A DNA stretch of 64,000 nt from an uncultured Tateyamaria sp. Lineage in GTDB: Bacteria; Pseudomonadota; Alphaproteobacteria; Rhodobacterales; Rhodobacteraceae. The stretch spans positions 186,001 to 250,000 of the forward strand of contig NZ_CANNES010000001.1 of the NCBI RefSeq assembly GCF_947503705.1, given 5' to 3'. Below the pieces are notes generated by a model, which searched no databases, was not told the origin of the DNA, and saw only the letters and a program-made list of their open reading frames with translations. Numbering within the stretch: the stretch's first letter is position 1; each line of letters opens with the position of its first letter. This document shows, one piece after another, positions 1 to 64,000 of this stretch. The translations under genes were made by a program, and so were the position numbers.

Positions 1-622
1 CACCTCCGGGCCCACGCACGAGCCCATTGACCCCGTCCGCTATATCGCCAACCGGTCCTCGGGCGCGCAAGGCACCGCGCTGGCGTACGCCCTTGCAGGG
101 CTGGGGGCCGAAGTTGTCTTTGTCACCGGGCCGGCCGACGTACCCCCGCCGCCCGGGGTGCAGGTGGTGCCCGTGCAAACGGCGCACGAAATGCGTGATG
201 CGGTCGCCGCCGCCTTGCCTGCCGATGCCGCCATCTTTGCCGCCGCCGTGGCCGATTGGCGCGTGGCCAGCGCCAGCGACCGCAAGCTGAAAAAATCAAA
301 GGACGGCTTGCCTGTGCTGGAATTTGCGGAAAACCCTGACATCCTGGCGGGCGTGGCGCAGATGACCAAGGGGCGTCCCGGCCTCGTCATCGGCTTTGCC
401 GCCGAGACCGACGACGTGATCGCCCATGCCACCGCCAAACGGGCGCGCAAGGGCTGCGACTGGATCGTCGCCAATGACGTATCACCCGAAACCGGCATCA
501 TGGGCGGGTCCGAAAACGCCGTGACCCTGATCAGCGACGCAGGGGCGGAAACCTGGCCGCGCATGTCCAAATCAGACGTGGCCGCGCAATTGGCGGAACG
601 GGTGGCGGCGGCGATCACCTGA
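1..622 (+). CDS. coaBC: CoaBC, phosphopantothenoylcysteine synthetase half (partial, 5' end outside window)
   Basis: The frame is open from position 2, so the start and the CoaC decarboxylase half lie outside the window; 206 residues remain. They form the CoaB domain, which joins 4'-phosphopantothenate to cysteine using CTP in coenzyme A synthesis. Seen are the domain opening 'TSGPTHEPIDPVRYI', the 'NRSSG' nucleotide loop, 'AAAVADWR', the 'KLKK' lysines and 'VIGFAAET', all typical of CoaB. The end is complete (TGA). dut follows 49 bases downstream on the same strand, a common pairing in proteobacteria that suggests co-transcription. Nothing looks broken in the visible part. Confidence 0.93.
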   Translation, partial: TSGPTHEPIDPVRYIANRSSGAQGTALAYALAGLGAEVVFVTGPADVPPPPGVQVVPVQTAHEMRDAVAAALPADAAIFAAAVADWRVASASDRKLKKSKDGLPVLEFAENPDILAGVAQMTKGRPGLVIGFAAETDDVIAHATAKRARKGCDWIVANDVSPETGIMGGSENAVTLISDAGAETWPRMSKSDVAAQLAERVAAAIT

Positions 623-671
623 CCTTAACTGGGCAAAAGTGACCCGGTTTTTTTGAGTATTTTGAGGAACA

Positions 672-1139
672 ATGAAGATGGGAGCCGTGGTGATTGAAAT
701 CATGCGCATGCCCGGTGCGGACCCGGATGTGGCCTTGCCCGGCTATGAAACCGCAGGGGCGGCAGGGGCCGACATCCGGGCGAATTTTGCGGACCGTCAG
801 GGGGTTGTCGTGGCTCCGGGCGCACGGACACTTGTGCCCACCGGTCTCGCCATTGCGATCCCCCTGGGATTTGAGGTGCAGGTGCGGCCCCGGTCCGGCC
901 TGGCGCTGAAACACGGGCTGATGCTGGTCAACAGCCCTGGCACCATCGACAGCGACTACCGTGGCGAGGTTGGGGTGATCGTGCTGAACACCGGCGACTC
1001 CCCGTTCGAGATCACCCATGGGATGCGGATCGCGCAAATGGTAGTGGCCCCCGTCCTGCAAACAGAATTTGCCATCGTCGAGGCGCTGGATGCGACAGCG
1101 CGCGGAAAAGGTGGCTTTGGATCGACGGGGGCAGACTGA
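672..1139 (+). CDS. dut: dUTP diphosphatase (dUTPase)
   Basis: Cytosolic trimeric dUTPase, which hydrolyses dUTP to dUMP and pyrophosphate; this keeps uracil out of DNA and feeds dTMP synthesis. It has 155 residues, normal for the family. The conserved motifs appear in order: '[10 protein letters not shown]' (about 28-37), '[10 protein letters not shown]' (about 73-82), '[10 protein letters not shown]' (about 91-100, with the catalytic Asp), 'RIAQMV' (about 119), and the C-terminal glycine-rich arm 'GKGGFGSTG', which closes over the substrate. A GAGGAAC ribosome site just before 672 supports this ATG. The stop shares one base with the next start (TGATG), so translation is probably coupled to the MoeB-like gene. 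Confidence 0.96.
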
Positions 1140-2197
1140 TGGTTTTGGTCTTTGCCATGGCGGCGGGCATCTGGGGCATGGGCGCGCTGATGAAGGCGCC
1201 CCGCTCGGCCAGGTGGACCATGATTGGGCTGCTTTATGTGGCAGTGCTGGGGCTTCACGTGGCCTTCCCGGATGGGCATCCACTGCGGATGGCGACGGGG
1301 GAAAGCCCAGCCTTTTGGCTGATCCTAGGTGGGTTTACGGCACTGGTTCTGGCTTATCGATTTGGGCTGCAACGGCTGCGCGGCCGGGCCCAAACGCGGC
1401 ATCCCTCAGGAACCGCACAACAGCAGGGCTCGTTTTCCGACACCGAATTGAACCGCTACGCCAGGCACATCGTGCTGCGCGAGATTGGCGGGACCGGGCA
1501 AAAGGCGTTGAAAGAGGCACGCGTTTTGGTCGTTGGCGCAGGTGGGCTTGGTGCCCCTGCCTTGCAGTATCTGGCGGCGGCCGGCGTCGGCACCATCGGG
1601 GTTATTGACGATGACATCGTCGAAAATGCCAACCTCCAGCGGCAGGTCATTCACCGGGACGGCGACATCAGCACGCCCAAGGTCTTTTCCGCCCAAGCCG
1701 CGATGGAGGCCCAAAATCCCTTTGTCACTGTGCGCCCCTATCATCAGCGGCTGACGGCCGGCATCGCGCACAGACTGTTCGCGGATTATGACCTGGTGCT
1801 GGACGGCACCGACAATTTCGACACGCGTTATCTGGTAAATGACGCCGCCGTCGCGCGGGGCATCCCCCTGATTTCCGGCGCTTTGACCCAGTGGGAAGGG
1901 CAGATCAGCGTCTTTGACCCGGCCAACGGCGCGCCCTGCTATCGCTGCCTGTTCCCCAAGGCCCCCGCGCCAGAGCTTGCCCCGAATTGTGCCGAGGCGG
2001 GCGTGATCGGCCCCCTGCCCGGCGTGATCGGTTCCATGATGGCCGTCGAGGCGATCAAGCTGATCACCGGTGCTGGTACCCCGTTGCGCGGTGACATGGT
2101 GATCTATGACGCGCTTTATGGCGAAAGCCGCAAGATCGGCGTAACCCGCCGCGCCGATTGCCCCATCTGCGGTGACGCGGCAGTGGCGGCGGGGTGA
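1139..2197 (+). CDS. Membrane-anchored MoeB/ThiF-family adenylyltransferase
   Basis: E1-like enzyme of the HesA/MoeB/ThiF family (352 residues). The family adenylates the C-terminal glycine of a ubiquitin-like sulfur carrier such as MoaD or ThiS. The catalytic part starts near residue 100 with 'YARHIVLREIGG'. It has the ATP loop 'GAGGLG' (about 132-137), 'DNFDTRYLVND' for Mg-ATP binding, and two CxxC pairs ('CYRC' about 265 and 'CPIC' about 340) that bind structural zinc. Unusual are the first 90 residues, which hold two or three hydrophobic stretches and should tether the enzyme to the inner membrane. It overlaps dut by one base. Whether it serves molybdopterin or thiamine synthesis cannot be told from the window, as no carrier gene is adjacent. 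Confidence 0.85.
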   Translation: MVLVFAMAAGIWGMGALMKAPRSARWTMIGLLYVAVLGLHVAFPDGHPLRMATGESPAFWLILGGFTALVLAYRFGLQRLRGRAQTRHPSGTAQQQGSFSDTELNRYARHIVLREIGGTGQKALKEARVLVVGAGGLGAPALQYLAAAGVGTIGVIDDDIVENANLQRQVIHRDGDISTPKVFSAQAAMEAQNPFVTVRPYHQRLTAGIAHRLFADYDLVLDGTDNFDTRYLVNDAAVARGIPLISGALTQWEGQISVFDPANGAPCYRCLFPKAPAPELAPNCAEAGVIGPLPGVIGSMMAVEAIKLITGAGTPLRGDMVIYDALYGESRKIGVTRRADCPICGDAAVAAG

Positions 2198-2231
2198 ACC
2201 CCGCCCTACATATCCTCCAAAGGAGACCTTA

Positions 2232-4244
2232 ATGACCAACGTGCTTTTGCAGGACTGGGACACCCCGTTTCAGATTGCCCCCTTTGACGCCATTTCCGAC
2301 GATGATTTCGCCCCTGCTCTTGATGTGGCGCTGGCCAATCACCGGGCCGAGATCGACGCGATTACCGGCACAGACGGCCCCGCCACCTTCGCCAACACGA
2401 TCGAAGCGCTGGAGGCCGCAGGCCGTGACCTCGACAAGGTGCTGGGGCCGTTCTTTTCCATGGCAGGCGCCGACAGCAACCCGGCCCGCGAGGCCCTGCA
2501 ACGCGACTTCTCGCCCAAGCTTGCCGCGCATTTTGCCGAGATTTCCGGCAACGCCGCCCTATATCAACGAATAGCGGACGTGTGGGCGCAACGCGACACC
2601 CTCGACCTGACCGACGAACAGGCCCGGGTTCTGATGCTGACCCATCGCGGTTTTGTCCGCTCTGGTGCCGCGCTCAAAGGCGCGGATGAGGACCGGATCA
2701 AGGTGATCAAGGGGCGGCTGGCCGAGCTGGGCACGCAGTTTACCCAGAACCTTTTGGCGGACGAGCGTTCCTGGTTCATGACGCTGGCCAAAGAGGATCT
2801 GGCGGGCCTTCCGCCCTTTGTCATTGATGCCGCCCATGCCGCAGGCGATGAAAAGGACGCGGGCGGGCCGGTGGTCACCCTGTCACGGTCATTGATCACG
2901 CCATTTCTGCAATTCTCCACCCGCCGCGATCTGCGCGAAAAGGCATACAAAGCCTGGGCCGCGCGCGGAGCCAACGGGGGCGACACCGACAACCGCGCCA
3001 TCGCTGCAGAAATCCTGGCGTTGCGGGCCGAACGTGCCAGCCTATTGGGGTATAACAGCTTCGCAGATTACAAGCTGGAAACCGAGATGGCCAAGACGCC
3101 CGCCGCCGTGCGCGATCTGCTCATGGCCGTATGGGGCCCCGCCAAGGCCCGCGCCGAAACCGATGCCGAGGCGCTTGAGGCGATGATGCGCGACGATGGC
3201 GTGAACGGCCCGCTGGAACCATGGGACTGGCGGTTCTATTCCGAAAAACGGCGCAAGGCATTGCACGATCTGGATGAGGCCGAACTCAAACCCTATTTCC
3301 AACTCGACCGCATGATCGAGGCGTCATTTGCTTGCGCTACCCGCCTTTTCAACCTGAATTTCAAACCGTTGGACGTGCCGCTGTACCATCCCGATTGCCG
3401 CGCATGGGAGGTGACCCGCGACGGCAAGCATATCGCCGTCTTCATCGGGGATTATTTCGCGCGCGGCTCAAAACGGTCGGGGGCCTGGTGTTCGGCCATG
3501 CGGTCGCAAGCCAAATTCCCTGAACCGCAAACACCCGTGGTGATCAACGTCTGCAACTTTGCCAAGGGCGATCCCGCTTTGCTCAGCTATGATGATGCGC
3601 GCACGCTCTTTCACGAATTTGGCCACGCGCTGCACCAGATGCTGTCGGACGTAACATACGAAAGCGTATCGGGCACATCCGTAGCGCGCGATTTCGTGGA
3701 ACTGCCCAGCCAGCTTTATGAACACTGGCTCGACGTGCCAGAGGTGCTGCGCGAATACGCCACCCATGCCGAAACAGGCGCGGCGATGCCTGCCGAACTG
3801 CTCGACAATGTGCTGGCGGCGGCCACCTATGACATGGGGTTCCAGACGGTAGAGTATGTGGCCTCCGCCCTTGTCGATCTGGCCTTTCACGAGGGTACGC
3901 CACCCGCCGACCCAATGGCGCGCCAGGCCGAAATTCTGGCGGAAATGGGGATGCCCCACGCGATCGGGATGCGCCACGCGACACCACATTTCGCCCATGT
4001 CTTTGCAGGCGACGGATACTCATCGGGCTATTACAGCTACATGTGGTCCGAAGTGATGGACGCCGACGCCTTTGCCGCGTTCGAGGAAGCAGGCGGCGCT
4101 TTCGATCCCGCCAAGGCCAAGGCGCTGGAAGACAACATCCTCAGCACCGGCGGCAGTGCGGATGCCGCCGACCTTTATGTGGCGTTCCGTGGACGGCTGC
4201 CGGGGGTGGATGCCTTGCTCCGGGGTCGCGGGCTTGCGGCATAA
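2232..4244 (+). CDS. M3-family oligopeptidase (Dcp / oligopeptidase A type)
   Basis: Zinc metallopeptidase of family M3, which degrades short peptides in the cytoplasm. It has 670 residues, the usual length for Dcp/OpdA. The zinc site 'HEFGHALHQM' lies near residue 460, with the third ligand region 'ELPSQLYEHW' about 25-30 residues later and the C-terminal 'GYSSGYYSYMWSEVMDADAF', which forms the substrate pocket. The frame extends upstream to 2172, but the ATG at 2232 has an AGGAGA site 8-10 bases before it and starts the family-typical N-terminus, so it is preferred. Dipeptidyl carboxypeptidase and oligopeptidase A cannot be separated by eye. It lies 34 bases after the MoeB-like gene. Confidence 0.92.
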   Translation: MTNVLLQDWDTPFQIAPFDAISDDDFAPALDVALANHRAEIDAITGTDGPATFANTIEALEAAGRDLDKVLGPFFSMAGADSNPAREALQRDFSPKLAAHFAEISGNAALYQRIADVWAQRDTLDLTDEQARVLMLTHRGFVRSGAALKGADEDRIKVIKGRLAELGTQFTQNLLADERSWFMTLAKEDLAGLPPFVIDAAHAAGDEKDAGGPVVTLSRSLITPFLQFSTRRDLREKAYKAWAARGANGGDTDNRAIAAEILALRAERASLLGYNSFADYKLETEMAKTPAAVRDLLMAVWGPAKARAETDAEALEAMMRDDGVNGPLEPWDWRFYSEKRRKALHDLDEAELKPYFQLDRMIEASFACATRLFNLNFKPLDVPLYHPDCRAWEVTRDGKHIAVFIGDYFARGSKRSGAWCSAMRSQAKFPEPQTPVVINVCNFAKGDPALLSYDDARTLFHEFGHALHQMLSDVTYESVSGTSVARDFVELPSQLYEHWLDVPEVLREYATHAETGAAMPAELLDNVLAAATYDMGFQTVEYVASALVDLAFHEGTPPADPMARQAEILAEMGMPHAIGMRHATPHFAHVFAGDGYSSGYYSYMWSEVMDADAFAAFEEAGGAFDPAKAKALEDNILSTGGSADAADLYVAFRGRLPGVDALLRGRGLAA

Positions 4245-4288
4245 ACATCATGGCGGTCGGCGCGAAACCGACCGCCATATGCAAACGC

Positions 4289-5734
4289 TTAGGTCGATGC
4301 AGCCACCCAAGGGCCCACATTCACTGTCACCGTGCCTTCGCTGATATTGGCGAGGGTTTTCGACGGGACCTGACCACCGGAATAGGGCCCAATCGGCGTC
4401 TCATCCATGGAAAAGCCATAGGCCGCCCCACCGATCATGATGGGCGTCGTGCCCACCGTGCGGTAATCATTTCCGTTCACGTCACTGGTGTGCAGGAACT
4501 TGGCATAAAGCTGGCTGATGGCCGTCGCGCTGTACCACTTGCTGTCGTCATTCCAGGCGGTCGTGCTGAAGGCAGTTGGCGTCTCGGTCGCGCCCAGCGC
4601 GCCCACACCGTCAAGGGCCACACCGCGACACAGCGCCTCCCAGATCGTGTCCTGAAGCAGCATCGCCTCCGGCGCAGTCACGCCCGGCGTCAGATCATCG
4701 GTAAAGGCCTGCTGAAACACGTATTGCGCACCCTGCAATTCGTTGGGCGCGGTCACCGGATCGGCCCCCAGCGGGGTAAAGAAGTCATAGGTGTTTGTGC
4801 CGTTGCTGAGGCTATAGGCCAGCATATCGGTGCCGGTGGTCGGGTTGGTCTTGGTCTGGCAGGTACCCGCATAAATGTTGGGGTTCGTTGCGTCCCCCGA
4901 CAGGTTGATGGACAGCATGTTCCCATCCTGAAAAAACGACTGAAGGGTCGCCGTCCAATAGGTCTCCAGCGCGCTTCCGGATGAGGTCGAATAGTTGCTG
5001 GTTGTCGCGGCCAGATAGTCGTTGGGGCCGGTCAGGGCAAAGAACTGGCCCGCCACCAACGGCGGGGTATAAATGCTGCCCGTGATCGGCGCATCATACA
5101 GCAACACGCTATAGGCGTCCGATCCGGCAATGCCCGTCTGATTGGCCAGAAACGCGGTATAGGCCGACGCAATATCGGCCCGGGTCACAGAACTGTCCAC
5201 GCCAAAGCTTTCGTCAGGCGCGCCGCCATTGCCGGAGACTGTGAAGTTCAGGTTCAGACACATCCCATCCACCGCCGACACGTCAAAGGCCGCATCCATC
5301 CCGAATTCGATGAAATCATAAGGGCCCTCAGCGGCCACTCCCGGCGCATTCAGATAGGGGTATTGGGTATACATCTGCACATCGTCATAGACGTCATGGG
5401 TGATCGTTTTACCGGTTTTCTTGTCCTTGCTGGTCCAGGTCTGCGCCAGCAGGTCCAGGGCCTTGGGTGCCTTTGTGCTGACCATGAACACAAGGCGATC
5501 ATTGCCGTTTGTGGTGTCGGTCAGGGTGACCGGGGGCATTGTCGACAGGGGATAAAAGGGCAAGGTGCTGCCAGTGGTCGCCTCAAATGCGCCAGTGCTG
5601 CCCAAAATTTTAAAATCGGTTGTGTGTGCCGTGGAATCATAGCTCCCGCCATTGATCCAGCCTGCGACATATACGATGCCTTGGTCGTCCGTCAGACCGG
5701 TATTATCATTGATTTCAAAAGTAATCGTGCTCAT
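4289..5734 (-). CDS. GH64 / thaumatin-like beta-1,3-glucanase-related protein
   Basis: This 481-residue protein is not typical of the neighbourhood. Several segments resemble GH64 (laminaripentaose-producing beta-1,3-glucanase) proteins: an N-terminal beta domain with 'VYVAGWINGG'; 'YDFIEFGMDAAF' followed by 'VSAVDG' (E143 and D156 could match the family's catalytic Glu and Asp); 'WEALCRGVAL'; and near the end 'LYAKFLHTSDVNG' with 'AYGFSMDE'. No signal peptide, lipobox or RTX repeat is visible, so export, if any, must use another route. It is acidic and rich in Thr, Ser, Asn and Gly, like many secreted marine proteins. The AAAGG before the ATG supports the start. Family assignment is from memory of motifs and is moderate; substrate is unknown. 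Confidence 0.6.
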   Translation of the reverse strand: MSTITFEINDNTGLTDDQGIVYVAGWINGGSYDSTAHTTDFKILGSTGAFEATTGSTLPFYPLSTMPPVTLTDTTNGNDRLVFMVSTKAPKALDLLAQTWTSKDKKTGKTITHDVYDDVQMYTQYPYLNAPGVAAEGPYDFIEFGMDAAFDVSAVDGMCLNLNFTVSGNGGAPDESFGVDSSVTRADIASAYTAFLANQTGIAGSDAYSVLLYDAPITGSIYTPPLVAGQFFALTGPNDYLAATTSNYSTSSGSALETYWTATLQSFFQDGNMLSINLSGDATNPNIYAGTCQTKTNPTTGTDMLAYSLSNGTNTYDFFTPLGADPVTAPNELQGAQYVFQQAFTDDLTPGVTAPEAMLLQDTIWEALCRGVALDGVGALGATETPTAFSTTAWNDDSKWYSATAISQLYAKFLHTSDVNGNDYRTVGTTPIMIGGAAYGFSMDETPIGPYSGGQVPSKTLANISEGTVTVNVGPWVAAST

Positions 5735-6039
5735 GGCGTTTTGACCTTTGGTTTGTGTCTTTGTTGTTTATCACCGAGGCTATAAGGCGGGCCTCAATTC
5801 AACCATAAATCGTATGCGGAAAACTTCTCAACCTTTGCGCTTATGGATTTTGTTGGCGACGAGGTCCGAGTGTCGTCACCCCCGCTCGCCTGGCCCGCAT
5901 CTGCGCTGCGCACCCGGATATCTGATGTGACTTTTGCGCCAGGGCGTCAGGGCCAGAACGGCCACCACATCACGCACCGCCCTCCCGCGTTGCACCCAAA
6001 CCCGTTGCACCGCCGTTCCCCAGCCGCTACGCCATTCTC
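5735..6039. other. Divergent intergenic region, no gene seen
   Basis: This 305-base stretch separates the reverse GH64-like gene from forward murJ, so it should hold two divergent promoters. On the reverse strand TTGAGG and TGATAA are about 18 bases apart upstream of the GH64-like start and could be a sigma-70-type promoter, but the match is weak. The half nearer murJ is C-rich and shows no clear promoter, hairpin or convincing small gene. Confidence 0.4.
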
Positions 6040-7575
6040 ATGAAACCGATCCGCCTCATGTCCGGGTTCCTCACCGTGGGCTTCTGGACCCTGGCCAGCC
6101 GCGTGCTGGGCTTTGTGCGCGAGATCATGCTGCTGGCGCTGATCGGCCCCGGCCCGGTGATGGACGCCTTTGTCGCCGCCTTCCGGCTGCCCAACATGTT
6201 CCGACGGTTCTTTGCCGAAGGGGCGTTCAACGCGGCCTTTGTCCCGATGTTCTCGGCCAAGCTGGAAGGGGACGAGGGGGCCGCCACGTTCGGGCGCGAC
6301 GCACTTAGCCTGCTGGCGCTGGCCACGCTGATGCTGACCGGATTGGCGATGATCTTCATGCCTGCGCTGGTCTGGGCGACGGCAGGCGGGTTCGACGCAG
6401 AACGCTTTGATCTGACGGTGGAATTCGGGCGGATCGTGTTCCCCTACATCTTCTTCATGTCGCTCTCGGCGTTGTTCTCGGGCGTGCTGAACGCGACGGG
6501 CCGGTTCGCTGCGGCGGCAGCGGCCCCCGTCCTGCTCAATGTGCTGGTGATCGCGGCGATGGCGCTGGCCTGGTTCACAGGCGGGGCGATCATCACCTGG
6601 CTGATCTGGACGATCCCGCTGGCGGGCGTGGCACAGCTTGCGCTGACCTGGGGGGCCGCGTCACGGGCGGGCTTTGGCCTCGGCCTCAGCCTGCCGAAAT
6701 GGACGCCAGACATGGCCAAGATGGTGCGCACGGCGGTGCCCGCCGCGCTGGCGACCGGCGTGATGCAGATCAACCTCGTCGTGGGCCAATTGGTGGCCAG
6801 CCGCTTCGACAGCGCGGTCAGCTGGCTTTTTGCCGCCGACAGGCTCTATCAACTGCCGCTTGGCGTGGTGGGGATTGCCGTCGGGATCGTACTGCTGCCC
6901 GATCTGGCGCGCAGGCTCAAGGCCGAGGATTACACTGGCGCGCGCGACGCCTATTCCCGCGCGGCCGAGTTTTCCATGGCGCTCACCATCCCCTCTGCCG
7001 TGGCGCTGATGGTGATCCCATTGCCGCTGGTCTCGGTCCTGTTTGAGCGGGGACAGACAGGTGCAGATGACGTGGCTTCCATCGCGGTGGCCGTGGCAAT
7101 CTACGGGCTGGGGCTGCCGGCCTTTGTGCTGCAAAAAGTGCTGCAACCGCAATACTTTGCGCGGGGCGACACCAAACGGCCTTTCCATTATGCGCTGGTT
7201 GCCATGGTCATCAACGCGGCACTTGCCATTGGGCTTGCGCCCGTGATCGGCTGGATTGCCCCGGCCATTGCCACAACGGTGGCGGGCTGGGTCATGCTGG
7301 GCCTGCTCTTTTGGGGGGTGCGGGGCCTGGGCGAGGTCACGACGCTCGACACCCGCTATCGCCAGCGGCTGCCCCGGATCGTGCTGGCTGCCGCCGTGAT
7401 GGGCGTCGCGCTGTGGATGGCGTCGGTGGCATTGTCGCCCGCCCTCGGCGCGGCCTATGTGCGCTATGGCGCGCTGGTCGTACTGATCGCCATCGGCATC
7501 ATCAGCTATTTCGGCATGGCCCACATCACGGGCGCACTGCGCCTGTCCGACATCCGCCGGGCCGTTCGTCGCTAG
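6040..7575 (+). CDS. murJ: Lipid II flippase MurJ (MviN)
   Basis: Inner-membrane protein of the MOP/MviN family, which flips lipid II across the membrane for peptidoglycan synthesis. It has 511 residues with about 14 hydrophobic segments. The family opening is clear: 'SRVLGFVREIMLL' (about 20-32), 'DAFVAAFRLPNMFRRFFAEG' (about 42-61) and 'AFVPMFS'. Internal 'AADRLYQLPLGVVGIA' and the late 'VLQPQYFARGDTKRP' are also characteristic. Essential in most bacteria. Its stop codon lies in a CTAG that is also the stop of the converging rhomboid-like gene, so the two genes overlap by three to four bases. Confidence 0.96.
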   Translation: MKPIRLMSGFLTVGFWTLASRVLGFVREIMLLALIGPGPVMDAFVAAFRLPNMFRRFFAEGAFNAAFVPMFSAKLEGDEGAATFGRDALSLLALATLMLTGLAMIFMPALVWATAGGFDAERFDLTVEFGRIVFPYIFFMSLSALFSGVLNATGRFAAAAAAPVLLNVLVIAAMALAWFTGGAIITWLIWTIPLAGVAQLALTWGAASRAGFGLGLSLPKWTPDMAKMVRTAVPAALATGVMQINLVVGQLVASRFDSAVSWLFAADRLYQLPLGVVGIAVGIVLLPDLARRLKAEDYTGARDAYSRAAEFSMALTIPSAVALMVIPLPLVSVLFERGQTGADDVASIAVAVAIYGLGLPAFVLQKVLQPQYFARGDTKRPFHYALVAMVINAALAIGLAPVIGWIAPAIATTVAGWVMLGLLFWGVRGLGEVTTLDTRYRQRLPRIVLAAAVMGVALWMASVALSPALGAAYVRYGALVVLIAIGIISYFGMAHITGALRLSDIRRAVRR

Positions 7576-8255
7576 CGGCGGCGCAAAACCGCCACCAGAC
7601 GCGCCATGCCCCCCGGCAGGACAAAGGCAGTCAGGGCAAAGCCCACGACAAAGCCCGCAAGCTCGCCAACCCACGTGTACCCCACCTGAAAAAAGATGCC
7701 GAACACCAACTGAATACCCATGAGAAAACCAATGAGAGTAAAGGCCTGCGCCTGCGGCCCGCCCGTCGCCACCTGCCGCTGCCACAGCAGGAACGTATAG
7801 GCCCCAATGAGGCCATAGACCGACGGGTAGGCCCCGATCATCCAGGCCTGATCTGTAAGCAGGCCAAAAACGACCGCGCCCAGCACCCCGCACAAAACAA
7901 AAAGCAGGACAACTGCCCAGCCGCCCATGGCCTCGCCCACCATCTTGCCCATGGCCAACAGGATCACGCCTGCAAAAATGGTCGAGGTAAAGGAACCATG
8001 GACAAAGGGATAGGTCAGGAAGCGGATCAGATGCTCGGGCAACAGCCGCGCATTGGCGAGCATGAAATCAAAGGCCGATCCCGAAAATCCGTAGTCATTG
8101 ATGGCCTGCAAGCGCCACCCCACCGCGGACGGCCCACCGATCAGGCCCGCCTCGCCCAGGCTGAACATCCCCTCGACACCCGCAAGGACGATAAACAGCA
8201 TCCAGACAGGGGCCGGCAATGGGTTCACGGGGCTGGGATCGGGGTGGTTGGACAT
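7572..8255 (-). CDS. Rhomboid-like membrane protein, catalytic dyad apparently missing
   Basis: A 227-residue polytopic membrane protein with the rhomboid fold: 'TYPFVHGSF' (81-89) fits the conserved TM2 region, and '[13 protein letters not shown]' (141-153) aligns with the GxSG-xxYGLxGA segment of TM4. At the catalytic serine position there is Tyr143, followed by Pro in place of Gly. The TM6 His position ('AHLGG' in active enzymes) reads 'GELAG' with Glu199. So the protein may be a pseudoprotease, similar in logic to iRhoms or derlins. Serine 145 is two residues away and could be argued to substitute. The ATG at 8255 has a TAAGG site; the frame also runs on upstream to the trpS start. Divergent from trpS. 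Confidence 0.8.
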
Positions 8256-8326
8256 GGGCCGGGCCTTACTTGACGCTACTGGCCCCCATGGGTAAGCCAG
8301 CCACGCAAGAATGCCCAGAGGTTCCA

Positions 8327-9349
8327 ATGTCAGACAGCTCTTTCACCCCCCGTGTTTTCTCCGGCATCCAGCCGTCCGGCGGGCTGACCCTTGGCAACTA
8401 TCTGGGGGCGATCAAACGGTTCGTGTCCATGCAGGACGAAGCGTTTGAGACGGTCTATTGCATGGTCGACCTGCACGCGATCACCGCCAAGTTTCTCGAT
8501 CCCGCGACCCTGCGCCACAATACGCGCGAACTGGCGGCGGGGTTCATTGCCTCGGGCATCTCGCCGGAAAAGTCGATCCTGATCAACCAATCCCAGGTGC
8601 CCGAACATGCCCAACTGGCGTGGATCTTCAACTGCGTGGCCCGCATGGGCTGGATGCAGCGGATGACCCAGTTCAAGGACAAGGCGGGCAAGAATGCCGA
8701 AGCCTCGTCGCTGGGCCTCTTTGCCTACCCGGCCCTGATGGCCGCCGATATCCTGATCTACCACGCCACCCACGTGCCGGTGGGCGAGGATCAGAAACAG
8801 CACCTTGAACTGACCCGCGACATCGCCACCAAGTTCAACCACGACTTCGGCGTCGATTTCTTTCCCATCACCGAACCGGTGATTGAGGGGGCGGCGACAC
8901 GGGTGATGTCCCTGCGCGATGGCGCCAAGAAGATGTCGAAATCCGACCCCTCCGATGCCAGCCGGATCAACATGACCGACGATGCCGACACGATTGCGAA
9001 AAAGATCCGCAAGGCCAAGACCGACCCCGACGCCCTGCCGTCCGAGGCCAAGGGGCTTGAGGACCGGCCCGAGGCGCGCAATCTGGTGAACATCTATGCG
9101 GGCTTGGCCGACCTGAGCGTCGATCAGGTGCTGGCCGAACATGGCGGCGCACAATTCGGCGCGTTCAAGCCAGCACTTGCCGATCTGGCCGTGGCGAAAC
9201 TGTCGCCCATTTCGGGCGAGATGGCCCGACTGATGGATGACGTGACCGAGATCGACAAGGTTCTGGCCCGCGGCGCCGAACAGGCGCGCGAAATCACCGC
9301 GCCGATCCTGAAAAAGACCTATGAGATCGTCGGGATGGTCGGCAGCTGA
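8327..9349 (+). CDS. trpS: Tryptophan-tRNA ligase
   Basis: Class I aminoacyl-tRNA synthetase that charges tRNA-Trp. It has 340 residues, a normal length for bacterial TrpRS. The HIGH-equivalent is in '[13 protein letters not shown]' (about 16-28) and the KMSKS loop is '[10 protein letters not shown]' (about 200-209). '[21 protein letters not shown]' between them is the usual tryptophan pocket and dimer region. An earlier in-frame ATG exists at 8219, but it would overlap the divergent rhomboid-like gene and add unconserved sequence, so 8327 is taken as the start. A perfect inverted repeat just past the stop may end transcription. Confidence 0.97.
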
Positions 9350-9358
9350 ACCGCCGAT

Positions 9359-9376
9359 GGCGGATCAAGATCCGCC
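9359..9376. terminator. Inverted repeat between convergent trpS and aminotransferase genes
   Basis: GGCGGATC-AA-GATCCGCC is a perfect 8-bp stem with a two-base centre, lying 10 bases after the trpS stop and 28 bases before the stop of the converging aminotransferase gene. No run of T follows on either strand, so it is only a possible bidirectional terminator or a small dispersed repeat. Confidence 0.4.
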
Positions 9377-9403
9377 TTACGGGGACGCGGGGATGGCGCG
9401 CCC

Positions 9404-10516
9404 CTATCTCAGGTAATCGCCCAGTTTCGCCAGACCCGTGCGCAGCACATCCGGGTCATTGGCAAACCCGATCCGCACATAGCCCTCCATCTCGAACGCA
9501 TCACCGGGTGTCAGCATCACGCCCGTCTTCTCCAGCAGGTCCACGCAAAACGCCCGCGCCGTCCCCTCCGTCTCGACCCTCAGCATCGCGGTTGTCCCCG
9601 CCTGCGGTTTGACCCAGGACAGACGCGGCTGACCTTCGATCCAGTCAGACAAATAGGCCAGGTTCCCCCGCGTGATCGCATGGCTTCGGGCCAGGATCTT
9701 GTCCCGGTTCTCCAACGCCAGCGCCGCAAAGTGATCGTTGATCATCCCCACTGAAATCGTGTCGTAATCGCGGTGGATCAACACCTGTTCTGTCACCTCC
9801 GCAGGCGCCACCATCCAGCCCACGCGCAAGCCAGCCAGTGAAAACGCCTTGGACGTGCTCGCCGTGCTGATCCCCTTCTCATAGACATCCACGATAGAGG
9901 CGGACATCCCGTCGCCCACCTGCCCTGTCCCGCGATAGACCTCGTCGCACAGCACGTAGGCCCCCGCATCCCGCGCAATCCCTGCAATCTCTTCCAGCAT
10001 CGCGCGGGGGATCAGGGCTCCGGTCGGATTGTTGGGGTTGGTCAGGGCAATCAACCGCGTGCCGGGTGTGACCATGGCCCGCAAAGCGTCCAGATCAGGC
10101 AAAAACCCATCATCAGCCCGCAACCGCAACTGCGCCACATCCGCCCCGATACTGGCGGGGATGGAATAGTGCTGCTGATAGGTCGGCACAATCGACACAA
10201 CCCGGTCGCCCGGCGACACCAGCGCCTTGTGGACCAGCATGTTGGCCGCGATGGTCCCATGGGTCACGGTCACATCTTCGACGGACTGATCGGCATACAT
10301 ATCGGCAATCGCCTGACGCAATCGCGTCGACCCTTCGATGGCACCATAGGTCATCTTCATCGGCAAAAGCTCTGACAGGTCCGCATGGTTCCGGCCCGCC
10401 AGGTGCAACAGCTCATCAATGGTGATGCTCGCCACACAGGTTTCCGCCAGATTATAGGCACAGCGGGTTTCCCACTCGTTCATCCAGATCTCGACTTTGA
10501 ACGGCTCAATCAGCAT
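9404..10516 (-). CDS. PLP-dependent aminotransferase, class I/II fold
   Basis: Fold-type I PLP enzyme of 370 residues. Seen are the 'NPNNPTGALIP' loop, the 'CDEVYRG' segment with the Asp that pairs with the pyridine nitrogen, and the Schiff-base lysine in 'STSKAFSLAGLRVGW'. 'GYVRIGFANDP' near the end carries the Arg that binds the substrate carboxylate. The N-terminal 'FKVEIWMNEWE' is unlike aspartate aminotransferases and reminds me of capreomycidine-synthase-like members, but the substrate cannot be named. The frame continues to 10546; ATG 10516 is preferred as it starts the conserved part. Monocistronic, convergent with trpS. Confidence 0.85.
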   Translation of the reverse strand: MLIEPFKVEIWMNEWETRCAYNLAETCVASITIDELLHLAGRNHADLSELLPMKMTYGAIEGSTRLRQAIADMYADQSVEDVTVTHGTIAANMLVHKALVSPGDRVVSIVPTYQQHYSIPASIGADVAQLRLRADDGFLPDLDALRAMVTPGTRLIALTNPNNPTGALIPRAMLEEIAGIARDAGAYVLCDEVYRGTGQVGDGMSASIVDVYEKGISTASTSKAFSLAGLRVGWMVAPAEVTEQVLIHRDYDTISVGMINDHFAALALENRDKILARSHAITRGNLAYLSDWIEGQPRLSWVKPQAGTTAMLRVETEGTARAFCVDLLEKTGVMLTPGDAFEMEGYVRIGFANDPDVLRTGLAKLGDYLR

Positions 10517-10670
10517 GGGCAGGAGTCCCCCGGGGAAAAAGGTCAATGCGCCTTTCTAGGGCCAAAACCGGCCCCTTCACCAGCCTCGGCGCGGTCATTG
10601 ACCCATATCAACGCGCCAAGCCAGCCAGGGCATTACCCTCGCAGCCACACCTAAAAGGGAGAGAAGCGAT

Positions 10671-11117
10671 ATGTTTGCGAAAATTGTTGTCGGCTATGAT
10701 GGGTCGGATACGGCGAAAAACGCGATGCGGCTGGCCTGTGATCTTGCTCAGAAATACGATTCAGAGCTGCATCTGGTGCACACACCGCAGCCGCATACGG
10801 TCGCTTTCGCCCTCGGCGCGGTTGCGGGCTATCACGCCGCCACGACCATGCCCCACGCCGACGAGGTGGAAAAAGCGGCCGCCGCCATCGTGACCTCGGC
10901 CCGCGATGTGGCCAAGGACTGCAACCAGACCATCACCGGCGTACACACAAACGCGGGCGAACCTGCGGACGAGATCATCGCCGTGGCCAAATCCGTGGGC
11001 GCCGACCTGATCGTGACGGGCCGCCGGGGGCTGGGCGGCGTAGGTGCGCTGGTGCTGGGCAGCACAACCCAACGGGTCAACCATCTGGCAGAATGCGCCT
11101 GCCTCTCCGTGACCTGA
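10671..11117 (+). CDS. Universal stress protein (UspA family)
   Basis: A 148-residue single-domain Usp protein. It opens with 'KIVVGYDGSDTAKNAMRLA' and ends with the ATP-binding signature 'GRRGLGGVGALVLGSTTQRV' (about 118-137), the G-x2-G-x9-GST pattern of ATP-binding Usps. Such proteins accumulate on starvation or stress and act in the cytosol; the exact role is not predictable. A GGGAGAG site precedes the ATG. Standing alone between two genes of unrelated function, it is probably transcribed on its own. Confidence 0.92.
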   Translation: MFAKIVVGYDGSDTAKNAMRLACDLAQKYDSELHLVHTPQPHTVAFALGAVAGYHAATTMPHADEVEKAAAAIVTSARDVAKDCNQTITGVHTNAGEPADEIIAVAKSVGADLIVTGRRGLGGVGALVLGSTTQRVNHLAECACLSVT

Positions 11118-11220
11118 GGCCATAGCCCCACCGGCGCGCACCAACACTGCGCGCCCGCGCGCATTGTCCGGGACGGCGGCAGGCCATAGCTTTTGTCAGA
11201 CCTCAAGACAGGAGCACATC

Positions 11221-11709
11221 ATGCCCGCCACCGTCCCCGCCGACACCCGCGTCGGCCACATCCACCTCAAGGTCACTGACCTCGACCGTGCCATCCACTT
11301 TTACAGCGACGTGTTGGGGTTCAGCGTCACGCAGCGCTATGGCGATCAGGCGGCCTTTCTCGCCGCGGGCGAATACCACCACCATATCGGGCTGAACACC
11401 TGGCATTCCAAAGGAGCCGGGGCCGCCCCCGTGCGGGCCGCCGGGCTCTATCACTCCGCTTTTGTCTTTCCCGACCGCGCCTCGCTCGGAGCTGCGCTCC
11501 AACGGGTGCTGGATCATGGCACACCGCTTGACGGGGCGGCGGATCATGGCGTGTCGCAGGCGGTCTATTTCCGCGACCCCGACGACAACGGGGTCGAGCT
11601 TTATGTGGATCGCGACCCGGTCGATTGGCCGCGCGGGCCGGACGGAACATTGGCCATGGTCAATGACCGACTGGACGTACCCGCGCTTCTGGCCGAAGCT
11701 GCGACATAA
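11221..11709 (+). CDS. VOC-family protein, catechol 2,3-dioxygenase-like
   Basis: A 162-residue vicinal-oxygen-chelate protein with two paired beta-alpha-beta-beta-beta modules. Metal ligands are visible: His in 'VGHIHLKV' (about 14), His in 'GLYHSAFVFP' (about 78) and Glu in 'DNGVELYVD' (about 125). 'FYSDVLGF' is the module signature. This set matches the small CatE/glyoxalase-like dioxygenase subgroup and suggests a metal-dependent enzyme, but the substrate is open. The ATG at 11221 follows ACAGGAGCACATC, with a good AGGAG. An upstream in-frame ATG at 11164 lacks a site. No obvious operon partners. Confidence 0.82.
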   Translation: MPATVPADTRVGHIHLKVTDLDRAIHFYSDVLGFSVTQRYGDQAAFLAAGEYHHHIGLNTWHSKGAGAAPVRAAGLYHSAFVFPDRASLGAALQRVLDHGTPLDGAADHGVSQAVYFRDPDDNGVELYVDRDPVDWPRGPDGTLAMVNDRLDVPALLAEAAT

Positions 11710-11756
11710 TCGCCTGCATTAACCCTTTTTCCGGGCTGTTTGGACGGCCTGACGGG

Positions 11757-11794
11757 AAAACGTACAGACCCGGTGGCAAACTGCTCATTTTCTG
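11757..11794. repeat. Imperfect direct repeat, copy 1
   Basis: First of two about 38-base copies that begin AAAACGTACAGA and end with CTGCTCATTTTCTG. The second copy starts 74 bases downstream. Both lie between the VOC gene and the deacetylase gene, outside coding sequence. Confidence 0.7.
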
Positions 11795-11830
11795 AAATGC
11801 GGGGGCAAACCGGGCCGAATCCGGGTGCTC

Positions 11831-11868
11831 AAAACGTACAGAAGCGCGGCAAGACTGCTCATTTCCTG
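11831..11868. repeat. Imperfect direct repeat, copy 2
   Basis: Second copy: again AAAACGTACAGA at the start and CTGCTCATTTCCTG at the end, with a diverged middle (AGCGCGGCAAGA in place of CCCGGTGGCAAA). It ends about 120 bases before the deacetylase start. Confidence 0.7.
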
Positions 11869-11986
11869 CGCCCATATCGCCAGTTTGTGGCGCTGTTTCC
11901 CACGGTTAACACAGCGTACGCTGCTGATGGACAAGCCCGCCCCGCTCGGTCACTTTGCCGTCGCAGGGCAGCAGAAAGGCCAGATC

Positions 11987-13093
11987 ATGAGCACAGGGTT
12001 TTACCACGACGAACGCACGCTTTGGCACGGCGGTGGCAACTATACATTTACCCTGCCCATTGGCGGTCTGGTGCAACCCTTGGCCGCGGGCGGCCTGCCC
12101 GAAAGCCCCGAAACAAAGCGGCGGCTCAAGAACCTGATGGACGTCACCGGGCTGATCAACGACCTCGCTGTCTCTTCTGCGCCTGCCGCCACGACTGAAC
12201 AGTTGCAGCGCGTGCACCCCGATTATTATTTACAGGAATTCAAAGAGTTATCCGACGCAGGCGGGGGCGAACTGGGTCGCCGCACCCCCTTCGCCGCGGG
12301 CGGTTACGAGATCTGCGCGCTGTCCACCGGCCTTGCCATCGCGGCGGTCGAGGCAGTGTTGGACGGCACCCACACCAATGCCTACGCCCTCAGCCGCCCG
12401 CCGGGCCACCACTGCCTTCCCGATTTTCCCAATGGTTTCTGTCTGTTAGCGAACATCGCCGTCGCGATTGAGGCCGCCCAGGCCACCCGCCCCGACCTCA
12501 AGGTTGCGGTGCTGGATTGGGACGTGCACCACGGCAACGGGACCGAAGCGATCTATTATGACCGCGACGATGTGCTGACCATCTCCTTCCATCAGGAGGG
12601 GAATTATCCGTTAGATACCGGTGACTTAGCTCATCGCGGCAAAGGCCCGGGCGAGGGCCTGAACATCAACCTGCCTCTGCCCGCAGGCACCGGCCATACC
12701 GCCTATCTGCACGCCATGGAACGCGTGGCCCTGCCCGCCATCGAGGCCTTCAACCCCGACCTGATCATTGTCGCCTGCGGCTATGACGCCAGCGCCATCG
12801 ACCCTTTGGCACGGATGCTGGCCACCGCAGACACGTTCCGCCAAATGACATTACAGATCAAAGGGTTAGCCGAGCGTATCTGCGACGGAAACCTCGTCCT
12901 GGTGCACGAGGGCGGCTATTCCGAGGCCTATGTTCCCTTCTGCGGCCACGCCACGATTGAGGCCCTGTCAGGCAGCACCATCACCGCCCCCGACCCGTTC
13001 GAGCACACCTTCGACGTCCGCCAACCCGGCCCCCGCTTTGACGCGTTCCTGCGCGGCGAAATCGACCATATGGCCACTCAATTGGGCCTCTGA
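11987..13093 (+). CDS. Class II histone deacetylase / acetylpolyamine amidohydrolase-like protein
   Basis: Zinc-dependent deacetylase of the arginase/HDAC fold, 368 residues. Seen are the active-site pair in 'RPPGHHCLPDFPNGFCL' (about 135-151), the zinc ligands in 'DWDVHHGNGTEAIYY' (about 176-190) and Asp in 'CGYDASAIDPLARM'. 'HEGGYSEAYVPFC' supplies the transition-state region. Bacterial members remove acetyl groups from polyamines or other small acetylated compounds; histones are absent, so a small-molecule role is likelier. The frame extends to 11825, but the ATG at 11987 with AGAAAGG upstream begins the family N-terminus 'TGFYHDERTLWH'. The two direct repeats lie in its leader region. Confidence 0.9.
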   Translation: MSTGFYHDERTLWHGGGNYTFTLPIGGLVQPLAAGGLPESPETKRRLKNLMDVTGLINDLAVSSAPAATTEQLQRVHPDYYLQEFKELSDAGGGELGRRTPFAAGGYEICALSTGLAIAAVEAVLDGTHTNAYALSRPPGHHCLPDFPNGFCLLANIAVAIEAAQATRPDLKVAVLDWDVHHGNGTEAIYYDRDDVLTISFHQEGNYPLDTGDLAHRGKGPGEGLNINLPLPAGTGHTAYLHAMERVALPAIEAFNPDLIIVACGYDASAIDPLARMLATADTFRQMTLQIKGLAERICDGNLVLVHEGGYSEAYVPFCGHATIEALSGSTITAPDPFEHTFDVRQPGPRFDAFLRGEIDHMATQLGL

Positions 13094-13154
13094 CCCCTTG
13101 TAATCATACGCAAAAGCCCCGACATGGGGTCATAGATGTAAAAAGGCGTAACAT

Positions 13155-13733
13155 ATGCCCGTACCCAACCCTGCCGCCCTCGACTTCCTGCTGACGCGCC
13201 GTTCGCGCCCGGCCAAAACGCTGACGGGCCCCGCCCCCACGCGGGCCGAGCTGGAACCTATGTTGACCGGCGCCGCGCGCACGCCCGACCATGGCAAGCT
13301 CGAACCGTGGCGCTTTATCGTCATCGAAAAATCCGCCATGCCGCGTCTGGCCGAAACTGCGGAAAAGTGCGGAAAATCCAATGGCTTAGACCCAGAGCAA
13401 ATCGCCAAGGGCCGTGCGCAATTCGATCAGGGCCACCTCGCCGTCGCCGTTATCGAGGTTCAGAAACCGTCCGAAAAGATCCCCGCGATTGAGCAAACCT
13501 ACTCCGCAGGTGCCGTCTGTCTGGCGCTCTTGAATGCCGCGCTTGCCGCAGGATGGGGCGCCAATTGGCTGAGCGGCTGGCCCAGTCACGATCGCGCATT
13601 CATGACCCAAGCCCTTGATCTGAAAGACAATGAGCGCATCGCAGGCTTCATCCATATCGCCACAGAAACCAGTGCGCCGCCCGACCGGCCCCGCCCCGAC
13701 CTCGGCGCGATCACCGAATGGGTCGACACATGA
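13155..13733 (+). CDS. Nitroreductase-family flavoprotein
   Basis: FMN-dependent oxidoreductase of the nitroreductase superfamily, 192 residues. The FMN phosphate-binding arginines are in 'LLTRRSRPAKTL' (about 13-24), and 'TPDHGKLEPWRFIVIE' (about 43-58) forms the second FMN contact as in YdjA-type proteins. 'GWGANWLSGW' lies at the dimer interface. The electron acceptor is unknown. It runs straight into the next gene with an ATGA overlap, so the two are co-translated. Confidence 0.85.
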   Translation: MPVPNPAALDFLLTRRSRPAKTLTGPAPTRAELEPMLTGAARTPDHGKLEPWRFIVIEKSAMPRLAETAEKCGKSNGLDPEQIAKGRAQFDQGHLAVAVIEVQKPSEKIPAIEQTYSAGAVCLALLNAALAAGWGANWLSGWPSHDRAFMTQALDLKDNERIAGFIHIATETSAPPDRPRPDLGAITEWVDT

Positions 13734-14446
13734 TCCTCACGTCCTTTTTCGCGGCCTTGGGCCAGATCGGCGACCCACGCTTTCGCCGGGTCCTTCTCTT
13801 GGGCATCGCGCTCACCATCGCGCTGTTGATTGCGGCCACCTCAGGCTTTGTCTGGCTGATCGGAATACTGACCGCCGACACCCTCACCGTCCCCTGGATC
13901 GGAGAGATCACATGGTTCGGTGACATCATCACTTGGGGGTCGTTCTTCCTCTTCTTTATCCTATCAATTTTCCTAATGATGCCAGTGGCTTCGGCCATCA
14001 CATCCATGTTTCTGGACGAGGTGGCACAGGCAGTTGAGGACAGGCATTATGACCTGCCACCCCCCACCAAAGTCCCCTTTGGCGACGCGGTCGTGGACAC
14101 GGTCAATTTCCTCGGCGTACTGATCGCAGCCAACATTCTGGCGCTGATCGTCTACGCGATTTTCCTGCCCGCGGCCGTCTTCATCTTTTGGGCCTTAAAC
14201 GGTTACCTGCTGGGCCGTGAATACTTCACGCTGGTGGCCATGCGCCGCGTGGGCCGCACCGGGGCCAAAGAGTTGCGCAAGAAACACTCCGGCACAATCT
14301 GGCTGGCGGGTATTCTGATGGCGATCCCGTTGTCCGTGCCACTGATCAACCTGTTGATCCCGATCGTCGGGGCCGCCACGTTTACCCATTTATATCATGG
14401 GCTTACAGGGGCGGCAGGGCGCGGTCGAACCAGTTCATATCGCTAA
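13730..14446 (+). CDS. EI24 / CysZ-family membrane protein
   Basis: A 238-residue inner-membrane protein with about five hydrophobic segments, matching the EI24 domain family that also includes the sulfate permease CysZ. Characteristic are 'PVASAITSMFLDEVAQAVE' after the second membrane segment and the late 'NGYLLGREYFTLVAMRR'. The ATG overlaps the nitroreductase stop (ATGA). The final 44 bases overlap the convergent DUF1467 gene. Transported substrate unknown; no cys genes are adjacent, so a sulfate role is not assumed. Confidence 0.85.
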   Translation: MILTSFFAALGQIGDPRFRRVLLLGIALTIALLIAATSGFVWLIGILTADTLTVPWIGEITWFGDIITWGSFFLFFILSIFLMMPVASAITSMFLDEVAQAVEDRHYDLPPPTKVPFGDAVVDTVNFLGVLIAANILALIVYAIFLPAAVFIFWALNGYLLGREYFTLVAMRRVGRTGAKELRKKHSGTIWLAGILMAIPLSVPLINLLIPIVGAATFTHLYHGLTGAAGRGRTSSYR

Positions 14447-14678
14447 GCGAAATCCATCCCGACAGGATGATCCCCGCGATGACTATCCACAAGACCAGCG
14501 CCACCCAGGTCACAATCCAGGCCTTGCGCTTTGTGTGGTGATGCTCGGGCGCGCCCGCATGGGTGCCAGGCTCAATCTCGCCCAGGTCGCCTTGGGTCTG
14601 CACCTTGATCGGCAGGGCAATCAGAAAGCACATCCACCAGATCACGGCATAGAGCACGAGGGCTGAGGTGATGCCCAT
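14403..14678 (-). CDS. DUF1467 family small membrane protein
   Basis: A 91-residue protein with two membrane segments: one at the N-terminus including 'YAVIWWMCFLIALPI' (about 10-24) and one near 55-75. Between them is a charged loop with 'EHHHTKRKAW'. This is the pattern of DUF1467, typically found beside methylmalonyl-CoA epimerase in alphaproteobacteria. Its ATG directly abuts the mce stop with no spacer, so expression is coupled to mce. Function unknown. Its 3' end overlaps the converging EI24 gene by 44 bases. Confidence 0.85.
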   Translation of the reverse strand: MGITSALVLYAVIWWMCFLIALPIKVQTQGDLGEIEPGTHAGAPEHHHTKRKAWIVTWVALVLWIVIAGIILSGWISLSDMNWFDRALPPL

Positions 14679-15083
14679 CTACACTTGCTCCAGCTCGACG
14701 AGGCAACCGTTGAAGTCCTTGGGATGCAAGAACAAAACCGGCTTGCCATGGGCTCCGATCTTGGGCTCCCCGGTGCCCAGAACGCGGGCGCCGGTGGCTT
14801 GCAGATGGTCACGAGCCGCCAGGATATCATCGACCTCGTAGCAGATGTGGTGAATGCCGCCCGACGGGTTCTTTTCCAGAAAGCCGTTGATGGGGCTGTC
14901 ATCGCCGAGAGGGTAAAGCAACTCGATCTTGGTGTTGGGCAACTCGATGAAGATGACCGTGACGCCGTGGTCGGGTTCGTCCTGCGGGGCACCGACGGTG
15001 GCCCCCAAAGCACCGCGATATTGGGCGGCGGCCGCCTCAAGGTCAGGCACGGCAATGGCCACGTGGTTCAGTCGTCCGATCAT
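14679..15083 (-). CDS. mce: Methylmalonyl-CoA epimerase
   Basis: VOC-fold enzyme of 134 residues that interconverts the (2S) and (2R) forms of methylmalonyl-CoA in propionyl-CoA breakdown. Visible are 'LNHVAIAVPDLEAA' with the first metal His, 'GIHHICYEVDDI' with the second, and the terminal 'KDFNGCLVELEQV' with the Glu ligand. The ATG at 15083 has a GAGGAG site; an in-frame ATG at 15101 is upstream of it. It heads a two-gene unit with DUF1467. Methylmalonyl-CoA mutase is not in the window. Confidence 0.93.
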   Translation of the reverse strand: MIGRLNHVAIAVPDLEAAAAQYRGALGATVGAPQDEPDHGVTVIFIELPNTKIELLYPLGDDSPINGFLEKNPSGGIHHICYEVDDILAARDHLQATGARVLGTGEPKIGAHGKPVLFLHPKDFNGCLVELEQV

Positions 15084-15213
15084 CGTCAGGCTCCTCTGCA
15101 TCAGGGTCTCGTCCTTATCGCCAAGGGGAAAGCTCCGCGCAAGGGTTCGGCGTTAACGTACTGTTAGCCAACGGTGCGTAACGATGGCGCAGCACCATAT
15201 GCAGGAGGATGTG

Positions 15214-15933
15214 ATGGATACGACTGACCCGTTCAAGCCGAATTACCCCGCACCCACGGCGATGCGCCCGTTGCTGGGCCTGACCGTCCTTGTGATCGAG
15301 GACAGCCGCTATGCCTGCGAGGCGATGCGCCTGCTCTGCTTGCGCAGCGGGGCGCGGATCAGGCGGGCCGACACCTTGCGCGCCGCGCGCCGACATCTAC
15401 AGGTGTACCGCCCCAGCGTGGCGATCATCGACCTTGGCCTGCCTGATGGCAGCGGTGCCGATCTGATTGCCGAACTGGCGCAGGCCAGCCCCCGCCCCGA
15501 GGTGATTCTGGGCACGTCAGGGGATGACAATGGCGAAGCGGCCGCGATGGAAGCTGGTGCCGATGGGTTCCTTGCCAAGCCGGTGACGGCCCTTGCTCTG
15601 TTCCAGGACCGCATCCTGGCCAACCTGCCTGACGACCGCCGCCCAACCGGGCCACGGGCCGTGACCCAGGATGTGGTTAATCCCGACCCGATCGCTTATC
15701 GCGATGATATGGCCCATGTCGCGGACGTATTGGACAGTGATGGTGACACCCGGACGCTGGATTATATCGCCCAGTTTCTGGGCGGCGTGGCCCGCAGTGC
15801 CGAAGACAATGACCTTATTCTGGCCGCTGACGCCTTGGCCGCGAAACGCGCACGCGGTGATGCTGCGGCTTCAGAGGCGGCGGTTGTCGCGGGTCTGGTG
15901 CAGCAGCGATTGGCGGAAAAGATCGCAATTTGA
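15214..15933 (+). CDS. Response regulator with receiver domain and short unassigned C-terminus
   Basis: A 239-residue protein with a receiver domain at about 30-150: acidic pair in 'VLVIEDSRYA', phosphoacceptor Asp73 in 'VAIIDLGLPDG', 'LGTSGD' with the conserved Ser/Thr, and the Lys near 122 in 'GFLAKPV'. No helix-turn-helix, GGDEF or other output domain follows, only about 75 residues with a helical, Ala-rich tail. It may act by protein binding in a phosphorelay. AGGAGG just before ATG 15214 fixes the start. No histidine kinase is adjacent. Confidence 0.85.
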   Translation: MDTTDPFKPNYPAPTAMRPLLGLTVLVIEDSRYACEAMRLLCLRSGARIRRADTLRAARRHLQVYRPSVAIIDLGLPDGSGADLIAELAQASPRPEVILGTSGDDNGEAAAMEAGADGFLAKPVTALALFQDRILANLPDDRRPTGPRAVTQDVVNPDPIAYRDDMAHVADVLDSDGDTRTLDYIAQFLGGVARSAEDNDLILAADALAAKRARGDAAASEAAVVAGLVQQRLAEKIAI

Positions 15934-15976
15934 AACAGCAGGCGGTGCGCGCCCGAGGGCGAACAGACCGCCGTGC

Positions 15977-16714
15977 TCAATGGTGCGCTGCCCCGTTGAG
16001 CGCCGGATCATCGGCCACCCGGACCAGGCGGGTCAAATCCGCCAGGCTCTCGATCTGTTTTCCGTCTGCGTCAAAATTCGATGGGTTCAGCCATGCGCCA
16101 AAGGCTTCTTTCAAGGCGGGCCATTCCTGGTCGATGGCTGCGAACCAGGCGGTGTCACGATTGCGCCCTTTGACAACGGTCGCCTGACGAAACACCCCTT
16201 CATAACTCAGGCCAAGGCGCTGCGCCGCGCGGCGTGACCCCATGTTCAGCGCATCGCATTTCCACTCGAAGCGACGATAGCCTGCATCGAAGGCCCAAGT
16301 CATCATCTGGTAGATCGCCTCGGTCCCGGCTCGGGTGCGTTGCAAAGCGGGGCTAAAATTGATGTGCCCCACCTCGATGCTCCCCGCCTTGGGCGCGATC
16401 CGAAGAAAGCTTGCCACCCCCTCAAACGCGCCGCTGTCCCCATTGCGAATGGCATAGAATTGCGGGTCAGACGCGGTTTCCGTCTCGCGCACCCACCGGT
16501 GATACTGCGCCGAGGATGAAAACGGGCCATAGGAGAGGTAATCCCATACGTGGTCATGCCCAACGAAAGAGCGAAACAGCAAAGCGGCATGTTTTTCAGC
16601 CACCAAAGGCTCCAACCGACAATACCGGCCCGTCAAAACAGTCGACGTGTCTGGCGGCGGGGGCGGCGTCCAATCGGGAACCGGGTTGGCGTTGATCTGA
16701 TAGAGCGATGACAT
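15977..16714 (-). CDS. GNAT N-acetyltransferase, RimJ/RimL type
   Basis: A 245-residue acetyltransferase resembling the RimJ/RimL group. Seen are the N-terminal 'GRYCRLEPLVAEKHA', the beta strand 'SIEVGHINFSPALQRTRAGT' (acetyl-CoA pyrophosphate region) and 'RFEWKCDALNMGSRRAAQRL', the classic segment of this subgroup. 'GLSYEGVFRQATVVKGRNRD' closes the domain. Members acetylate protein N-termini or small amines using acetyl-CoA; the target here is unknown. Convergent with the response regulator gene, which ends 43 bases away. Confidence 0.87.
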   Translation of the reverse strand: MSSLYQINANPVPDWTPPPPPDTSTVLTGRYCRLEPLVAEKHAALLFRSFVGHDHVWDYLSYGPFSSSAQYHRWVRETETASDPQFYAIRNGDSGAFEGVASFLRIAPKAGSIEVGHINFSPALQRTRAGTEAIYQMMTWAFDAGYRRFEWKCDALNMGSRRAAQRLGLSYEGVFRQATVVKGRNRDTAWFAAIDQEWPALKEAFGAWLNPSNFDADGKQIESLADLTRLVRVADDPALNGAAHH

Positions 16715-16767
16715 GCCCGAACGTTAGGCAGAGTTCCGCCCAAGGCCAAGCGGTTTTGACCGCGCGA

Positions 16768-17940
16768 CTACAGCAACAGACCCGCATCGCTGCCCAGATC
16801 AACCCCCGGGAAGATCGCGTTTTCGATCACGGATTGGTCCAAGCCCATCAATCCACGCATGATCCAACCCGTATGGGCGCGCACGTCACCCGTCGGCATC
16901 AGGTCGCGGTCTTGGTATAGCGCACCGTCCCCCAGGCCCGGCCAATCGCCATAGACCCGACCACCCCGAATGGCGCCACCGGCCAGCACCATCAGACCCC
17001 CGGTGCCATGGTCCGTTCCCCGTGTGCCATTCTGGCGCGCAGTTCGCCCAAATTCTGTCATCGCGATAACGGCAGTTTTTTTCCATGTGTTCCCGCGCAT
17101 CTTGGATTTGAGGGTCGTCAGGGTCTCCGCCAGACGTTCCAGCGCGGGGCGCAAGGTGTTGCCCTGATTGCTATGGGTGTCCCAGCCATTCAAGCTGAAC
17201 GCGGCGATCCGCGCGTCTTTAGACAATTGCTGGGCTGCAAACTCCGCGACCTGGACATAGCCGGGCACCCGTTGCGTCACGCCTTCGCGGCTCGCTTCGG
17301 TCAGCAGTTGCGCCTCGTTAAGAGCATTGAGCATGGCGGGATCGGATGCCGCGACAAGTTCCATCAATCGGATCGCCTGCGGGCTAAGCCGCAGCTCGGA
17401 CCCCGGAGCCCAATTGGCAACCTCTGCGGCCCCTTGCAGCACCTGCATGTCCCCGCGCCCAATGGCATAGGCGGTCTGGGCATGCACGCCGGGCACGGCC
17501 TGCAACATACGGTTCAGCCAGCCATCACGCGCACCCACCAATTCTGATGTCCCTGCCTCCAGCAGGTCCTGCCCGTCAAAGTGGCTGCGCTTGTCGCGGT
17601 AAGGGGTCGACACCGCGTGAACAAAGGCGAGTTGCTGCGCCTCCCACATGGGCACCAGCGGGGCCAAAGCCGGGTGCATCGCAAAGTAGCCGTCAAGGTC
17701 GATCGCGCCACCTTGCGGGCCAGCCGACAGATCACCGCGCAAAGTCCGCAAGGCTGGATCGCCATAAGGTTGCACCGCGTCCAAGCCGTCCATCCCGCCC
17801 CGCAGAATGATGACCACGAGGCGCGTGTCCCACGGCGTTTGCGCAAAGCTGACCGGCGTGATCAGCGGGCTGGCCGCCAGCGAACAGCCCAACAGCCCAG
17901 TGCGGGTGAGGAACGTGCGGCGCGACAGTTCAGACGTCAT
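16768..17940 (-). CDS. DUF1501 protein with Tat signal
   Basis: A 390-residue protein beginning with a twin-arginine leader ('SRRTFLTRTG', then a hydrophobic run to about residue 34), so it is exported folded to the periplasm. 'VVIILRGGMDGLDAV' and 'MTEFGRTARQNGTRGTDHG' place it in DUF1501, an alkaline-phosphatase-fold relative with likely metal-binding Asp/His residues. The partner DUF1800 gene lies 11 bases upstream on the same strand; the two are almost always found together. Reaction unknown. Confidence 0.9.
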   Translation of the reverse strand: MTSELSRRTFLTRTGLLGCSLAASPLITPVSFAQTPWDTRLVVIILRGGMDGLDAVQPYGDPALRTLRGDLSAGPQGGAIDLDGYFAMHPALAPLVPMWEAQQLAFVHAVSTPYRDKRSHFDGQDLLEAGTSELVGARDGWLNRMLQAVPGVHAQTAYAIGRGDMQVLQGAAEVANWAPGSELRLSPQAIRLMELVAASDPAMLNALNEAQLLTEASREGVTQRVPGYVQVAEFAAQQLSKDARIAAFSLNGWDTHSNQGNTLRPALERLAETLTTLKSKMRGNTWKKTAVIAMTEFGRTARQNGTRGTDHGTGGLMVLAGGAIRGGRVYGDWPGLGDGALYQDRDLMPTGDVRAHTGWIMRGLMGLDQSVIENAIFPGVDLGSDAGLLL

Positions 17941-17951
17941 GGGCAGGCTCC

Positions 17952-19352
17952 TTATCGGCGTTGAAAGGCGGGCGACATCAGCACAAGGCCGATGGCTTCG
18001 GGTTTGCTTTCGGCAGCGGCGGCGGCAAATCGTACCGCGTCATTGCCATGTCGGCCGAGCGCGGTTTCGACAAATTCACGTGGATCGGGCAGTGCACCGC
18101 CCATGATCCGCTGCGGCATCACCATGGCCCAACGGACGCGCGCGGCCAGACCCTGAGGCGTGATCCACTCACCGTCCTCTTCGGGCCAGCCGTCCGGCCC
18201 GCCGGGGCGCTCCCATTGCTGTCCCATAAGGACAAGGCCGGTTGCAAAAACCTGCCTGAAGTCCCTCTCTGTGAACGCGGCGAACGCTCCGTCCGGCAGG
18301 CCGAGGCCCCGTAGAGAAGACGAGACAAAATCAATCGGCGGCTTGAAGTTGACCAACTGGGGTGCCCAGGCCGCCGGGTGCGTTACCAGCGCCTCATAGA
18401 GCGACATCAACTCGCCGCCGGATTTGGCAAAAGCTGCTTCGATATGGTCGACCAGATCAGGGTCCGGATCGTCCGTCACGAAATGCACGGCCAGTTTATG
18501 CGCGATATGCCGGGTTGTGGCCGGATGGGTTGCCAGATCCGACAAAACCGCCCTGACAGGCGCCACGTTGTAAGCATCAGGGTAAGTCTTGCCCAAGACC
18601 GTTTCCGCCCCAGGCTCGACAAAATCCTTGCGGAATTTGAAGCCGTTGCGCGGTTGGAACGACATGCCGGTAAAAAGCTCTGCCAGCTGGGTAACGTCCT
18701 CTTGGGTATAGGGCCCGTCCACACCAAGCGTATGCAATTCCATGACCTCGCGGGCGAGGTTTTCATTCAGCCCACGCTTCTTCTTGGGCCCCATTTTGGC
18801 TGCCCGTTCGCTTTCCGGCCCCATGGACTGGATTTGATCAAGGTAGTCCAGCATGAGCGGGTGCATCACAGTCGCCTGCAAGAGGTCGGCAAAATTGCCG
18901 TTCAGGTTGGGGCGAATGGCATCTTCGATATAGGGCGACGTGGCGCGGCGGGCGACGCCGGCCTTGCCCAAGGCGGTAAAGTGATCCGCCCAGAAGGCCA
19001 CCAACCGTTCTCGAAAGGCGGTCGGTGTATGCGCGCGGCGCAGCATGGTTTGACCCAACCACTCGAACATCGCGATCCGCGCTTCCTTATTCAGGACGTT
19101 GCGCTGTTTGCGTGCGGCTGCGGCGGCTGGCGTGCCTCGGTTCTTGCGCCGGATCGTTATCTGCTCACGGACGGCGACCATGCGTTGGCGAAAGATGCTG
19201 AAAGGTTCGATGGGGAACCGGTCCACGATAGCATCCGGCCCTTGCAGGCCGCGCAGCATCGCGTCCACGTCCGTGGGGCCAGGCACCAGGGGCGACATCC
19301 CATATCCGAACCGGATTTCCGCCAACTGACGATCAAACTGCACCACGCCCAA
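17952..19352 (-). CDS. DUF1800 protein
   Basis: A 466-residue DUF1800 protein, first gene of the DUF1800-DUF1501 unit. 'RFGYGMSP' near the start, 'RERLVAFWADHFT' and 'NENLAREVMELHTLGVDGPYT' (about 225) are family hallmarks, as is 'RNGFKFRKDF'. No signal peptide is seen; the N-terminus starts almost directly with the domain. The start is uncertain: at 19352 the codon is TTG with GAGTGAG upstream, and GTG codons follow two and three codons later. Function unknown; a role together with the exported DUF1501 partner is inferred from their constant pairing. Confidence 0.88.
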   Translation of the reverse strand: MGVVQFDRQLAEIRFGYGMSPLVPGPTDVDAMLRGLQGPDAIVDRFPIEPFSIFRQRMVAVREQITIRRKNRGTPAAAAARKQRNVLNKEARIAMFEWLGQTMLRRAHTPTAFRERLVAFWADHFTALGKAGVARRATSPYIEDAIRPNLNGNFADLLQATVMHPLMLDYLDQIQSMGPESERAAKMGPKKKRGLNENLAREVMELHTLGVDGPYTQEDVTQLAELFTGMSFQPRNGFKFRKDFVEPGAETVLGKTYPDAYNVAPVRAVLSDLATHPATTRHIAHKLAVHFVTDDPDPDLVDHIEAAFAKSGGELMSLYEALVTHPAAWAPQLVNFKPPIDFVSSSLRGLGLPDGAFAAFTERDFRQVFATGLVLMGQQWERPGGPDGWPEEDGEWITPQGLAARVRWAMVMPQRIMGGALPDPREFVETALGRHGNDAVRFAAAAAESKPEAIGLVLMSPAFQRR

Positions 19353-19383
19353 CGCTCACTCACTGCCTCTGCCCATAACATAA

Positions 19384-19414
19384 CAACGGGCGGCACAATT
19401 TGCACCGCCCGTTG
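19384..19414 (-). terminator. Hairpin downstream of aspS
   Basis: CAACGGGCGG and CCGCCCGTTG form a perfect 10-bp stem around an 11-base loop, starting 23 bases past the aspS stop. On the reverse strand it is followed by TTATGTTATG, a weak T-rich tail. Likely terminator for aspS. Confidence 0.7.
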
Positions 19415-19437
19415 CCGAGAAATGAGCGCAGGATTGC

Positions 19438-21294
19438 CTAGTCTTGCGGGATAACCCGAAGTCCAATCTCCATCAGCTGGTCGCTGGTGGGGTCGGACGG
19501 CGCGTCCATCATCAGGTCTTCGGCCCGCTGGTTCATCGGGAACAGGATCACCTCGCGGATGTTCTGTTCACCGGCCAGCAGCATGACGATCCGGTCGATG
19601 CCTGCAGCACAGCCACCGTGGGGCGGTGCGCCGTATTGGAACGCGTTAACCATACCGCCGAACCGCTTGCGCACTTCGGCCTCGTCATAGCCAGCGATCT
19701 CGAACGCCTTGAACATGATCTCGGGCCGGTGGTTCCGGATGGCGCCCGAAACCAGTTCATAGCCGTTGCAAGCCAGATCGTATTGATAGCCCAGCACATC
19801 CAGCGGATCGCCCTGCAGCGCTTCCATCCCGCCTTGGGGCATGGAGAACGGGTTATGTTCAAAGTCAATCCTGCCGGTCTCTTCGTCTTTTTCGTAGATC
19901 GGGAAATCCACGATCCAGACAAAGGCAAAGCGGTCTTGATCCGTCAGGCCAAGCTCTTCGCCAATAACGTTGCGGGCTCGGCCTGCGACCCCCTCGAAGG
20001 ACTTCGGCTTGCCACCGAGGAAGAACGCCGCATCTCCCTTGCCAAGACCCAGTTGCTGGCGAATGGCTTCGGTCCGTTCGGGCCCGATGTTCTTGGCCAG
20101 CGGCCCGGCAGCTTCCATGCCGCCCTCGACTTCACCGGATTTCAGCTTGGCCTGCGCCTCTTTGACGGTGATCCCCAGCTCTTGCGCCACGGAATCCGCT
20201 GTTTTGTCGCGCCAGAAGATGTACCCCATACCGGGCAAGCCTTCTTTCTGGGCGTAGGCATTCATGCGGTCACAGAACTTGCGGCTACCGCCCGTTGGGG
20301 CAGGGATCGCGCGCACTTCGGTGCCTTCTTGCTCCAGCAGTTTCGCAAAAATCGCAAAGCCAGAGCCGCGGAAGTGTTCGGAGACCACCTGCATCTTGAT
20401 CGGGTTGCGCAGGTCGGGTTTGTCGCTGCCATACCAGAGGGCCGCATCGCGGTAGCTGATCTGCTCCCAACTCTCGGGTGCGTCGACTTTCTTGCCACCG
20501 CCGAACTCTTCGAACACGCCCGCCAGAACGGGGGCGATGGTATCGAATACGTCCTGCTGCTCGACAAAGCTCATTTCGAGGTCAAGTTGATAGAAGTCGG
20601 TGGGCGAACGGTCAGCGCGCGGGTCCTCGTCGCGGAAACAGGGCGCGATCTGGAAATACTTGTCAAAGCCCGAGACCATAAGCAGCTGTTTGAACTGCTG
20701 CGGTGCTTGCGGCAAAGCGTAAAACTTTCCCGGATGCAGACGCGAGGGCACCAGAAAGTCACGCGCGCCTTCGGGCGAAGACGCGGTGATGATCGGCGTT
20801 TGATACTCGCGGAACGCGCGATCCCACATGCGCTTGCGGATCGAGGACACAACGTCCGACCGCATCTTCATGTTGGCCTGCATCTTTTCCCGGCGCAGGT
20901 CGAGATAGCGATAAGTCAGCCGCGTTTCTTCAGGGTATTCCTGATCGCCGAATACCATCAGGGGCAGTTCGCCCGCAGGCCCAAGCACCTCAAGGTCACG
21001 GACGTAAACCTCGACCTCGCCTGTGGGCAGCTTGGGGTTGATCAGGCTCTCGTCGCGGGCCTTGACCGTACCATCGATGCGAATGCACCACTCGCTGCGC
21101 AGCTTTTCCACTTCGGCAAAGACAGGGCTGTCGCCGTCGCACAGAACTTGCGTGATCCCGTAATGGTCGCGCAGGTCGATGAACAGCACGCCGCCATGGT
21201 CGCGCACCCGGTGCACCCAGCCCGACAGGCGAACGGTGTCACCCACATTGGCCGAGGTCAGCGCGGCGCAGGAGTGTGAGCGATAAGCATGCAT
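19438..21294 (-). CDS. aspS: Aspartate-tRNA ligase
   Basis: Class II aminoacyl-tRNA synthetase of 618 residues, the bacterial long form with the GAD insertion. The OB-fold anticodon domain opens with '[23 protein letters not shown]' features (about 20-42). Motif 2 is '[20 protein letters not shown]', followed by 'QLDLEMSFV', and motif 3 is at the end, '[19 protein letters not shown]'. The ATG at 21294 begins the conserved 'MHAYRSHSC'; an in-frame extension to 21336 is not conserved. Whether it is discriminating or also charges tRNA-Asn was not determined. A hairpin terminator follows. Confidence 0.96.
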
Positions 21295-21387
21295 GGGTTG
21301 GTCCCTTCGGGCGTATAAAGATCGGCGCAGATACACCGGGGCGGGGGTGGAAAGTCAAGGCGGCAAGGGCATGTCACAAACGTAAAA

Positions 21388-21411
21388 CGCGGGCCCTTTG
21401 CAAGGCCCGCG
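21388..21411 (-). terminator. Rho-independent terminator of katG
   Basis: CGCGGGCC and GGCCCGCG form a perfect 8-bp GC stem with an 8-base loop, 26 bases after the katG stop. On the reverse strand TTTTACG follows the stem, giving a short T-run. Confidence 0.8.
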
Positions 21412-21436
21412 TCTGTCTTTGCCGTTTGAAGGCGTC

Positions 21437-23770
<2,334 letters not shown>

Positions 23771-23818
23771 CTAACAAAGGCCTACCATAAACTTAAGTTG
23801 CATTTTCTGATGGTCGTC

Positions 23819-23833
23819 ATAATTTCAGACTAT
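23819..23833. promoter_or_regulatory. Possible OxyR half-operator in the katG-oxyR intergenic region
   Basis: ATAA-TTTCAGA-CTAT fits one unit of the OxyR pattern ATAG-N7-CTAT with a single mismatch and overlaps the oxyR start codon, a position suited to autoregulation. The second unit expected 10 bases away is not clear. An additional palindrome ACTTAAGT lies at 23791-23798. Confidence 0.35.
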
Positions 23834-24722
23834 GAATAATATCACCTTGAAACAGTTACGATATTTTGAAGCCCTCGCGGCAGAGGCGCATTTTGGCCGT
23901 GCCGCAGATGCCTGCGCAATCTCTCAGCCCGCCCTGTCGGTACAAATCAAAGAGTTGGAGCAATCTCTGGGCGTTGCCTTGTTCGAACGTGGGCCAAGAC
24001 AGGTCCGGCTGACCGCCTTTGGCGAAGAATTTGGTGCCCGCGCCCGCGACATCTTGCGTGCAGTGGACGGTTTGGGCGATTTGGCCCGTGCCACCCAATG
24101 CGGGCTGGTCGGCCGTTTACGCATCGGCGTCATCCCGACCATCGCCCCTTATCTTTTACCCACGCTCATCAGTGATCTGGCGACACGTCATCCTGATCTT
24201 GACGTGCATGTCCGCGAAACCGTCACCGCCCGCCTGGTTGATGAATTGCACGCAGGCAAGATTGATACCGCTATCGTTGCCTTGCCTATTGCCGATGCCG
24301 CGCTGACCGAAACGGCCCTTTTTACCGAAGACCTCGTTTTGGTGCGCCCTGCTGCCGATGCGGCATTGCCAACCCCTGATCAGGCGGCCTTGCGCGATAT
24401 GCGCCTGTTGCTGTTGGAAGAAGGGCATTGTTTTCGCGATCACGCCCTGTCGTTCTGCAATATAGGCGGCGGGCGTCCGCGCGACGGGTTGGACGGCACA
24501 TCGCTGTCGACGCTTGTGCAAATGGTGGGGGCCGGTATCGGCGTGACCCTCATCCCGGACATGGCGGTCGAGATCGAAACAAAGTCCGCACCCGTTGGCA
24601 TCGCCCGCTTTGCCGAACCCCAACCTACACGAACGGTGGGAATGGTCTGGCGCAACAGCAATCCGTTGGCAAACCAGCTCACCGAACTGGCTGCAATCGT
24701 TCAGACCTGTGCAGGGCATTGA
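23832..24722 (+). CDS. oxyR: Peroxide-sensing LysR regulator OxyR
   Basis: LysR-family activator of 296 residues. The winged helix-turn-helix is at the N-terminus ('FGRAADACAISQPALSVQIK', about 21-40). The redox cysteines are in 'EEGHCFRDHALSFC': Cys near 200 and 209, nine apart as in E. coli OxyR (199 and 208), so the disulfide switch should be intact. 'LLPTLISDLATRHPDLDVHV' opens the effector domain. It is divergently transcribed from katG, its likely target. A bidirectional terminator follows the stop. Confidence 0.95.
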   Translation: MNNITLKQLRYFEALAAEAHFGRAADACAISQPALSVQIKELEQSLGVALFERGPRQVRLTAFGEEFGARARDILRAVDGLGDLARATQCGLVGRLRIGVIPTIAPYLLPTLISDLATRHPDLDVHVRETVTARLVDELHAGKIDTAIVALPIADAALTETALFTEDLVLVRPAADAALPTPDQAALRDMRLLLLEEGHCFRDHALSFCNIGGGRPRDGLDGTSLSTLVQMVGAGIGVTLIPDMAVEIETKSAPVGIARFAEPQPTRTVGMVWRNSNPLANQLTELAAIVQTCAGH

Positions 24723-24760
24723 GCACTCTGCGCGCACCTGCTTGGCCAAACGAAGCACGG

Positions 24761-24806
24761 ACAAAAAACAAACGCCCCACAGTCGAAACTGCAGGGCGTT
24801 TGTTTT

Positions 24807-24807
<1 letters not shown>
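24761..24807. terminator. Bidirectional terminator shared by oxyR and tRNA-fMet
   Basis: ACAAACGCCC (24768-24777) pairs with GGGCGTTTGT (24794-24803); the loop contains a smaller CAGT-CGAA-ACTG hairpin. A T-run follows on the forward strand (24804-24807) and a run of A precedes it, giving T on the reverse strand. So it can end both oxyR and the converging tRNA; its right end touches the encoded CCA of the tRNA. Confidence 0.8.
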
Positions 24808-24883
<76 letters not shown>

Positions 24884-25000
24884 CCATTTGGTTTGCGCGG
24901 TTTAGTCCCTTCCGCACGGGACCGCAAGGGCATCAAACGTGAAAGGTGTCAAAAATGTTGGGACATGCTAGCCTCTCGCGAAACAGGCGCGCTTGCCGCA

Positions 25001-25700
25001 TCAGGTGTCGAGCGTCAGAGTTACTCTGTCCCCGACTAACCACGACCGGCCATAGTCCACCTGTTGGCCAGCTTCATCCACATTCAGGCCCGTGAAGCGT
25101 GGCAGCGGATCGCCCTCGTTCACCAAAAGATGCAGCGCTTGGGTCGCGTCGGCACGCTCCGCCGTCAGTCGCGTGGACGCCAACCAATTGAAAGGCCTCA
25201 GTCACGCTGGTGATCTCGCGCAGCGCGGCAGTGATGCCGGGCAGCCGGGACACCGGAAACACACTTTCGAACACCGCGATGGGGTGGCCATCTGCCAAGG
25301 ACAGCCCGTGATGGGCACAGACCAGCGCCTGTGACCCAATCCCGAGGGCCTGCGCCTCCACTTCAGTGGCCGCACGCTCCTCGACTTGGGGAAGTTACTT
25401 TTCCGGCCGACGACCCGCAGCGATCAGGTTGTCATGAAACCGGACGCGGTTACCGATTGGGTAGTCCGTGGGCTTGGCGGCTAAAAATGCACCGGCACCA
25501 CGACGGGTTCGGATCAACCCCTCGGCCACGAGCGCCGATATCCCGTGCCGCACTGTATGACGGTTCACGCCAAAGCGGTGGGCGAGGTCCGCCTCTGTCG
25601 GCAGCTTGGCACCCAGGCCATACCGTCCTTCAGCCAGTTCGCTGCGCAAAGCACTCGCAATGGCCTGCCAGATTGGGGTTTTGCCCGAGGTCTCACTCAT
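25001..25700 (-). pseudogene. phnF: phnF pseudogene (GntR/HutC-type phosphonate regulator)
   Basis: From ATG 25700 the frame gives an intact winged-helix DNA-binding domain ('LPTEADLAHRFGVNRHTVR', about 33-51) typical of PhnF, then hits an in-frame TAA at 25395-25397 after residue 101. The same frame continues past the stop with effector-domain sequence ('SLADGHPIAVFESVFPVSRL'). Near 25184-25190 it breaks again: the family segment resumes in another frame as 'ASTRLTAERADATQALHL' and runs to the TGA at 25001. So there is one nonsense change and one small deletion. The full-length protein cannot be made; the truncated DNA-binding domain might still be. Confidence 0.85.
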
Positions 25701-25744
25701 TTTTGGCAAATCTCTTCTGTCGCTTGGCCACAATTCTGATAAGA

Positions 25745-25762
25745 TATGTATAGTTGTATAGG
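25745..25762. promoter_or_regulatory. Possible PhnF operator/promoter between phnF and the VOC gene
   Basis: Two GTATAG hexamers (25748-25753 and 25756-25761) lie in an AT-rich island 45-60 bases upstream of the phnF start, in otherwise GC-rich DNA. HutC-type regulators often bind such TATA-rich repeats close to their own promoters. No direct evidence of binding. Confidence 0.3.
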
Positions 25763-25947
25763 ATTGGGGCAAGTTGTCGAGATGCAAAGCGCCTTTGACA
25801 AAAATACCAGGCGCGGCGCGAGGGCTGCCGAAGTTGATCAACACGGCAGGCGCGCCCCGAAAATTCGACGAATAGTCAGTTCGGATGCTCCGCCGCAAAG
25901 GATAACCTGACCGGTTGGCCAGCAACACAGCCTCGAAAGGATACAGT

Positions 25948-26337
25948 ATGACAACTCTTGGCATTGACCACCTGGGCCTGACCGTTACGGATCTTGGCGC
26001 TTCGACCCGATTTTTCACCGATTGCCTCGGCTGGGAGGTGTTCGGCCGCAACGCAGACTACCCGGCGGCCTATGTCACCAACGGTCATGCCAAGCTGACG
26101 CTCTGGCAACGGCGCGGCGACGGGGCCTTTGACCGGCACAATAATTGCGGCTTGCACCATACCTGCCTGAAAGTACCGGACGAGGCAGCGCTTGGAATCC
26201 TGTTCGAAAGGGTCAAAGACTGGCCCGGCGTGGGCGTTGAATTCGAGCCTGAGTTCTCCGGCAAAGGACCCAAGATGCATTTCATGATCGCTGAGCCGGG
26301 TGGCACGCGATTGGAGTTTTCTTATGACCCGCGCTAG
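25948..26337 (+). CDS. VOC-family (glyoxalase-like) protein
   Basis: A 129-residue vicinal-oxygen-chelate protein. 'GIDHLGLTVTDL' supplies the first metal His (about residue 8), 'NCGLHHTCLKV' the second (about 69), and 'PGGTRLEFSYD' the Glu near the end. A short GAAAGG site precedes ATG 25948; an earlier in-frame ATG at 25915 is unlikely. It stands where phnG and its followers would be expected, divergent from the broken phnF, but nothing in its sequence ties it to phosphonates. Could be a lyase, isomerase or dioxygenase. Confidence 0.8.
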   Translation: MTTLGIDHLGLTVTDLGASTRFFTDCLGWEVFGRNADYPAAYVTNGHAKLTLWQRRGDGAFDRHNNCGLHHTCLKVPDEAALGILFERVKDWPGVGVEFEPEFSGKGPKMHFMIAEPGGTRLEFSYDPR

Positions 26338-26346
26338 CGCCTACCT

Positions 26347-26362
26347 ACCGACCGACCGACCG
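26347..26362. repeat. Short tandem repeat (ACCG)4
   Basis: Four perfect ACCG units directly after the VOC gene and 36 bases before the phnN stub. It may mark the deletion scar of the former phn genes, or be a simple slippage tract. Confidence 0.6.
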
Positions 26363-26398
26363 AAACACGCTGCGAATGGGCCAAGTTAGCGCCGCCCC

Positions 26399-26506
26399 AT
26401 GACCCAAGGACGGTTGATTGCAGTTGTGGGCCCCTCCGGAGCTGGCAAGGACAGCGTAATGGCAGGCGGTCGCACATTTGAGAGCAGGGGCGCTCGCAGG
26501 CCCTAA
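26399..26506 (+). pseudogene. phnN: phnN remnant (ribose 1,5-bisphosphokinase, N-terminal stub)
   Basis: From ATG 26399 a 35-codon frame starts 'MTQGRLIAVVGPSGAGKDSV', an exact PhnN-type opening with the P-loop GPSGAGKDS. After about residue 22 the similarity stops, and the frame ends at TAA 26504 with unrelated residues. Normal PhnN is around 190 residues and makes 5-phosphoribosyl-1-diphosphate from ribose 1,5-bisphosphate in C-P lyase metabolism. The rest of the gene is missing, and phnM begins 28 bases after the stub's stop. The stub is too short to be active. Confidence 0.8.
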
Positions 26507-26534
26507 CACCAAGGTCAAGGATCGAGAGACAAAC

Positions 26535-27710
26535 ATGGCGTCTACACACTCCTTCAGTGCGAACACACTGGCTGGCGACCTTTGCCTGGCCAATGCCCGT
26601 CTGGTGCTGCCCGACAGGGTCATCACCGGGGCGCTCACGATCACGCAAGGAACGATCTCAGATATTACTGAGGGGGACACCGTGCCCACCGATGCGATGG
26701 ATTGTGCGGGCGATCTGGTTTTGCCGGGGCTGGTTGAGCTGCACACTGACAATGTCGAACGCCATATCGAACCACGTCCAGGCGTGGATTGGCCGCACCT
26801 GCCTGCACTGCTGGCTCATGACGCCGAACTGGCCTCGACCGGGATCACGACCGTGTTCGATGCGATGCGCGTCGGTTCGATTCACAATGGCAAGGGCCGC
26901 TACATCGACTATGCGCGCAGCTTGGCAAACGAGTTGTTGGCCGCACGCGCAGAAGGGCTGTTCAAGATCAGTCACTTTTTGCATCTACGAGCCGAGATTT
27001 GCTCTGAAACCCTTTTGGAAGAGTTGGCCACCTTTGGCCCCGAGGATCGGGTCGGCATTGTCAGCCTCATGGACCATACCCCGGGGCAGCGGCAATTCCG
27101 GGATATGGTCGCAATGAAAAACTATGTGACCAAGAAGCGCCACATGGGCGACGCCGAGTTCACTGCCCATGTCGAAAACCTCAGAGGGCTGCAAGCGCGC
27201 TTCGGGGCCAAGCACGAGGCCGGTGCCGTGGCTGAAGCAGGCCGCCTCGGCGCCGTATTGGCCAGCCATGACGACACGACAACCGCCCACGTGGCCACCT
27301 CTGCCGACAATGGCGTGGGCTTTGCCGAATTCCCCACGACGGTCGAGGCCGCCCAAGCCTGCCATGACAGTGGTATCGCGGTGATGATGGGCGCACCGAA
27401 CCTGATCCGGGGCGTTTCGCATTCCGGAAATGTGGCAGCCCACGACCTCGCCAAGGCCAACCTTTTGGACATCGTCTCGTCGGATTACGTCCCCTCGGCG
27501 TTGCTGCTGTCGGCCTTTCGATTGGCCGAGATTTGGGATGACCTGCCGCGCGCTGTTGCGACCGTGACCCGCAATGCAGCGCGCGCCGCGCGCCTGACCG
27601 ATCGTGGAACGTTACAGGTCGGAATGCGGGGCGATGTCTTGCGGGTGGGCGCCTTTGACCGGACCCCATTGCTGCGCGGGGTTTGGTGCCAGGGCAACAA
27701 GATCGGTTAA
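26535..27710 (+). CDS. phnM: PhnM, alpha-D-ribose 1-methylphosphonate 5-triphosphate diphosphatase
   Basis: Amidohydrolase-fold metalloenzyme of 391 residues. In the C-P lyase pathway PhnM removes pyrophosphate from ribose 1-methylphosphonate 5-triphosphate. Characteristic are 'GLVELHTDNVERHIEPRPGV' (about 68-87) with the first metal ligands, 'SLMDHTPGQRQFRD', 'ASHDDTTTAHV' and 'APNLIRGVSHSGNVAA'. The frame is intact. ATG 26535 fits the family N-terminus; an in-frame ATG at 26478 lies inside the degraded region. It follows the phnN stub, and the phnG-L genes that supply its substrate are absent from the window, so its present use is unclear. Confidence 0.92.
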   Translation: MASTHSFSANTLAGDLCLANARLVLPDRVITGALTITQGTISDITEGDTVPTDAMDCAGDLVLPGLVELHTDNVERHIEPRPGVDWPHLPALLAHDAELASTGITTVFDAMRVGSIHNGKGRYIDYARSLANELLAARAEGLFKISHFLHLRAEICSETLLEELATFGPEDRVGIVSLMDHTPGQRQFRDMVAMKNYVTKKRHMGDAEFTAHVENLRGLQARFGAKHEAGAVAEAGRLGAVLASHDDTTTAHVATSADNGVGFAEFPTTVEAAQACHDSGIAVMMGAPNLIRGVSHSGNVAAHDLAKANLLDIVSSDYVPSALLLSAFRLAEIWDDLPRAVATVTRNAARAARLTDRGTLQVGMRGDVLRVGAFDRTPLLRGVWCQGNKIG

Positions 27711-27777
27711 CCTCATGGCTCGTATCCGTGTCAGACACGGCAGGCTGTAAAGGCCTCATATTTCGGAATGACGTTCA

Positions 27778-28983
27778 ATGATCACTTTTCAAGGCGCGCA
27801 GGTTTATCTGCCCGACGAGATTGCTGAAACCACCGTCACCATGTCCGGCGACACGATCGTCGAAATTGGTGGACCGCAGCAGGGCGAGATAATTGACGCG
27901 CGCGGCCTCATCCTGGCCCCCGCGCTGATTGATGTGCATGGTGACGCGTTCGAGCGGCAGATGATGCCGCGCCCGGGCGTCTTTTTCCCAACAGACACCG
28001 CCGTGATCGACACTGATCGGCAATTGGCGGCAAACGGAATCGCAACCGCCTATCACGCTGTTACCCTGGGATGGGAGCCGGGCCTGCGCGATGTGGATCG
28101 GGGCCGCGCGTTGATTCAGGCCATGCGTGATCTTGCCCCGCGGCTGACTGTGGAAAACCGGATACAGCTGCGTTGGGAAACCTTTGCCTTTGAAGCACTG
28201 GAGGTGATCGCTTGGGCCCTGGCAGGGGCCCTTTTACCGTCGCTTGCATTTAACGACCACACGTCGATGACGATGCGCGCCTATGACATGCCGATTCAGG
28301 ATCGCGCCTTTGAGCAGTCGCCCGAATTCGCTATCGCGGCGCTGGATGATGACCGGATGCGCGCGCGCACCGCGTCCAAGGCGCATCGGTCCGGCATGGA
28401 CAATGACGCATATATCGCACTCTTGGCCAAAGTATGGGACCGCCGCAGCAGCGTACCAGAGACAATGGCGCAGGTCGCGCGGATGGGCCAGGATGCAGGC
28501 GCACCGATGCTCAGCCACGATGACACAAGGGCCGAAACGCGCAACTTTTACCGCGATCTGGGCGCGGCTGTTGCCGAATTTCCGATGACGATGGAGGCGG
28601 TAAATACAGCGCACGCAAATGGTGATCCCATCATCTTTGGGGCACCGAACGCCACCCGTGGCGGCAGCCATATCGGGTCGCTTGCTGCGGGTGACATGGT
28701 CGAGGCGGGACTTTGCGATGCGCTGGCCTCTGATTACTTTTACCCCGCGATGCTGGCCGCCATTGCCCGGTTGAACGCTGAGCGTCGCGCGGATCGGCTG
28801 GCGCTCTGGTCCCTTGTGTCAACAGGGCCTGCAAGGGCGATGAACCTGAGTGACAGGGGCGATATACGCGAAGGCCAACGGGCTGATCTGGTGCTGGTAG
28901 ACTGGCCCGACGGCGCGGCACCCGCCATTCAAGGCACATGGGTCGCGGGGCGCTGCGCCTATCGGGGCATGCCTGCGGGCTAA
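27778..28983 (+). CDS. PhnM-type amidohydrolase, second copy
   Basis: A 401-residue PhnM-family protein, 67 bases after phnM on the same strand. 'ALIDVHGDAFERQMMPRPGV' corresponds to the first metal motif of phnM, and 'LAFNDHTSMTMRAY', 'LSHDDTRAETRNFY' and 'GAPNATRGGSHIGSLAA' follow in the same order. The two proteins differ at most positions, so this is an old paralogue rather than a recent duplicate. It may act on a different phosphonate intermediate. No strong ribosome site precedes the ATG. Intact despite the surrounding decay. Confidence 0.85.
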   Translation: MITFQGAQVYLPDEIAETTVTMSGDTIVEIGGPQQGEIIDARGLILAPALIDVHGDAFERQMMPRPGVFFPTDTAVIDTDRQLAANGIATAYHAVTLGWEPGLRDVDRGRALIQAMRDLAPRLTVENRIQLRWETFAFEALEVIAWALAGALLPSLAFNDHTSMTMRAYDMPIQDRAFEQSPEFAIAALDDDRMRARTASKAHRSGMDNDAYIALLAKVWDRRSSVPETMAQVARMGQDAGAPMLSHDDTRAETRNFYRDLGAAVAEFPMTMEAVNTAHANGDPIIFGAPNATRGGSHIGSLAAGDMVEAGLCDALASDYFYPAMLAAIARLNAERRADRLALWSLVSTGPARAMNLSDRGDIREGQRADLVLVDWPDGAAPAIQGTWVAGRCAYRGMPAG

Positions 28984-29086
28984 TGACCTATGCTTTGTCA
29001 GTGGCGGTCGGCATTTAACTGTGGGACACTCGTTGAGCGTCTGAACCGTCGCGTAATTCCAAACCACCATCCAAGAGCTTTGACTG

Positions 29087-30262
29087 ATGATTCGTGACCT
29101 GTCTGCACCCGCAATCTACATGGGGCTGCTGGCGGCCTTTGTGGGCTATGCCGCCTCCTTCGCGATCGTTCTGGCGGGACTTAAGGCTGCGGGCGCAACC
29201 GACGCGCAGGCCGCCACCGGCCTCTTTTTCGCCGCCATCGGGATGGGAGTCTGCAGCATCTGGTTGCCCCTCGTGACACGCATTCCGGCTGCGGTGGCCT
29301 GGTCGACGCCGGGGGCCGCGTTTCTAGCCGCAGCGGCCGTTCTGCCGGGCGGGTTCGCCGAAGCCGTGGGCGCCATGATCGGTTGTGCAGTGCTGATCGT
29401 TGTGACCGGCTTTGTGCCCGCTCTTGGGCGGATCGTCACCGCGATCCCAAAACCGATTGCCAACGCACTGCTGGCGGGTGTCCTGCTCAAGCTGTGCTTT
29501 GCACCGGCTGTGGCCTTGGGGTCGATCCCGCTGCTGGTCATGCCGGTTCTGGCAGCTTGGTTGCTTGGCTTGGTCTGGCACCGGTTGGCCGCCATGCCCC
29601 TTGCCGTGATCGCCTTTGTCATTGTCCTTTTGTTCACCGCTGACACATCCAGCAGCGGAGCAAACGTTGACCTGACGGCTTTTCCTGCGCTGGAATACGT
29701 CTGGCCGATTTTCACGCTCCAATCCATTATCTCGATCGCGCTCCCGCTTTATCTGGTGACAATGGCGGGCCAGAATATTCCGGGCTTTGCCGTGCTTGAG
29801 TTGAATGGCTATGCAGTTGACCGCCAACCCTTGCTGCGCCGGACGGGGCTGGTGAGTTGCGCCATCGCGCCCTTTGGATCCATTCCGGTCAACATGTCAG
29901 CCATCACTGCCGCCATGATGGCAGGCGAGGACGCGGGCCCTGATCCGGCCACGCGCTATTGGTCCGCCGTTGTGTCGGGGGCGGCCTATATCGGCCTTGC
30001 CTGCGCTGCGGGCATCGTGGCGGCGGCCGCGAGCCTTGCGCCCATTGCGTTGATCACGGCCGTGGCTGGCTTGGCGCTTGTCCCGGCGCTCGTCAGCTCC
30101 CTATCTGGTGCGTTCAGCGACCCAAAACAACTGGAAAGCCCGGCACTTACCTTCCTGATTGCAGCGAGCGGCATGACCCTGTTTGGCATCAGCGGCGCGT
30201 TCTGGAGCATCGTTGTCGGGGCCGTCATTTGGATAGCAAAATCAGCAACGCAAAGGGCCTGA
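29087..30262 (+). CDS. BenE-family transporter (benzoate/H+ symporter type)
   Basis: A 391-residue inner-membrane protein with about 12 hydrophobic segments. 'YAASFAIVLAGLKAAGA' and 'AWSTPGAAFLA' near the N-terminus and 'MAGQNIPGFAVLELNGYA' (about 225-242) are BenE hallmarks, as is 'PFGSIPVNMSAITAAM'. BenE members take up aromatic acids with protons, but many family members are of unknown specificity, and no aromatic catabolism genes are nearby. It sits 103 bases after the second phnM gene and may be a separate unit. Confidence 0.87.
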   Translation: MIRDLSAPAIYMGLLAAFVGYAASFAIVLAGLKAAGATDAQAATGLFFAAIGMGVCSIWLPLVTRIPAAVAWSTPGAAFLAAAAVLPGGFAEAVGAMIGCAVLIVVTGFVPALGRIVTAIPKPIANALLAGVLLKLCFAPAVALGSIPLLVMPVLAAWLLGLVWHRLAAMPLAVIAFVIVLLFTADTSSSGANVDLTAFPALEYVWPIFTLQSIISIALPLYLVTMAGQNIPGFAVLELNGYAVDRQPLLRRTGLVSCAIAPFGSIPVNMSAITAAMMAGEDAGPDPATRYWSAVVSGAAYIGLACAAGIVAAAASLAPIALITAVAGLALVPALVSSLSGAFSDPKQLESPALTFLIAASGMTLFGISGAFWSIVVGAVIWIAKSATQRA

Positions 30263-30302
30263 CCCGTGTTGCGCACACCAATCGAAAAGCAGTCGGCAGG
30301 TC

Positions 30303-31286
30303 CTACTCTGGCAGCCGCTCGTTCTGGGGTGCCTTGTCCCGCGCCCGACCACTGGTCATCATGGAACTGATCCGAAAGGCCGACGGCGTGCCCACGCGGC
30401 TGCGGGTCCGCAAAACCGGCGTGTTCTCAGAATTGCCCGACCGGCTTTCGCGGAACACGATGAACAGGCCCGACGCAATGATGATTGCAGCCCCGACCGC
30501 CGTGGCCTTGTCGATGCTTTCGTTGAAAAAGATCAGGCCATAGACCGATGCCCAGATAATCTGGGAATATTGCATTGGGGCCACGATGGCCGCCTCGCCT
30601 GTCTGATAAGCGGCGATGATGAAGCGGCCCGCAATCCACGCCATCGCCGAAACAATGGCCAGCAGGCCCAGATGCTCAATCGGCATGGGTTTATAAACAA
30701 AGGCAAGGGCCGCGCCCATTACGACGAAATTCGCAACCATAGGATAAAGCAGGAGCACAACGGTCCGTTCTTCGGCCCCGATCTTGCGCACCACGATCGA
30801 GGCCACAGACCCTGCCACAGCCGCCACGATGGCCGCCGCATGGCCCAGCGTCAGATCCGTGGCACCGGGGCGCAGCACAACCATCACGCCTGCAAGACCC
30901 ACGATCACCGCCAGCCAGCGCTGCAGGCGCACAGTTTCGCCCAGGATCGGGATCGACAGCACGGTGATCAGCAATGGCGTAGCAAAGAGGATCGCATAGG
31001 TCTGCGTCAGCGGCAGCGCCGAAAAAGCATAGAAGGCGGACACGCCGGTGATCACCGCGCCCACTGTCCGCACCGCCATCCACCACGGATGCACGGGCAG
31101 CAATGTTCCAGGCTTTGCATCCCGCATCAACATCACCGTGGCCAGCGGAAAGCTGAGCAAGACGCTGAAAAACACGATCTGGATCGGGGAATAAAGAGCG
31201 CCCAACGTCTTGATGAAAACGTCATGGGTCGAAAACAGCCCAAAGGCGACCAAAGCCAGCACAGCGCCTTTTACATTCGGAGACAT
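30303..31286 (-). CDS. DMT-superfamily (EamA) exporter-like membrane protein
   Basis: A 327-residue protein with ten hydrophobic segments in two EamA halves: first half opening 'GAVLALVAFGLFSTHDVFIK' and second half 'LGHAAAIVAAVAGSVASIVV'. 'LPLTQTYAILFATPLLITVL' is the usual end of the first repeat. EamA proteins move amino acids or other metabolites across the inner membrane; the substrate is unknown. ATG 31286 has an AAAGGG site; the frame extends to 31319. About 35 polar residues follow the last membrane segment. Confidence 0.87.
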   Translation of the reverse strand: MSPNVKGAVLALVAFGLFSTHDVFIKTLGALYSPIQIVFFSVLLSFPLATVMLMRDAKPGTLLPVHPWWMAVRTVGAVITGVSAFYAFSALPLTQTYAILFATPLLITVLSIPILGETVRLQRWLAVIVGLAGVMVVLRPGATDLTLGHAAAIVAAVAGSVASIVVRKIGAEERTVVLLLYPMVANFVVMGAALAFVYKPMPIEHLGLLAIVSAMAWIAGRFIIAAYQTGEAAIVAPMQYSQIIWASVYGLIFFNESIDKATAVGAAIIIASGLFIVFRESRSGNSENTPVLRTRSRVGTPSAFRISSMMTSGRARDKAPQNERLPE

Positions 31287-31358
31287 GGCGGACCCTTTGT
31301 GTTTGTTCGCGTGCTGCATAGTGCACCCACGACCGACATGTCTATGCTTGGACCGCGA

Positions 31359-31721
31359 TTAAATGGCCAGTGCCCCGCGCCCGAAAATGAACTGCCATTT
31401 GCTGCCATCCGACATGGTGACAAAGCCGGATCCGGCAGTTTCTGACTGGAAAAAGGCCGTGCCGATACCGCGCAGCCCATTGTTGCACACCACTGGAAAA
31501 CTGACGGTGCTGATGTCGGCAAATTTGTCATACGTACCTGTGCAAGTGGCCTTGCCATTGGTGGCCTGAAAGCTGCCGCCATGCAGGAACGTGTTGCTGG
31601 CCGCACCGCGAAACGTCATGCCGTCCTCACCGATTACCGTCACGGGATAGGCGGTATCGCAGGCGCTGATCACTAGGCAGCCCAGGCCAAAAATGGCCAG
31701 TTTCGCATTAAAACCAAACAT
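31359..31721 (-). CDS. Small predicted lipoprotein
   Basis: A 120-residue protein with a short signal ('KLAIFGLGCLVISAC') ending in the lipobox ISAC, so Cys21 should be lipidated. The mature part is beta-rich, with three further Cys residues that could form disulfides ('ATCTGTY', 'VVCNNG'). 'FQSETAGSGFVTMSDGSKWQ' resembles small conserved roseobacter lipoproteins, but I cannot name a family. It lies downstream of leuB and upstream of the DMT gene on the same strand, with its own spacing of over 70 bases on both sides. Confidence 0.7.
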   Translation of the reverse strand: MFGFNAKLAIFGLGCLVISACDTAYPVTVIGEDGMTFRGAASNTFLHGGSFQATNGKATCTGTYDKFADISTVSFPVVCNNGLRGIGTAFFQSETAGSGFVTMSDGSKWQFIFGRGALAI

Positions 31722-31849
31722 TTACGCATCCTCACGCTGTTGTAACACTGTGAAACGAACTGGTGATCGCCACAGGTTGCAACAAGTAAGGTATTCCTGC
31801 CCTGACAGTTGGTGCGGGATTTGCTGGTGCGCGCATCCCGCCGCCCGGA

Positions 31850-32953
31850 TCAGAGGCTGGCGTCAAGCGCTGCCAGGATCGCGTCACCCATTTCCGTCGT
31901 GCTCATCGGTGTGCCGCCTTCGGGGCCCATCAGGTCGGCGGTGCGCGCGCCACCGGCCAGAACGCTTTCAATCGCGGCCTCAAGGCGCGCGGCCTCGTCG
32001 CCCTGATCAAAAGAATAGCGCAAAGCCATGGCAAAGCTCAGAATACAGGCAATCGGGTTCGCCTTGCCCTGGCCCGTGATGTCGGGCGCAGATCCGTGCA
32101 CCGGCTCATAAAGCGCCTTGGGGCGACCATTGGCCATCGGCGCGCCAAGGCTGGCCGAGGGCAACATGCCAAGGCTGCCAGTCAGCATCGCGGCACAGTC
32201 GGACAGCACATCCCCAAAAAGGTTGTCGGTAACGATCACGTCAAACTGCTTGGGCGCACGCACCAGCTGCATCGCGCCGTTGTCGGCATACATGTGGCTC
32301 AGCTCGACCTCGGGGTAATCAGCAGCAACACGGGTCACGACCTCGCGCCAAAGCACACCGCTCTCCATCACGTTCGCCTTTTCCATGGAGCAGAGCCGCT
32401 TGTCGCGGCGCATCGCCAGTTCAAAGGCAGAGCGCGCGACGCGCTCGATCTCGGATTCCGTATAGCGTTGGGTGTTGATACCCACACGCTCGTTGCCTTC
32501 TTCAAAGATACCGCGCGGTTCGCCGAAATAAACGCCAGAGGTCAGTTCGCGCACGATCATGATGTCGAGGCCCGCCACCACTTCCTTTTTCAGCGAGGAG
32601 AAATCCGCGAGCGCGTCAAAACACTGCGCCGGGCGCAGGTTCGAGAAAAGGTCCATTTCCTTGCGCAGGCGCAAAAGTCCCCGCTCAGGCTTGAGCGAAA
32701 AGTCCAGTTCGTCATATTTCGGGCCGCCCACGGCGCCCAACAGCACCGCGTCCACTTCCAAAGCGCGTGCCATGGTGTCGTCATGCAGCGGCGTGCCGTG
32801 CTTGTCATAGGCCGCACCGCCCACCAGATCGGTTTCCACGTCAAAAGGCAGATCGCGTTTCGCGCCGAACCAGTCGATGACACGTGTGACTTGGGCCATA
32901 ACTTCGGGGCCGATGCCATCACCTGGCAGGATCAAAAGCGACGGATTGGACAT
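31850..32953 (-). CDS. leuB: 3-isopropylmalate dehydrogenase
   Basis: NAD-dependent decarboxylating dehydrogenase of leucine biosynthesis, 367 residues. The opening '[16 protein letters not shown]' and the substrate-binding 'LRPAQCF', '[15 protein letters not shown]' and '[20 protein letters not shown]' are diagnostic; '[18 protein letters not shown]' binds NAD. ATG 32953 has an AAGGAG site; the frame runs back to 32980. It is on the same strand as leuCD, but two unrelated genes lie between. Confidence 0.96.
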
Positions 32954-33007
32954 GTGGGCAACTCCTTTGAAAACTCGCATTTCGCCTACCTGCCGGGCGC
33001 GGCAGGG

Positions 33008-34141
33008 TCAATAACCGAGGTCAACCCAAACCAGCCTGTGACGACTGGCCGTGGCCACCGTTTCGGCGAGGGGATCATTCGGTTCGGGCCAGAGCACGCC
33101 CGCATCCTGCACCGTCCAATGGGTGGAGGGCAGGACATAATCCACCCGCAGGTCGCCAGGTACCGGGTCAGACCAATCCACGGTATCGGTGCCCGACGCG
33201 CCCTGAGGCGTGACATCCTGGACACGCGGATCAGCCAACAGGTTCAGAATGGCCGATTTGATCCCCTCACCATCAACCGGATCCAGGTTGGCATCCCCGG
33301 CAATGACAAATGGCCCTGTCGGCGCGGGGCCAACATCGCCATTCAACACGTGCTGCCACAGCCGGATTTCGTCGTGATTGCGGCGGCCATTGCGATCCTC
33401 GACACCATCAAACACCGGCGGGCTGGCGTGAAACACCATCAAATCGAACCGTGAGCCCGGCACATCAACGGGCACGATCCAGTGACCGGTCGTGGACAGA
33501 CGCAGCGCAGCCTGCGCCTCGGCTGAGGGGAAGGGGCCATCAGCGGTGACGGGTAACAGCGGATCGGGAACATCGACCCAGAGGATGTCTGACAAATTGC
33601 GGACCTGATCGTCCAAGATGGGGTACCGGGACAGGATCGCCATGCCGCCCTGCCCCGAAAACCGGCCGTAGCCTTGCGCATCTGCGGGGCCACCCAAGCG
33701 CCCGTCATCATTCATGTCGAAGGGCGTGGGCATACCGGTATTGGGACGCAGCGCAAAATGGTGGGGATAGCCTGTTGCTTCGGCGAGCAACGTCAAAGCT
33801 TCGCCGGTCAGATCGTAGTCGATGCTTTGCAGGGCAAGTACGTCCGCATCTGCGGCGGCGATCACCTTGAAGACAGCGGCAATCTGATCATCTGTTCCGC
33901 GCGCCAAATCGCGCAGGAACAGACCCGGGCCGTCACGATTTAGTTCGGTATTATAAGTTGCAACGCGCAGGGTGTCTGCCTGCGCCACGACGGCGCAAAG
34001 CACGAGGGCAAGGGCGCTCAGGCCACTTGCAAATCGATGTCGGCGTTGGCGTAAGCCCGCTTGCGTTGGTCGCGGATCATCTCGGCGATCCGCTGCATCG
34101 CGATGCCGCGCATGATCATGCTGGCGGGAAGGAAAGCCCAT
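33008..34141 (-). CDS. Exported endonuclease/exonuclease/phosphatase-family protein
   Basis: EEP-fold phosphodiesterase-like enzyme. 'LRVATYNTELNRDG' with the metal-binding Asn, 'VLALQSID' and the catalytic 'VIAGDANLDPVDG' are visible; the final 'SRHRLVWVDL' provides the late His. Before the domain comes a hydrophobic run and 'VVAQA', which looks like a signal peptide cleavage site, so export is likely. The start is doubtful. ATG 34141 gives a long arginine-rich leader overlapping the upstream gene by 124 bases, while nearer codons are only CTG (34021) or GTG (34003). Substrate could be nucleic acid, nucleotide or phospholipid. Confidence 0.75.
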   Translation of the reverse strand: MGFPSRQHDHARHRDAADRRDDPRPTQAGLRQRRHRFASGLSALALVLCAVVAQADTLRVATYNTELNRDGPGLFLRDLARGTDDQIAAVFKVIAAADADVLALQSIDYDLTGEALTLLAEATGYPHHFALRPNTGMPTPFDMNDDGRLGGPADAQGYGRFSGQGGMAILSRYPILDDQVRNLSDILWVDVPDPLLPVTADGPFPSAEAQAALRLSTTGHWIVPVDVPGSRFDLMVFHASPPVFDGVEDRNGRRNHDEIRLWQHVLNGDVGPAPTGPFVIAGDANLDPVDGEGIKSAILNLLADPRVQDVTPQGASGTDTVDWSDPVPGDLRVDYVLPSTHWTVQDAGVLWPEPNDPLAETVATASRHRLVWVDLGY

Positions 34142-34854
34142 GCTGTCATTGTCCAGATCAGGGTTTGGGGATTGTCCAATACGATCGGGTTTAGCAGGTC
34201 AGCTGCCGCCTTGACCACTGCGGGAATGAGGAAGGGCAGCAGAAAGCCAAGGGCGATGTTCACCCGTGCATCCCGCTGCAGGCGGTACAGCACGTCGCCA
34301 CCGGCAGTCGGGTCAAAGAGTGGCAGATTCACCCAAACGTTGAACGCGCGGCCGCGCGCAGGCCAACCCATGACGCGCACCAAAAAGAGGAAGGCCGCCA
34401 TAGCCGTCAGCGACGTGAGGTAGGCGATGCCTGCGGCGGTCCGTACCGATTGCACGACTTGGGGGTCCGAGTCCGCAGGCAACATCAGCACAACCAGGCG
34501 CACAGGCGAGAAGGGGAAATCAATGCTGTTGCCGAGGATTGTGCCGATCGAGGTCATCGCACCGGTCAGTGCCGTCGGCGAAGACTGGTCTTTGAACGCG
34601 ATGCTAAGAAACAGAACGGTGCCCAGAAGTGCCGCAAAGCGCAGGCGGTTGAACGGCGCCGCGTCGCGAAACTCAACAATGCTGGGGCTGGACGAGTTGT
34701 ATTCAACGAAGGTCATGAAAGCCGCAATTAGCGCAATCAAAACAGTCACTTGGGAGGATTCAATCGGCACATCAGGCAAGATCAACGCCGGGGTGGCGAT
34801 CATCAATGCAATCAAAAAACCGCGCAAGGCGGCACCTGACATTCGTGCTATCAC
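34018..34854 (-). CDS. Conserved membrane protein of unknown function
   Basis: A 278-residue inner-membrane protein with about six or seven hydrophobic segments. I do not recognise a named family. 'FLIALMIATPALILPDV' opens the first segment, and 'ALIAAFMTFVEYNSSSPSIVEF' the second. A soluble loop with 'PLFDPTAGGDVLYRLQRDARV' lies about two thirds along. The C-terminus is charged. The start is GTG at 34854 or ATG at 34842. It follows leuD by about 295 bases and overlaps the putative start of the EEP gene, so those two are probably co-expressed. Confidence 0.7.
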   Translation of the reverse strand: MIARMSGAALRGFLIALMIATPALILPDVPIESSQVTVLIALIAAFMTFVEYNSSSPSIVEFRDAAPFNRLRFAALLGTVLFLSIAFKDQSSPTALTGAMTSIGTILGNSIDFPFSPVRLVVLMLPADSDPQVVQSVRTAAGIAYLTSLTAMAAFLFLVRVMGWPARGRAFNVWVNLPLFDPTAGGDVLYRLQRDARVNIALGFLLPFLIPAVVKAAADLLNPIVLDNPQTLIWTMTAWAFLPASMIMRGIAMQRIAEMIRDQRKRAYANADIDLQVA

Positions 34855-35149
34855 GTTCTCGATCCCTTCAAACTGGCCAGCCGCGATACGTTGCCGCGTG
34901 CTTGTTCCAACTTGATCCCACCGGGTCTGGCGGGTGCCTCATTGCTGCCGTATTTCTGCCTTGATTGACCCGATCTCTCAAGTGTCTTGGTTAATCAAAC
35001 GTAACTCTTTGGGCATTTTGAAGGAGGGTGTGGTGCCTTTGTGCATCATTTCTGAGGCGGGATTTAGGCAGGGCCCAACATCTTGTGGATGGGCCTTGCC
35101 GAGCGCATAGCGTTTATAGAAATTCTACCAAGGGTAGGCTTTCGCAGCC

Positions 35150-35755
35150 TTATACCCAGGGGCGCGCTTGCGACGCTTGTGCTTCAAAGCTGTCGATGCT
35201 GTCCGCTTTGGCCATGGTCAGGCCGATATCGTCCAACCCTTCCATGAGGCAATGCTTTTTGAAGGCATCGACTTCGAAGGTGAAGACTTCACCATCGGAT
35301 GTGGTCACGGTCTGTGCCTCAAGGTCGATGGACATGCGGGCGTTCGCCCCTTTTTCGGCGTCCTTCATCAGAACATCGACGACCTCTTGCGGCAGCGCGA
35401 TAGGCAGGATGCCGTTCTTGAAGCAGTTGTTGTAAAAGATGTCTGCAAAGCTGGGCGCGATGACGCAGCGGATGCCGAAATCCTTGATCGCCCATGGCGC
35501 ATGTTCGCGCGACGAGCCGCAGCCAAAGTTTTCACCTGCCACGATGATTTCGGCGTTGCGGTATGCCTCTTGGTTCAAAACGAAATCGGCAATCTCGTTG
35601 CCTTGCCGGTCAAAGCGCATCTCGTCAAAAAGGTTCGCGCCCAGCCCTGAGCGTTTGATCGTTTTGAGGAACTGTTTGGGGATGATCATATCGGTGTCGA
35701 TATTGACCAACGGCATAGGCGCCGCGATTCCGGTAAGCGTGTTGAACTTGTCCAT
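35150..35755 (-). CDS. leuD: 3-isopropylmalate dehydratase small subunit
   Basis: Small (swivelling) subunit of isopropylmalate isomerase, 201 residues, which with LeuC converts 2- to 3-isopropylmalate in leucine synthesis. '[19 protein letters not shown]' and '[19 protein letters not shown]' (about 73-91, active-site loop) are diagnostic, and '[11 protein letters not shown]' follows. Its ATG overlaps the leuC stop by one base (TAATG), so the two subunits are translationally coupled. Confidence 0.96.
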
Positions 35756-37158
35756 TACATCATCTCCCGCACATCGGTGAGTTTACCAGTGATCGCCGCC
35801 GCAGCCGCCATGCCGGGCGATACCAGATGCGTGCGGCCCTTATAGCCCTGGCGTCCCTCGAAGTTGCGGTTCGAAGTTGACGCGCAGCGCTCGCCCTCGC
35901 TCAGCTGATCGGGGTTCATCGCGAGGCACATGGAACAACCCGCAAGCCGCCATTCGAAGCCGGCTTCCTTGAAGATGTCGGCCAGCCCTTCTTCTTCGGC
36001 CTGGGCGCGGACAAGGCCGGAGCCGGGGACAACCATGGCCCGTTTGACTTTGACCTTTTTGCCTTTCAAAATTTCGGCCGCGGCCCGCAGGTCCTCGATC
36101 CGGCCATTGGTGCACGAACCGATGAAAACCGTGTCAATTTCGATTTCAGACAGAGGTGTGCCGGGCGTCAGGCCCATATAGTCGAGCGAACGCTGGGCCG
36201 CCCCAACCTTGCCGCCCTCAAAATCATCTGCCGATGGCACCTTGGCCGTGATGGGCAGCACATCTTCGGGCGACGTGCCCCAGGTGACGACAGGTGCGAT
36301 ATCTTCGCCCTTGATCGTGATGACCTCATCCCAATGGGCGTCGTCGTCAGAATAGAGCGTCTTCCACCACGCCACAGCAGCCTCCCACTGGGCACCCTTT
36401 GGCGCGTGGGGACGGCCCATGCAGTATTCGAAGGTTTTCTCGTCTGGCGCGATCAGCCCGGCCCGCGCGCCACCTTCGATGGCCATGTTGCAGACCGTCA
36501 TCCGCCCTTCCATGGACAGATCGCGGATCGCCTCGCCGCAATACTCGATGACATAGCCGGTTCCGCCGGCCGTCCCCGTCTTGCCGATGACCGACAGGGT
36601 GATGTCCTTGGCGGTCACACCGGGCTTGAGCTTACCGGTGATCTCGACTTTCATATTCTTGGATTTTTTCTGGATCAGCGTCTGGGTGGCCAGAACGTGC
36701 TCAACCTCGGACGTGCCGATGCCGTGGGCCAGCGCGCCGAAGGCGCCGTGCGTCGCCGTGTGCGAGTCGCCGCAAACGACGGTCATGCCGGGCAAGGTCC
36801 AGCCTTGCTCGGGACCGACGATGTGGACAATGCCCTGACGGACATCGGACACAGGGTAGTAGTGAATGCCAAAGTCCTTGGCGTTCTTGTCGAGAGCCGC
36901 GACTTGAATGGCGCTGTCCTCTGTCATGTTCTTGGGATCGTCCCGACCGGCGGTGGTCGGCACGTTGTGATCCGGCACCGCGATTGTTTTTTCGGGTGCG
37001 CGTACCTTGCGATTGGTCATGCGCAGCCCTTCAAAGGCTTGCGGGCTGGTCACCTCGTGCACGAGGTGACGATCAATATAGAGCAGGCAGGTACCATCGT
37101 CAGCCTCGTGGGCGACGTGGGCATCCCAGATTTTATCATAGAGCGTTTTGGGGGACAT
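35755..37158 (-). CDS. leuC: 3-isopropylmalate dehydratase large subunit
   Basis: Large subunit of isopropylmalate isomerase, an aconitase-family protein of 467 residues. The 4Fe-4S cluster ligands are Cys in '[14 protein letters not shown]' and two in '[14 protein letters not shown]'. '[19 protein letters not shown]' near the start and '[20 protein letters not shown]' are classic. ATG 37158 is preceded by GGGAGAGG. First gene of the leuCD unit; leuB lies farther on along the same strand. leuA is not in the window. Confidence 0.97.
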
Positions 37159-37432
37159 GTGGTCCTCTCCCTCAGGTTTGATGTGCAGATTTTGAATGGA
37201 TCAACGCGCGCGGCGCGCCGAGATGGGCACGCGGATGCTATAGTCGCGCCAGCACCGTGTGCGTGGCCCCGAAAAAGCGTTCGCGCAGGCGCGCGCGGTC
37301 GTCCATGTCAAAGAGGCGTGTCATGAGGACGCTGTTAGCCGGATTCCCACCGCCGATCAAGCAAGCGGATACGGACTGCCGATTGATTGCCGACCGCGCC
37401 CGGTGCACTCTGGGCTGAACCAGCGAGGCGAG

Positions 37433-38866
37433 ATGAGCAATCACACCGACCAAACAGTCGAACCCCCAGTGACCGACGCGCTAAATTCCGCGGCAGAGGC
37501 GGCTGCAGATACCGGGGCCGAGCCGGGCGATGCACTGGCCGAAACTGCGCTGTCCTTTGGTCAGATGTTGCTGAGCGAGGGGCAGGCATTTGCGGAATCG
37601 CTGTTGCGACCCTGGGTCGCCTATCAGGTTCTCATCATTCTCGGTGTCTTTGTTGCCGCCCATTTGCTACGTCGTTGGATTGGCCCGCCGGTGCGCACCT
37701 GGATGGCAAGTCGTGAAAACTGGCCCAAGTGGCGGATGCGTGTGCTGGTGGTGATACATCAACGGCTGCGGGCGATTATCTTTGTCTTGCTGATCTGGGC
37801 CGTCGTCCTCGCGATGCGCGAGTTCACCTGGCCGTCACGCTCTTATCTGCTGAGCCTGGTGGCGACGTTGGCCAGTGCTTGGCTTCTGGTGGCCTTCGCG
37901 ACGCGGTTGATCCGGTCCGTCTTTCTGCGCCGCATGGTGCGATACGGGGCGTGGGTCTACGTCACTCTTTATGTGCTGGGGATTGTTGACGAGACTGCCG
38001 AGTTGCTGGATGCGGCGGCGATCAACATCGGCTTTATGCATCTGTCGCTTCTCTTGGTGGTGCAGGGTTTTGTGATCCTGGGCTGCCTACTGGCCGCCGC
38101 GCGATTTATCACGGTGTCCACCTCGGCCCGCATTCAGAGCAACGAAGACATCTCGCCCTCCATGCGGGTCCTGATCGTCAAGGTCGTGCAAGTGGTGTTT
38201 TACGCCATCGCCTTCTTTGTCGGGGTCCGGGCCCTGGGCATCGACCTGACCGGCCTTGCGGTGCTGTCCGGTGCCATCGGTGTCGGCATCGGGTTTGGTC
38301 TGCAAAAAGTGGTGTCGAACCTTGTGTCGGGCGTCATCATCCTGCTCGACAAGTCGATCAAGCCCGGCGACGTGATTTCGCTGGGCGAAACCTTTGGCTG
38401 GATTCAGACACTGGGCGCGAGATACGCATCCGTGGTCACAAGGGACGGCAAGGAATACCTAATCCCGAACGAAGACCTGATCACAGGGCAGGTCGTGAAC
38501 TGGTCGCATACCAACAACTTTGTCCGCCTCGATATCTACTTTGGCACGTCCTATGGCTGCGATCCGCATCAAGTGCGCAAACTGTCGATTGCGGCGGCCC
38601 AAGGGGTGGAGCGGGTCCTGTCGAGCCGCCCGCCCGTTTGTCACATCGTGGGATTCGGCGACAGTTCAGTGGACTATATCCTGCGGTTCTGGATTACGGA
38701 CCCGACCGGGGGGCTGACCAATATCCGGGGGAATGTGTACTTGGCGCTGTGGGACGCGTTCAAGGAACACAATATTTCGATCCCGTTCCCGCAGCGCGAG
38801 GTGCGTTTGTTGGGGGAAGATCAGCCTTCGGATATGTCCGACGCCTCAAGCAAATCGCCGGGCTGA
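37433..38866 (+). CDS. MscS-family mechanosensitive channel
   Basis: A 477-residue inner-membrane channel that opens under membrane tension to release solutes. About five predicted membrane segments precede the MscS core. The pore helix 'LAVLSGAIGVGIGFGLQKVV' (about 280-299) is rich in Gly and Ala as in MscS TM3, followed by 'ILLDKSIKPGDVI' and the beta domain 'VVTRDGKEYLIPNEDL'. ATG 37433 sits behind GAGGCGAG. A longer in-frame start at 37259 would add 58 residues without family character. The last 46 bases overlap the convergent XRE gene. Confidence 0.92.
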   Translation: MSNHTDQTVEPPVTDALNSAAEAAADTGAEPGDALAETALSFGQMLLSEGQAFAESLLRPWVAYQVLIILGVFVAAHLLRRWIGPPVRTWMASRENWPKWRMRVLVVIHQRLRAIIFVLLIWAVVLAMREFTWPSRSYLLSLVATLASAWLLVAFATRLIRSVFLRRMVRYGAWVYVTLYVLGIVDETAELLDAAAINIGFMHLSLLLVVQGFVILGCLLAAARFITVSTSARIQSNEDISPSMRVLIVKVVQVVFYAIAFFVGVRALGIDLTGLAVLSGAIGVGIGFGLQKVVSNLVSGVIILLDKSIKPGDVISLGETFGWIQTLGARYASVVTRDGKEYLIPNEDLITGQVVNWSHTNNFVRLDIYFGTSYGCDPHQVRKLSIAAAQGVERVLSSRPPVCHIVGFGDSSVDYILRFWITDPTGGLTNIRGNVYLALWDAFKEHNISIPFPQREVRLLGEDQPSDMSDASSKSPG

Positions 38867-39039
38867 CAGTCGAGCGCTGCACAGAGCCGCGCAAGCGTCT
38901 CGAACCGGACCCCTTTGACCTTGCCCGATTTCAGCAAGCTCAGGTTCTGTTCGGTGATTCCGATCTGGCCCGCCAGATCGCGGCCTTTGATTTTGCGGCG
39001 GGCCATCATGACGTCGAGACGAACGATGATTTCGGTCAT
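38821..39039 (-). CDS. Small XRE-family DNA-binding protein (YozG-like)
   Basis: A 72-residue Cro/CI-type repressor consisting of one helix-turn-helix ('DLAGQIGITEQNLSLLKSGK', about 21-40) and a short tail 'LARLCAALDCQPGDLLEA', the form found next to DUF2975 membrane proteins. Its start overlaps the DUF2975 stop (ATGA), so the two are made together. The 17-base palindrome upstream of the pair is a good candidate for its binding site. Its 3' end overlaps mscS. Confidence 0.9.
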   Translation of the reverse strand: MTEIIVRLDVMMARRKIKGRDLAGQIGITEQNLSLLKSGKVKGVRFETLARLCAALDCQPGDLLEASDISEG

Positions 39040-39569
39040 ACAAAGCCCTTGTTCTCAGCATCGAGTTGCGCCGCTTCGGCCTGAATCCAGCCAAAGAGAG
39101 TGACCAGCCCAGCAGCCAAGAGCAAGAAGAGTTCCGTGCTGCCAAAGCTGATCGTCAGGGCCCTTTCCCCCGCCGGATTGCCCCAGGTCAACGCAAGCAC
39201 CGCAATCGTGTGGCCCAGCACATGGGCCACGGCCAACCCGATCAGGCCAATGCCGATCTGTTGAATGCGGCGGGCAGTCTGGCCCGAAAACACGCGCCCC
39301 CCGGCGCAGGCCAGAAGCCATGCCCGCGCGCACCAGATCACCCAGAGGAGGACGGCCAACTTGACCACCTCGACAGCAAACCAGATCAGGGTTGGGCCAG
39401 TTGCCAGTACGTCAGGCGTCACTTGAACGCCGTAAGCGGCACGCAAGCTTTCCACGTCGAAGCCACCCGTCGCCATGATCAGAGCGGCCCCGGCTGGAAT
39501 CACCAGCAACAGGACGGTGGCCAGCGCCGACAACAGGCGGGCGCGTTTGGAAATTCGATCCGTATTCAT
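39036..39569 (-). CDS. DUF2975 membrane protein
   Basis: A 177-residue protein with four hydrophobic segments, matching DUF2975. Seen are an N-terminal membrane segment, a long loop, 'AVLLWVIWCARAWLLACAGGRVFS', the 'GRVFSGQTARRIQQIG' motif that marks the family, and two further segments. ATG 39569 has an AGAGGA site; a TTG seven codons upstream (39590) is less likely. Always paired with a YozG-like XRE regulator, as here. The role is unknown; such pairs are thought to be membrane-linked regulators. Confidence 0.87.
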   Translation of the reverse strand: MNTDRISKRARLLSALATVLLLVIPAGAALIMATGGFDVESLRAAYGVQVTPDVLATGPTLIWFAVEVVKLAVLLWVIWCARAWLLACAGGRVFSGQTARRIQQIGIGLIGLAVAHVLGHTIAVLALTWGNPAGERALTISFGSTELFLLLAAGLVTLFGWIQAEAAQLDAENKGFV

Positions 39570-39599
39570 TTTCTGTGTTTCCTCTTTCAAGCATTAAAA

Positions 39600-39616
39600 T
39601 TACTGTAAAACAGTAA
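39600..39616. promoter_or_regulatory. Palindrome TTACTGT-AAA-ACAGTAA, candidate XRE operator
   Basis: A perfect 7-bp inverted repeat with a 3-base centre, in an AT-rich island between the divergent DUF2975/XRE unit (31 bases from its ATG) and the lipoprotein gene (23 bases from its ATG). The position fits an operator controlling one or both genes. Binding by the XRE protein is inferred. Confidence 0.6.
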
Positions 39617-39638
39617 ATTTTGATTCGAAAGAGGTAAA

Positions 39639-40157
39639 ATGCATAAACAACTCCTGCTATCTGCCCTGATCCTGCTTGCAGCCTGTGGCGACATTGTGCC
39701 CGCCACGCTATGGGCGGCCAAGGATATTGATCCACTGACGGCAGACCCGGCGGATATCGCTGTCCGACTTGATCTGCCGGACGCCGTGGCCATTGTCCCG
39801 AACACTGCAACCTTGACCCTTGCCGCGCGCAAAGCCGACGGAACCGGTGCCGAGGAAGGCTTTGTGCTTGATCTGCGCGATGACGTGCTGTCGGTCGCGC
39901 AAAGAGATCACGCCCGCCTGCGCGCGCTGCAAGCACGTATACTCGATTGGAAAGACCAGGACCCGACAGGCACGCGGGGCAGCCTCAGCGTGCATCTCGA
40001 ACCTTGCCGTACCGAGGGCTTCAGCCGACAAGAGGGCCGCGCCTCGGTAGCGATCCGGCTGGATGAAGACGGCGCCTTTTTGCCGCTGGTGGCTGACGTT
40101 CCCTTGGCCACATTGGTCAAGGATGAGGCATGGGACAGTCTGGAACAGTGCCAATAG
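39639..40157 (+). CDS. Predicted lipoprotein of unknown function
   Basis: A 172-residue protein with a lipoprotein signal ('LLLSALILLAACGD'; Cys16 is the lipid site). The mature part shows beta strands such as 'AVAIVPNTATLTLAARKADG', two further cysteines ('LEPCRTEGF' and the terminal 'LEQCQ') that may pair, and no recognised domain. AGAGG precedes the ATG. It is divergent from the DUF2975/XRE pair with the palindrome between them, so it may be under the same regulator. About 145 bases separate it from rsfS. Confidence 0.65.
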   Translation: MHKQLLLSALILLAACGDIVPATLWAAKDIDPLTADPADIAVRLDLPDAVAIVPNTATLTLAARKADGTGAEEGFVLDLRDDVLSVAQRDHARLRALQARILDWKDQDPTGTRGSLSVHLEPCRTEGFSRQEGRASVAIRLDEDGAFLPLVADVPLATLVKDEAWDSLEQCQ

Positions 40158-40303
40158 GCCCGCGCTTCATTGAAATGTCATGCAAGGGTTGTTATTCTGC
40201 TTCTATCCCAGCGTCGGGGACCTGACGGCGCGGTACATAGGAGGACAATGTCCTGTCAATCTCTGCTCAAGCGGTGCGCGCCGCTGATGGAGCTGCGGCC
40301 TTG

Positions 40304-40660
40304 ATGGCCGTCGCCACAACCGAGGCCACAAGCGAGACGCTGCTGGCCACCGTTCTTTCCTCTCTTTCCGACGACAAGGCCGAAGACATCGTGCAGATTG
40401 ATCTGCGCGGCAAGACGGCCATTGGCGACTACATGGTCGTGTGCTCGGGGCGGTCGTCCCGTCAGGTGGCGTCGATTTCGGAAAAACTGGTCGAGCGCAT
40501 CAAGGCCGAGTTCGGGCGTACGGCCCGGATCGAAGGCAAGAACACAGGCGATTGGGTGCTGATCGATACGGGCGACGTGATCGTCCATGTGTTCCGCCCC
40601 GAAGTGCGCGAGTTCTACCAGCTGGAGAAGATGTGGCAGCCGACGGCCGGCGCCAACTGA
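40304..40660 (+). CDS. rsfS: Ribosome silencing factor RsfS
   Basis: A 118-residue Iojap/YbeB/RsfS protein, which binds ribosomal protein L14 and keeps the 50S subunit from joining 30S during starvation. 'KAEDIVQIDLRGKTAIGDYMVV' and 'CSGRSSRQVASISEKL' are typical, as is 'GDWVLIDTGDVIVHVF' followed by 'REFYQLEKMW'. The start is taken at ATG 40304; a GTG at 40274 is in frame. rlmH follows 10 bases later, the usual bacterial order. Confidence 0.94.
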   Translation: MAVATTEATSETLLATVLSSLSDDKAEDIVQIDLRGKTAIGDYMVVCSGRSSRQVASISEKLVERIKAEFGRTARIEGKNTGDWVLIDTGDVIVHVFRPEVREFYQLEKMWQPTAGAN

Positions 40661-40670
40661 TCCCGAGCCG

Positions 40671-41141
40671 ATGCGCGTGCATCTATGTGCTGTGGGCCGT
40701 CTGCGCGGCGGCCCCGAGGCTGACCTGATTTCCGATTATGTGACACGATTTGACCGGACGGGCCGAGCCTTGGGCCTTGGGCCGCTTTCCATTGTGGAGG
40801 TCGAGGACCGCAAGGGCGGCGGCATGGGGGCCGAGGCAGAGTTGCTGCGCCGGGCGGTGCCAAAAGGTGCCGTGATCTGTTGTCTGGATGAACGGGGCAA
40901 GGTTGAGGCGTCACCTGCCTTTTCCAACCGACTGGCGGGGTGGCGCGATACGGGCCGTTCGGATGTGGCTTTTGTCATCGGCGGGGCGGACGGCCTTGAC
41001 CCCGGCCTGCGCCGCGAGGCCGACCACCTGTTGTCTTTTGGTGCCATGGTCTGGCCCCATATGCTGGCTCGGGTGATGCTGACTGAACAGTTATATCGCG
41101 CCGCCTCGATCCTGGCTGGTTCTCCCTATCATCGGGTGTGA
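40671..41141 (+). CDS. rlmH: 23S rRNA (pseudouridine1915-N3)-methyltransferase RlmH
   Basis: SPOUT-class methyltransferase of 156 residues. It methylates pseudouridine 1915 in helix 69 of 23S rRNA using S-adenosylmethionine. 'VGRLRGGPEADLISDYVTRF' opens the protein, 'VAFVIGGADGLDP' (about 103-115) forms the knotted SAM site, and 'MLTEQLYRAASILAGSPYHR' is the diagnostic end. It follows rsfS closely and is surely in the same operon. Confidence 0.96.
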   Translation: MRVHLCAVGRLRGGPEADLISDYVTRFDRTGRALGLGPLSIVEVEDRKGGGMGAEAELLRRAVPKGAVICCLDERGKVEASPAFSNRLAGWRDTGRSDVAFVIGGADGLDPGLRREADHLLSFGAMVWPHMLARVMLTEQLYRAASILAGSPYHRV

Positions 41142-41304
41142 TCCAAAGGACGCTGCGCGACGCCATATTTTGCTTGGCGCTTCGTCCACCGTTGCTCCGC
41201 CGCTGTAACGTACGTTGTCAGACGGCGAGCGCTGTGGGACGCATCTTCTCTGTTCCGAAATAACCCCAGAAGCCCGTATGGGCGGGGCCTGGCCGCTCCG
41301 ACGC

Positions 41305-41661
41305 TTAAGGCAGATCGACGATGGTCGTGCCAGAGTTCCACCCTGCCGGTAAATCCCGCGCCTGTACCTGAACCTGTACAGTTCCGCGCGGAATGACAAC
41401 GCCATCGAGGCTGCGGGTAAAGGGTTGTTCGTTCACATGCGGATGAAAGAGGACCCGCATGCGCAACTCTTCCCCTTCCATGTTCAGCACACGCCAACCG
41501 TCAGCATAGTGATCCCATCCCGTGTCGGGATGGCGGATTGTCACGGCAAACCGGTAGGTGTCGGTACCCGTGCGCGTGACAGTGACATCTTCGATCACCG
41601 GTTCTTCGGAAAGGGCGGGGGTGGCGGCGACCAGCAGGGCCGCGAGGATCAGGTGTTTCAT
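41305..41661 (-). CDS. Small exported protein of unknown function
   Basis: A 118-residue protein with a clean Sec signal ('KHLILAALLVAATPALS', cleavage after Ala or Ser about residue 18). The mature part is beta-rich ('RFAVTIRHPDTGWDHYADGW', 'RMRVLFHPHVNEQPFTRSL') and has the look of a small immunoglobulin-like or YtkA-type periplasmic domain, but I cannot assign a family. It lies 36 bases downstream of the DUF599 gene on the same strand and may be co-transcribed with it. Confidence 0.72.
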   Translation of the reverse strand: MKHLILAALLVAATPALSEEPVIEDVTVTRTGTDTYRFAVTIRHPDTGWDHYADGWRVLNMEGEELRMRVLFHPHVNEQPFTRSLDGVVIPRGTVQVQVQARDLPAGWNSGTTIVDLP

Positions 41662-41697
41662 GGCATTAGACTAACGACGACGGGCGCACTTGTCCGT

Positions 41698-42396
41698 TCA
41701 CGTCTTTGTGCCAAGCAGGATGCTGCGGGATTCGGACGCAAATTCGCGCCGCCAGATCACGGCCAGCGTGAAAACCGTGGCCAGCATCAGCGCGATAGGC
41801 CCCGCCAGCCAGGCCGCAACTGTCAGCGCAAAATAGACCGAGCGCAGACCGCGATTGAACGACCGCGCTGCTGTCACGTTGATCTCTGCCGCCTGGTCCG
41901 CGCGAAACATGCAATTGGGATCCGTGATGTCGTTTGGCACCGCTGCCATAAGCACCGCCGCATAGCCAAATAGCCGATTGGCCCAGGCGAATTTCAGGAA
42001 TGCGTTGGTCAGGAATAGGGTGAGCACCACCAGCTTGGCCTCCCACACAAAAACCGGTGCCTCCATCAGAGACAGATCGTTTGCTACGCCCGCCAGCCGT
42101 TCCGCGTTGCCGATCACCGCCAGTGCCCCGCCCAATGCGATCACAGAAGTGGAGGCGAAGAACGCTGTGCCTTGCCGCAGGTTGGACACGATTTGCGCGT
42201 CGAAAATCCGTGGCTCGCGGGTAATCATCTGGCGCATCCATTCGCGGCGGAACCCGGCCATGATTTGCGAGGTCGAGGGCTTTTTGGCTCCCGGGTGTTC
42301 GATCCGCCATCCGATCAGGACCCAACCGGCCACCAGCAGGCCAAGAGCCACGAAATCCAGCGTGCTGAACAGTGTTATTCTGTCGATCCAAGTCAT
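41698..42396 (-). CDS. DUF599 family membrane protein
   Basis: A 232-residue inner-membrane protein with four hydrophobic segments. The family features 'REWMRQMITREPRIFDAQIV' after the first segment, 'LRQGTAFFASTSVIALGGAL' and 'TNAFLKFAWANRLFGYAAVL' are all present, as is 'AARSFNRGLRSVYFAL' before the last segment. Function unknown. The same family occurs in many alphaproteobacteria. Divergent from glcD, 83 bases apart. Confidence 0.88.
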   Translation of the reverse strand: MTWIDRITLFSTLDFVALGLLVAGWVLIGWRIEHPGAKKPSTSQIMAGFRREWMRQMITREPRIFDAQIVSNLRQGTAFFASTSVIALGGALAVIGNAERLAGVANDLSLMEAPVFVWEAKLVVLTLFLTNAFLKFAWANRLFGYAAVLMAAVPNDITDPNCMFRADQAAEINVTAARSFNRGLRSVYFALTVAAWLAGPIALMLATVFTLAVIWRREFASESRSILLGTKT

Positions 42397-42479
42397 GCTG
42401 TGCTCTTACACCGCAGAATTGAGGATTGCATCCCGGCTAAATTGGTCATATTATTTTACCAATCCTGAGGAGGTGTGCC

Positions 42480-43928
42480 ATGGAAATGCCCGTCCCTGAT
42501 TCTGCAGTCCTGTCGCGCAAGGCCCGTGTGGTCGAACGTTTGCGGTCTGTTTTGCCCCGCGATGCGGTGATTGATGACCCGTCCGAGACCCGCGCCTATG
42601 AATGCGACGCCCTGACCGCCTATCGCTGTCCGCCAATGGTTGCGGTTCTGCCTGCCACCACCGCCGAAGTGTCCGACGTTCTGCGTATTTGTCATCAGGA
42701 GGGCGTGCCGGTTGTCCCCCGCGGGTCCGGCACATCATTGGCAGGCGGCGCGTTGCCCACCGCTGATTGCGTGATCCTGGGCGTGGCCCGGATGAACGAC
42801 GTGCTTGAGACGGATTATGACAACCGTTTTGTCCGGGTCCAGACCGGCCGTACCAACCTCAGCGTGACGGGCGCCGTCGAGTCCGACGGGTTCTTCTATG
42901 CGCCTGATCCATCCAGCCAGCTTGCCTGTGCCATCGCGGGCAACATCGCGATGAACTCGGGCGGAGCCCACTGTCTGAAATACGGCGTGACCACCAACAA
43001 CCTGATGGGTGTGACCCTCGTTCAGATGGACGGTACCGTTGTCGAAATTGGCGGCGCGCATCTGGATTCGGGCGGCTTGGACCTGTTGGGCGTCATTTGC
43101 GGTTCCGAAGGGCAGTTGGGCGTTGTGACCGAGGCCACTTTGCGCATTCTGCACAAACCCGAAGGCGCGCGCCCGGTCTTGATGGGCTTTGACAGCGCAG
43201 AGATTGCGGGTGCCTGCGTGGCTGACATCATCAAAGCCGGCGTTCTGCCCGTGGCCATCGAGTTCATGGACAAGATGTTGATCGAAGTCTGCGAAGACTT
43301 TGCCAAGGCCGACTATCCGCTGTGCGAGGCTCTGTTGATCGTTGAGGTCGAAGGGTCTGACGCCGAAATTGACGCGCAGCTTGCACTGATCACAGAAATC
43401 GCCAAGCGCCACGATCCTGTTGCTTTGCGTGAAAGTGCTTCTGCAGAGGAAAGCGCACGCATCTGGGCAGGCCGCAAGGCCGCCTTTTCGGCCATTGGCC
43501 GTGTGAACGATTACATGTGCCTGGATGGAACGATCCCGGTGTCGGAGCTTCCTTATGTACTCCGCCGTATTGGCGAGATGTCCAAGGAATATGGGTTGGC
43601 CGTGGGCAATGTGTTTCACGCGGGCGATGGCAACATGCACCCGCTGATTTGCTATGACGCCAACAAGCCTGGCGATCTAGAACTGTGCGAGGTCTTCGGG
43701 GCCGAAGTGCTAAAGCTTTGCGTAGATGTGGGCGGGTGCCTGACGGGCGAGCACGGCGTAGGTATCGAAAAGCGTGACCTGATGACCTATCAATATGCGG
43801 CCGCTGACCTTGAGGCACAGATGGCCGTAAAGGACGTGTTTGATGCGAAGTGGCTTTTGAACCCGGCCAAGGTGTTCCCCCTCGCCGTGTCGGAGCCGCG
43901 CCGTGCCGTACAGATGGCGGCGGAGTAA
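42480..43928 (+). CDS. glcD: Glycolate oxidase subunit GlcD (FAD-linked)
   Basis: FAD-binding catalytic subunit of glycolate dehydrogenase, 482 residues. With GlcE and GlcF it oxidises glycolate to glyoxylate and passes electrons to the respiratory chain. The PCMH FAD domain shows 'VVPRGSGTSLAGGALPTADC' (about 79-98), 'NIAMNSGGAHCLKYG' and 'GSEGQLGVVTEATL'. The C-terminal substrate domain has 'VFHAGDGNMHPLI' and 'GGCLTGEHGVGIEKRD', with catalytic His and metal contacts. GAGGAGGTG before the ATG is a strong ribosome site. Confidence 0.95.
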   Translation: MEMPVPDSAVLSRKARVVERLRSVLPRDAVIDDPSETRAYECDALTAYRCPPMVAVLPATTAEVSDVLRICHQEGVPVVPRGSGTSLAGGALPTADCVILGVARMNDVLETDYDNRFVRVQTGRTNLSVTGAVESDGFFYAPDPSSQLACAIAGNIAMNSGGAHCLKYGVTTNNLMGVTLVQMDGTVVEIGGAHLDSGGLDLLGVICGSEGQLGVVTEATLRILHKPEGARPVLMGFDSAEIAGACVADIIKAGVLPVAIEFMDKMLIEVCEDFAKADYPLCEALLIVEVEGSDAEIDAQLALITEIAKRHDPVALRESASAEESARIWAGRKAAFSAIGRVNDYMCLDGTIPVSELPYVLRRIGEMSKEYGLAVGNVFHAGDGNMHPLICYDANKPGDLELCEVFGAEVLKLCVDVGGCLTGEHGVGIEKRDLMTYQYAAADLEAQMAVKDVFDAKWLLNPAKVFPLAVSEPRRAVQMAAE

Positions 43929-44026
43929 AGCCACACGTCGTCCGTTTGGGGCCGGCCCCCACACATACCGCCCAGCGGGGCCAGCCCCTGCATCCTCGGG
44001 ATATATAGAGCCAGAAGAAGATCATC

Positions 44027-45136
44027 ATGTTGAAGACCGAAGACGATATTGCGGGATATGTGGCGGATGCGACTGGGCCACTGGTCGTACGTGGCGGCGG
44101 CACCCGCGCTGTGGGTCGTCCGAGCCAAGGCGATCTGTTGGACGTGTCGAACCTGTCGGGCGTAACCCTCTATGAACCCGGTGCCCTGACCATTGTTGCC
44201 AAGGCCGGTACGCCGGTATCCGAGATCGAAAAGACCCTCGCAGTCGAGAATCAGCGCCTTGCCTTCGAGCCTTACGATCTGCGTGAGATGCTTGGCACCG
44301 CAGGCGAAACCACCATCGGTGGCGTCATTACCACCAATGCTAGTGGTCCCCGCCGTATTCAGGGCGGGGCGGCACGGGATTTTGCCCTGGGCGTCCGCTT
44401 TGTCGATGGGGCCGGCAATGTGATCAAGAACGGCGGGCGCGTGATGAAGAACGTGACCGGCTATGATCTGGTCAAGCTCATGGCCGGGTCCTGGGGGACC
44501 CTCGGCGTGATGACCGAGGTAAGCCTGAAAGTGCTGCCTGGTGTCGAAGATGTGACCACTTTGGTCATCGACGGGCTAGACCCCGCCCAAGCGGTCGGGG
44601 CCATGTCGCGCGCCCTTGCCTCCCCCTACGAGGTCAGTGGGGCCGCGTGGATTGATGGGGCCGTGTGGCTGCGTCTTGAAGGGTTCACTGCCTCGATTGC
44701 CTATCGAGCGGATGCTCTGAAAACTGTGCTGACAGGGGCGGGAAATATATCGCTGGAGCCCAATGCCGACTGGAGCCGCGTGCGCGATGCGCAGCCCTTG
44801 CATGGGGCCGACACAGTGTGGCGTGTCTCGGTCAAACCCAGTGACGGACCCGCTGTCATTGCCGCTTTGCCCGAGGGCTGTGACAGCCTGATGGACTGGG
44901 GCGGCGGATTGGTTTGGATCGGTCAAACAGGTGCGGACGCCGCAGCCCACGCCGCCCTGCAAGCCCATGTGGCCGGTCTTGGCGGGCATGCGACACTGAT
45001 CAAGGGGCCGGAGGCACTGCGCGCTGCTGTGCCCGTATTCCAGCCCGAGCAGGCGGGTGTCGCGGCGCTGAGTGCTGCCTTGCGCGCACGATTTGACCCG
45101 CGCGGCATTCTCAACCCTGGGCTTATGGCCGCCTGA
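44027..45136 (+). CDS. glcE: Glycolate oxidase subunit GlcE
   Basis: Second FAD-binding subunit, 369 residues. The PCMH domain is short: 'VVRGGGTRAVGRPSQGDLLD' (about 23-42), then 'TIGGVITTNASGPRRIQGGA' and 'VMKNVTGYDLVKLMAGSWGT', features of GlcE rather than GlcD. The end 'ARFDPRGILNPG' is typical. It follows glcD by 98 bases and overlaps the next membrane-protein gene by one base (TGATG). Confidence 0.94.
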   Translation: MLKTEDDIAGYVADATGPLVVRGGGTRAVGRPSQGDLLDVSNLSGVTLYEPGALTIVAKAGTPVSEIEKTLAVENQRLAFEPYDLREMLGTAGETTIGGVITTNASGPRRIQGGAARDFALGVRFVDGAGNVIKNGGRVMKNVTGYDLVKLMAGSWGTLGVMTEVSLKVLPGVEDVTTLVIDGLDPAQAVGAMSRALASPYEVSGAAWIDGAVWLRLEGFTASIAYRADALKTVLTGAGNISLEPNADWSRVRDAQPLHGADTVWRVSVKPSDGPAVIAALPEGCDSLMDWGGGLVWIGQTGADAAAHAALQAHVAGLGGHATLIKGPEALRAAVPVFQPEQAGVAALSAALRARFDPRGILNPGLMAA

Positions 45137-45489
45137 TGACGCTGGTTCTGTACACTATGGCCTTCGTGCTTGGCCCGGCTCTCTTTCTGGCGATGGCGCG
45201 CTTTGACGGGCGGTTGTGGCCTCCGGCCCTGATCGCGTCGGTCATGGTCGTTCTCAGCCTGGCCTTGCGCAATGAGGCGTCCATGAGCGTGGCGGTTGAC
45301 CCCGGCCCGCTCTTTTTCAGCATCCTTTTGATCTGGCTGGCCTGGATCCTGGTTCTGGTTTTGGTGGTACGCGCGGTCCGCCGTACTTATCCCAGCCCCT
45401 CTGCCCAACGTTGGGCGCGGGGTTTGGGCGCAATGGGCACAACGGTGCCGTGGTTCGGATTTGCCACGGCCCAGATGATGGCGGAGTGA
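45136..45489 (+). CDS. Small membrane protein inside the glc operon
   Basis: A 117-residue protein with three or four hydrophobic segments ('YTMAFVLGPALFLAMA', 'WPPALIASVMVVLSLAL', 'LFFSILLIWLAWILVLVLVV'). It overlaps glcE by one base and ends one base before glcF, so it is translated with the complex. It is not a known GlcDEF subunit. By position it could anchor the complex or assist assembly, but that is inference. No family recognised. Confidence 0.75.
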   Translation: MTLVLYTMAFVLGPALFLAMARFDGRLWPPALIASVMVVLSLALRNEASMSVAVDPGPLFFSILLIWLAWILVLVLVVRAVRRTYPSPSAQRWARGLGAMGTTVPWFGFATAQMMAE

Positions 45490-45490
45490 C

Positions 45491-46804
45491 ATGCAGACGA
45501 CCTTTTCCCCCGAACAGTTGACCGATCCTCAGATCAGTCGGTCAAACGAGATCCTGCGCAATTGCGTGCATTGCGGGTTTTGCACCGCCACGTGTCCTAC
45601 TTATCAGGTGCTCGGTGACGAGTTGGACAGCCCGCGCGGCCGGATTTACCTGATCAAGGATATGCTGGAAAATGACCGGACACCGGACGAAAAGGTCGTC
45701 AAGCATATTGACCGCTGCCTGAGTTGTCTGGCTTGCATGACGACCTGCCCGTCAGGCGTGCATTATATGCACTTGGTGGATCATGCCCGCGAGTATATCG
45801 AAGACAATTATAAACGCCCGCTGACTGACCGCATGCTGCGCTGGGTCCTGGCCCAGATCCTGCCCTATCCCATGCGCTTTCGCGTGGCCCTGCTGGGGGC
45901 CAAGATTGGCCGCCCCTTTGCCTGGATGATGCCGGATGCTCGTCTGCGCGCGATGCTGGAAATGGCGCCCAAGCATATCCCCGCCGTCAGCCGCAATGAT
46001 GACCCCCAAAGCTTTGCCCCCGTTTCCCCGAAAAAAATGCGCGTCGCCCTGATGACCGGTTGTGCCCAAAAGGCCCTGAACACCGACATCAACGATGCCA
46101 CCATCCGCCTGCTGACCCGTTTGGGGTGCGAGGTTGTCGTGGCCGAGGGGGCGGGATGCTGCGGCGCCCTGACCCATCACATGGGCAAAGCCAAGCAGAG
46201 CCATGCGACCGCCGCCCTGAACATCAAAGCCTGGGCCAAGGAAATGGACGGCGACGGCCTGGACGCCATTGTCATCAACACAAGCGGTTGCGGCACAACC
46301 GTCAAGGATTATGGACATATGTTCCGCAATGATCCGCTGGCCGACGACGCGGCCCGTGTCGCAGGTATCGCCATGGACGTGAGCGAAGTGCTTATGAAGC
46401 TGGACCTGCCCGCCGGTACCCCGCAGGATATGACCATCGCCTATCATGCCGCCTGTTCGCTGCAACATGGACAACAGATCAAGACCTTTCCCAAAGACCT
46501 GCTGAAACGCGCAGGCTTCACCGTGGTGGAACCCAAAGACAGCCATCTGTGCTGCGGCTCGGCCGGCACTTACAACCTGATGCAGCCCGAAATTTCCAAA
46601 CAGCTCAAGGACCGCAAGGTCGAGACGCTGATGGCCAAGAACCCCGACATCATCGCGGCGGGCAACATCGGCTGCATGATGCAGATCGGATCAGCCGCGG
46701 GCGTCCCCGTGGTGCACACCGTCGAACTGCTGGATTGGGGCACCGGCGGGCCACGCCCCCCCGGCCTCGACCGGGTCCACAGCGATGTCCCAATTTTGCG
46801 CTAA
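45491..46804 (+). CDS. glcF: Glycolate oxidase iron-sulfur subunit GlcF
   Basis: Iron-sulfur subunit of glycolate dehydrogenase, 437 residues. Two 4Fe-4S clusters bind to 'CVHCGFCTATCPTY' (about 26-39) and 'CLSCLACMTTCPSG' (about 76-89). Two CCG-type cysteine-rich domains follow: 'AGCCGALTHHMGK' (about 220) and 'HLCCGSAGTYN' (about 352), each with further Cys ('HAACSLQHGQ'). They probably carry electrons to quinone. Last gene of the glcD-glcE-membrane-glcF unit. Confidence 0.96.
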   Translation: MQTTFSPEQLTDPQISRSNEILRNCVHCGFCTATCPTYQVLGDELDSPRGRIYLIKDMLENDRTPDEKVVKHIDRCLSCLACMTTCPSGVHYMHLVDHAREYIEDNYKRPLTDRMLRWVLAQILPYPMRFRVALLGAKIGRPFAWMMPDARLRAMLEMAPKHIPAVSRNDDPQSFAPVSPKKMRVALMTGCAQKALNTDINDATIRLLTRLGCEVVVAEGAGCCGALTHHMGKAKQSHATAALNIKAWAKEMDGDGLDAIVINTSGCGTTVKDYGHMFRNDPLADDAARVAGIAMDVSEVLMKLDLPAGTPQDMTIAYHAACSLQHGQQIKTFPKDLLKRAGFTVVEPKDSHLCCGSAGTYNLMQPEISKQLKDRKVETLMAKNPDIIAAGNIGCMMQIGSAAGVPVVHTVELLDWGTGGPRPPGLDRVHSDVPILR

Positions 46805-46887
46805 ATTGGCAGTGCTGCCCTAATTTTGCCGCCATTGGTGCCTAGACCCGAACCCAAGCACCCCCTGGGATCGGAGTTTGCAAAACT

Positions 46888-47685
46888 ATGCGGCGTTGGA
46901 TGGCCCTTTCAATCATGGCATTGGTGGTCACCTCGACGGCCTTTGCCCAGGACGCGCGCCTGAAACGCTTGAACAACGGTGTCGACGCCGCCGCGTGGGA
47001 GGCTGTGGGGCGATTGAACATTGGCGGCACCGGTTTTTGTACCGGCGCGCTGATTGCGCCTGACATGGTGTTGACGGCGGCCCATTGCCTTTATGACAAG
47101 ACGACGGGCGCGCGGATTGATCATAGTCAGGTCGAATTTCTCGCCGGTTGGCGCAACGGCCGCGCGTCAGCCTACCGCGATGTACGCCGGGCTTTGGTCC
47201 ATCCTGATTACAGTTTCCAGGGCAGCGTTTCGTCCGGTGTGGTCCGCAATGACCTAGCTTTGCTCGAATTGAACCACCCGATCCGCGACGGCAAGATCGT
47301 CCCGTTCGAGACCGCAGCCCGCCCCCGACGCGGCGCACAAGTGGGTGTGGTCAGCTATGGGACCGGCAGGTCAGAGGCCCCATCGCTGCAAGAAGTGTGC
47401 AGGGTGTTGGCCCAGCAAGACGGCGTATTGGTCACCTCATGTTCAGTCGAATTCGGCAGCTCTGGCGCGCCGATCTTTGTCGTGGACAGAGGCCGGGCCC
47501 AGATCGTTTCGGTTGTTTCGGCCAAGGCCGAAGTCGAAGGTGAGGCCGTGGCGCTTGGCACCTCTTTGGGCGCACCGCTGGCGCGCTTGCAAGCGGAATG
47601 GGTCGCAGAAAAGGGTACTTTGACCCCTCGCGTCAAGGTCCACGGGGCGCGGCACCAGACCGGTGCCAAGTTCGTCAGACCATGA
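46888..47685 (+). CDS. Exported trypsin-like serine protease, copy 1
   Basis: S1-family protease of 265 residues with a Sec signal (cleavage after 'STAFA', about 20). The catalytic triad is visible: His66 in 'VLTAAHCLYD', Asp122 in 'VRNDLALLEL' and Ser192 in 'FGSSGAPIF'. The Ser motif is GSSGAP in place of the usual GDSGGP. Three or four cysteines could form two disulfides. The C-terminus 'TGAKFVRP' recurs as 'IGAKFVKP' in the next protein. The stop overlaps the next start (ATGA), so both proteases are produced together. Confidence 0.88.
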   Translation: MRRWMALSIMALVVTSTAFAQDARLKRLNNGVDAAAWEAVGRLNIGGTGFCTGALIAPDMVLTAAHCLYDKTTGARIDHSQVEFLAGWRNGRASAYRDVRRALVHPDYSFQGSVSSGVVRNDLALLELNHPIRDGKIVPFETAARPRRGAQVGVVSYGTGRSEAPSLQEVCRVLAQQDGVLVTSCSVEFGSSGAPIFVVDRGRAQIVSVVSAKAEVEGEAVALGTSLGAPLARLQAEWVAEKGTLTPRVKVHGARHQTGAKFVRP

Positions 47686-48485
47686 AGGTCATCGCCCTCC
47701 TCTTCATGCTGCTTGGCACGGGCATTGCATCGGCCCAAACCACAGCGCTGCGCACGCTGGATACCGATTATGCCGCTGCGAGCTGGAAAGCCGTGGGCCG
47801 GATCGACTTTGGGCGCAGCGCCTTTTGTTCCGGCACATTGATCGCGCGCGATCTGGTCCTGACAGCCGCTCATTGCCTCTATCGCCCCGGAACGCGTGAC
47901 CTTTGGCCAACGGAAAACATCCGCTTCTCAGCAGGTTTGCGGGATGGTGATGCGCAAGCTGTGCGCAAGGCGTCGGATGCCGCAGCCCATGCAGGATTTG
48001 ACCCCACCGGTCCGTTGACGGCTGTGAACGTGGCGCATGACGTGGCCCTGATCCGGTTGTCAGAGCCGATCTCCACCTTCGAAGTGCCCCCCTTTGCCGT
48101 GCACAGCGACCGAATCGCCCAAGGACCGGTCAGCATCGTGTCATATGGGCGTGGGCGCGAGACGGCGCAGTCCCGGCAAAAGGAATGCCAGATGCTGCAC
48201 CGGGTCGGGGACGCAATGATCTTTGACTGCGACGTGACGCATGGATCGTCGGGCGCACCTGTGTTTTCGCACCTCAATGGGCGGGGGCAAGTGATGGCGG
48301 TGATTTCGGGGATGATGCAGGTCGAGGGGCAAAAGCGGGCCGTCGGCATGGTCCTGCCCCAGCGGATCAGCGAGTTGAAATCGCAATTGCGGATGCAGGT
48401 AGCACCACCGGTCGCAAAGGTGCGGCGGATCACCGTCGGCGGCGGCACCCGCAGCAATATCGGCGCAAAATTCGTCAAACCCTAA
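47682..48485 (+). CDS. Exported trypsin-like serine protease, copy 2
   Basis: Second S1 protease, 267 residues, with a Sec signal ending 'GIASA' (about 18). Triad: His64 in 'VLTAAHCLYR', Asp120 in 'VAHDVALIRL' and Ser190 in 'THGSSGAPVF'. It shares layout, active-site wording and C-terminus with copy 1 but differs in most other positions, so the duplication is old. It starts at ATG 47682 inside the end of copy 1. The target could be cell-envelope or external protein. The stop lies just before a putative heat-shock promoter. Confidence 0.88.
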   Translation: MKVIALLFMLLGTGIASAQTTALRTLDTDYAAASWKAVGRIDFGRSAFCSGTLIARDLVLTAAHCLYRPGTRDLWPTENIRFSAGLRDGDAQAVRKASDAAAHAGFDPTGPLTAVNVAHDVALIRLSEPISTFEVPPFAVHSDRIAQGPVSIVSYGRGRETAQSRQKECQMLHRVGDAMIFDCDVTHGSSGAPVFSHLNGRGQVMAVISGMMQVEGQKRAVGMVLPQRISELKSQLRMQVAPPVAKVRRITVGGGTRSNIGAKFVKP

Positions 48486-48491
48486 AAGGGT

Positions 48492-48520
48492 CTTGAACGG
48501 CCAAAAATCCTTCCCACATT
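48492..48520 (+). promoter_or_regulatory. Putative RpoH (sigma-32) promoter of the small heat-shock gene
   Basis: CTTGAA (48492-48497) followed about 16 bases later by CCCACATT (48513-48520) resembles the alphaproteobacterial heat-shock promoter CTTGAA-N16/17-CCCATnT. It would start transcription about 90 bases before the hsp20 ATG. Confidence 0.5.
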
Positions 48521-48618
48521 GACGTCATCGGGTGCCCGAACGGGGTCCGACCATAGCAACCCCCGCGCTTGTCCAGGATGGAAAGTGCGGATCTGATATC
48601 GCTCAAGTGAGGATAACA

Positions 48619-49083
48619 ATGCGTACATATGACTTTGCACCGCTTTACCGCGCAACCGTTGGTTTTGACCAGATCGCCGACCTGATGGACCGGGTCACTG
48701 CGACGGACACAAACGCCAACAGCTACCCACCCTACAACATCGAAAAGACAGACGATGATGCCTATCGCATCTCGATCGCCGTGGCCGGTTTCTCCGACGC
48801 GGACCTGTCTGTGGACGTCAAGGACCGGTCGTTGGTCGTGTCTGCGAAAAAGGCCGAAGAGGAAGGCAAGACCTACCTCCACCGCGGCATTGCGACCCGC
48901 GCTTTTGAACGCCGATTCCACCTGGCTGACCACGTCGTTGTGACAGGGGCATCGCATGCGGACGGCATGCTGCATATCGATCTGGTCAAGGAAGTGCCCG
49001 AAGCGCTGAAACCCCGCCGGATCGAGATCGCCAGCCAGAAGGCGATTGAAACAGACGTGGTTGACGCCAAGGCCGTCAACTAA
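48619..49083 (+). CDS. Small heat-shock protein (Hsp20 / IbpA type)
   Basis: A 154-residue alpha-crystallin chaperone that holds unfolding proteins for later refolding. The N-terminal 'DFAPLYRATVGFDQIADLMD' is the class A (IbpA-like) arm; the core 'YPPYNIEKTDDDAYRISIAV' to 'RRFHLADHVVVTGASHADG' forms the beta-sandwich, and 'RRIEI' is the I-x-I C-terminal anchor. ATG 48619 follows GTGAGGA. A sigma-32-like promoter lies about 100 bases upstream and a clean terminator follows. Confidence 0.93.
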   Translation: MRTYDFAPLYRATVGFDQIADLMDRVTATDTNANSYPPYNIEKTDDDAYRISIAVAGFSDADLSVDVKDRSLVVSAKKAEEEGKTYLHRGIATRAFERRFHLADHVVVTGASHADGMLHIDLVKEVPEALKPRRIEIASQKAIETDVVDAKAVN

Positions 49084-49111
49084 CACCCCTTCCGGACTCA
49101 TACGCCGGATG

Positions 49112-49143
49112 GCCCGGGGCGCACACCGCGTCCCGGGCTTTTT
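49112..49143 (+). terminator. Rho-independent terminator of the small heat-shock gene
   Basis: GCCCGGG (49112-49118) and CCCGGGC (49132-49138) form a 7-bp GC stem, followed by TTTTT. Strong terminator 29 bases after the stop. Confidence 0.85.
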
Positions 49144-49205
49144 CGTTCCGGAATTCTCGTTTTTGGTGTAGTCTGTCCGCATTTATCACAAATCGGATTG
49201 ATCTC

Positions 49206-50249
49206 ATGCCCCAGCATCACATTGCCTTTTGGAACGTCGAAAACCTCTTTGGCCCGGAAAACCACCCGCCCCGTATCGACTGGGTGGCCAAGGCGATGGG
49301 GTCCGACCTGCGCGGCTGGACCAAAGCACTTTATGACATCAAACAAGATCAACTGACCAAAGTGATCGCCGCTATGAATGGCGGGGCCGGGCCTGATATT
49401 CTGGGGCTGTGCGAGGTCGAGGACCGTGCTGTTCTGGACGATCTTGTAGCCCGCGTGAACGCAGCCACCGGTCGGAGCTATGGCGTTGTGCATGCCGACA
49501 ACCTCAAGGACAAAAGGGGCATCGACACCGCCTTTCTCTTTGATGAAACGCGCTATTCGGTCGATCCCAAACTCGTGTTCAGCCATTTTGTGATCCGGCG
49601 CACCGGCACCCGTGACATCTTGCAAGCCACCTTCAAGACGCCCGAAGGACGACAGCTTGTCTGCCTGGCAAACCACTGGCCGTCGCGCTCCGGTGGAGCG
49701 CTGGAAAGCGCGGGATTCCGGTCCACCGCGGGCGAAACTTTGGCCTATTGGCACGGCCGTATCCGCGAGGAGGCGGCAGACGGAAAACGCGCTTGTGTCA
49801 TTGCGATGGGTGACTTGAACGATGATCCGTGGGACGCATCGGTCCGGTTCAACGCAAATTCAACGCGCGAACGGGGCGATGTCGAGCGGTCACAATCACC
49901 ACGGTTCTACAACCTCAGCTGGGAATATCTGGAATGGCAAAGCCAGACGCGCACCGGCTCGGACCGGATGTTGAACGGTACGCTTTACTACAACAATGAT
50001 GGCAATGTGTTTGACCAGATTCTTGTCTCGCGGCCCATGCTCGACACGCGTGATGCGGCGTTCAAACTGGTGGATGGCACGGCGGGGCCAGAGGCCATTC
50101 CCGACATGGTCAGCCACCGGTCAAGCGAGGGCGCGATCCGTTTCGGCCTTCCCAAAGGCAACGCCGACAAGAACGTGGACACCAGCGGGTATTCCGACCA
50201 TTTCCCTGTCTCCGTCACCCTCGAAGAAGGACCAGACACCGCAGTCTAG
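49206..50249 (+). CDS. Endonuclease/exonuclease/phosphatase-family protein (cytoplasmic)
   Basis: EEP-fold enzyme of 347 residues without a signal peptide. 'IAFWNVENLFGPENH' gives the metal Asn, 'DILGLCEVEDRAVLDDLV' the catalytic Glu, 'VCLANHWPSRSGG' a conserved His, 'AMGDLNDDPWD' the catalytic Asp/Asn pair, and 'YSDHFPVSVTL' the final His. All positions expected for a metal-dependent phosphodiesterase are present. Substrate unknown. It differs from the other EEP protein in the window by lacking export and by having an insert with 'WEYLEWQSQTRTGSDRM'. Confidence 0.87.
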   Translation: MPQHHIAFWNVENLFGPENHPPRIDWVAKAMGSDLRGWTKALYDIKQDQLTKVIAAMNGGAGPDILGLCEVEDRAVLDDLVARVNAATGRSYGVVHADNLKDKRGIDTAFLFDETRYSVDPKLVFSHFVIRRTGTRDILQATFKTPEGRQLVCLANHWPSRSGGALESAGFRSTAGETLAYWHGRIREEAADGKRACVIAMGDLNDDPWDASVRFNANSTRERGDVERSQSPRFYNLSWEYLEWQSQTRTGSDRMLNGTLYYNNDGNVFDQILVSRPMLDTRDAAFKLVDGTAGPEAIPDMVSHRSSEGAIRFGLPKGNADKNVDTSGYSDHFPVSVTLEEGPDTAV

Positions 50250-50335
50250 CGACCTCCCGCCCTCTTACTGTTTCAAAAGTATGCTGCGCCCGGAAGGGCG
50301 GCCAGCCACCTGCAATCAAGACCTGGAGGGCGGCG

Positions 50336-51304
50336 TCAGACTGACGGCGTCTGGCCGTCCAGCACGGCCTTGAACCAGCCGGTGTCGATATTGCCACCAC
50401 ACAGGATCACGCCGACCTTGCGTCCGGCCATCGCCTCGCGTTCCTGCATCAAACCCGCCAAGGGTGCCGCCCCCGCCCCTTCGGCAACGTTGTGGGTTGA
50501 GGAGAAATACAAACGGATTGCGTCTGCGACCTCGTCATCGGTGACGGTGATGATCCGCTCTGCACCCTTGGAATAGACGTCGAACGCCTCTTGCACCGGC
50601 ATGCGCACCGCCATCCCGTCGGCAAAGGTGGATGCCGAATTCGTCTCGATCAAACGGCCTGCGTCCACCGACAGTTTTGCGGCCTGCGCCTGGTCAGACA
50701 CGACGCCCACCACCTTTGTATCAAGGCCCATGGCATCGCGGGCCATGATCGTGCCGCAGATGCCCGACCCGCAGCCAATGGGCACGTACACCGTGTCCAG
50801 ATCAGGCTGTGCATAAAATAATTCATACGCATAGGTCGCGACACCACGCACCAGTTCGAGGTGATAGGGGGGGACCAGAAAAAGCCCCTCCGCCTCGGCG
50901 ACACGGATCGCCTCAAGCCGCGCGGTATCAAAGTCATCGCCAAACTCGATCAGTTCGGCCCCGAAGGCATGCATCGCCGCGTTCTTTTCCACCGAATTTC
51001 CACGCGGCACATAGACTTTGGCCGTCAGGCCTGCGCCAGTTGCCGCCCAGGCCTGCCCTTGCCCGTGATTGCCCCGCGTCGCAGTGCAAATGCCCGGAAT
51101 ATCCGGATGGGTCCGCGTCAGCCAATCCATGAAGGTCAGCGCGCCCCGCACCTTAAAGGCCCCGGTGGGCGTGTGGTTTTCGTGTTTCACAAAGGTCTGC
51201 GCACCCGTCGCCGCATTCAACAACGGATAGCTGTGCTGGGGCGTTGGCGGCATGCGGGCATGGACAAACGCTGCGGCTGTCTCAAGGTCAGTTCGGGTTA
51301 ACAT
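50336..51304 (-). CDS. PLP-dependent threonine/serine dehydratase-like protein
   Basis: Fold-type II PLP enzyme of 322 residues in the serine/threonine dehydratase family. The Schiff-base Lys is in 'KHENHTPTGAFKVRGAL', the phosphate loop in 'PIGCGSGICGT', and 'TATRGNHGQGQAWAA' binds the substrate carboxylate. It lacks the C-terminal ACT regulatory domain of IlvA, so it is a catabolic-type enzyme that deaminates a hydroxy-amino acid. The frame runs back to a TTG at 51340; ATG 51304 is preferred. Third gene in a run with an amidase and an M24 hydrolase. Confidence 0.88.
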   Translation of the reverse strand: MLTRTDLETAAAFVHARMPPTPQHSYPLLNAATGAQTFVKHENHTPTGAFKVRGALTFMDWLTRTHPDIPGICTATRGNHGQGQAWAATGAGLTAKVYVPRGNSVEKNAAMHAFGAELIEFGDDFDTARLEAIRVAEAEGLFLVPPYHLELVRGVATYAYELFYAQPDLDTVYVPIGCGSGICGTIMARDAMGLDTKVVGVVSDQAQAAKLSVDAGRLIETNSASTFADGMAVRMPVQEAFDVYSKGAERIITVTDDEVADAIRLYFSSTHNVAEGAGAAPLAGLMQEREAMAGRKVGVILCGGNIDTGWFKAVLDGQTPSV

Positions 51305-51350
51305 ACGCCAACCATGGGGGAGCCCTTGCGGCGCTGTCAATGTGGTCCAG

Positions 51351-52133
51351 CTAGAACTTCAGGCGCGCCCTGTCTGTCAGGTAAGGCAGCCGCGCTTGAG
51401 CCACATGGACGCGGGCAGGATCAATGTCGGCAAAAAGAATCTCGGGGTCCGCACCCGCCCGCGCGGCCTCTTGCCCATCCGGCGATGCAATGACGCTGCA
51501 CCCCAGAAACTGCATACCGCTTTCCGTTCCGGCGCTGTTAGCGTAGGCAAGATAAACACCGTTCTCGTAAGCACGGGTCGGGATCATTCTATTTGCCACC
51601 CAACCCCAATCCGAACCGAGGGCGGTCGGCACCAAAACAAGCTGCGCCCCCAAGCCCGTGACATGGCGCGCCGTTTCGGGGAACTCCGCATCATAGCAAA
51701 TCAGGGTCGCAATTTTCAGGCCGTGGAAGTCAAACAAGTGGCACCCCTGACCGGCCTCGAAATAACCGCGTTCAAATCCGGGTGGGATCGCCAGCTTGCG
51801 TTGGTGGCTCAACTGCATTCCATCGGGTCCAAAGCACAAGGCGGCATTGAAAAGTCCTTCGGGCGCAGTTTCCGCAAACCCGTAGTGGATGGCCGTCCGG
51901 TATTGTCGCGCACGCGCAGCAACGGCTTGCGCCGTCGGGCCATCAACCGTTTCGGCTCGGGTCACGATGGCATCGCTGATATTGTAGCCGCAGGCAAACA
52001 ACTCGGGCAGTAGCAGCAAATCGGCCCGGTCCGCCACGTCGGGCAAGATGCTATCCAACCACGCCAATCGAGCGGCCGTGCCAGACAGCGCCGCGGGGGC
52101 CTGCCCCAAGGCAAGCCGAAGCCCAACAGTCAT
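51351..52133 (-). CDS. Nitrilase-superfamily carbon-nitrogen hydrolase
   Basis: A 260-residue amidase-type enzyme with the complete Glu-Lys-Cys triad: Glu44 in 'LLLLPELFACGY', Lys113 in 'HQRKLAIP' and Cys146 in 'LICYDAEFPE'. Such enzymes hydrolyse amides or carbamoyl groups; the particular amide is unknown. Its ATG overlaps the stop of the M24-type gene (ATGA). Together with that hydrolase and the dehydratase it looks like a small catabolic operon for a nitrogen-containing compound. Confidence 0.9.
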   Translation of the reverse strand: MTVGLRLALGQAPAALSGTAARLAWLDSILPDVADRADLLLLPELFACGYNISDAIVTRAETVDGPTAQAVAARARQYRTAIHYGFAETAPEGLFNAALCFGPDGMQLSHQRKLAIPPGFERGYFEAGQGCHLFDFHGLKIATLICYDAEFPETARHVTGLGAQLVLVPTALGSDWGWVANRMIPTRAYENGVYLAYANSAGTESGMQFLGCSVIASPDGQEAARAGADPEILFADIDPARVHVAQARLPYLTDRARLKF

Positions 52134-53287
52134 GCGTCCGTGACCAACAAGGTGCGAGGGTAGTCTGTCAGGTAATCGCAACCGGTTTCGGTCACCACAA
52201 TGCTGTCGCCGATCCTGCCCGCCGTGATACCGTCAATGGAAATACCGCCATCGACGGCAAAGGTCATGCCGGGTTGCAAAACGGTCTTGTCCCCTGCCTT
52301 CAGCTCGGGCGCCTCCAGATATGCAACACCAATGGAACGGCCCGTACGATAGCCTGTCTCGTACCCACGCTCCGCGTAAACGGCGTTGGCGGCGGCGGCC
52401 ACATCCTGCGCCAGCACTCCCGGACGGATCGCGGCAATCGCAGCTTGTTGCGCATCAATCGCCGCCTGCTGCACGCGAGCGGCCTCATCCGTTACGGCCC
52501 CCACATGGAACATCCGGTCAAAGCCTAGCTTGTACTGTTTGAACTGCGCCATGTTGCAGAAACAGAAATAAACCGGGTCAAATCTGTCATAGGCTTTGAC
52601 CGACGCCCGACGATGCACCATCGATGCATCCTTGCCGCTTTGCAGAATCTGCAGATTGTGGATCATTGGCGAGACAAAGCGATCCCAACCAGTGGCCGTC
52701 AGGAATCCGGCTGCTTTGCGGGTGCCCGCGTCAATCACGGCGAGCGCGCTTTCGTATTCTTTGGCCCCGACGCTGAGTGACCCATGCGCCGCTGCCATCA
52801 TTGCCCCGGCGATTTCACCGGCCTGTTTCATCACCGCGATCTCTAGCGGTGACTTGATCATCCGCTGTGTCCCGAGGACCGGGCCGATATCCCGCAGAAC
52901 GGCAGTGGTGAAACTTTCGTCCAGGAAATTGCGGACAATGGCGGGCAAATCAGATGCTTCAACCCAGATCTCCGCCGGGTTGGCGGGCAAGGCGCCGGCC
53001 AAGGCACGCCCCCAACTGCGCTGGCCTGCATCTTCCCAGGTGCGGATGTCCGACACCCAGGTCATTTCTGAAACCATCTCGCTTTCCATAAAGGGGGTGA
53101 TGACCACCGGTTCGGCATCAGCGGACACAACCAGCATGGTGGGACGACCAAACTCGATGCCCAGATACCCCCAGAATCCAGCCAAATATGCAATTGAGCT
53201 TTCCGAGGTGAAAACGGCGTGATGAATGCCCGCGTTAGCCATCCGCTGCCTCAGAACGTGGGTACGGGTCATCGCTTCTTGCAGCAT
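52130..53287 (-). CDS. M24-fold (pita-bread) hydrolase without metal ligands
   Basis: A 385-residue protein with the M24 'pita-bread' fold and creatinase-type N-terminal domain ('IAYLAGFWGYLGIEFGRP', about 27-44). The metal-binding residues of aminopeptidases are missing: the GHGIG/HE motif reads 'GRSIGVAYLEAP', the Glu of 'PGMxxxxE' is Asp in 'PGMTFAVDGG', and the last Glu is Gly in 'RIGDSIVV'. So it is likely a metal-free hydrolase like creatinase or ectoine hydrolase, splitting a C-N bond. The longer frame (to 53380) is rejected; ATG 53287 has AAAGG. Head of the amidase-dehydratase run. Confidence 0.8.
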   Translation of the reverse strand: MLQEAMTRTHVLRQRMANAGIHHAVFTSESSIAYLAGFWGYLGIEFGRPTMLVVSADAEPVVITPFMESEMVSEMTWVSDIRTWEDAGQRSWGRALAGALPANPAEIWVEASDLPAIVRNFLDESFTTAVLRDIGPVLGTQRMIKSPLEIAVMKQAGEIAGAMMAAAHGSLSVGAKEYESALAVIDAGTRKAAGFLTATGWDRFVSPMIHNLQILQSGKDASMVHRRASVKAYDRFDPVYFCFCNMAQFKQYKLGFDRMFHVGAVTDEAARVQQAAIDAQQAAIAAIRPGVLAQDVAAAANAVYAERGYETGYRTGRSIGVAYLEAPELKAGDKTVLQPGMTFAVDGGISIDGITAGRIGDSIVVTETGCDYLTDYPRTLLVTDA

Positions 53288-53447
53288 GAGAGACCTTTCA
53301 GGTAAGGAGCAACGCGTCGAACGCATAGCAACAGGGTATCGCGCCGAAAACATCTCGACCCGGCAATTGCGACACGCCATGTCGCTACAATAAGACGTTG
53401 TGACGGGTGACCGATCGCCTCTCGACGTGTGTGGTCAAACGCCCGGC

Positions 53448-54917
53448 TTATACACTCATGCAGATGTATTTCATCTCAAGGTATTCATCGATCCCGTGAT
53501 GCGACCCCTCGCGGCCCAGACCCGATTGCTTGACCCCGCCAAAGGGAGCAACTTCGGTCGAGATGATGCCCGTGTTCACACCCACGATCCCGTATTCCAG
53601 CGCTTCGGCCACCTTATAAACGCGGCTGAGGTCCTTGGCATAGAAATACGACGCGAGGCCAAATATCGTATCGTTGGCCATGGCGATCACCTCGTCCTCG
53701 TCCTCGAACTTGAAGAGTGGCGCGAGCGGGCCAAAGGTTTCTTCCTGCGCCACTTTCATGTCCTGCGTCACGCCTGTGAGGATGGTGGGCGGAATGAAGT
53801 TCCCGTCCATCGCGTCACCGCTCAGCAGCACTTGCGCGCCCTTTGACGTCGCATCCGCGATATGGTCCGAAACCTTCTCTCCGGCCTTGGCGTTGATCAA
53901 AGGGCCCAAATCGGTGCCGTCCTCAAGCCCGTCACCCACTTTCATCTTAGCCACCCGCGCGTGCAGTCTTTCGGCAAAGGCGTCATAGACCCCCGCCTGC
54001 ACGTAAATGCGATTGGCGCAGACGCAGGTTTGCCCGTTGTTGCGGAACTTGCACATGATCGCGCCTTCGACGGCGGCATCGAGATCAGCATCGTCAAATA
54101 CAATAAATGGGGCGTTGCCGCCCAGCTCCATCGAACACTTCATGACCTGATCAGCGGCCTGGCGCATCAGGATACGACCCACGGCGGTCGAGCCCGTGAA
54201 TGTCAGTTTGCGCACGATCGGGTTCTCGCAGAACTCTTTGCCCGTGCTGGACGCATCAGAAGTGGTGACCACCTGAAACACGCCCGCCGGGATGCCCGCC
54301 CGTTCCGCCAGCACGCCCATGGCGATGGCCGACAGCGGCGTCAGTTCAGCGGGGCGCGCAATAAACGCACAGCCTGCGGCCAAAGCCGGGGCCGCCTTGC
54401 GGGTGATCATCGCGTTGGGGAAATTCCACGGTGTGATCGAGGCGGCGACGCCAATAGGCTGCTTGATCACGGTGATCCGTTTGTCACGTTGGTGGCCCGG
54501 GATCGTTTCGCCATAGATGCGTTTGGCCTCTTCGGCAAAGAACTCGACAAAAGACGCGCCATAGGCAATCTCGCCCTTGGCCTCGGCCAGGGGTTTGCCT
54601 TGTTCAGCGGTCAGGATGGTGCCCAGATCGTCCTGGTTCGCCATCATCATGTCGAACCATTTGCGCAGCACGGCAGCGCGCTCCTTTCCAGTCCAACTGG
54701 CCCACTCCTTTTGCGCAGCACCGGCAGCGGCGATTGCATCGGCTACCTGCGCACGGCTCAGGTCGGCCACCTGCGCAATGACGTCGCCCCGTGCCGGGTT
54801 TGTCACATCAAAGGTGCCGTCATCGCCGTCAACCCACGCACCCTTCACGTAGGCGCGGGTCTCAAGCAAACTGGGATCGTTCAGAAGGGATTTCAGGTCG
54901 GTCATTTGGTCAAGCAT
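53448..54917 (-). CDS. gabD: NAD(P)-dependent succinate-semialdehyde dehydrogenase
   Basis: Aldehyde dehydrogenase of 489 residues of the GabD type. The cofactor site shows 'ITPWNFPNAMITRKAAPALA' and 'FTGSTAVGR'; the general-base Glu is in 'MELGGNAPF' (about 263) and the catalytic Cys in 'NGQTCVCANRIY' (about 298). 'EVAPFGGVKQSGLGREGSHHG' is typical of SSADH. It oxidises succinate semialdehyde to succinate, ending GABA-like or related degradation. ATG 54917 has an AAAGGA site. About 160 bases upstream of the M24 gene on the same strand, so it may be part of that unit. Confidence 0.9.
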   Translation of the reverse strand: MLDQMTDLKSLLNDPSLLETRAYVKGAWVDGDDGTFDVTNPARGDVIAQVADLSRAQVADAIAAAGAAQKEWASWTGKERAAVLRKWFDMMMANQDDLGTILTAEQGKPLAEAKGEIAYGASFVEFFAEEAKRIYGETIPGHQRDKRITVIKQPIGVAASITPWNFPNAMITRKAAPALAAGCAFIARPAELTPLSAIAMGVLAERAGIPAGVFQVVTTSDASSTGKEFCENPIVRKLTFTGSTAVGRILMRQAADQVMKCSMELGGNAPFIVFDDADLDAAVEGAIMCKFRNNGQTCVCANRIYVQAGVYDAFAERLHARVAKMKVGDGLEDGTDLGPLINAKAGEKVSDHIADATSKGAQVLLSGDAMDGNFIPPTILTGVTQDMKVAQEETFGPLAPLFKFEDEDEVIAMANDTIFGLASYFYAKDLSRVYKVAEALEYGIVGVNTGIISTEVAPFGGVKQSGLGREGSHHGIDEYLEMKYICMSV

Positions 54918-54994
54918 GGCAGGGTCCTTTCGGGGCTGGCGCATGTCAATCAACCCACGCTAGGTTTGTCCAGTTCCAATACCGGGGGGATTTA

Positions 54995-55786
54995 ATGCCA
55001 GACCTTGATGATGCCTATGCAAACGGAGCCTATATTGCCGGTGCCGAAGACTATGTCGCCCGTTGGCCTCTGGAAGCCGCTGCCTTTCGGGACGGACTGG
55101 GCGCGCGGACAACGCTGGGGCAGTCCTATGGGCCATCCGAGCGGATGGCACTTGATCTGTTTCACCCTGAAGAGGCCGCCAAGGGCACGCTGATCTTTGT
55201 CCACGGGGGTTATTGGTTGAAATTTGACCGCTCTTACTGGTCCGCTTTTGCCGCCGGTGCCGTGGCACAAGGATGGGTCGTCGCGATGCCCTCTTACGAT
55301 CTGTGCCCTGCCGTACGGATCGCGGGTATCACCCAGCAGATCGCGCAGGCCGTAATGCACGTGGCAGAACAAACCAAAGGGCCCTTGTCGTTGGCCGGGC
55401 ATTCCGCCGGTGGGCACCTTGTCGCGCGGATGCTGGCACCGGGGATGCTGCCGCAGACCGTTTTGGACCGTGTCACTCATGTGATGCCGATCTCGCCCGT
55501 GTCGGATCTTGAACCGCTGTTGAGGACGTCAATGAATGCCGACTTCAAGATGGACACCGCTATGGCCCGCGCTGAAAGCCCCGTTCGCCAGCCTGCTCCA
55601 GAGGTGCCCGTGACGGTTTGGGTTGGGGCGGACGAGCGGCCGGTTTTCCTAGATCAGGCCCGGTGGTTGGCCGAGGCCTGGGCTTGCGATCATGTGGTGA
55701 CTGACGGCGAACACCACTTCAACGTCATCGACGCGCTCAGCGATCCGGCCAGCGACATGATCCGGCGCTTGACGACCGCGCCCTAG
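54995..55786 (+). CDS. Alpha/beta hydrolase, kynurenine-formamidase-like
   Basis: A 263-residue alpha/beta hydrolase. The oxyanion motif 'FVHGGYWLKFDRS' (HGGYW, about 70) and the nucleophile elbow 'SLAGHSAGGHLVARML' (Ser about 136) match the KynB/BNA7-type arylformamidases and close relatives. 'WVGADERPVFLDQA' holds the acid and 'DGEHHFNVIDAL' the His of the triad. It may hydrolyse a formamide or ester. GGGGGA lies before the ATG. Divergent from gabD and 100 bases upstream of creatinase, so probably linked to the latter. Confidence 0.82.
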   Translation: MPDLDDAYANGAYIAGAEDYVARWPLEAAAFRDGLGARTTLGQSYGPSERMALDLFHPEEAAKGTLIFVHGGYWLKFDRSYWSAFAAGAVAQGWVVAMPSYDLCPAVRIAGITQQIAQAVMHVAEQTKGPLSLAGHSAGGHLVARMLAPGMLPQTVLDRVTHVMPISPVSDLEPLLRTSMNADFKMDTAMARAESPVRQPAPEVPVTVWVGADERPVFLDQARWLAEAWACDHVVTDGEHHFNVIDALSDPASDMIRRLTTAP

Positions 55787-55886
55787 ATCGGCAAGACGCA
55801 AAATAGGCCGCAGGCGATGGCGTCGTCTGTGCATATTGGCCCACCCGTCCTGAACGCCGGGACCTTTCTGAAAAGGAGGGTCAAGG

Positions 55887-57095
55887 ATGACCGCTCGCCC
55901 CGATTTTTACCGCCTGCATAATGGCCAACAGGCTGTATTGCCATTTGAAGACGCCGAATATGTCGCCCGCCTGACCGAGCTGCGCGACCGAATGGAGGCG
56001 CAAGGTGCCACCGCCGCTGTCTTCACCTCGATGCACAATATCGCCTACTACTCTGGCTTTCTTTATTGCGCTTTTGGGCGGCCTTACGCTTGCGTCGTGA
56101 CCGACGACGCCTGTGTGACCATCAGTGCCGGCATTGACGCGGGCCAACCCTGGCGGCGCTGCTACGGCGACAACATTACCTATACCGATTGGCAGCGGGA
56201 TAACTTCTGGCGCGCGGTGCGCGAAGTGACCGGCGTAGGCGCAGTCATTGGCGTCGAAAGCGATCACCTGACCCTGCTGCAACAGGCCAAGATGGAAGAC
56301 TTCCTGAAGCCCGTGGCCACCGTCGATCTCTATGAAACCACTATGCGTCAGCGGATGCACAAGTCGGAGGCAGAGATTGCCCTGATCCGCCACGGTGCCC
56401 AAGTGGCAGATGTGGGTGGTTATGCCATACGCGATGCGATCAAGGCTGGCACGCGGGAGATTGACGTGGCCATGGCGGGACGTGACGCGATGGAGCTGGA
56501 AATCGCCAAGCGTTTTCCCGATGCCGAGTACCGCGACACCTGGGTCTGGTTCCAGTCCGGCATCAACACCGACGGGGCCCATAACCCGGTCACGGCACGT
56601 CTGCTGGAACGGGGCGATATCCTCTCGCTGAACACATTTCCGATGATTTCGGGCTATTACACCGCGCTGGAACGAACCCTTTTCGTGGAAACCGTGGATA
56701 AGGCGAGCCTCAAGCTGTGGGAAGCGAACGTGGGCGCGCATGAGTTGGGTATGTCCCTGCTCAAACCCGGCGCCAGTTGCGCCGATGTGACCCACGGAGT
56801 GAACGCGTTCTTTGAAGAACGCGACTTGCTGCAATACCGGTCCTTTGGCTATGGGCACTCGTTCGGGGTGCTATCGCACTACTACGGGCGCGAGGCGGGG
56901 TTGGAACTGCGAGAAGACATCGACACGGTGCTGGAACCCGGCATGGTCATCTCAATGGAGCCGATGTTGACCATTCCCGATGGGCAACCTGGCGCGGGCG
57001 GCTATCGAGAGCACGACATTCTGGTGATCACAGAGGACGGCGCGGAGAATATCACCGGCTTCCCGTATGGTCCCGAACACAACGTCGTCGGCTAA
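55887..57095 (+). CDS. Creatinase (creatine amidinohydrolase)
   Basis: A 402-residue metal-free M24-fold enzyme that cleaves creatine to sarcosine and urea. The residues known to matter in Pseudomonas putida creatinase fall at the same numbers here: His232 in 'TDGAHNPVT', Glu262 in 'TALERTLF' and Glu358 in 'ISMEPM'. 'YSGFLYCAFGRPYACVVTDD' and 'YGHSFGVLSHYYGREAGLEL' are near-identical to known creatinases as I recall them. AAGGAGG before the ATG is strong. No creatininase, sarcosine oxidase or urease genes are in the window, so downstream steps must be encoded elsewhere. Ends two bases before the convergent Hint gene. Confidence 0.94.
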   Translation: MTARPDFYRLHNGQQAVLPFEDAEYVARLTELRDRMEAQGATAAVFTSMHNIAYYSGFLYCAFGRPYACVVTDDACVTISAGIDAGQPWRRCYGDNITYTDWQRDNFWRAVREVTGVGAVIGVESDHLTLLQQAKMEDFLKPVATVDLYETTMRQRMHKSEAEIALIRHGAQVADVGGYAIRDAIKAGTREIDVAMAGRDAMELEIAKRFPDAEYRDTWVWFQSGINTDGAHNPVTARLLERGDILSLNTFPMISGYYTALERTLFVETVDKASLKLWEANVGAHELGMSLLKPGASCADVTHGVNAFFEERDLLQYRSFGYGHSFGVLSHYYGREAGLELREDIDTVLEPGMVISMEPMLTIPDGQPGAGGYREHDILVITEDGAENITGFPYGPEHNVVG

Positions 57096-57097
57096 GG

Positions 57098-58201
57098 TCA
57101 AGAGGCGCGCGGCAGGCGGATACGTTCCAACGCCGCGCGCTTGTTCTTGATCATGCGGGCTACAAGTTTCGATTGCGCATGACCTTTGGGGGTCATCCTG
57201 ACGAGCCTGTGCGCGTGTGTTTGCAATTGGGGAAAAAGCGCCGCGACCTCTGACCAGGCCGCATCCGACATCGCGACCTTGGTCATCGTACCCAGGTACA
57301 AGGTTTCAACGGGCGCACCATTGGCAAAGATGACCTCGTGCCGGTCGCACAAGATGTGCCAATAGGTCACGAAACCCGCTTCAACCGCCAATTCAACGCC
57401 CGGCAATCCGACCAGTTTGTGAGCTGCAACGAGAACTTCGTCTTCGCCAAACATGCGTTTGGCGATGGGCGAGGCCACCATCATGCGATGCTGTTTTGAC
57501 ACCAGCAGCGTGCGGTTCGGCAGGCCAAGACCCAAGGTATTGGCCCGAATCCGAACCGGGATCAGGCTGCCATAGCAGCGCACCGTACGTCCGCCGATCC
57601 ATCGGATCGGTTTGGGCTGTCCATCCTGCGTGATGACTTCAGTACCGACGGATAAGGCTTCAATTGGCAGGTCGCCATCGACAGTTGCAATTAACGTTCC
57701 AGAGACAAAACAGGTGACAAAATCGCTGTCCTCACGGCTGGCTGTCATACCCGAGTACCGATTGCCCGCGAGGCTATCCAAAGACATGGATTGAATGGGC
57801 TTTGCCTCAAGCGCAGCTTGATCAGCGTTCTGGGAAAACTCCGGCGCGAGGTAGGTCTTGCCGTCGGTGTCCTGAAAGACCACAGCGGTGAAATTGGCCG
57901 TTGTCCCGTCAGTATAGGTCAAGGTTGCGTTAAACACCGCAGTTGCGTCAAAAGTCTGTGCCGATCCGCCATCAATACTGAATTTATCGTCACTGCGGTT
58001 GTTGTTCATGTCATAGGCATTGCGGTTCCCGCCGCTGGCACTGACCTCGGACAGCGTTTGAACATCGTTGAATAAAGGATCACCCGCCTCGCCAAAAGAC
58101 ATGCCCACCAGATCGGCGGCATTTTCGGCGGTATAATTGCCCTCGGTCGTGTCCATTTTCGACTGCTGGCCCAGCGAAATGACCTTGAATGTGCTTGGCA
58201 T
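57098..58201 (-). CDS. Hint-domain protein
   Basis: A 367-residue protein whose C-terminal half carries a bacterial Hint (Hedgehog/intein) domain of the kind common in roseobacters. The domain begins 'VTCFVSGTLIATVDGDLPIE' with the likely nucleophile Cys164, then 'ALSVGTEVITQDGQPKPIRW', and continues with 'SKQHRMMV' and 'HILCDRHEVIFANG' (conserved His). The N-terminal 160 residues are acidic, rich in Asn, Asp and Ser, and show no signal peptide. Such proteins may self-cleave; whether this one does is unknown. Function unknown. Confidence 0.85.
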   Translation of the reverse strand: MPSTFKVISLGQQSKMDTTEGNYTAENAADLVGMSFGEAGDPLFNDVQTLSEVSASGGNRNAYDMNNNRSDDKFSIDGGSAQTFDATAVFNATLTYTDGTTANFTAVVFQDTDGKTYLAPEFSQNADQAALEAKPIQSMSLDSLAGNRYSGMTASREDSDFVTCFVSGTLIATVDGDLPIEALSVGTEVITQDGQPKPIRWIGGRTVRCYGSLIPVRIRANTLGLGLPNRTLLVSKQHRMMVASPIAKRMFGEDEVLVAAHKLVGLPGVELAVEAGFVTYWHILCDRHEVIFANGAPVETLYLGTMTKVAMSDAAWSEVAALFPQLQTHAHRLVRMTPKGHAQSKLVARMIKNKRAALERIRLPRAS

Positions 58202-58349
58202 CGGGTGTGCGCCACTTGATAACTTCGATCAATGCGTTGTGGGGCGGCGGACCTGAACAACCCCTGAATCCGCGGCCATCGAAGTACAGAGGATTTTCAA
58301 CAGTCTTTAACAATTGCGAGGCCTGGACTGCGGGCTTTTAGAAACGGCA

Positions 58350-58379
58350 CGGGCCGCCGTGCAATTGCAAGGCGGCCCG
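58350..58379 (-). terminator. Hairpin downstream of the pspA-yiaAB unit
   Basis: A 9-bp stem, CGGGCCGCC with GGCGGCCCG (58350-58358 with 58371-58379), around a TGCAATTGCA-containing loop, 22 bases past the stop of the YiaAB-like gene. No strong T-run on the reverse strand, so probably a weak terminator or processing hairpin. Confidence 0.55.
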
Positions 58380-58400
58380 GCGCATGTTCAAGGGACAGGA

Positions 58401-58688
58401 TCAGGACGAGTCTTTGATCTCGCCCACGTAGTCCTCAAGCAGCTTTTCGTTCCGCGCCTCTTCGATCCGGTTGATGCGGTCGATGCGCTGCTGATTGTCG
58501 AAGCGGTATTTGACAAAATTCACGAGGCTCAGCGTGAGCATCAGAATACCGATGCCCCAAAATCCTTTGGTCGACAGGGGCACGTCAGTGGACAGGTACA
58601 GCGACAGACCCAGCAAGGCATAGGCGATCGCAACGCCTGCGCCATTGAACATCATGATCAGGGAGTTATCGGGTTTTTCATTCAACAT
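58401..58688 (-). CDS. YiaAB-like small inner-membrane protein
   Basis: A 95-residue protein with two membrane segments ('MFNGAGVAIAYALLGLSLYL', about 13-32, and 'FWGIGILMLTLSLVNFVKYR', about 43-62) and a charged, helical C-terminal tail ('QQRIDRINRIEEARNEKLLE'). The two-helix layout resembles the YiaA/YiaB family. It follows pspA by 36 bases on the same strand, and such small membrane proteins often accompany PspA, where they may recruit it to the membrane. The family call is moderate. Confidence 0.7.
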   Translation of the reverse strand: MLNEKPDNSLIMMFNGAGVAIAYALLGLSLYLSTDVPLSTKGFWGIGILMLTLSLVNFVKYRFDNQQRIDRINRIEEARNEKLLEDYVGEIKDSS

Positions 58689-58724
58689 TGGTTCTATCCT
58701 TACGTTTTATAGGTGGGATGAAGG

Positions 58725-59396
58725 TTATTTGGAGAGACGATCCAGCACGTCGCGCGCGGTGACACGGGTCGCGGCGCCGAAACCGGCGTCGGCCATGCGG
58801 TCCTCAAGACCGCTGTGATCGAGGCCCGCGTTGATGTCGGCCAAAATCTGGGCCTGCTCCAACGGGTCGTCTTTGCCGACAACGCGGTCAATCAGGTCCT
58901 GGGCTTCGTCAGCGGCAGACGGTCCGTGCGCGGTTGTATGAAGCTTGGCCTGCATTGTTTGTTCGCGGCGGATCGCCTTGGCCTGAAGCGCGCCTTGCTT
59001 GAGGTCGATCACCTTGCGATGACCCCTCTCGACTGACCCACGCAGACGGGTTGCCTGCATCTCAAGGCGGTCGAGGGTCGCAACGCGGACGGCGCTTTCA
59101 TTCTCCATCTCGGCGATTGCGTTGGCGGCCTCCACGGCCAGTTCTTCACGGCCCGCGCTGATCGCTTCGCGCGCCCGCTCGGTCAGGGATTGGATACGGG
59201 TGCGCAGCATATCGAGCAATTTTTGCTCGGACCTGCGGCGCTGGATCAGACTGGCCAAGGTGGACTTGGCCGCATGAACCTGCACTTCGGTCTCGCGGAT
59301 TTTCTGGTCGATCAACTCGATGGCGTAAACATCGCGCACATGTTCTTCGGCACGGGCATTGGCACCGGCAAAGAGCGTTTTGAAGGTGGCGAGCAT
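58725..59396 (-). CDS. PspA/IM30-family membrane-stress protein
   Basis: A 223-residue, almost wholly alpha-helical protein of the PspA/Vipp1 family, which polymerises on membranes and is structurally related to ESCRT-III. Long coiled-coil stretches run from about 15 to 165: 'LIDQKIRETEVQVHAAKSTL', 'RRRSEQKLLDMLRTRIQSL', 'RGSVERGHRKVIDLKQGALQ'. The C-terminal third is diverged, as in many family members. AAGGGAGAAC precedes the ATG. Its promoter region holds three copies of a TTGAAC-N3-GTTCAA dyad, likely bound by the neighbouring TetR regulator. Co-transcribed with the YiaAB-like gene. Confidence 0.85.
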   Translation of the reverse strand: MLATFKTLFAGANARAEEHVRDVYAIELIDQKIRETEVQVHAAKSTLASLIQRRRSEQKLLDMLRTRIQSLTERAREAISAGREELAVEAANAIAEMENESAVRVATLDRLEMQATRLRGSVERGHRKVIDLKQGALQAKAIRREQTMQAKLHTTAHGPSAADEAQDLIDRVVGKDDPLEQAQILADINAGLDHSGLEDRMADAGFGAATRVTARDVLDRLSK

Positions 59397-59411
59397 GTGT
59401 TCTCCCTTTTC

Positions 59412-59426
59412 TTGAACATCGTTCAC
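59412..59426. promoter_or_regulatory. TetR operator candidate 1 (pspA proximal)
   Basis: TTGAAC-ATC-GTTCAC, one mismatch from a perfect dyad, 16 bases upstream of the pspA start. Confidence 0.7.
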
Positions 59427-59445
59427 GAAGGGAGATAGGATAGCC

Positions 59446-59460
59446 GTGAACCCCGTTCAA
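59446..59460. promoter_or_regulatory. TetR operator candidate 2
   Basis: GTGAAC-CCC-GTTCAA, one mismatch, 34 bases from the first site start to start, between pspA and tetR. Confidence 0.7.
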
Positions 59461-59468
59461 GACTGAAA

Positions 59469-59483
59469 TTGAACATTGTTCAA
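59469..59483. promoter_or_regulatory. TetR operator candidate 3
   Basis: TTGAAC-ATT-GTTCAA, a perfect dyad that overlaps the stop codon of the tetR gene. It is 23 bases from site 2, start to start. Confidence 0.75.
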
Positions 59484-60088
59484 GTTTTTTTGTTTTCCGT
59501 TGCAGAACGCAAAACCATCGCAATCATCCGCCGGACCTGTTCGCGCGGCACGCCGGAAATGCGGTTCTCCAAGCCCAAGAGCACAATCCCATGCACAGAT
59601 GAAAACAGTGCGCGGGTCATGAGGCTCACGTCCTCGGCTTCAAGGTCGGGAAAACACTCGCGGACAGGCCCGTCGATATAGCTGAACAAATGCGCCAACT
59701 CGGCCAGATACCAGGGCGGCACATCCATATCGGTTGACATGCGCAGGTCAAACAGGGCCCGCCAGAGCCGTGGATGTTCTCCCGCGTATTCAAGATAGGC
59801 ATAAGACATCGCGATAAGCCGTTCTGTGGGGGGCAACGCCTCTTTCCCTTCAAGCGCGGCTGCCACATGCCGTCCCAGCTTGGCGAATGTGCGGCCGTTC
59901 ACGGCCATCACGATATCCTGCAAGTCGCCAAACGCGTTATAGATCGCCCCGACCGAGCACCCCGCCGCCTGCGCCAGGGGCCGCGCCTGAATCGCCTTGG
60001 CTCCGTTTTCTTCGATCTGCGCCTCAGCGATCTCGATCAGTTTCTCGCGCAGCGAATTGCGCCGCTCTTGGGCCTTGGTTGCCATCAT
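59480..60088 (-). CDS. TetR-family repressor of the pspA region
   Basis: A 202-residue TetR/AcrR regulator. The N-terminal helix-turn-helix covers '[20 protein letters not shown]' (about 35-54) followed by the typical 'DLQDIVMAV'. The C-terminal part is a TetR ligand/dimer domain ('[20 protein letters not shown]'). Two ATG codons open the frame (60088 and 60085); a GAGGA site suits the second better. Dyads of the form TTGAAC-N3-GTTCAA lie upstream of its own start and three times upstream of pspA, so it probably represses both itself and pspA. Ligand unknown. Confidence 0.88.
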
Positions 60089-60096
60089 GTCCTCGC

Positions 60097-60111
60097 TTGA
60101 ACGTGGTTCAG
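60097..60111. promoter_or_regulatory. TetR operator candidate 4 (autoregulation)
   Basis: TTGAAC-GTG-GTTCAG, one mismatch, nine bases upstream of the tetR start. It could also affect the divergent coiled-coil operon whose first ATG is about 160 bases away. Confidence 0.7.
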
Positions 60112-60268
60112 GCAGTAGCGCAACAGGACAAAGACGAAAAGGGGCGCGACCGACTTCCTTTCACGCACAGGTTTTGCAACACTCAGGCCAAATAAGTGCC
60201 CCGGCAGATGTAAATGGGCGTAACATTGCCTATATGTAATGCAACACATTGATCGATAGGAGAATTTG

Positions 60269-61345
60269 ATGGCCGATTTCGCAAGTCAGGTGGAAGAATC
60301 CCAAGCGCAGGTGGCGCAGGCGCAGTCAAAGATTGCGGAACTCACCAGTCGCATTGAAACCGCACGAGCCAAGATGAAATCAGGCGATGACATTTCGATG
60401 GACATTGAAAATGCCTCTTTAGAGGACGTGCATGCGCATACGGATGTCATGAATGCCAACATCGCCGAGCTTATCATGGGACTGGACGATGTGACATCCG
60501 CCTTCTCCAAGGATTTCGACGAGATGCGGACCAAGACGGGATGGGAAAGCGTCGTTGGCATCTTTGCCAAGGCCAAGTCGGAATCGATGCGACAGGAACG
60601 TATTCGCACCGCCTCCATCGATGACAAGTTGCAGGATCTGATCTCAAAATCTGATGTGATCGTGCAACTGCTGCAAGGCCAATTGACCATGCTCGAAGAG
60701 CAGAAGGTCAAAGTCGAGGGCAACCTGACCGAAACGCTGGATGAACGCGAGTTTACCGTTCAGGAATTGTCCGCCTTGCAAGCCGATATTCAGGGGATGG
60801 ACCCCAAGATCATCACGCTGGAAAACCAGATCGCGTCCGAGACCGATGCCGCCAAACGCACGGCTTTGGAAACGGAATTGGCCGAGTTGAACAGCCAGTA
60901 CAACCAGATGGTTCAGGACGAACAGGTCAAGCTGGCCAAGTCCCAAACCCTTGAACGCTATATCGAAAAAGGTAAAACCTGGATCGACTCCCTGCAAAAC
61001 CAGGCAGCGACGCAAATGGTGCTGATCAACAAATTGCAGACGGATACCAAGCAGCGTGTGGTGTTGTATGACGCGCTGACCAAATCGCTCAAAACAGCCC
61101 AGCAACAGGACGTCGCCCACCGCATCAACGAGATCGGCGTGCAGACGGACCAAGAGGCGCAAACCGCCATGGCAGGCATCGGTGCGGCCACCAACAAACG
61201 GATGGCCGACATGCTAGAGGCGCACGAGGACCACATGGTCTTTGCCCGCGACGTGCTGGAGCAGAAAGCCAAGGCCGACGAACGATTTGCCCGCCGGTTT
61301 GCCCAGATCGTCGAAGAACACGACAGCAACGCGTATGGGGGCTAA
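60269..61345 (+). CDS. Long coiled-coil protein, distantly TelA-like
   Basis: A 358-residue helical protein without membrane segments or signal. Heptad-like stretches cover most of it: 'EESQAQVAQAQSKIAELTSR' near the start, 'MLEEQKVKVEGNLTETLDER' near the middle. The part 'NQAATQMVLINKLQTDTKQR' with 'VVLYDALTKSLKTAQQQDVA' recalls the core of TelA (toxic-anion/tellurite resistance) proteins, but the match is from memory and weak. ATG 60269 lies behind TAGGAGA; the preceding TTG is not needed. First gene of the forward operon that ends in the AAA ATPase. Confidence 0.7.
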   Translation: MADFASQVEESQAQVAQAQSKIAELTSRIETARAKMKSGDDISMDIENASLEDVHAHTDVMNANIAELIMGLDDVTSAFSKDFDEMRTKTGWESVVGIFAKAKSESMRQERIRTASIDDKLQDLISKSDVIVQLLQGQLTMLEEQKVKVEGNLTETLDEREFTVQELSALQADIQGMDPKIITLENQIASETDAAKRTALETELAELNSQYNQMVQDEQVKLAKSQTLERYIEKGKTWIDSLQNQAATQMVLINKLQTDTKQRVVLYDALTKSLKTAQQQDVAHRINEIGVQTDQEAQTAMAGIGAATNKRMADMLEAHEDHMVFARDVLEQKAKADERFARRFAQIVEEHDSNAYGG

Positions 61346-61348
61346 GCC

Positions 61349-61498
61349 ATGAAGCTCGGTATCGCCGCCATCGCGGTTTCCATCCTCAGCCTCATCGCCT
61401 CTATCGGGTTCGGCGCACCGCCCTGGGTGAACGGAGTAGGATTTTTTTGTGGCATCGCCGGGCTGTATCTGCTGAGCCGGGCGCGCAAGGGCGGTTAA
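61349..61498 (+). CDS. Very small membrane protein (49 residues)
   Basis: A short frame beginning three bases after the coiled-coil gene: 'MKLGIAAIAVSILSLIASIG' forms one hydrophobic segment and 'GVGFFCGIAGLYLLSRARKG' a second, ending in a positive tail. Two membrane helices joined by 'FGAPPWVN' are predicted. The tight spacing, codon use like its neighbours and membrane pattern support it as a real gene. No family known to me. It could be a membrane receptor for the coiled-coil or ATPase proteins. Confidence 0.7.
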   Translation: MKLGIAAIAVSILSLIASIGFGAPPWVNGVGFFCGIAGLYLLSRARKGG

Positions 61499-61542
61499 GT
61501 TACGCCAAATCGTCAACCTCAGCCTTGCGGGGAAAGACAGAC

Positions 61543-61731
61543 ATGAAAAAGAAATTCGCCCTTGTCGTTTTCGGAGTTTCCCTGATCGGCGGCGCTATTC
61601 TCTTGGGGCTACCGTGGTGGGCATATGGTTTTGGCATTGTACCCGCACTCATCGGCCTTGCATGGCTTGGCGTTTATAACGCCGAAGCGGATGCGTCGGG
61701 TGGCAGGGGCGAAATGGGACAAGGTAGTTGA
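61543..61731 (+). CDS. Small membrane protein (62 residues)
   Basis: A 62-residue protein with two hydrophobic stretches in 'FALVVFGVSLIGGAILLGLP' and 'WWAYGFGIVPALIGLAWLGV', then a polar Gly-rich tail. ATG 61543 has a GGGGAAAG site. Its stop overlaps the TTG start of the next gene (TTGA). It shares the two-helix design of the 49-residue protein just upstream but not its sequence. Function unknown. Confidence 0.75.
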   Translation: MKKKFALVVFGVSLIGGAILLGLPWWAYGFGIVPALIGLAWLGVYNAEADASGGRGEMGQGS

Positions 61732-62849
61732 ATACACCCAAACTCGATATGACCGGCCTCACCGACCTTTTCGCTTCGCGCCGCTATTTCAAGAAGTTCG
61801 AAACGATCACCGCCCATTTGGGTCGTGTCGCGGGCGTGATGGAGGCCGAGGGCGATCTGAACCGGGATGAGGTCAAGATCCTCACCCGCTATCTGGCAGA
61901 ACTTACCTTTACCTTTCGTGCCTTGGGTCAGAAATACCTGCTGGTGGGCCGCGATACCGGGCGCTTTTTTGGTTCCCTCGCCATCGACGCTAACGAATCC
62001 GGTTTCCCTGCGGCGGAAGAGATCATCACCATGGCCAGCGACGCCCAACAGGCAGACCGGCATCTGGAAGGTATGGCTTCGGCCGATGAGTTGAAAAAAC
62101 AGATGGTCGAGGTGATTGTTGGCGACCGCACAGTACCGACCAAGTTGCAATTCGCGCTGTCCCAGCGGCTTTATTACGAGGAGTTGCAGCGCGGGAACCT
62201 GTTTTGGCCCCGCAACGATCCGCAGATCGTTTGGACCGGCAACAAGGCTGACGACCGCCGTACATTCCGCATCCATTGGGCCGTCTATGACAGCCAGGTG
62301 AACCTGCCGGTGATTTATATGATGGAGGTCGAGGATACAGGCCGCACCGCCCTGCCCAAGGACCAACGCCGCTGGCCCGAGGCGCAAGCGCATCTGATGG
62401 CACAAGCCCTGGGCGGGCTGAAGCTGGTAACCATCGCCACCGGTTTTGACGAAGATTTTGCCGACTTGCACCCCAAGCGGTTACGCCGGTTCCACGTGGG
62501 GCCGATGTATTCCTCGGCCTTTACCAAACAGTCGGGACCCATTTCGCAAGTTCTCGAATCCGCCCGCGCGCCGGAAGGCCAGGATTGGGCGCTGGTGTGG
62601 ACCGAAGAAGACCTGCGGTCCGAACGCGTTATGACGGAGCGGTCGGGCTGGTTTTCCTCAGTGGAACGCGAAGTCTTTGCGCTCGATCCCTTTTCGGGCC
62701 GGGGGGCCGAAACAGGCACCACCCGGATGGAGCGGAGCATCGTTCTGCCCCAACGCCCCTTTCAAGCGCTTGAAGAAATGAACCCGCCGGGGTTTCGGTC
62801 GGTACGCAAATTTGTAGTCAGCCCGGCGGGGCGGGTGCTGAGATATTGA
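61728..62849 (+). CDS. Unrecognised 373-residue protein of the PspA/AAA module
   Basis: I do not recognise this family. The start is a TTG at 61728 overlapping the previous stop, or ATG 61749. The N-terminal half is helical ('FKKFETITAHLGRVAGVMEA', then 'DEVKILTRYLAELTFTFRAL'). The C-terminal half has mixed strands and a repeated Trp/Arg flavour ('NLFWPRNDPQIVWTGNKADD', 'FRIHWAVYDSQVNLPVIYMM'). No membrane segment or signal is seen. Its place between the membrane proteins and the ATPase suggests an adaptor or substrate-recognition part. Confidence 0.65.
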   Translation: MNTPKLDMTGLTDLFASRRYFKKFETITAHLGRVAGVMEAEGDLNRDEVKILTRYLAELTFTFRALGQKYLLVGRDTGRFFGSLAIDANESGFPAAEEIITMASDAQQADRHLEGMASADELKKQMVEVIVGDRTVPTKLQFALSQRLYYEELQRGNLFWPRNDPQIVWTGNKADDRRTFRIHWAVYDSQVNLPVIYMMEVEDTGRTALPKDQRRWPEAQAHLMAQALGGLKLVTIATGFDEDFADLHPKRLRRFHVGPMYSSAFTKQSGPISQVLESARAPEGQDWALVWTEEDLRSERVMTERSGWFSSVEREVFALDPFSGRGAETGTTRMERSIVLPQRPFQALEEMNPPGFRSVRKFVVSPAGRVLRY

Positions 62850-62926
62850 TGGAACGGGCGCAGGGTATTCGCGCGACTTAATGCCTCCGGCGGGAGTATT
62901 TGCCGGAACAATGAAGAGGACACGTC

Positions 62927-64000
62927 ATGAGCCAGGTTTCGGACCAAATGGAATTGCGAGAAGCGGAAATCGTGGCGCATTACCCCATGGCGCTGGCCTT
63001 GTTACAAGGTTTTGACCACGCGCCGCGCATTGGTAAAGGGGCAGCAGCCCCGGTTGCGGAGCGGTCCCCCGGTGTTGGCACGCGCCGCCGGTTTCGGTCG
63101 ACCACACCGGGGTTGGTGACCCGGCGCACGACACCGACGGGCGCCGTGCAGCTTATGGCGACCATCGAAGGTTCGGATGGCGATGATGCGTTGATGTCGC
63201 CAGTGCAGGCAACGGTGCTGAACGCGCTGCGCCGAGCGATCTCCATCGCCTTGGCCGTGGCCGAAAACTATGCCGGGGTATCAGGTCTGGGCGATTTGAA
63301 GCGGGCCAATCTGGAAGGGGCCATGCCCCCGGCCCGCAAGACCGAGTTTGCCGAGTTGTTGGCCGCCGAGGCGCTGATCACTCTCTATGTCTTTGGCAAT
63401 GCGACCGCCTATTTGCTGTCAGCACACCAGACTGAAGTGACCGTCGAAGTCGGCGAGGTCGAGGAGGTGCTCACCGACAATGGCCAAACGGCCCTGCATG
63501 GGGCGCTGTGGGAGCTGGATCAGGACATTGCGGCCCATGCCCCCGACGACACCCATCTGGTCGCGACAGTCACCGCCTATGCCGAAGCACTGATGGAAAA
63601 GATCGCCCTGCGCGCCCAGAATGCACCGCGCCTTGCCCCCTTTACAGCGGCCAGTTGGCGCGTTGAGGCAGACGATTTCACCGTCCAAGGATTCTCGCCG
63701 GCGCATAAGGCGAAATCCACCACCCTCACCATGACCTTCAAAAAGCCGCATGAGGTTGTGGGCAACCATATCGCCAAATATCAGGCCATGAAGCTGGCCA
63801 AGATGCTGATGGCATATGACTTTGACCGCCGCCTTAACCCTTTCGCCGAGTTGGGTGGGTTCATCTTTACCTTCATGGGGGATGGCAAGCCGGGTACGGG
63901 CAAGACCACCCTGATCCAGATGATGGCGGGTCTCTTGAACGACTACTGTCAGGTGGCGGGCTATCCCTTCCGTTATCAGAACCTGAGCACCGACAATATC
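62927..64000 (+). CDS. AAA-type ATPase (partial, 3' end outside window)
   Basis: The frame runs from ATG 62927 to the right edge without a stop (358 codons seen). The first 300 residues are a family-specific region ('MELREAEIVAHYPMALALLQ', 'LFTAASW'-like mixed segments) ending in 'NPFAELGGFIFTFMGDGKPG'. A Walker A motif follows, GKPGTGKTT (about 320-328, Lys326). Walker B, sensor and arginine-finger motifs lie beyond the edge. It closes the operon with the coiled-coil protein and may power remodelling of a PspA-like or coiled-coil assembly. A GAAGAGGA site precedes the start. Confidence 0.8.
   Translation, partial: MSQVSDQMELREAEIVAHYPMALALLQGFDHAPRIGKGAAAPVAERSPGVGTRRRFRSTTPGLVTRRTTPTGAVQLMATIEGSDGDDALMSPVQATVLNALRRAISIALAVAENYAGVSGLGDLKRANLEGAMPPARKTEFAELLAAEALITLYVFGNATAYLLSAHQTEVTVEVGEVEEVLTDNGQTALHGALWELDQDIAAHAPDDTHLVATVTAYAEALMEKIALRAQNAPRLAPFTAASWRVEADDFTVQGFSPAHKAKSTTLTMTFKKPHEVVGNHIAKYQAMKLAKMLMAYDFDRRLNPFAELGGFIFTFMGDGKPGTGKTTLIQMMAGLLNDYCQVAGYPFRYQNLSTDNI

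Follow-up and report, generated by a model that had tools for sequence, protein, structure and literature searches.

Gene content of the locus

The stretch of DNA analysed, called the window below, comprises 64,000 nucleotides (positions 186001-250000 of contig C1 of genome G000) from an uncultured Tateyamaria sp. of the family Rhodobacteraceae, and the genes considered here lie at its right end and immediately beyond it (Table 1). An earlier note, made from the letters of the window, had described a PspA/IM30 protein with a YiaAB-like membrane partner, a TetR regulator and a forward operon for a coiled-coil protein (CC), two tiny membrane proteins (TM1 and TM2), a 373-residue protein (U373) and an AAA ATPase (AAA). 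All these genes are present at about the coordinates assigned to them there, and the PspA, TetR and AAA assignments were borne out by Pfam matches. The gene of the YiaAB-like membrane protein is likewise real, but its profile match stays under the cut-off. CC, TM1, TM2 and U373 passed no Pfam or NCBIfam cut-off.

Extension of the sequence to the right, which the earlier note had called for, showed that the operon runs about 4.6 kb past position 64000. The CC-TM1-TM2-U373-AAA genes of the window are the 5′ half of this longer operon, and on the 3′ side of its last gene, M214, there follow a DUF1203-like gene and polA, both named from reading of the sequence. The genes TM2 and U373 overlap by 4 nt. 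M297 exceeded no Pfam cut-off, like CC and U373, and the name DUF6638 was absent from the limited collection of literature searched.

Table 1. Genes of the PspA cassette and of the adjoining operon. Coordinates are those of the window or, where marked L002, of the extended locus, in which position p corresponds to window position 58000+p.
Feature	Coordinates	Strand	Description
YiaAB-like membrane protein	58401-58688	-	95 aa; weak YiaAB match (0.0046, under cut-off)
PspA/IM30	58725-59426	-	Pfam PF04012, 1.3e-16, over cut-off
TetR regulator	59480-60088	-	Pfam PF13305, 1.8e-09
CC	60269-61345	+	soluble coiled-coil protein of 358 aa, with which the operon begins
TM1	61349-61498	+	slot 1, variable; 49 aa, two predicted TM helices
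TM2	61543-61731	+	slot 1, variable; 62 aa from ATG at 61543, predicted membrane protein
U373	61728-62849	+	conserved soluble protein, 373 aa
AAA	62927-64000; gene end L002 6861 (window frame 64861)	+	AAA ATPase of 644 aa, of which residues 1-358 lie inside the window; PF00004, 1.3e-11
M297	L002 6858-7751		slot-3 cargo
Two small membrane proteins	L002 7748-8044, 8055-8351		slot-3 cargo; start codons chosen by the author
DUF6638	L002 8348-9682		Pfam PF20343, full member, 4e-231
M87	L002 9686-9949		membrane protein
M214	L002 9964-10608		membrane protein

Conservation of the operon

The AAA gene was found in 63 of 149 Rhodobacteraceae genomes, every one of which also carries CC and DUF6638; among the AAA-negative genomes of this sample CC occurs in one and DUF6638 in six. 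In a set of 81 loci (L002 and 80 others, partly overlapping with the genome sample, since G099 is L050 and G906, G907, G908 and G910 are the Tateyamaria loci L035, L034, L037 and L036) the gene order is constant, an open CC reading frame being present in 78, U373 in 80 and DUF6638 in 75. Exceptions are L068 and L105, which lack DUF6638 to M214, and L084, where AAA stands alone. The identity of CC amounts to 70-93% over 19 family rows. The four genes CC-U373-AAA-DUF6638 are present too in G358, G671, G476 and six f160 genomes, and the same operon layout was seen in Sinorhizobium and Vibrio records.

The conservation of the locus is thus far beyond chance, and CC, U373, AAA and DUF6638 form a conserved all-or-none operon, to which M87 and M214 are added in Rhodobacteraceae. 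The proposal that the coiled-coil protein, the 373-residue protein and the ATPase make up one unit with membrane proteins is therefore supported. The tiny membrane proteins, which had been expected to be new parts of it, are real genes but belong to the contents of a variable slot rather than to the fixed parts.

The AAA domain appears classical and active-looking: among 17 sequences the motif GDGxPGTGKTT, which we take to be Walker A, is invariant and GT[IV]DDID, presumably a Walker B-like motif, is conserved. No MIT domain was seen among the Pfam matches of AAA up to E 1, which were AAA, AAA_19 and ABC_tran only, in a search whose filters may drop very weak matches. CC was modelled as an all-helical protein with low confidence (pLDDT 60), and the AF2 model of U373 (pLDDT 88.9) gave no confident match in a fold search.

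The earlier label of CC as TelA-like was not sustained by the Pfam and NCBIfam scans, TelA (PF05816) being absent from its Pfam matches even up to E 1. Comparison of CC by hhalign with TelA of the same genus, represented by three near-identical rows, gave a probability of 0.3, and with PspA a probability of 16 (E 0.0016, 87 columns), so that the resemblance of CC to either profile does not appear convincing. The operon shares with TelA operons a long helical soluble protein; a separate, true TelA gene, however, lies on another contig of the source genome, and its neighbours were read in relatives.

The PspA cassette

One rival reading, which goes back to the earlier note, makes the region a membrane-stress system centred on PspA, in which the ATPase would remodel PspA as Vps4 does ESCRT-III. 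PspA does lie beside CC in the window, in all three PspA-bearing genomes among ten of the genus, and in L033 and L071, and in G671 (L162, of another family) it is found at the opposite end of the operon. PspA and AAA also co-occur slightly more often than expected (Fisher p 0.048, kinship ignored), and the hhalign E value of CC against PspA points the same way, though its probability is low. Against this, PspA over the cut-off is missing from 47 of the 63 operon-bearing genomes of the family, and in the genus of the window, where AAA is present in ten of ten genomes, it is absent from seven. When adjacency to pspA, on which the earlier note had made its proposal depend, was examined, the PspA-TetR-YiaAB genes stood beside the operon in 2 of 80 loci, some of which are incomplete, and in the family sample the cassette adjoins the operon in 1 of the 16 genomes that contain both. 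The surroundings of PspA were also inspected in 20 other genomes, of which 12 carry the operon; a TetR gene was present in all 20 and an operon gene in none. TetR-PspA-YiaAB therefore looks like a separate stress cassette, which only some members of a single genus have next to the operon.

In favour of the PspA-centred reading, Ravi et al. 2024 (PMC11237479) report other kinds of association between PspA and AAA proteins in bacteria. In those systems, as in the window, PspA has an AAA protein and small membrane proteins in its vicinity, but the AAA protein that co-occurs with bacterial PspA carries two AAA domains, of which the N-terminal is inactive; the ATPase described here differs in having a single Pfam AAA domain and in belonging to an operon mostly without PspA. 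The ESCRT-III/Vps4 (Cdv) systems are alike in the single classical AAA domain encoded beside a helical protein, and unlike in that the ATPase of the window has no MIT match and CC no convincing ESCRT-III or PspA profile match. As a general mechanism the PspA-centred reading is largely refuted, and we regard it as very improbable.

Variable slots and their cargo

The conserved genes are interrupted at the CC/U373, U373/AAA and AAA/DUF6638 junctions (slots 1 to 3), whose contents are unrelated between close relatives. For slot 3, in 146 locus pairs whose AAA genes are 85% or more identical in DNA, translated similarity was below 20% in 123 and the contents were mostly related in 7; L047 was left out of these pairs and of the stop-codon counts given below. 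The 44 slot-3 reading frames of at least 140 aa, one of which is an artefact (the "637-aa cargo" of L047 is the AAA gene itself), have a mean GC content 10 points under that of the core, and a deficit of more than 8 points was found in 34 of them and in none of 74 M214 genes. This low GC content points to a foreign origin of the slot-3 cargo.

Pfam matches were obtained for 12 of 66 distinct slot-2 and slot-3 proteins (69 scanned, three being duplicates) and fall into about six families, the other 54 having none. They comprise Mrr (one), putAbiC (one), AbiJ_NTD4 (two), DUF2971 (two), the DUF559 nuclease (five) and Fic (one); by class, ten are nuclease, Abi or Fic proteins and two are DUF2971, and DUF2971 cargo also matches the PADLOC profile PDC-S31. 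The five DUF559 proteins are one related group from rhizobial slots and may represent merely a mobile nuclease; one Sinorhizobium record has an IS element in its slot as well.

Many insertion hotspots have passengers rich in defence and toxin genes, and the operon could be a membrane or envelope machine of housekeeping type, with no connection to defence, whose AAA/DUF6638 junction is such a tolerated hotspot. Agreeing with this, the core is stable and strongly conserved, and its conservation together with its presence throughout the sampled genus is more like that of a housekeeping complex than of a typical defence gene. No cargo reading frame lies between AAA and DUF6638 in Vibrio, G671, G476, L164, L172, L119, G358 and L112, so that the core does not need cargo. 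The rhizobial DUF559 genes and the IS element fit as well, and raw PADLOC matches do not separate cargo (7/42) from size-matched flanking genes (at most 8/43, one control protein being the PspA of L033), the control genes belonging to ordinary families among the matches listed (25 of 60 families). The arrangement of the cargo speaks against this reading. Among 71 loci, 38 have a cargo reading frame that starts exactly at -3 of the AAA stop, and 22 of these 38 also finish between -4 and +5 of DUF6638; in 59 of 67 slots of at least 300 bp the longest reading frame is on the operon strand. The start on the AAA stop codon and the shared strand suggest selection for co-expression. Slot 1, moreover, recurrently holds small membrane proteins, a TM helix being predicted in 60 of 71 reading frames of at least 45 aa, and this is not expected of a neutral hotspot. 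The hotspot reading, though less likely than not, is a serious competitor of the one favoured below and only a little less probable.

The slot genes could also be adaptors or substrates that give the machine its specificity, for example membrane proteins that it inserts into the membrane, extracts from it or degrades, rather than anti-phage effectors. Many of them encode small proteins of 2-3 TM helices, and the anchor motif GDTLAG...W[IL]{2}...Q..EL is shared by seven cargo proteins, with unrelated C-terminal parts in the single pair compared. Nuclease, Fic and Abi domains would be odd for adaptors, and we consider this explanation unlikely.

Proposed function

The reading that we favour, tentatively and at somewhat less than an even chance, is that of a conserved ATPase/coiled-coil operon with plug-in effectors, most likely serving abortive-infection style anti-phage defence. 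In such a machine AAA would remodel a CC assembly at the membrane, M87 and M214 would hold this assembly there, and U373 and DUF6638 might act as adaptors. The slot genes would encode plug-in effectors whose production keeps step with that of AAA and which the machine controls or licenses.

Lamassu and CBASS are modular anti-phage systems with exchangeable effectors, and they likewise combine a conserved core with varying nuclease, Abi or membrane cargo. The best PADLOC matches of the core are TRIP13 for AAA (9.8e-07) and LmuB for CC (4.8e-05), the latter perhaps coiled-coil background, CC having further weak matches to REase_II and JetC. All these matches are weak and do not make the core a catalogued anti-phage system of PADLOC, U373, DUF6638, M87 and M214 having none; the operon differs further in that its cargo lies inside it and is optional. 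It is tempting to speculate that the operon encodes a new modular defence machine, an AAA-coiled-coil membrane complex with an in-operon socket for exchangeable toxic or anti-phage effectors. The socket would be the overlapping stop/start codon of the ATPase, at which unrelated effector genes would be traded between strains. This more specific proposal is possible but rather doubtful.

If the machine drives the slot effectors, it would be an uncatalogued defence platform in the 63 AAA-bearing Rhodobacteraceae genomes of our sample, and its slots a trap for new effectors, given the 54 distinct proteins lacking a Pfam match. Should it be no more than a hotspot, a hypervariable slot within an operon whose genes overlap in translation is still unusual. 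The slot-bearing operon with swapped unrelated genes, some of them phage-defence- or toxin-like, was seen in marine relatives.

Organization of the operon

The window was taken from contig 1 (bases 186001-250000) of a genome of 4.43 Mb in 31 contigs. All the genes that the earlier note had joined into one membrane-stress or membrane-remodelling module of PspA, TetR, a coiled-coil protein and an ATPase exist in the window, and the rightward extension of the contig showed that the forward operon runs on past it. The core genes encode the coiled-coil protein (CC), a 373-residue protein (U373), the AAA ATPase, DUF6638 and the membrane proteins M87 and M214. The CC/U373, U373/AAA and AAA/DUF6638 gaps are named slots 1, 2 and 3, their contents cargo; M297 is the first slot-3 cargo gene of the window's operon.

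Features of the operon and of related fetched loci (L-numbers; position p of L002 is window position 58000 + p)
Feature	Position	Remarks
TetR, PspA, YiaAB-like protein	window, reverse strand	
Hint-domain-like protein	window 57098-58201 (-)	CFVSGTLIATVDGDLPIEAL; judged by eye alone
AAA ATPase	forward operon	644 aa
M297	L002:6858-7751	297 aa; 3' of AAA; GTG start, 4-base overlap with AAA stop
Two small membrane proteins	forward operon	between M297 and DUF6638
DUF6638	forward operon	3' of the two small membrane proteins; PF20343, 4e-231
M87, then M214	forward operon	3' of DUF6638
DUF1203 and polA	beyond M214	identities read from sequence
Mrr restriction enzyme	L081, slot 3	Pfam
putAbiC	L073, slot 3	Pfam
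AbiJ_NTD4	L069, slot 3	Pfam
DUF2971	L088 and L102, slot 3	Pfam; also PADLOC PDC-S31
YiaAB-PspA, divergent TetR	L162 3099-5510	genome G671, another family; 3' (M214) end of operon
Fic-domain gene	L168 9803-10633	between U373 and AAA; one genome of family f160
DUF559-type nuclease gene, ISRm16 transposase	L169 10079-11824	Sinorhizobium; between AAA and DUF6638

Conservation of the core unit

Among 149 genomes of the family AAA was present in 63, CC in 64 and DUF6638 in 69, and all 63 AAA genomes contained both CC and DUF6638. The gene order was identical across L002 and 80 named Rhodobacteraceae loci, in which open ORFs were called for CC (78), U373 (80), DUF6638 (75), M87 (74) and M214 (75); L041, L055 and L096 end at contig boundaries. 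DUF6638-M87-M214 is missing from L068 and L105, and L084 carries the ATPase gene alone, with no CC, U373 or DUF6638 in the 22 kb of sequence fetched.

The U373 profile matched in 113/196 genomes of the order and in 24/349 of the phylum; of these 24, 12 belong to the window's family, 11 to the rest of its class and 1 to a different class. CC-U373-AAA-DUF6638 was present in eight fetched neighbourhoods from the 12 out-of-family U373 genomes, and in genome G358. Moreover, the AAA gene occurred in ten plasmid-collection records (Sinorhizobium, Shinella, Rhizobium, Vibrio); the four regions fetched contained CC, U373, AAA and DUF6638 by similarity, three of them also by annotation. In both rhizobial loci scanned a DUF2333 protein lies 3' of DUF6638, at the usual place of M214. 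No account of the operon was found in the literature searched, subscription papers and preprints being outside the search.

A true TelA gene, separate from CC, was observed at L173, L176 and L180; it is preceded there by a membrane coiled-coil-like gene and followed by a third conserved gene.

Relation to PspA

The coiled-coil, U373 and ATPase genes are thus kept together in relatives, as the earlier note expected, whereas their proximity to pspA is mostly absent. PspA (PF04012 above its cut-off) was found in 26 of the 149 family genomes, 16 of which also have the AAA gene; 47 of the 63 operon genomes lack it at this cut-off. Among the 16, PspA adjoins the operon only in the window's genome; in the other 15 it is on a different contig, some contigs being short, or more than 30 kb away. 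In ten sampled genomes of the window's genus, its own included, AAA was present in all and PspA in three, adjoining CC in each of these, as it does in the named loci L033 and L071.

Neighbourhoods were fetched for 20 of the 25 other PspA genes of the family sample, 12 from operon-bearing genomes. TetR was found in 20/20 and a YiaAB-like protein in 17/20 (the window's PspA gave no match in two), and none of the operon genes was found in these 20. TetR-PspA-YiaAB is therefore a cassette of its own. The adjacency in L162 is apparently a second case, separate from that on the CC side. Together with a co-occurrence of PspA and AAA weakly above expectation (Fisher p 0.048, uncorrected for kinship), the two adjacencies make a loose link of PspA with the operon possible, though not a role as required partner.

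Exchange of cargo in the slots

Slots 1 and 3 are highly variable in size, whereas the surrounding genes are not: the CC-U373 gap ranges from -4 to 780 bp and, excluding an artefact at L047, the AAA-DUF6638 gap from 34 to 2,382 bp. With that artefact counted, slot 1 held 71 ORFs of at least 45 aa in 48 families, 60 of them with a TM helix predicted by a simple hydropathy rule, and slot 3 held 95 ORFs of at least 80 aa in 40 families, 24 single-member. Where AAA DNA was at least 85% identical, slot 1 was unrelated in 130/144 locus pairs and slot 3 in 123/146. The GC content of large slot-3 ORFs is about 10 points under that of the core, being more than 8 points lower in 34/44, as compared with 0/74 for M214.

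The cargo is often fitted to the reading frames of its neighbours. In 71 loci with a slot 3 of at least 150 bp, a cargo ORF starts between -8 and +45 relative to the AAA stop in 56, exactly at -3 in 38, and none starts there in 15; in 22 loci the cargo also terminates at the DUF6638 start. The AAA gene ends in GTGA or ATGA in 57/71, and can therefore provide the start codon. A start at -3 was also found in 13/20 further family loci, at least one duplicating a named locus.

Nature of the cargo

Among the 42 slot-3 proteins no shorter than 140 aa, five matched Pfam at 1e-3 (Table), with weaker hints of HEPN in L038 (0.0036) and HNH in L050 (0.0012). Seven of 27 further slot-2/3 proteins matched (DUF559 nuclease, five; Fic, one; AbiJ_NTD4, one); the five DUF559 proteins form one BLAST group, and the five MTES_1575 matches are taken to be the same proteins. 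Overall, after removal of three duplicates, 12/66 slot proteins matched, corresponding to about six of 34 BLAST families. The control was a set of 43 flanking ORFs of matching size, in which Pfam reported 60 families; none of the 25 listed was a restriction, Abi or Fic family. PADLOC failed to tell cargo (7/42) from control (at most 8/43).

M297 and the slot-3 proteins of L044, L049, L065, L073, L080 and L093 have in common a membrane-anchor segment, GDTLAG...W[IL]{2}...Q..EL; in the single pair compared, M297 and the L073 cargo, this segment alone aligns convincingly, and the putAbiC domain of L073 lies further on. The L169 record, CP090106.1, is labelled pSymB and yet is 3.7 Mb long, presumably the size of the Sinorhizobium chromosome; it is possibly mislabelled.

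Proposed mechanism

Co-occurrence, gene order, cargo exchange and reading-frame overlap are observed features of the operon. AAA proteins use ATP to remodel partners, and the ATPase would act on CC, which is the best conserved of its partners, at a site on the membrane that M87 and M214 may set. The cargo would be an effector whose dose or activity is set by this machine; domains of the Abi, Mrr, HEPN and Fic types are frequent in that role. Judged from sequence, a defence system and a hotspot may be given closely similar probabilities.

The structure model of U373 was confident (pLDDT 88.9), and comparison of its fold gave no convincing relative. Slot-3 cargo is absent from the operons of Vibrio, G671, G476, L164, L172, L119, G358 and L112, and since such operons exist the core must have a role by itself.
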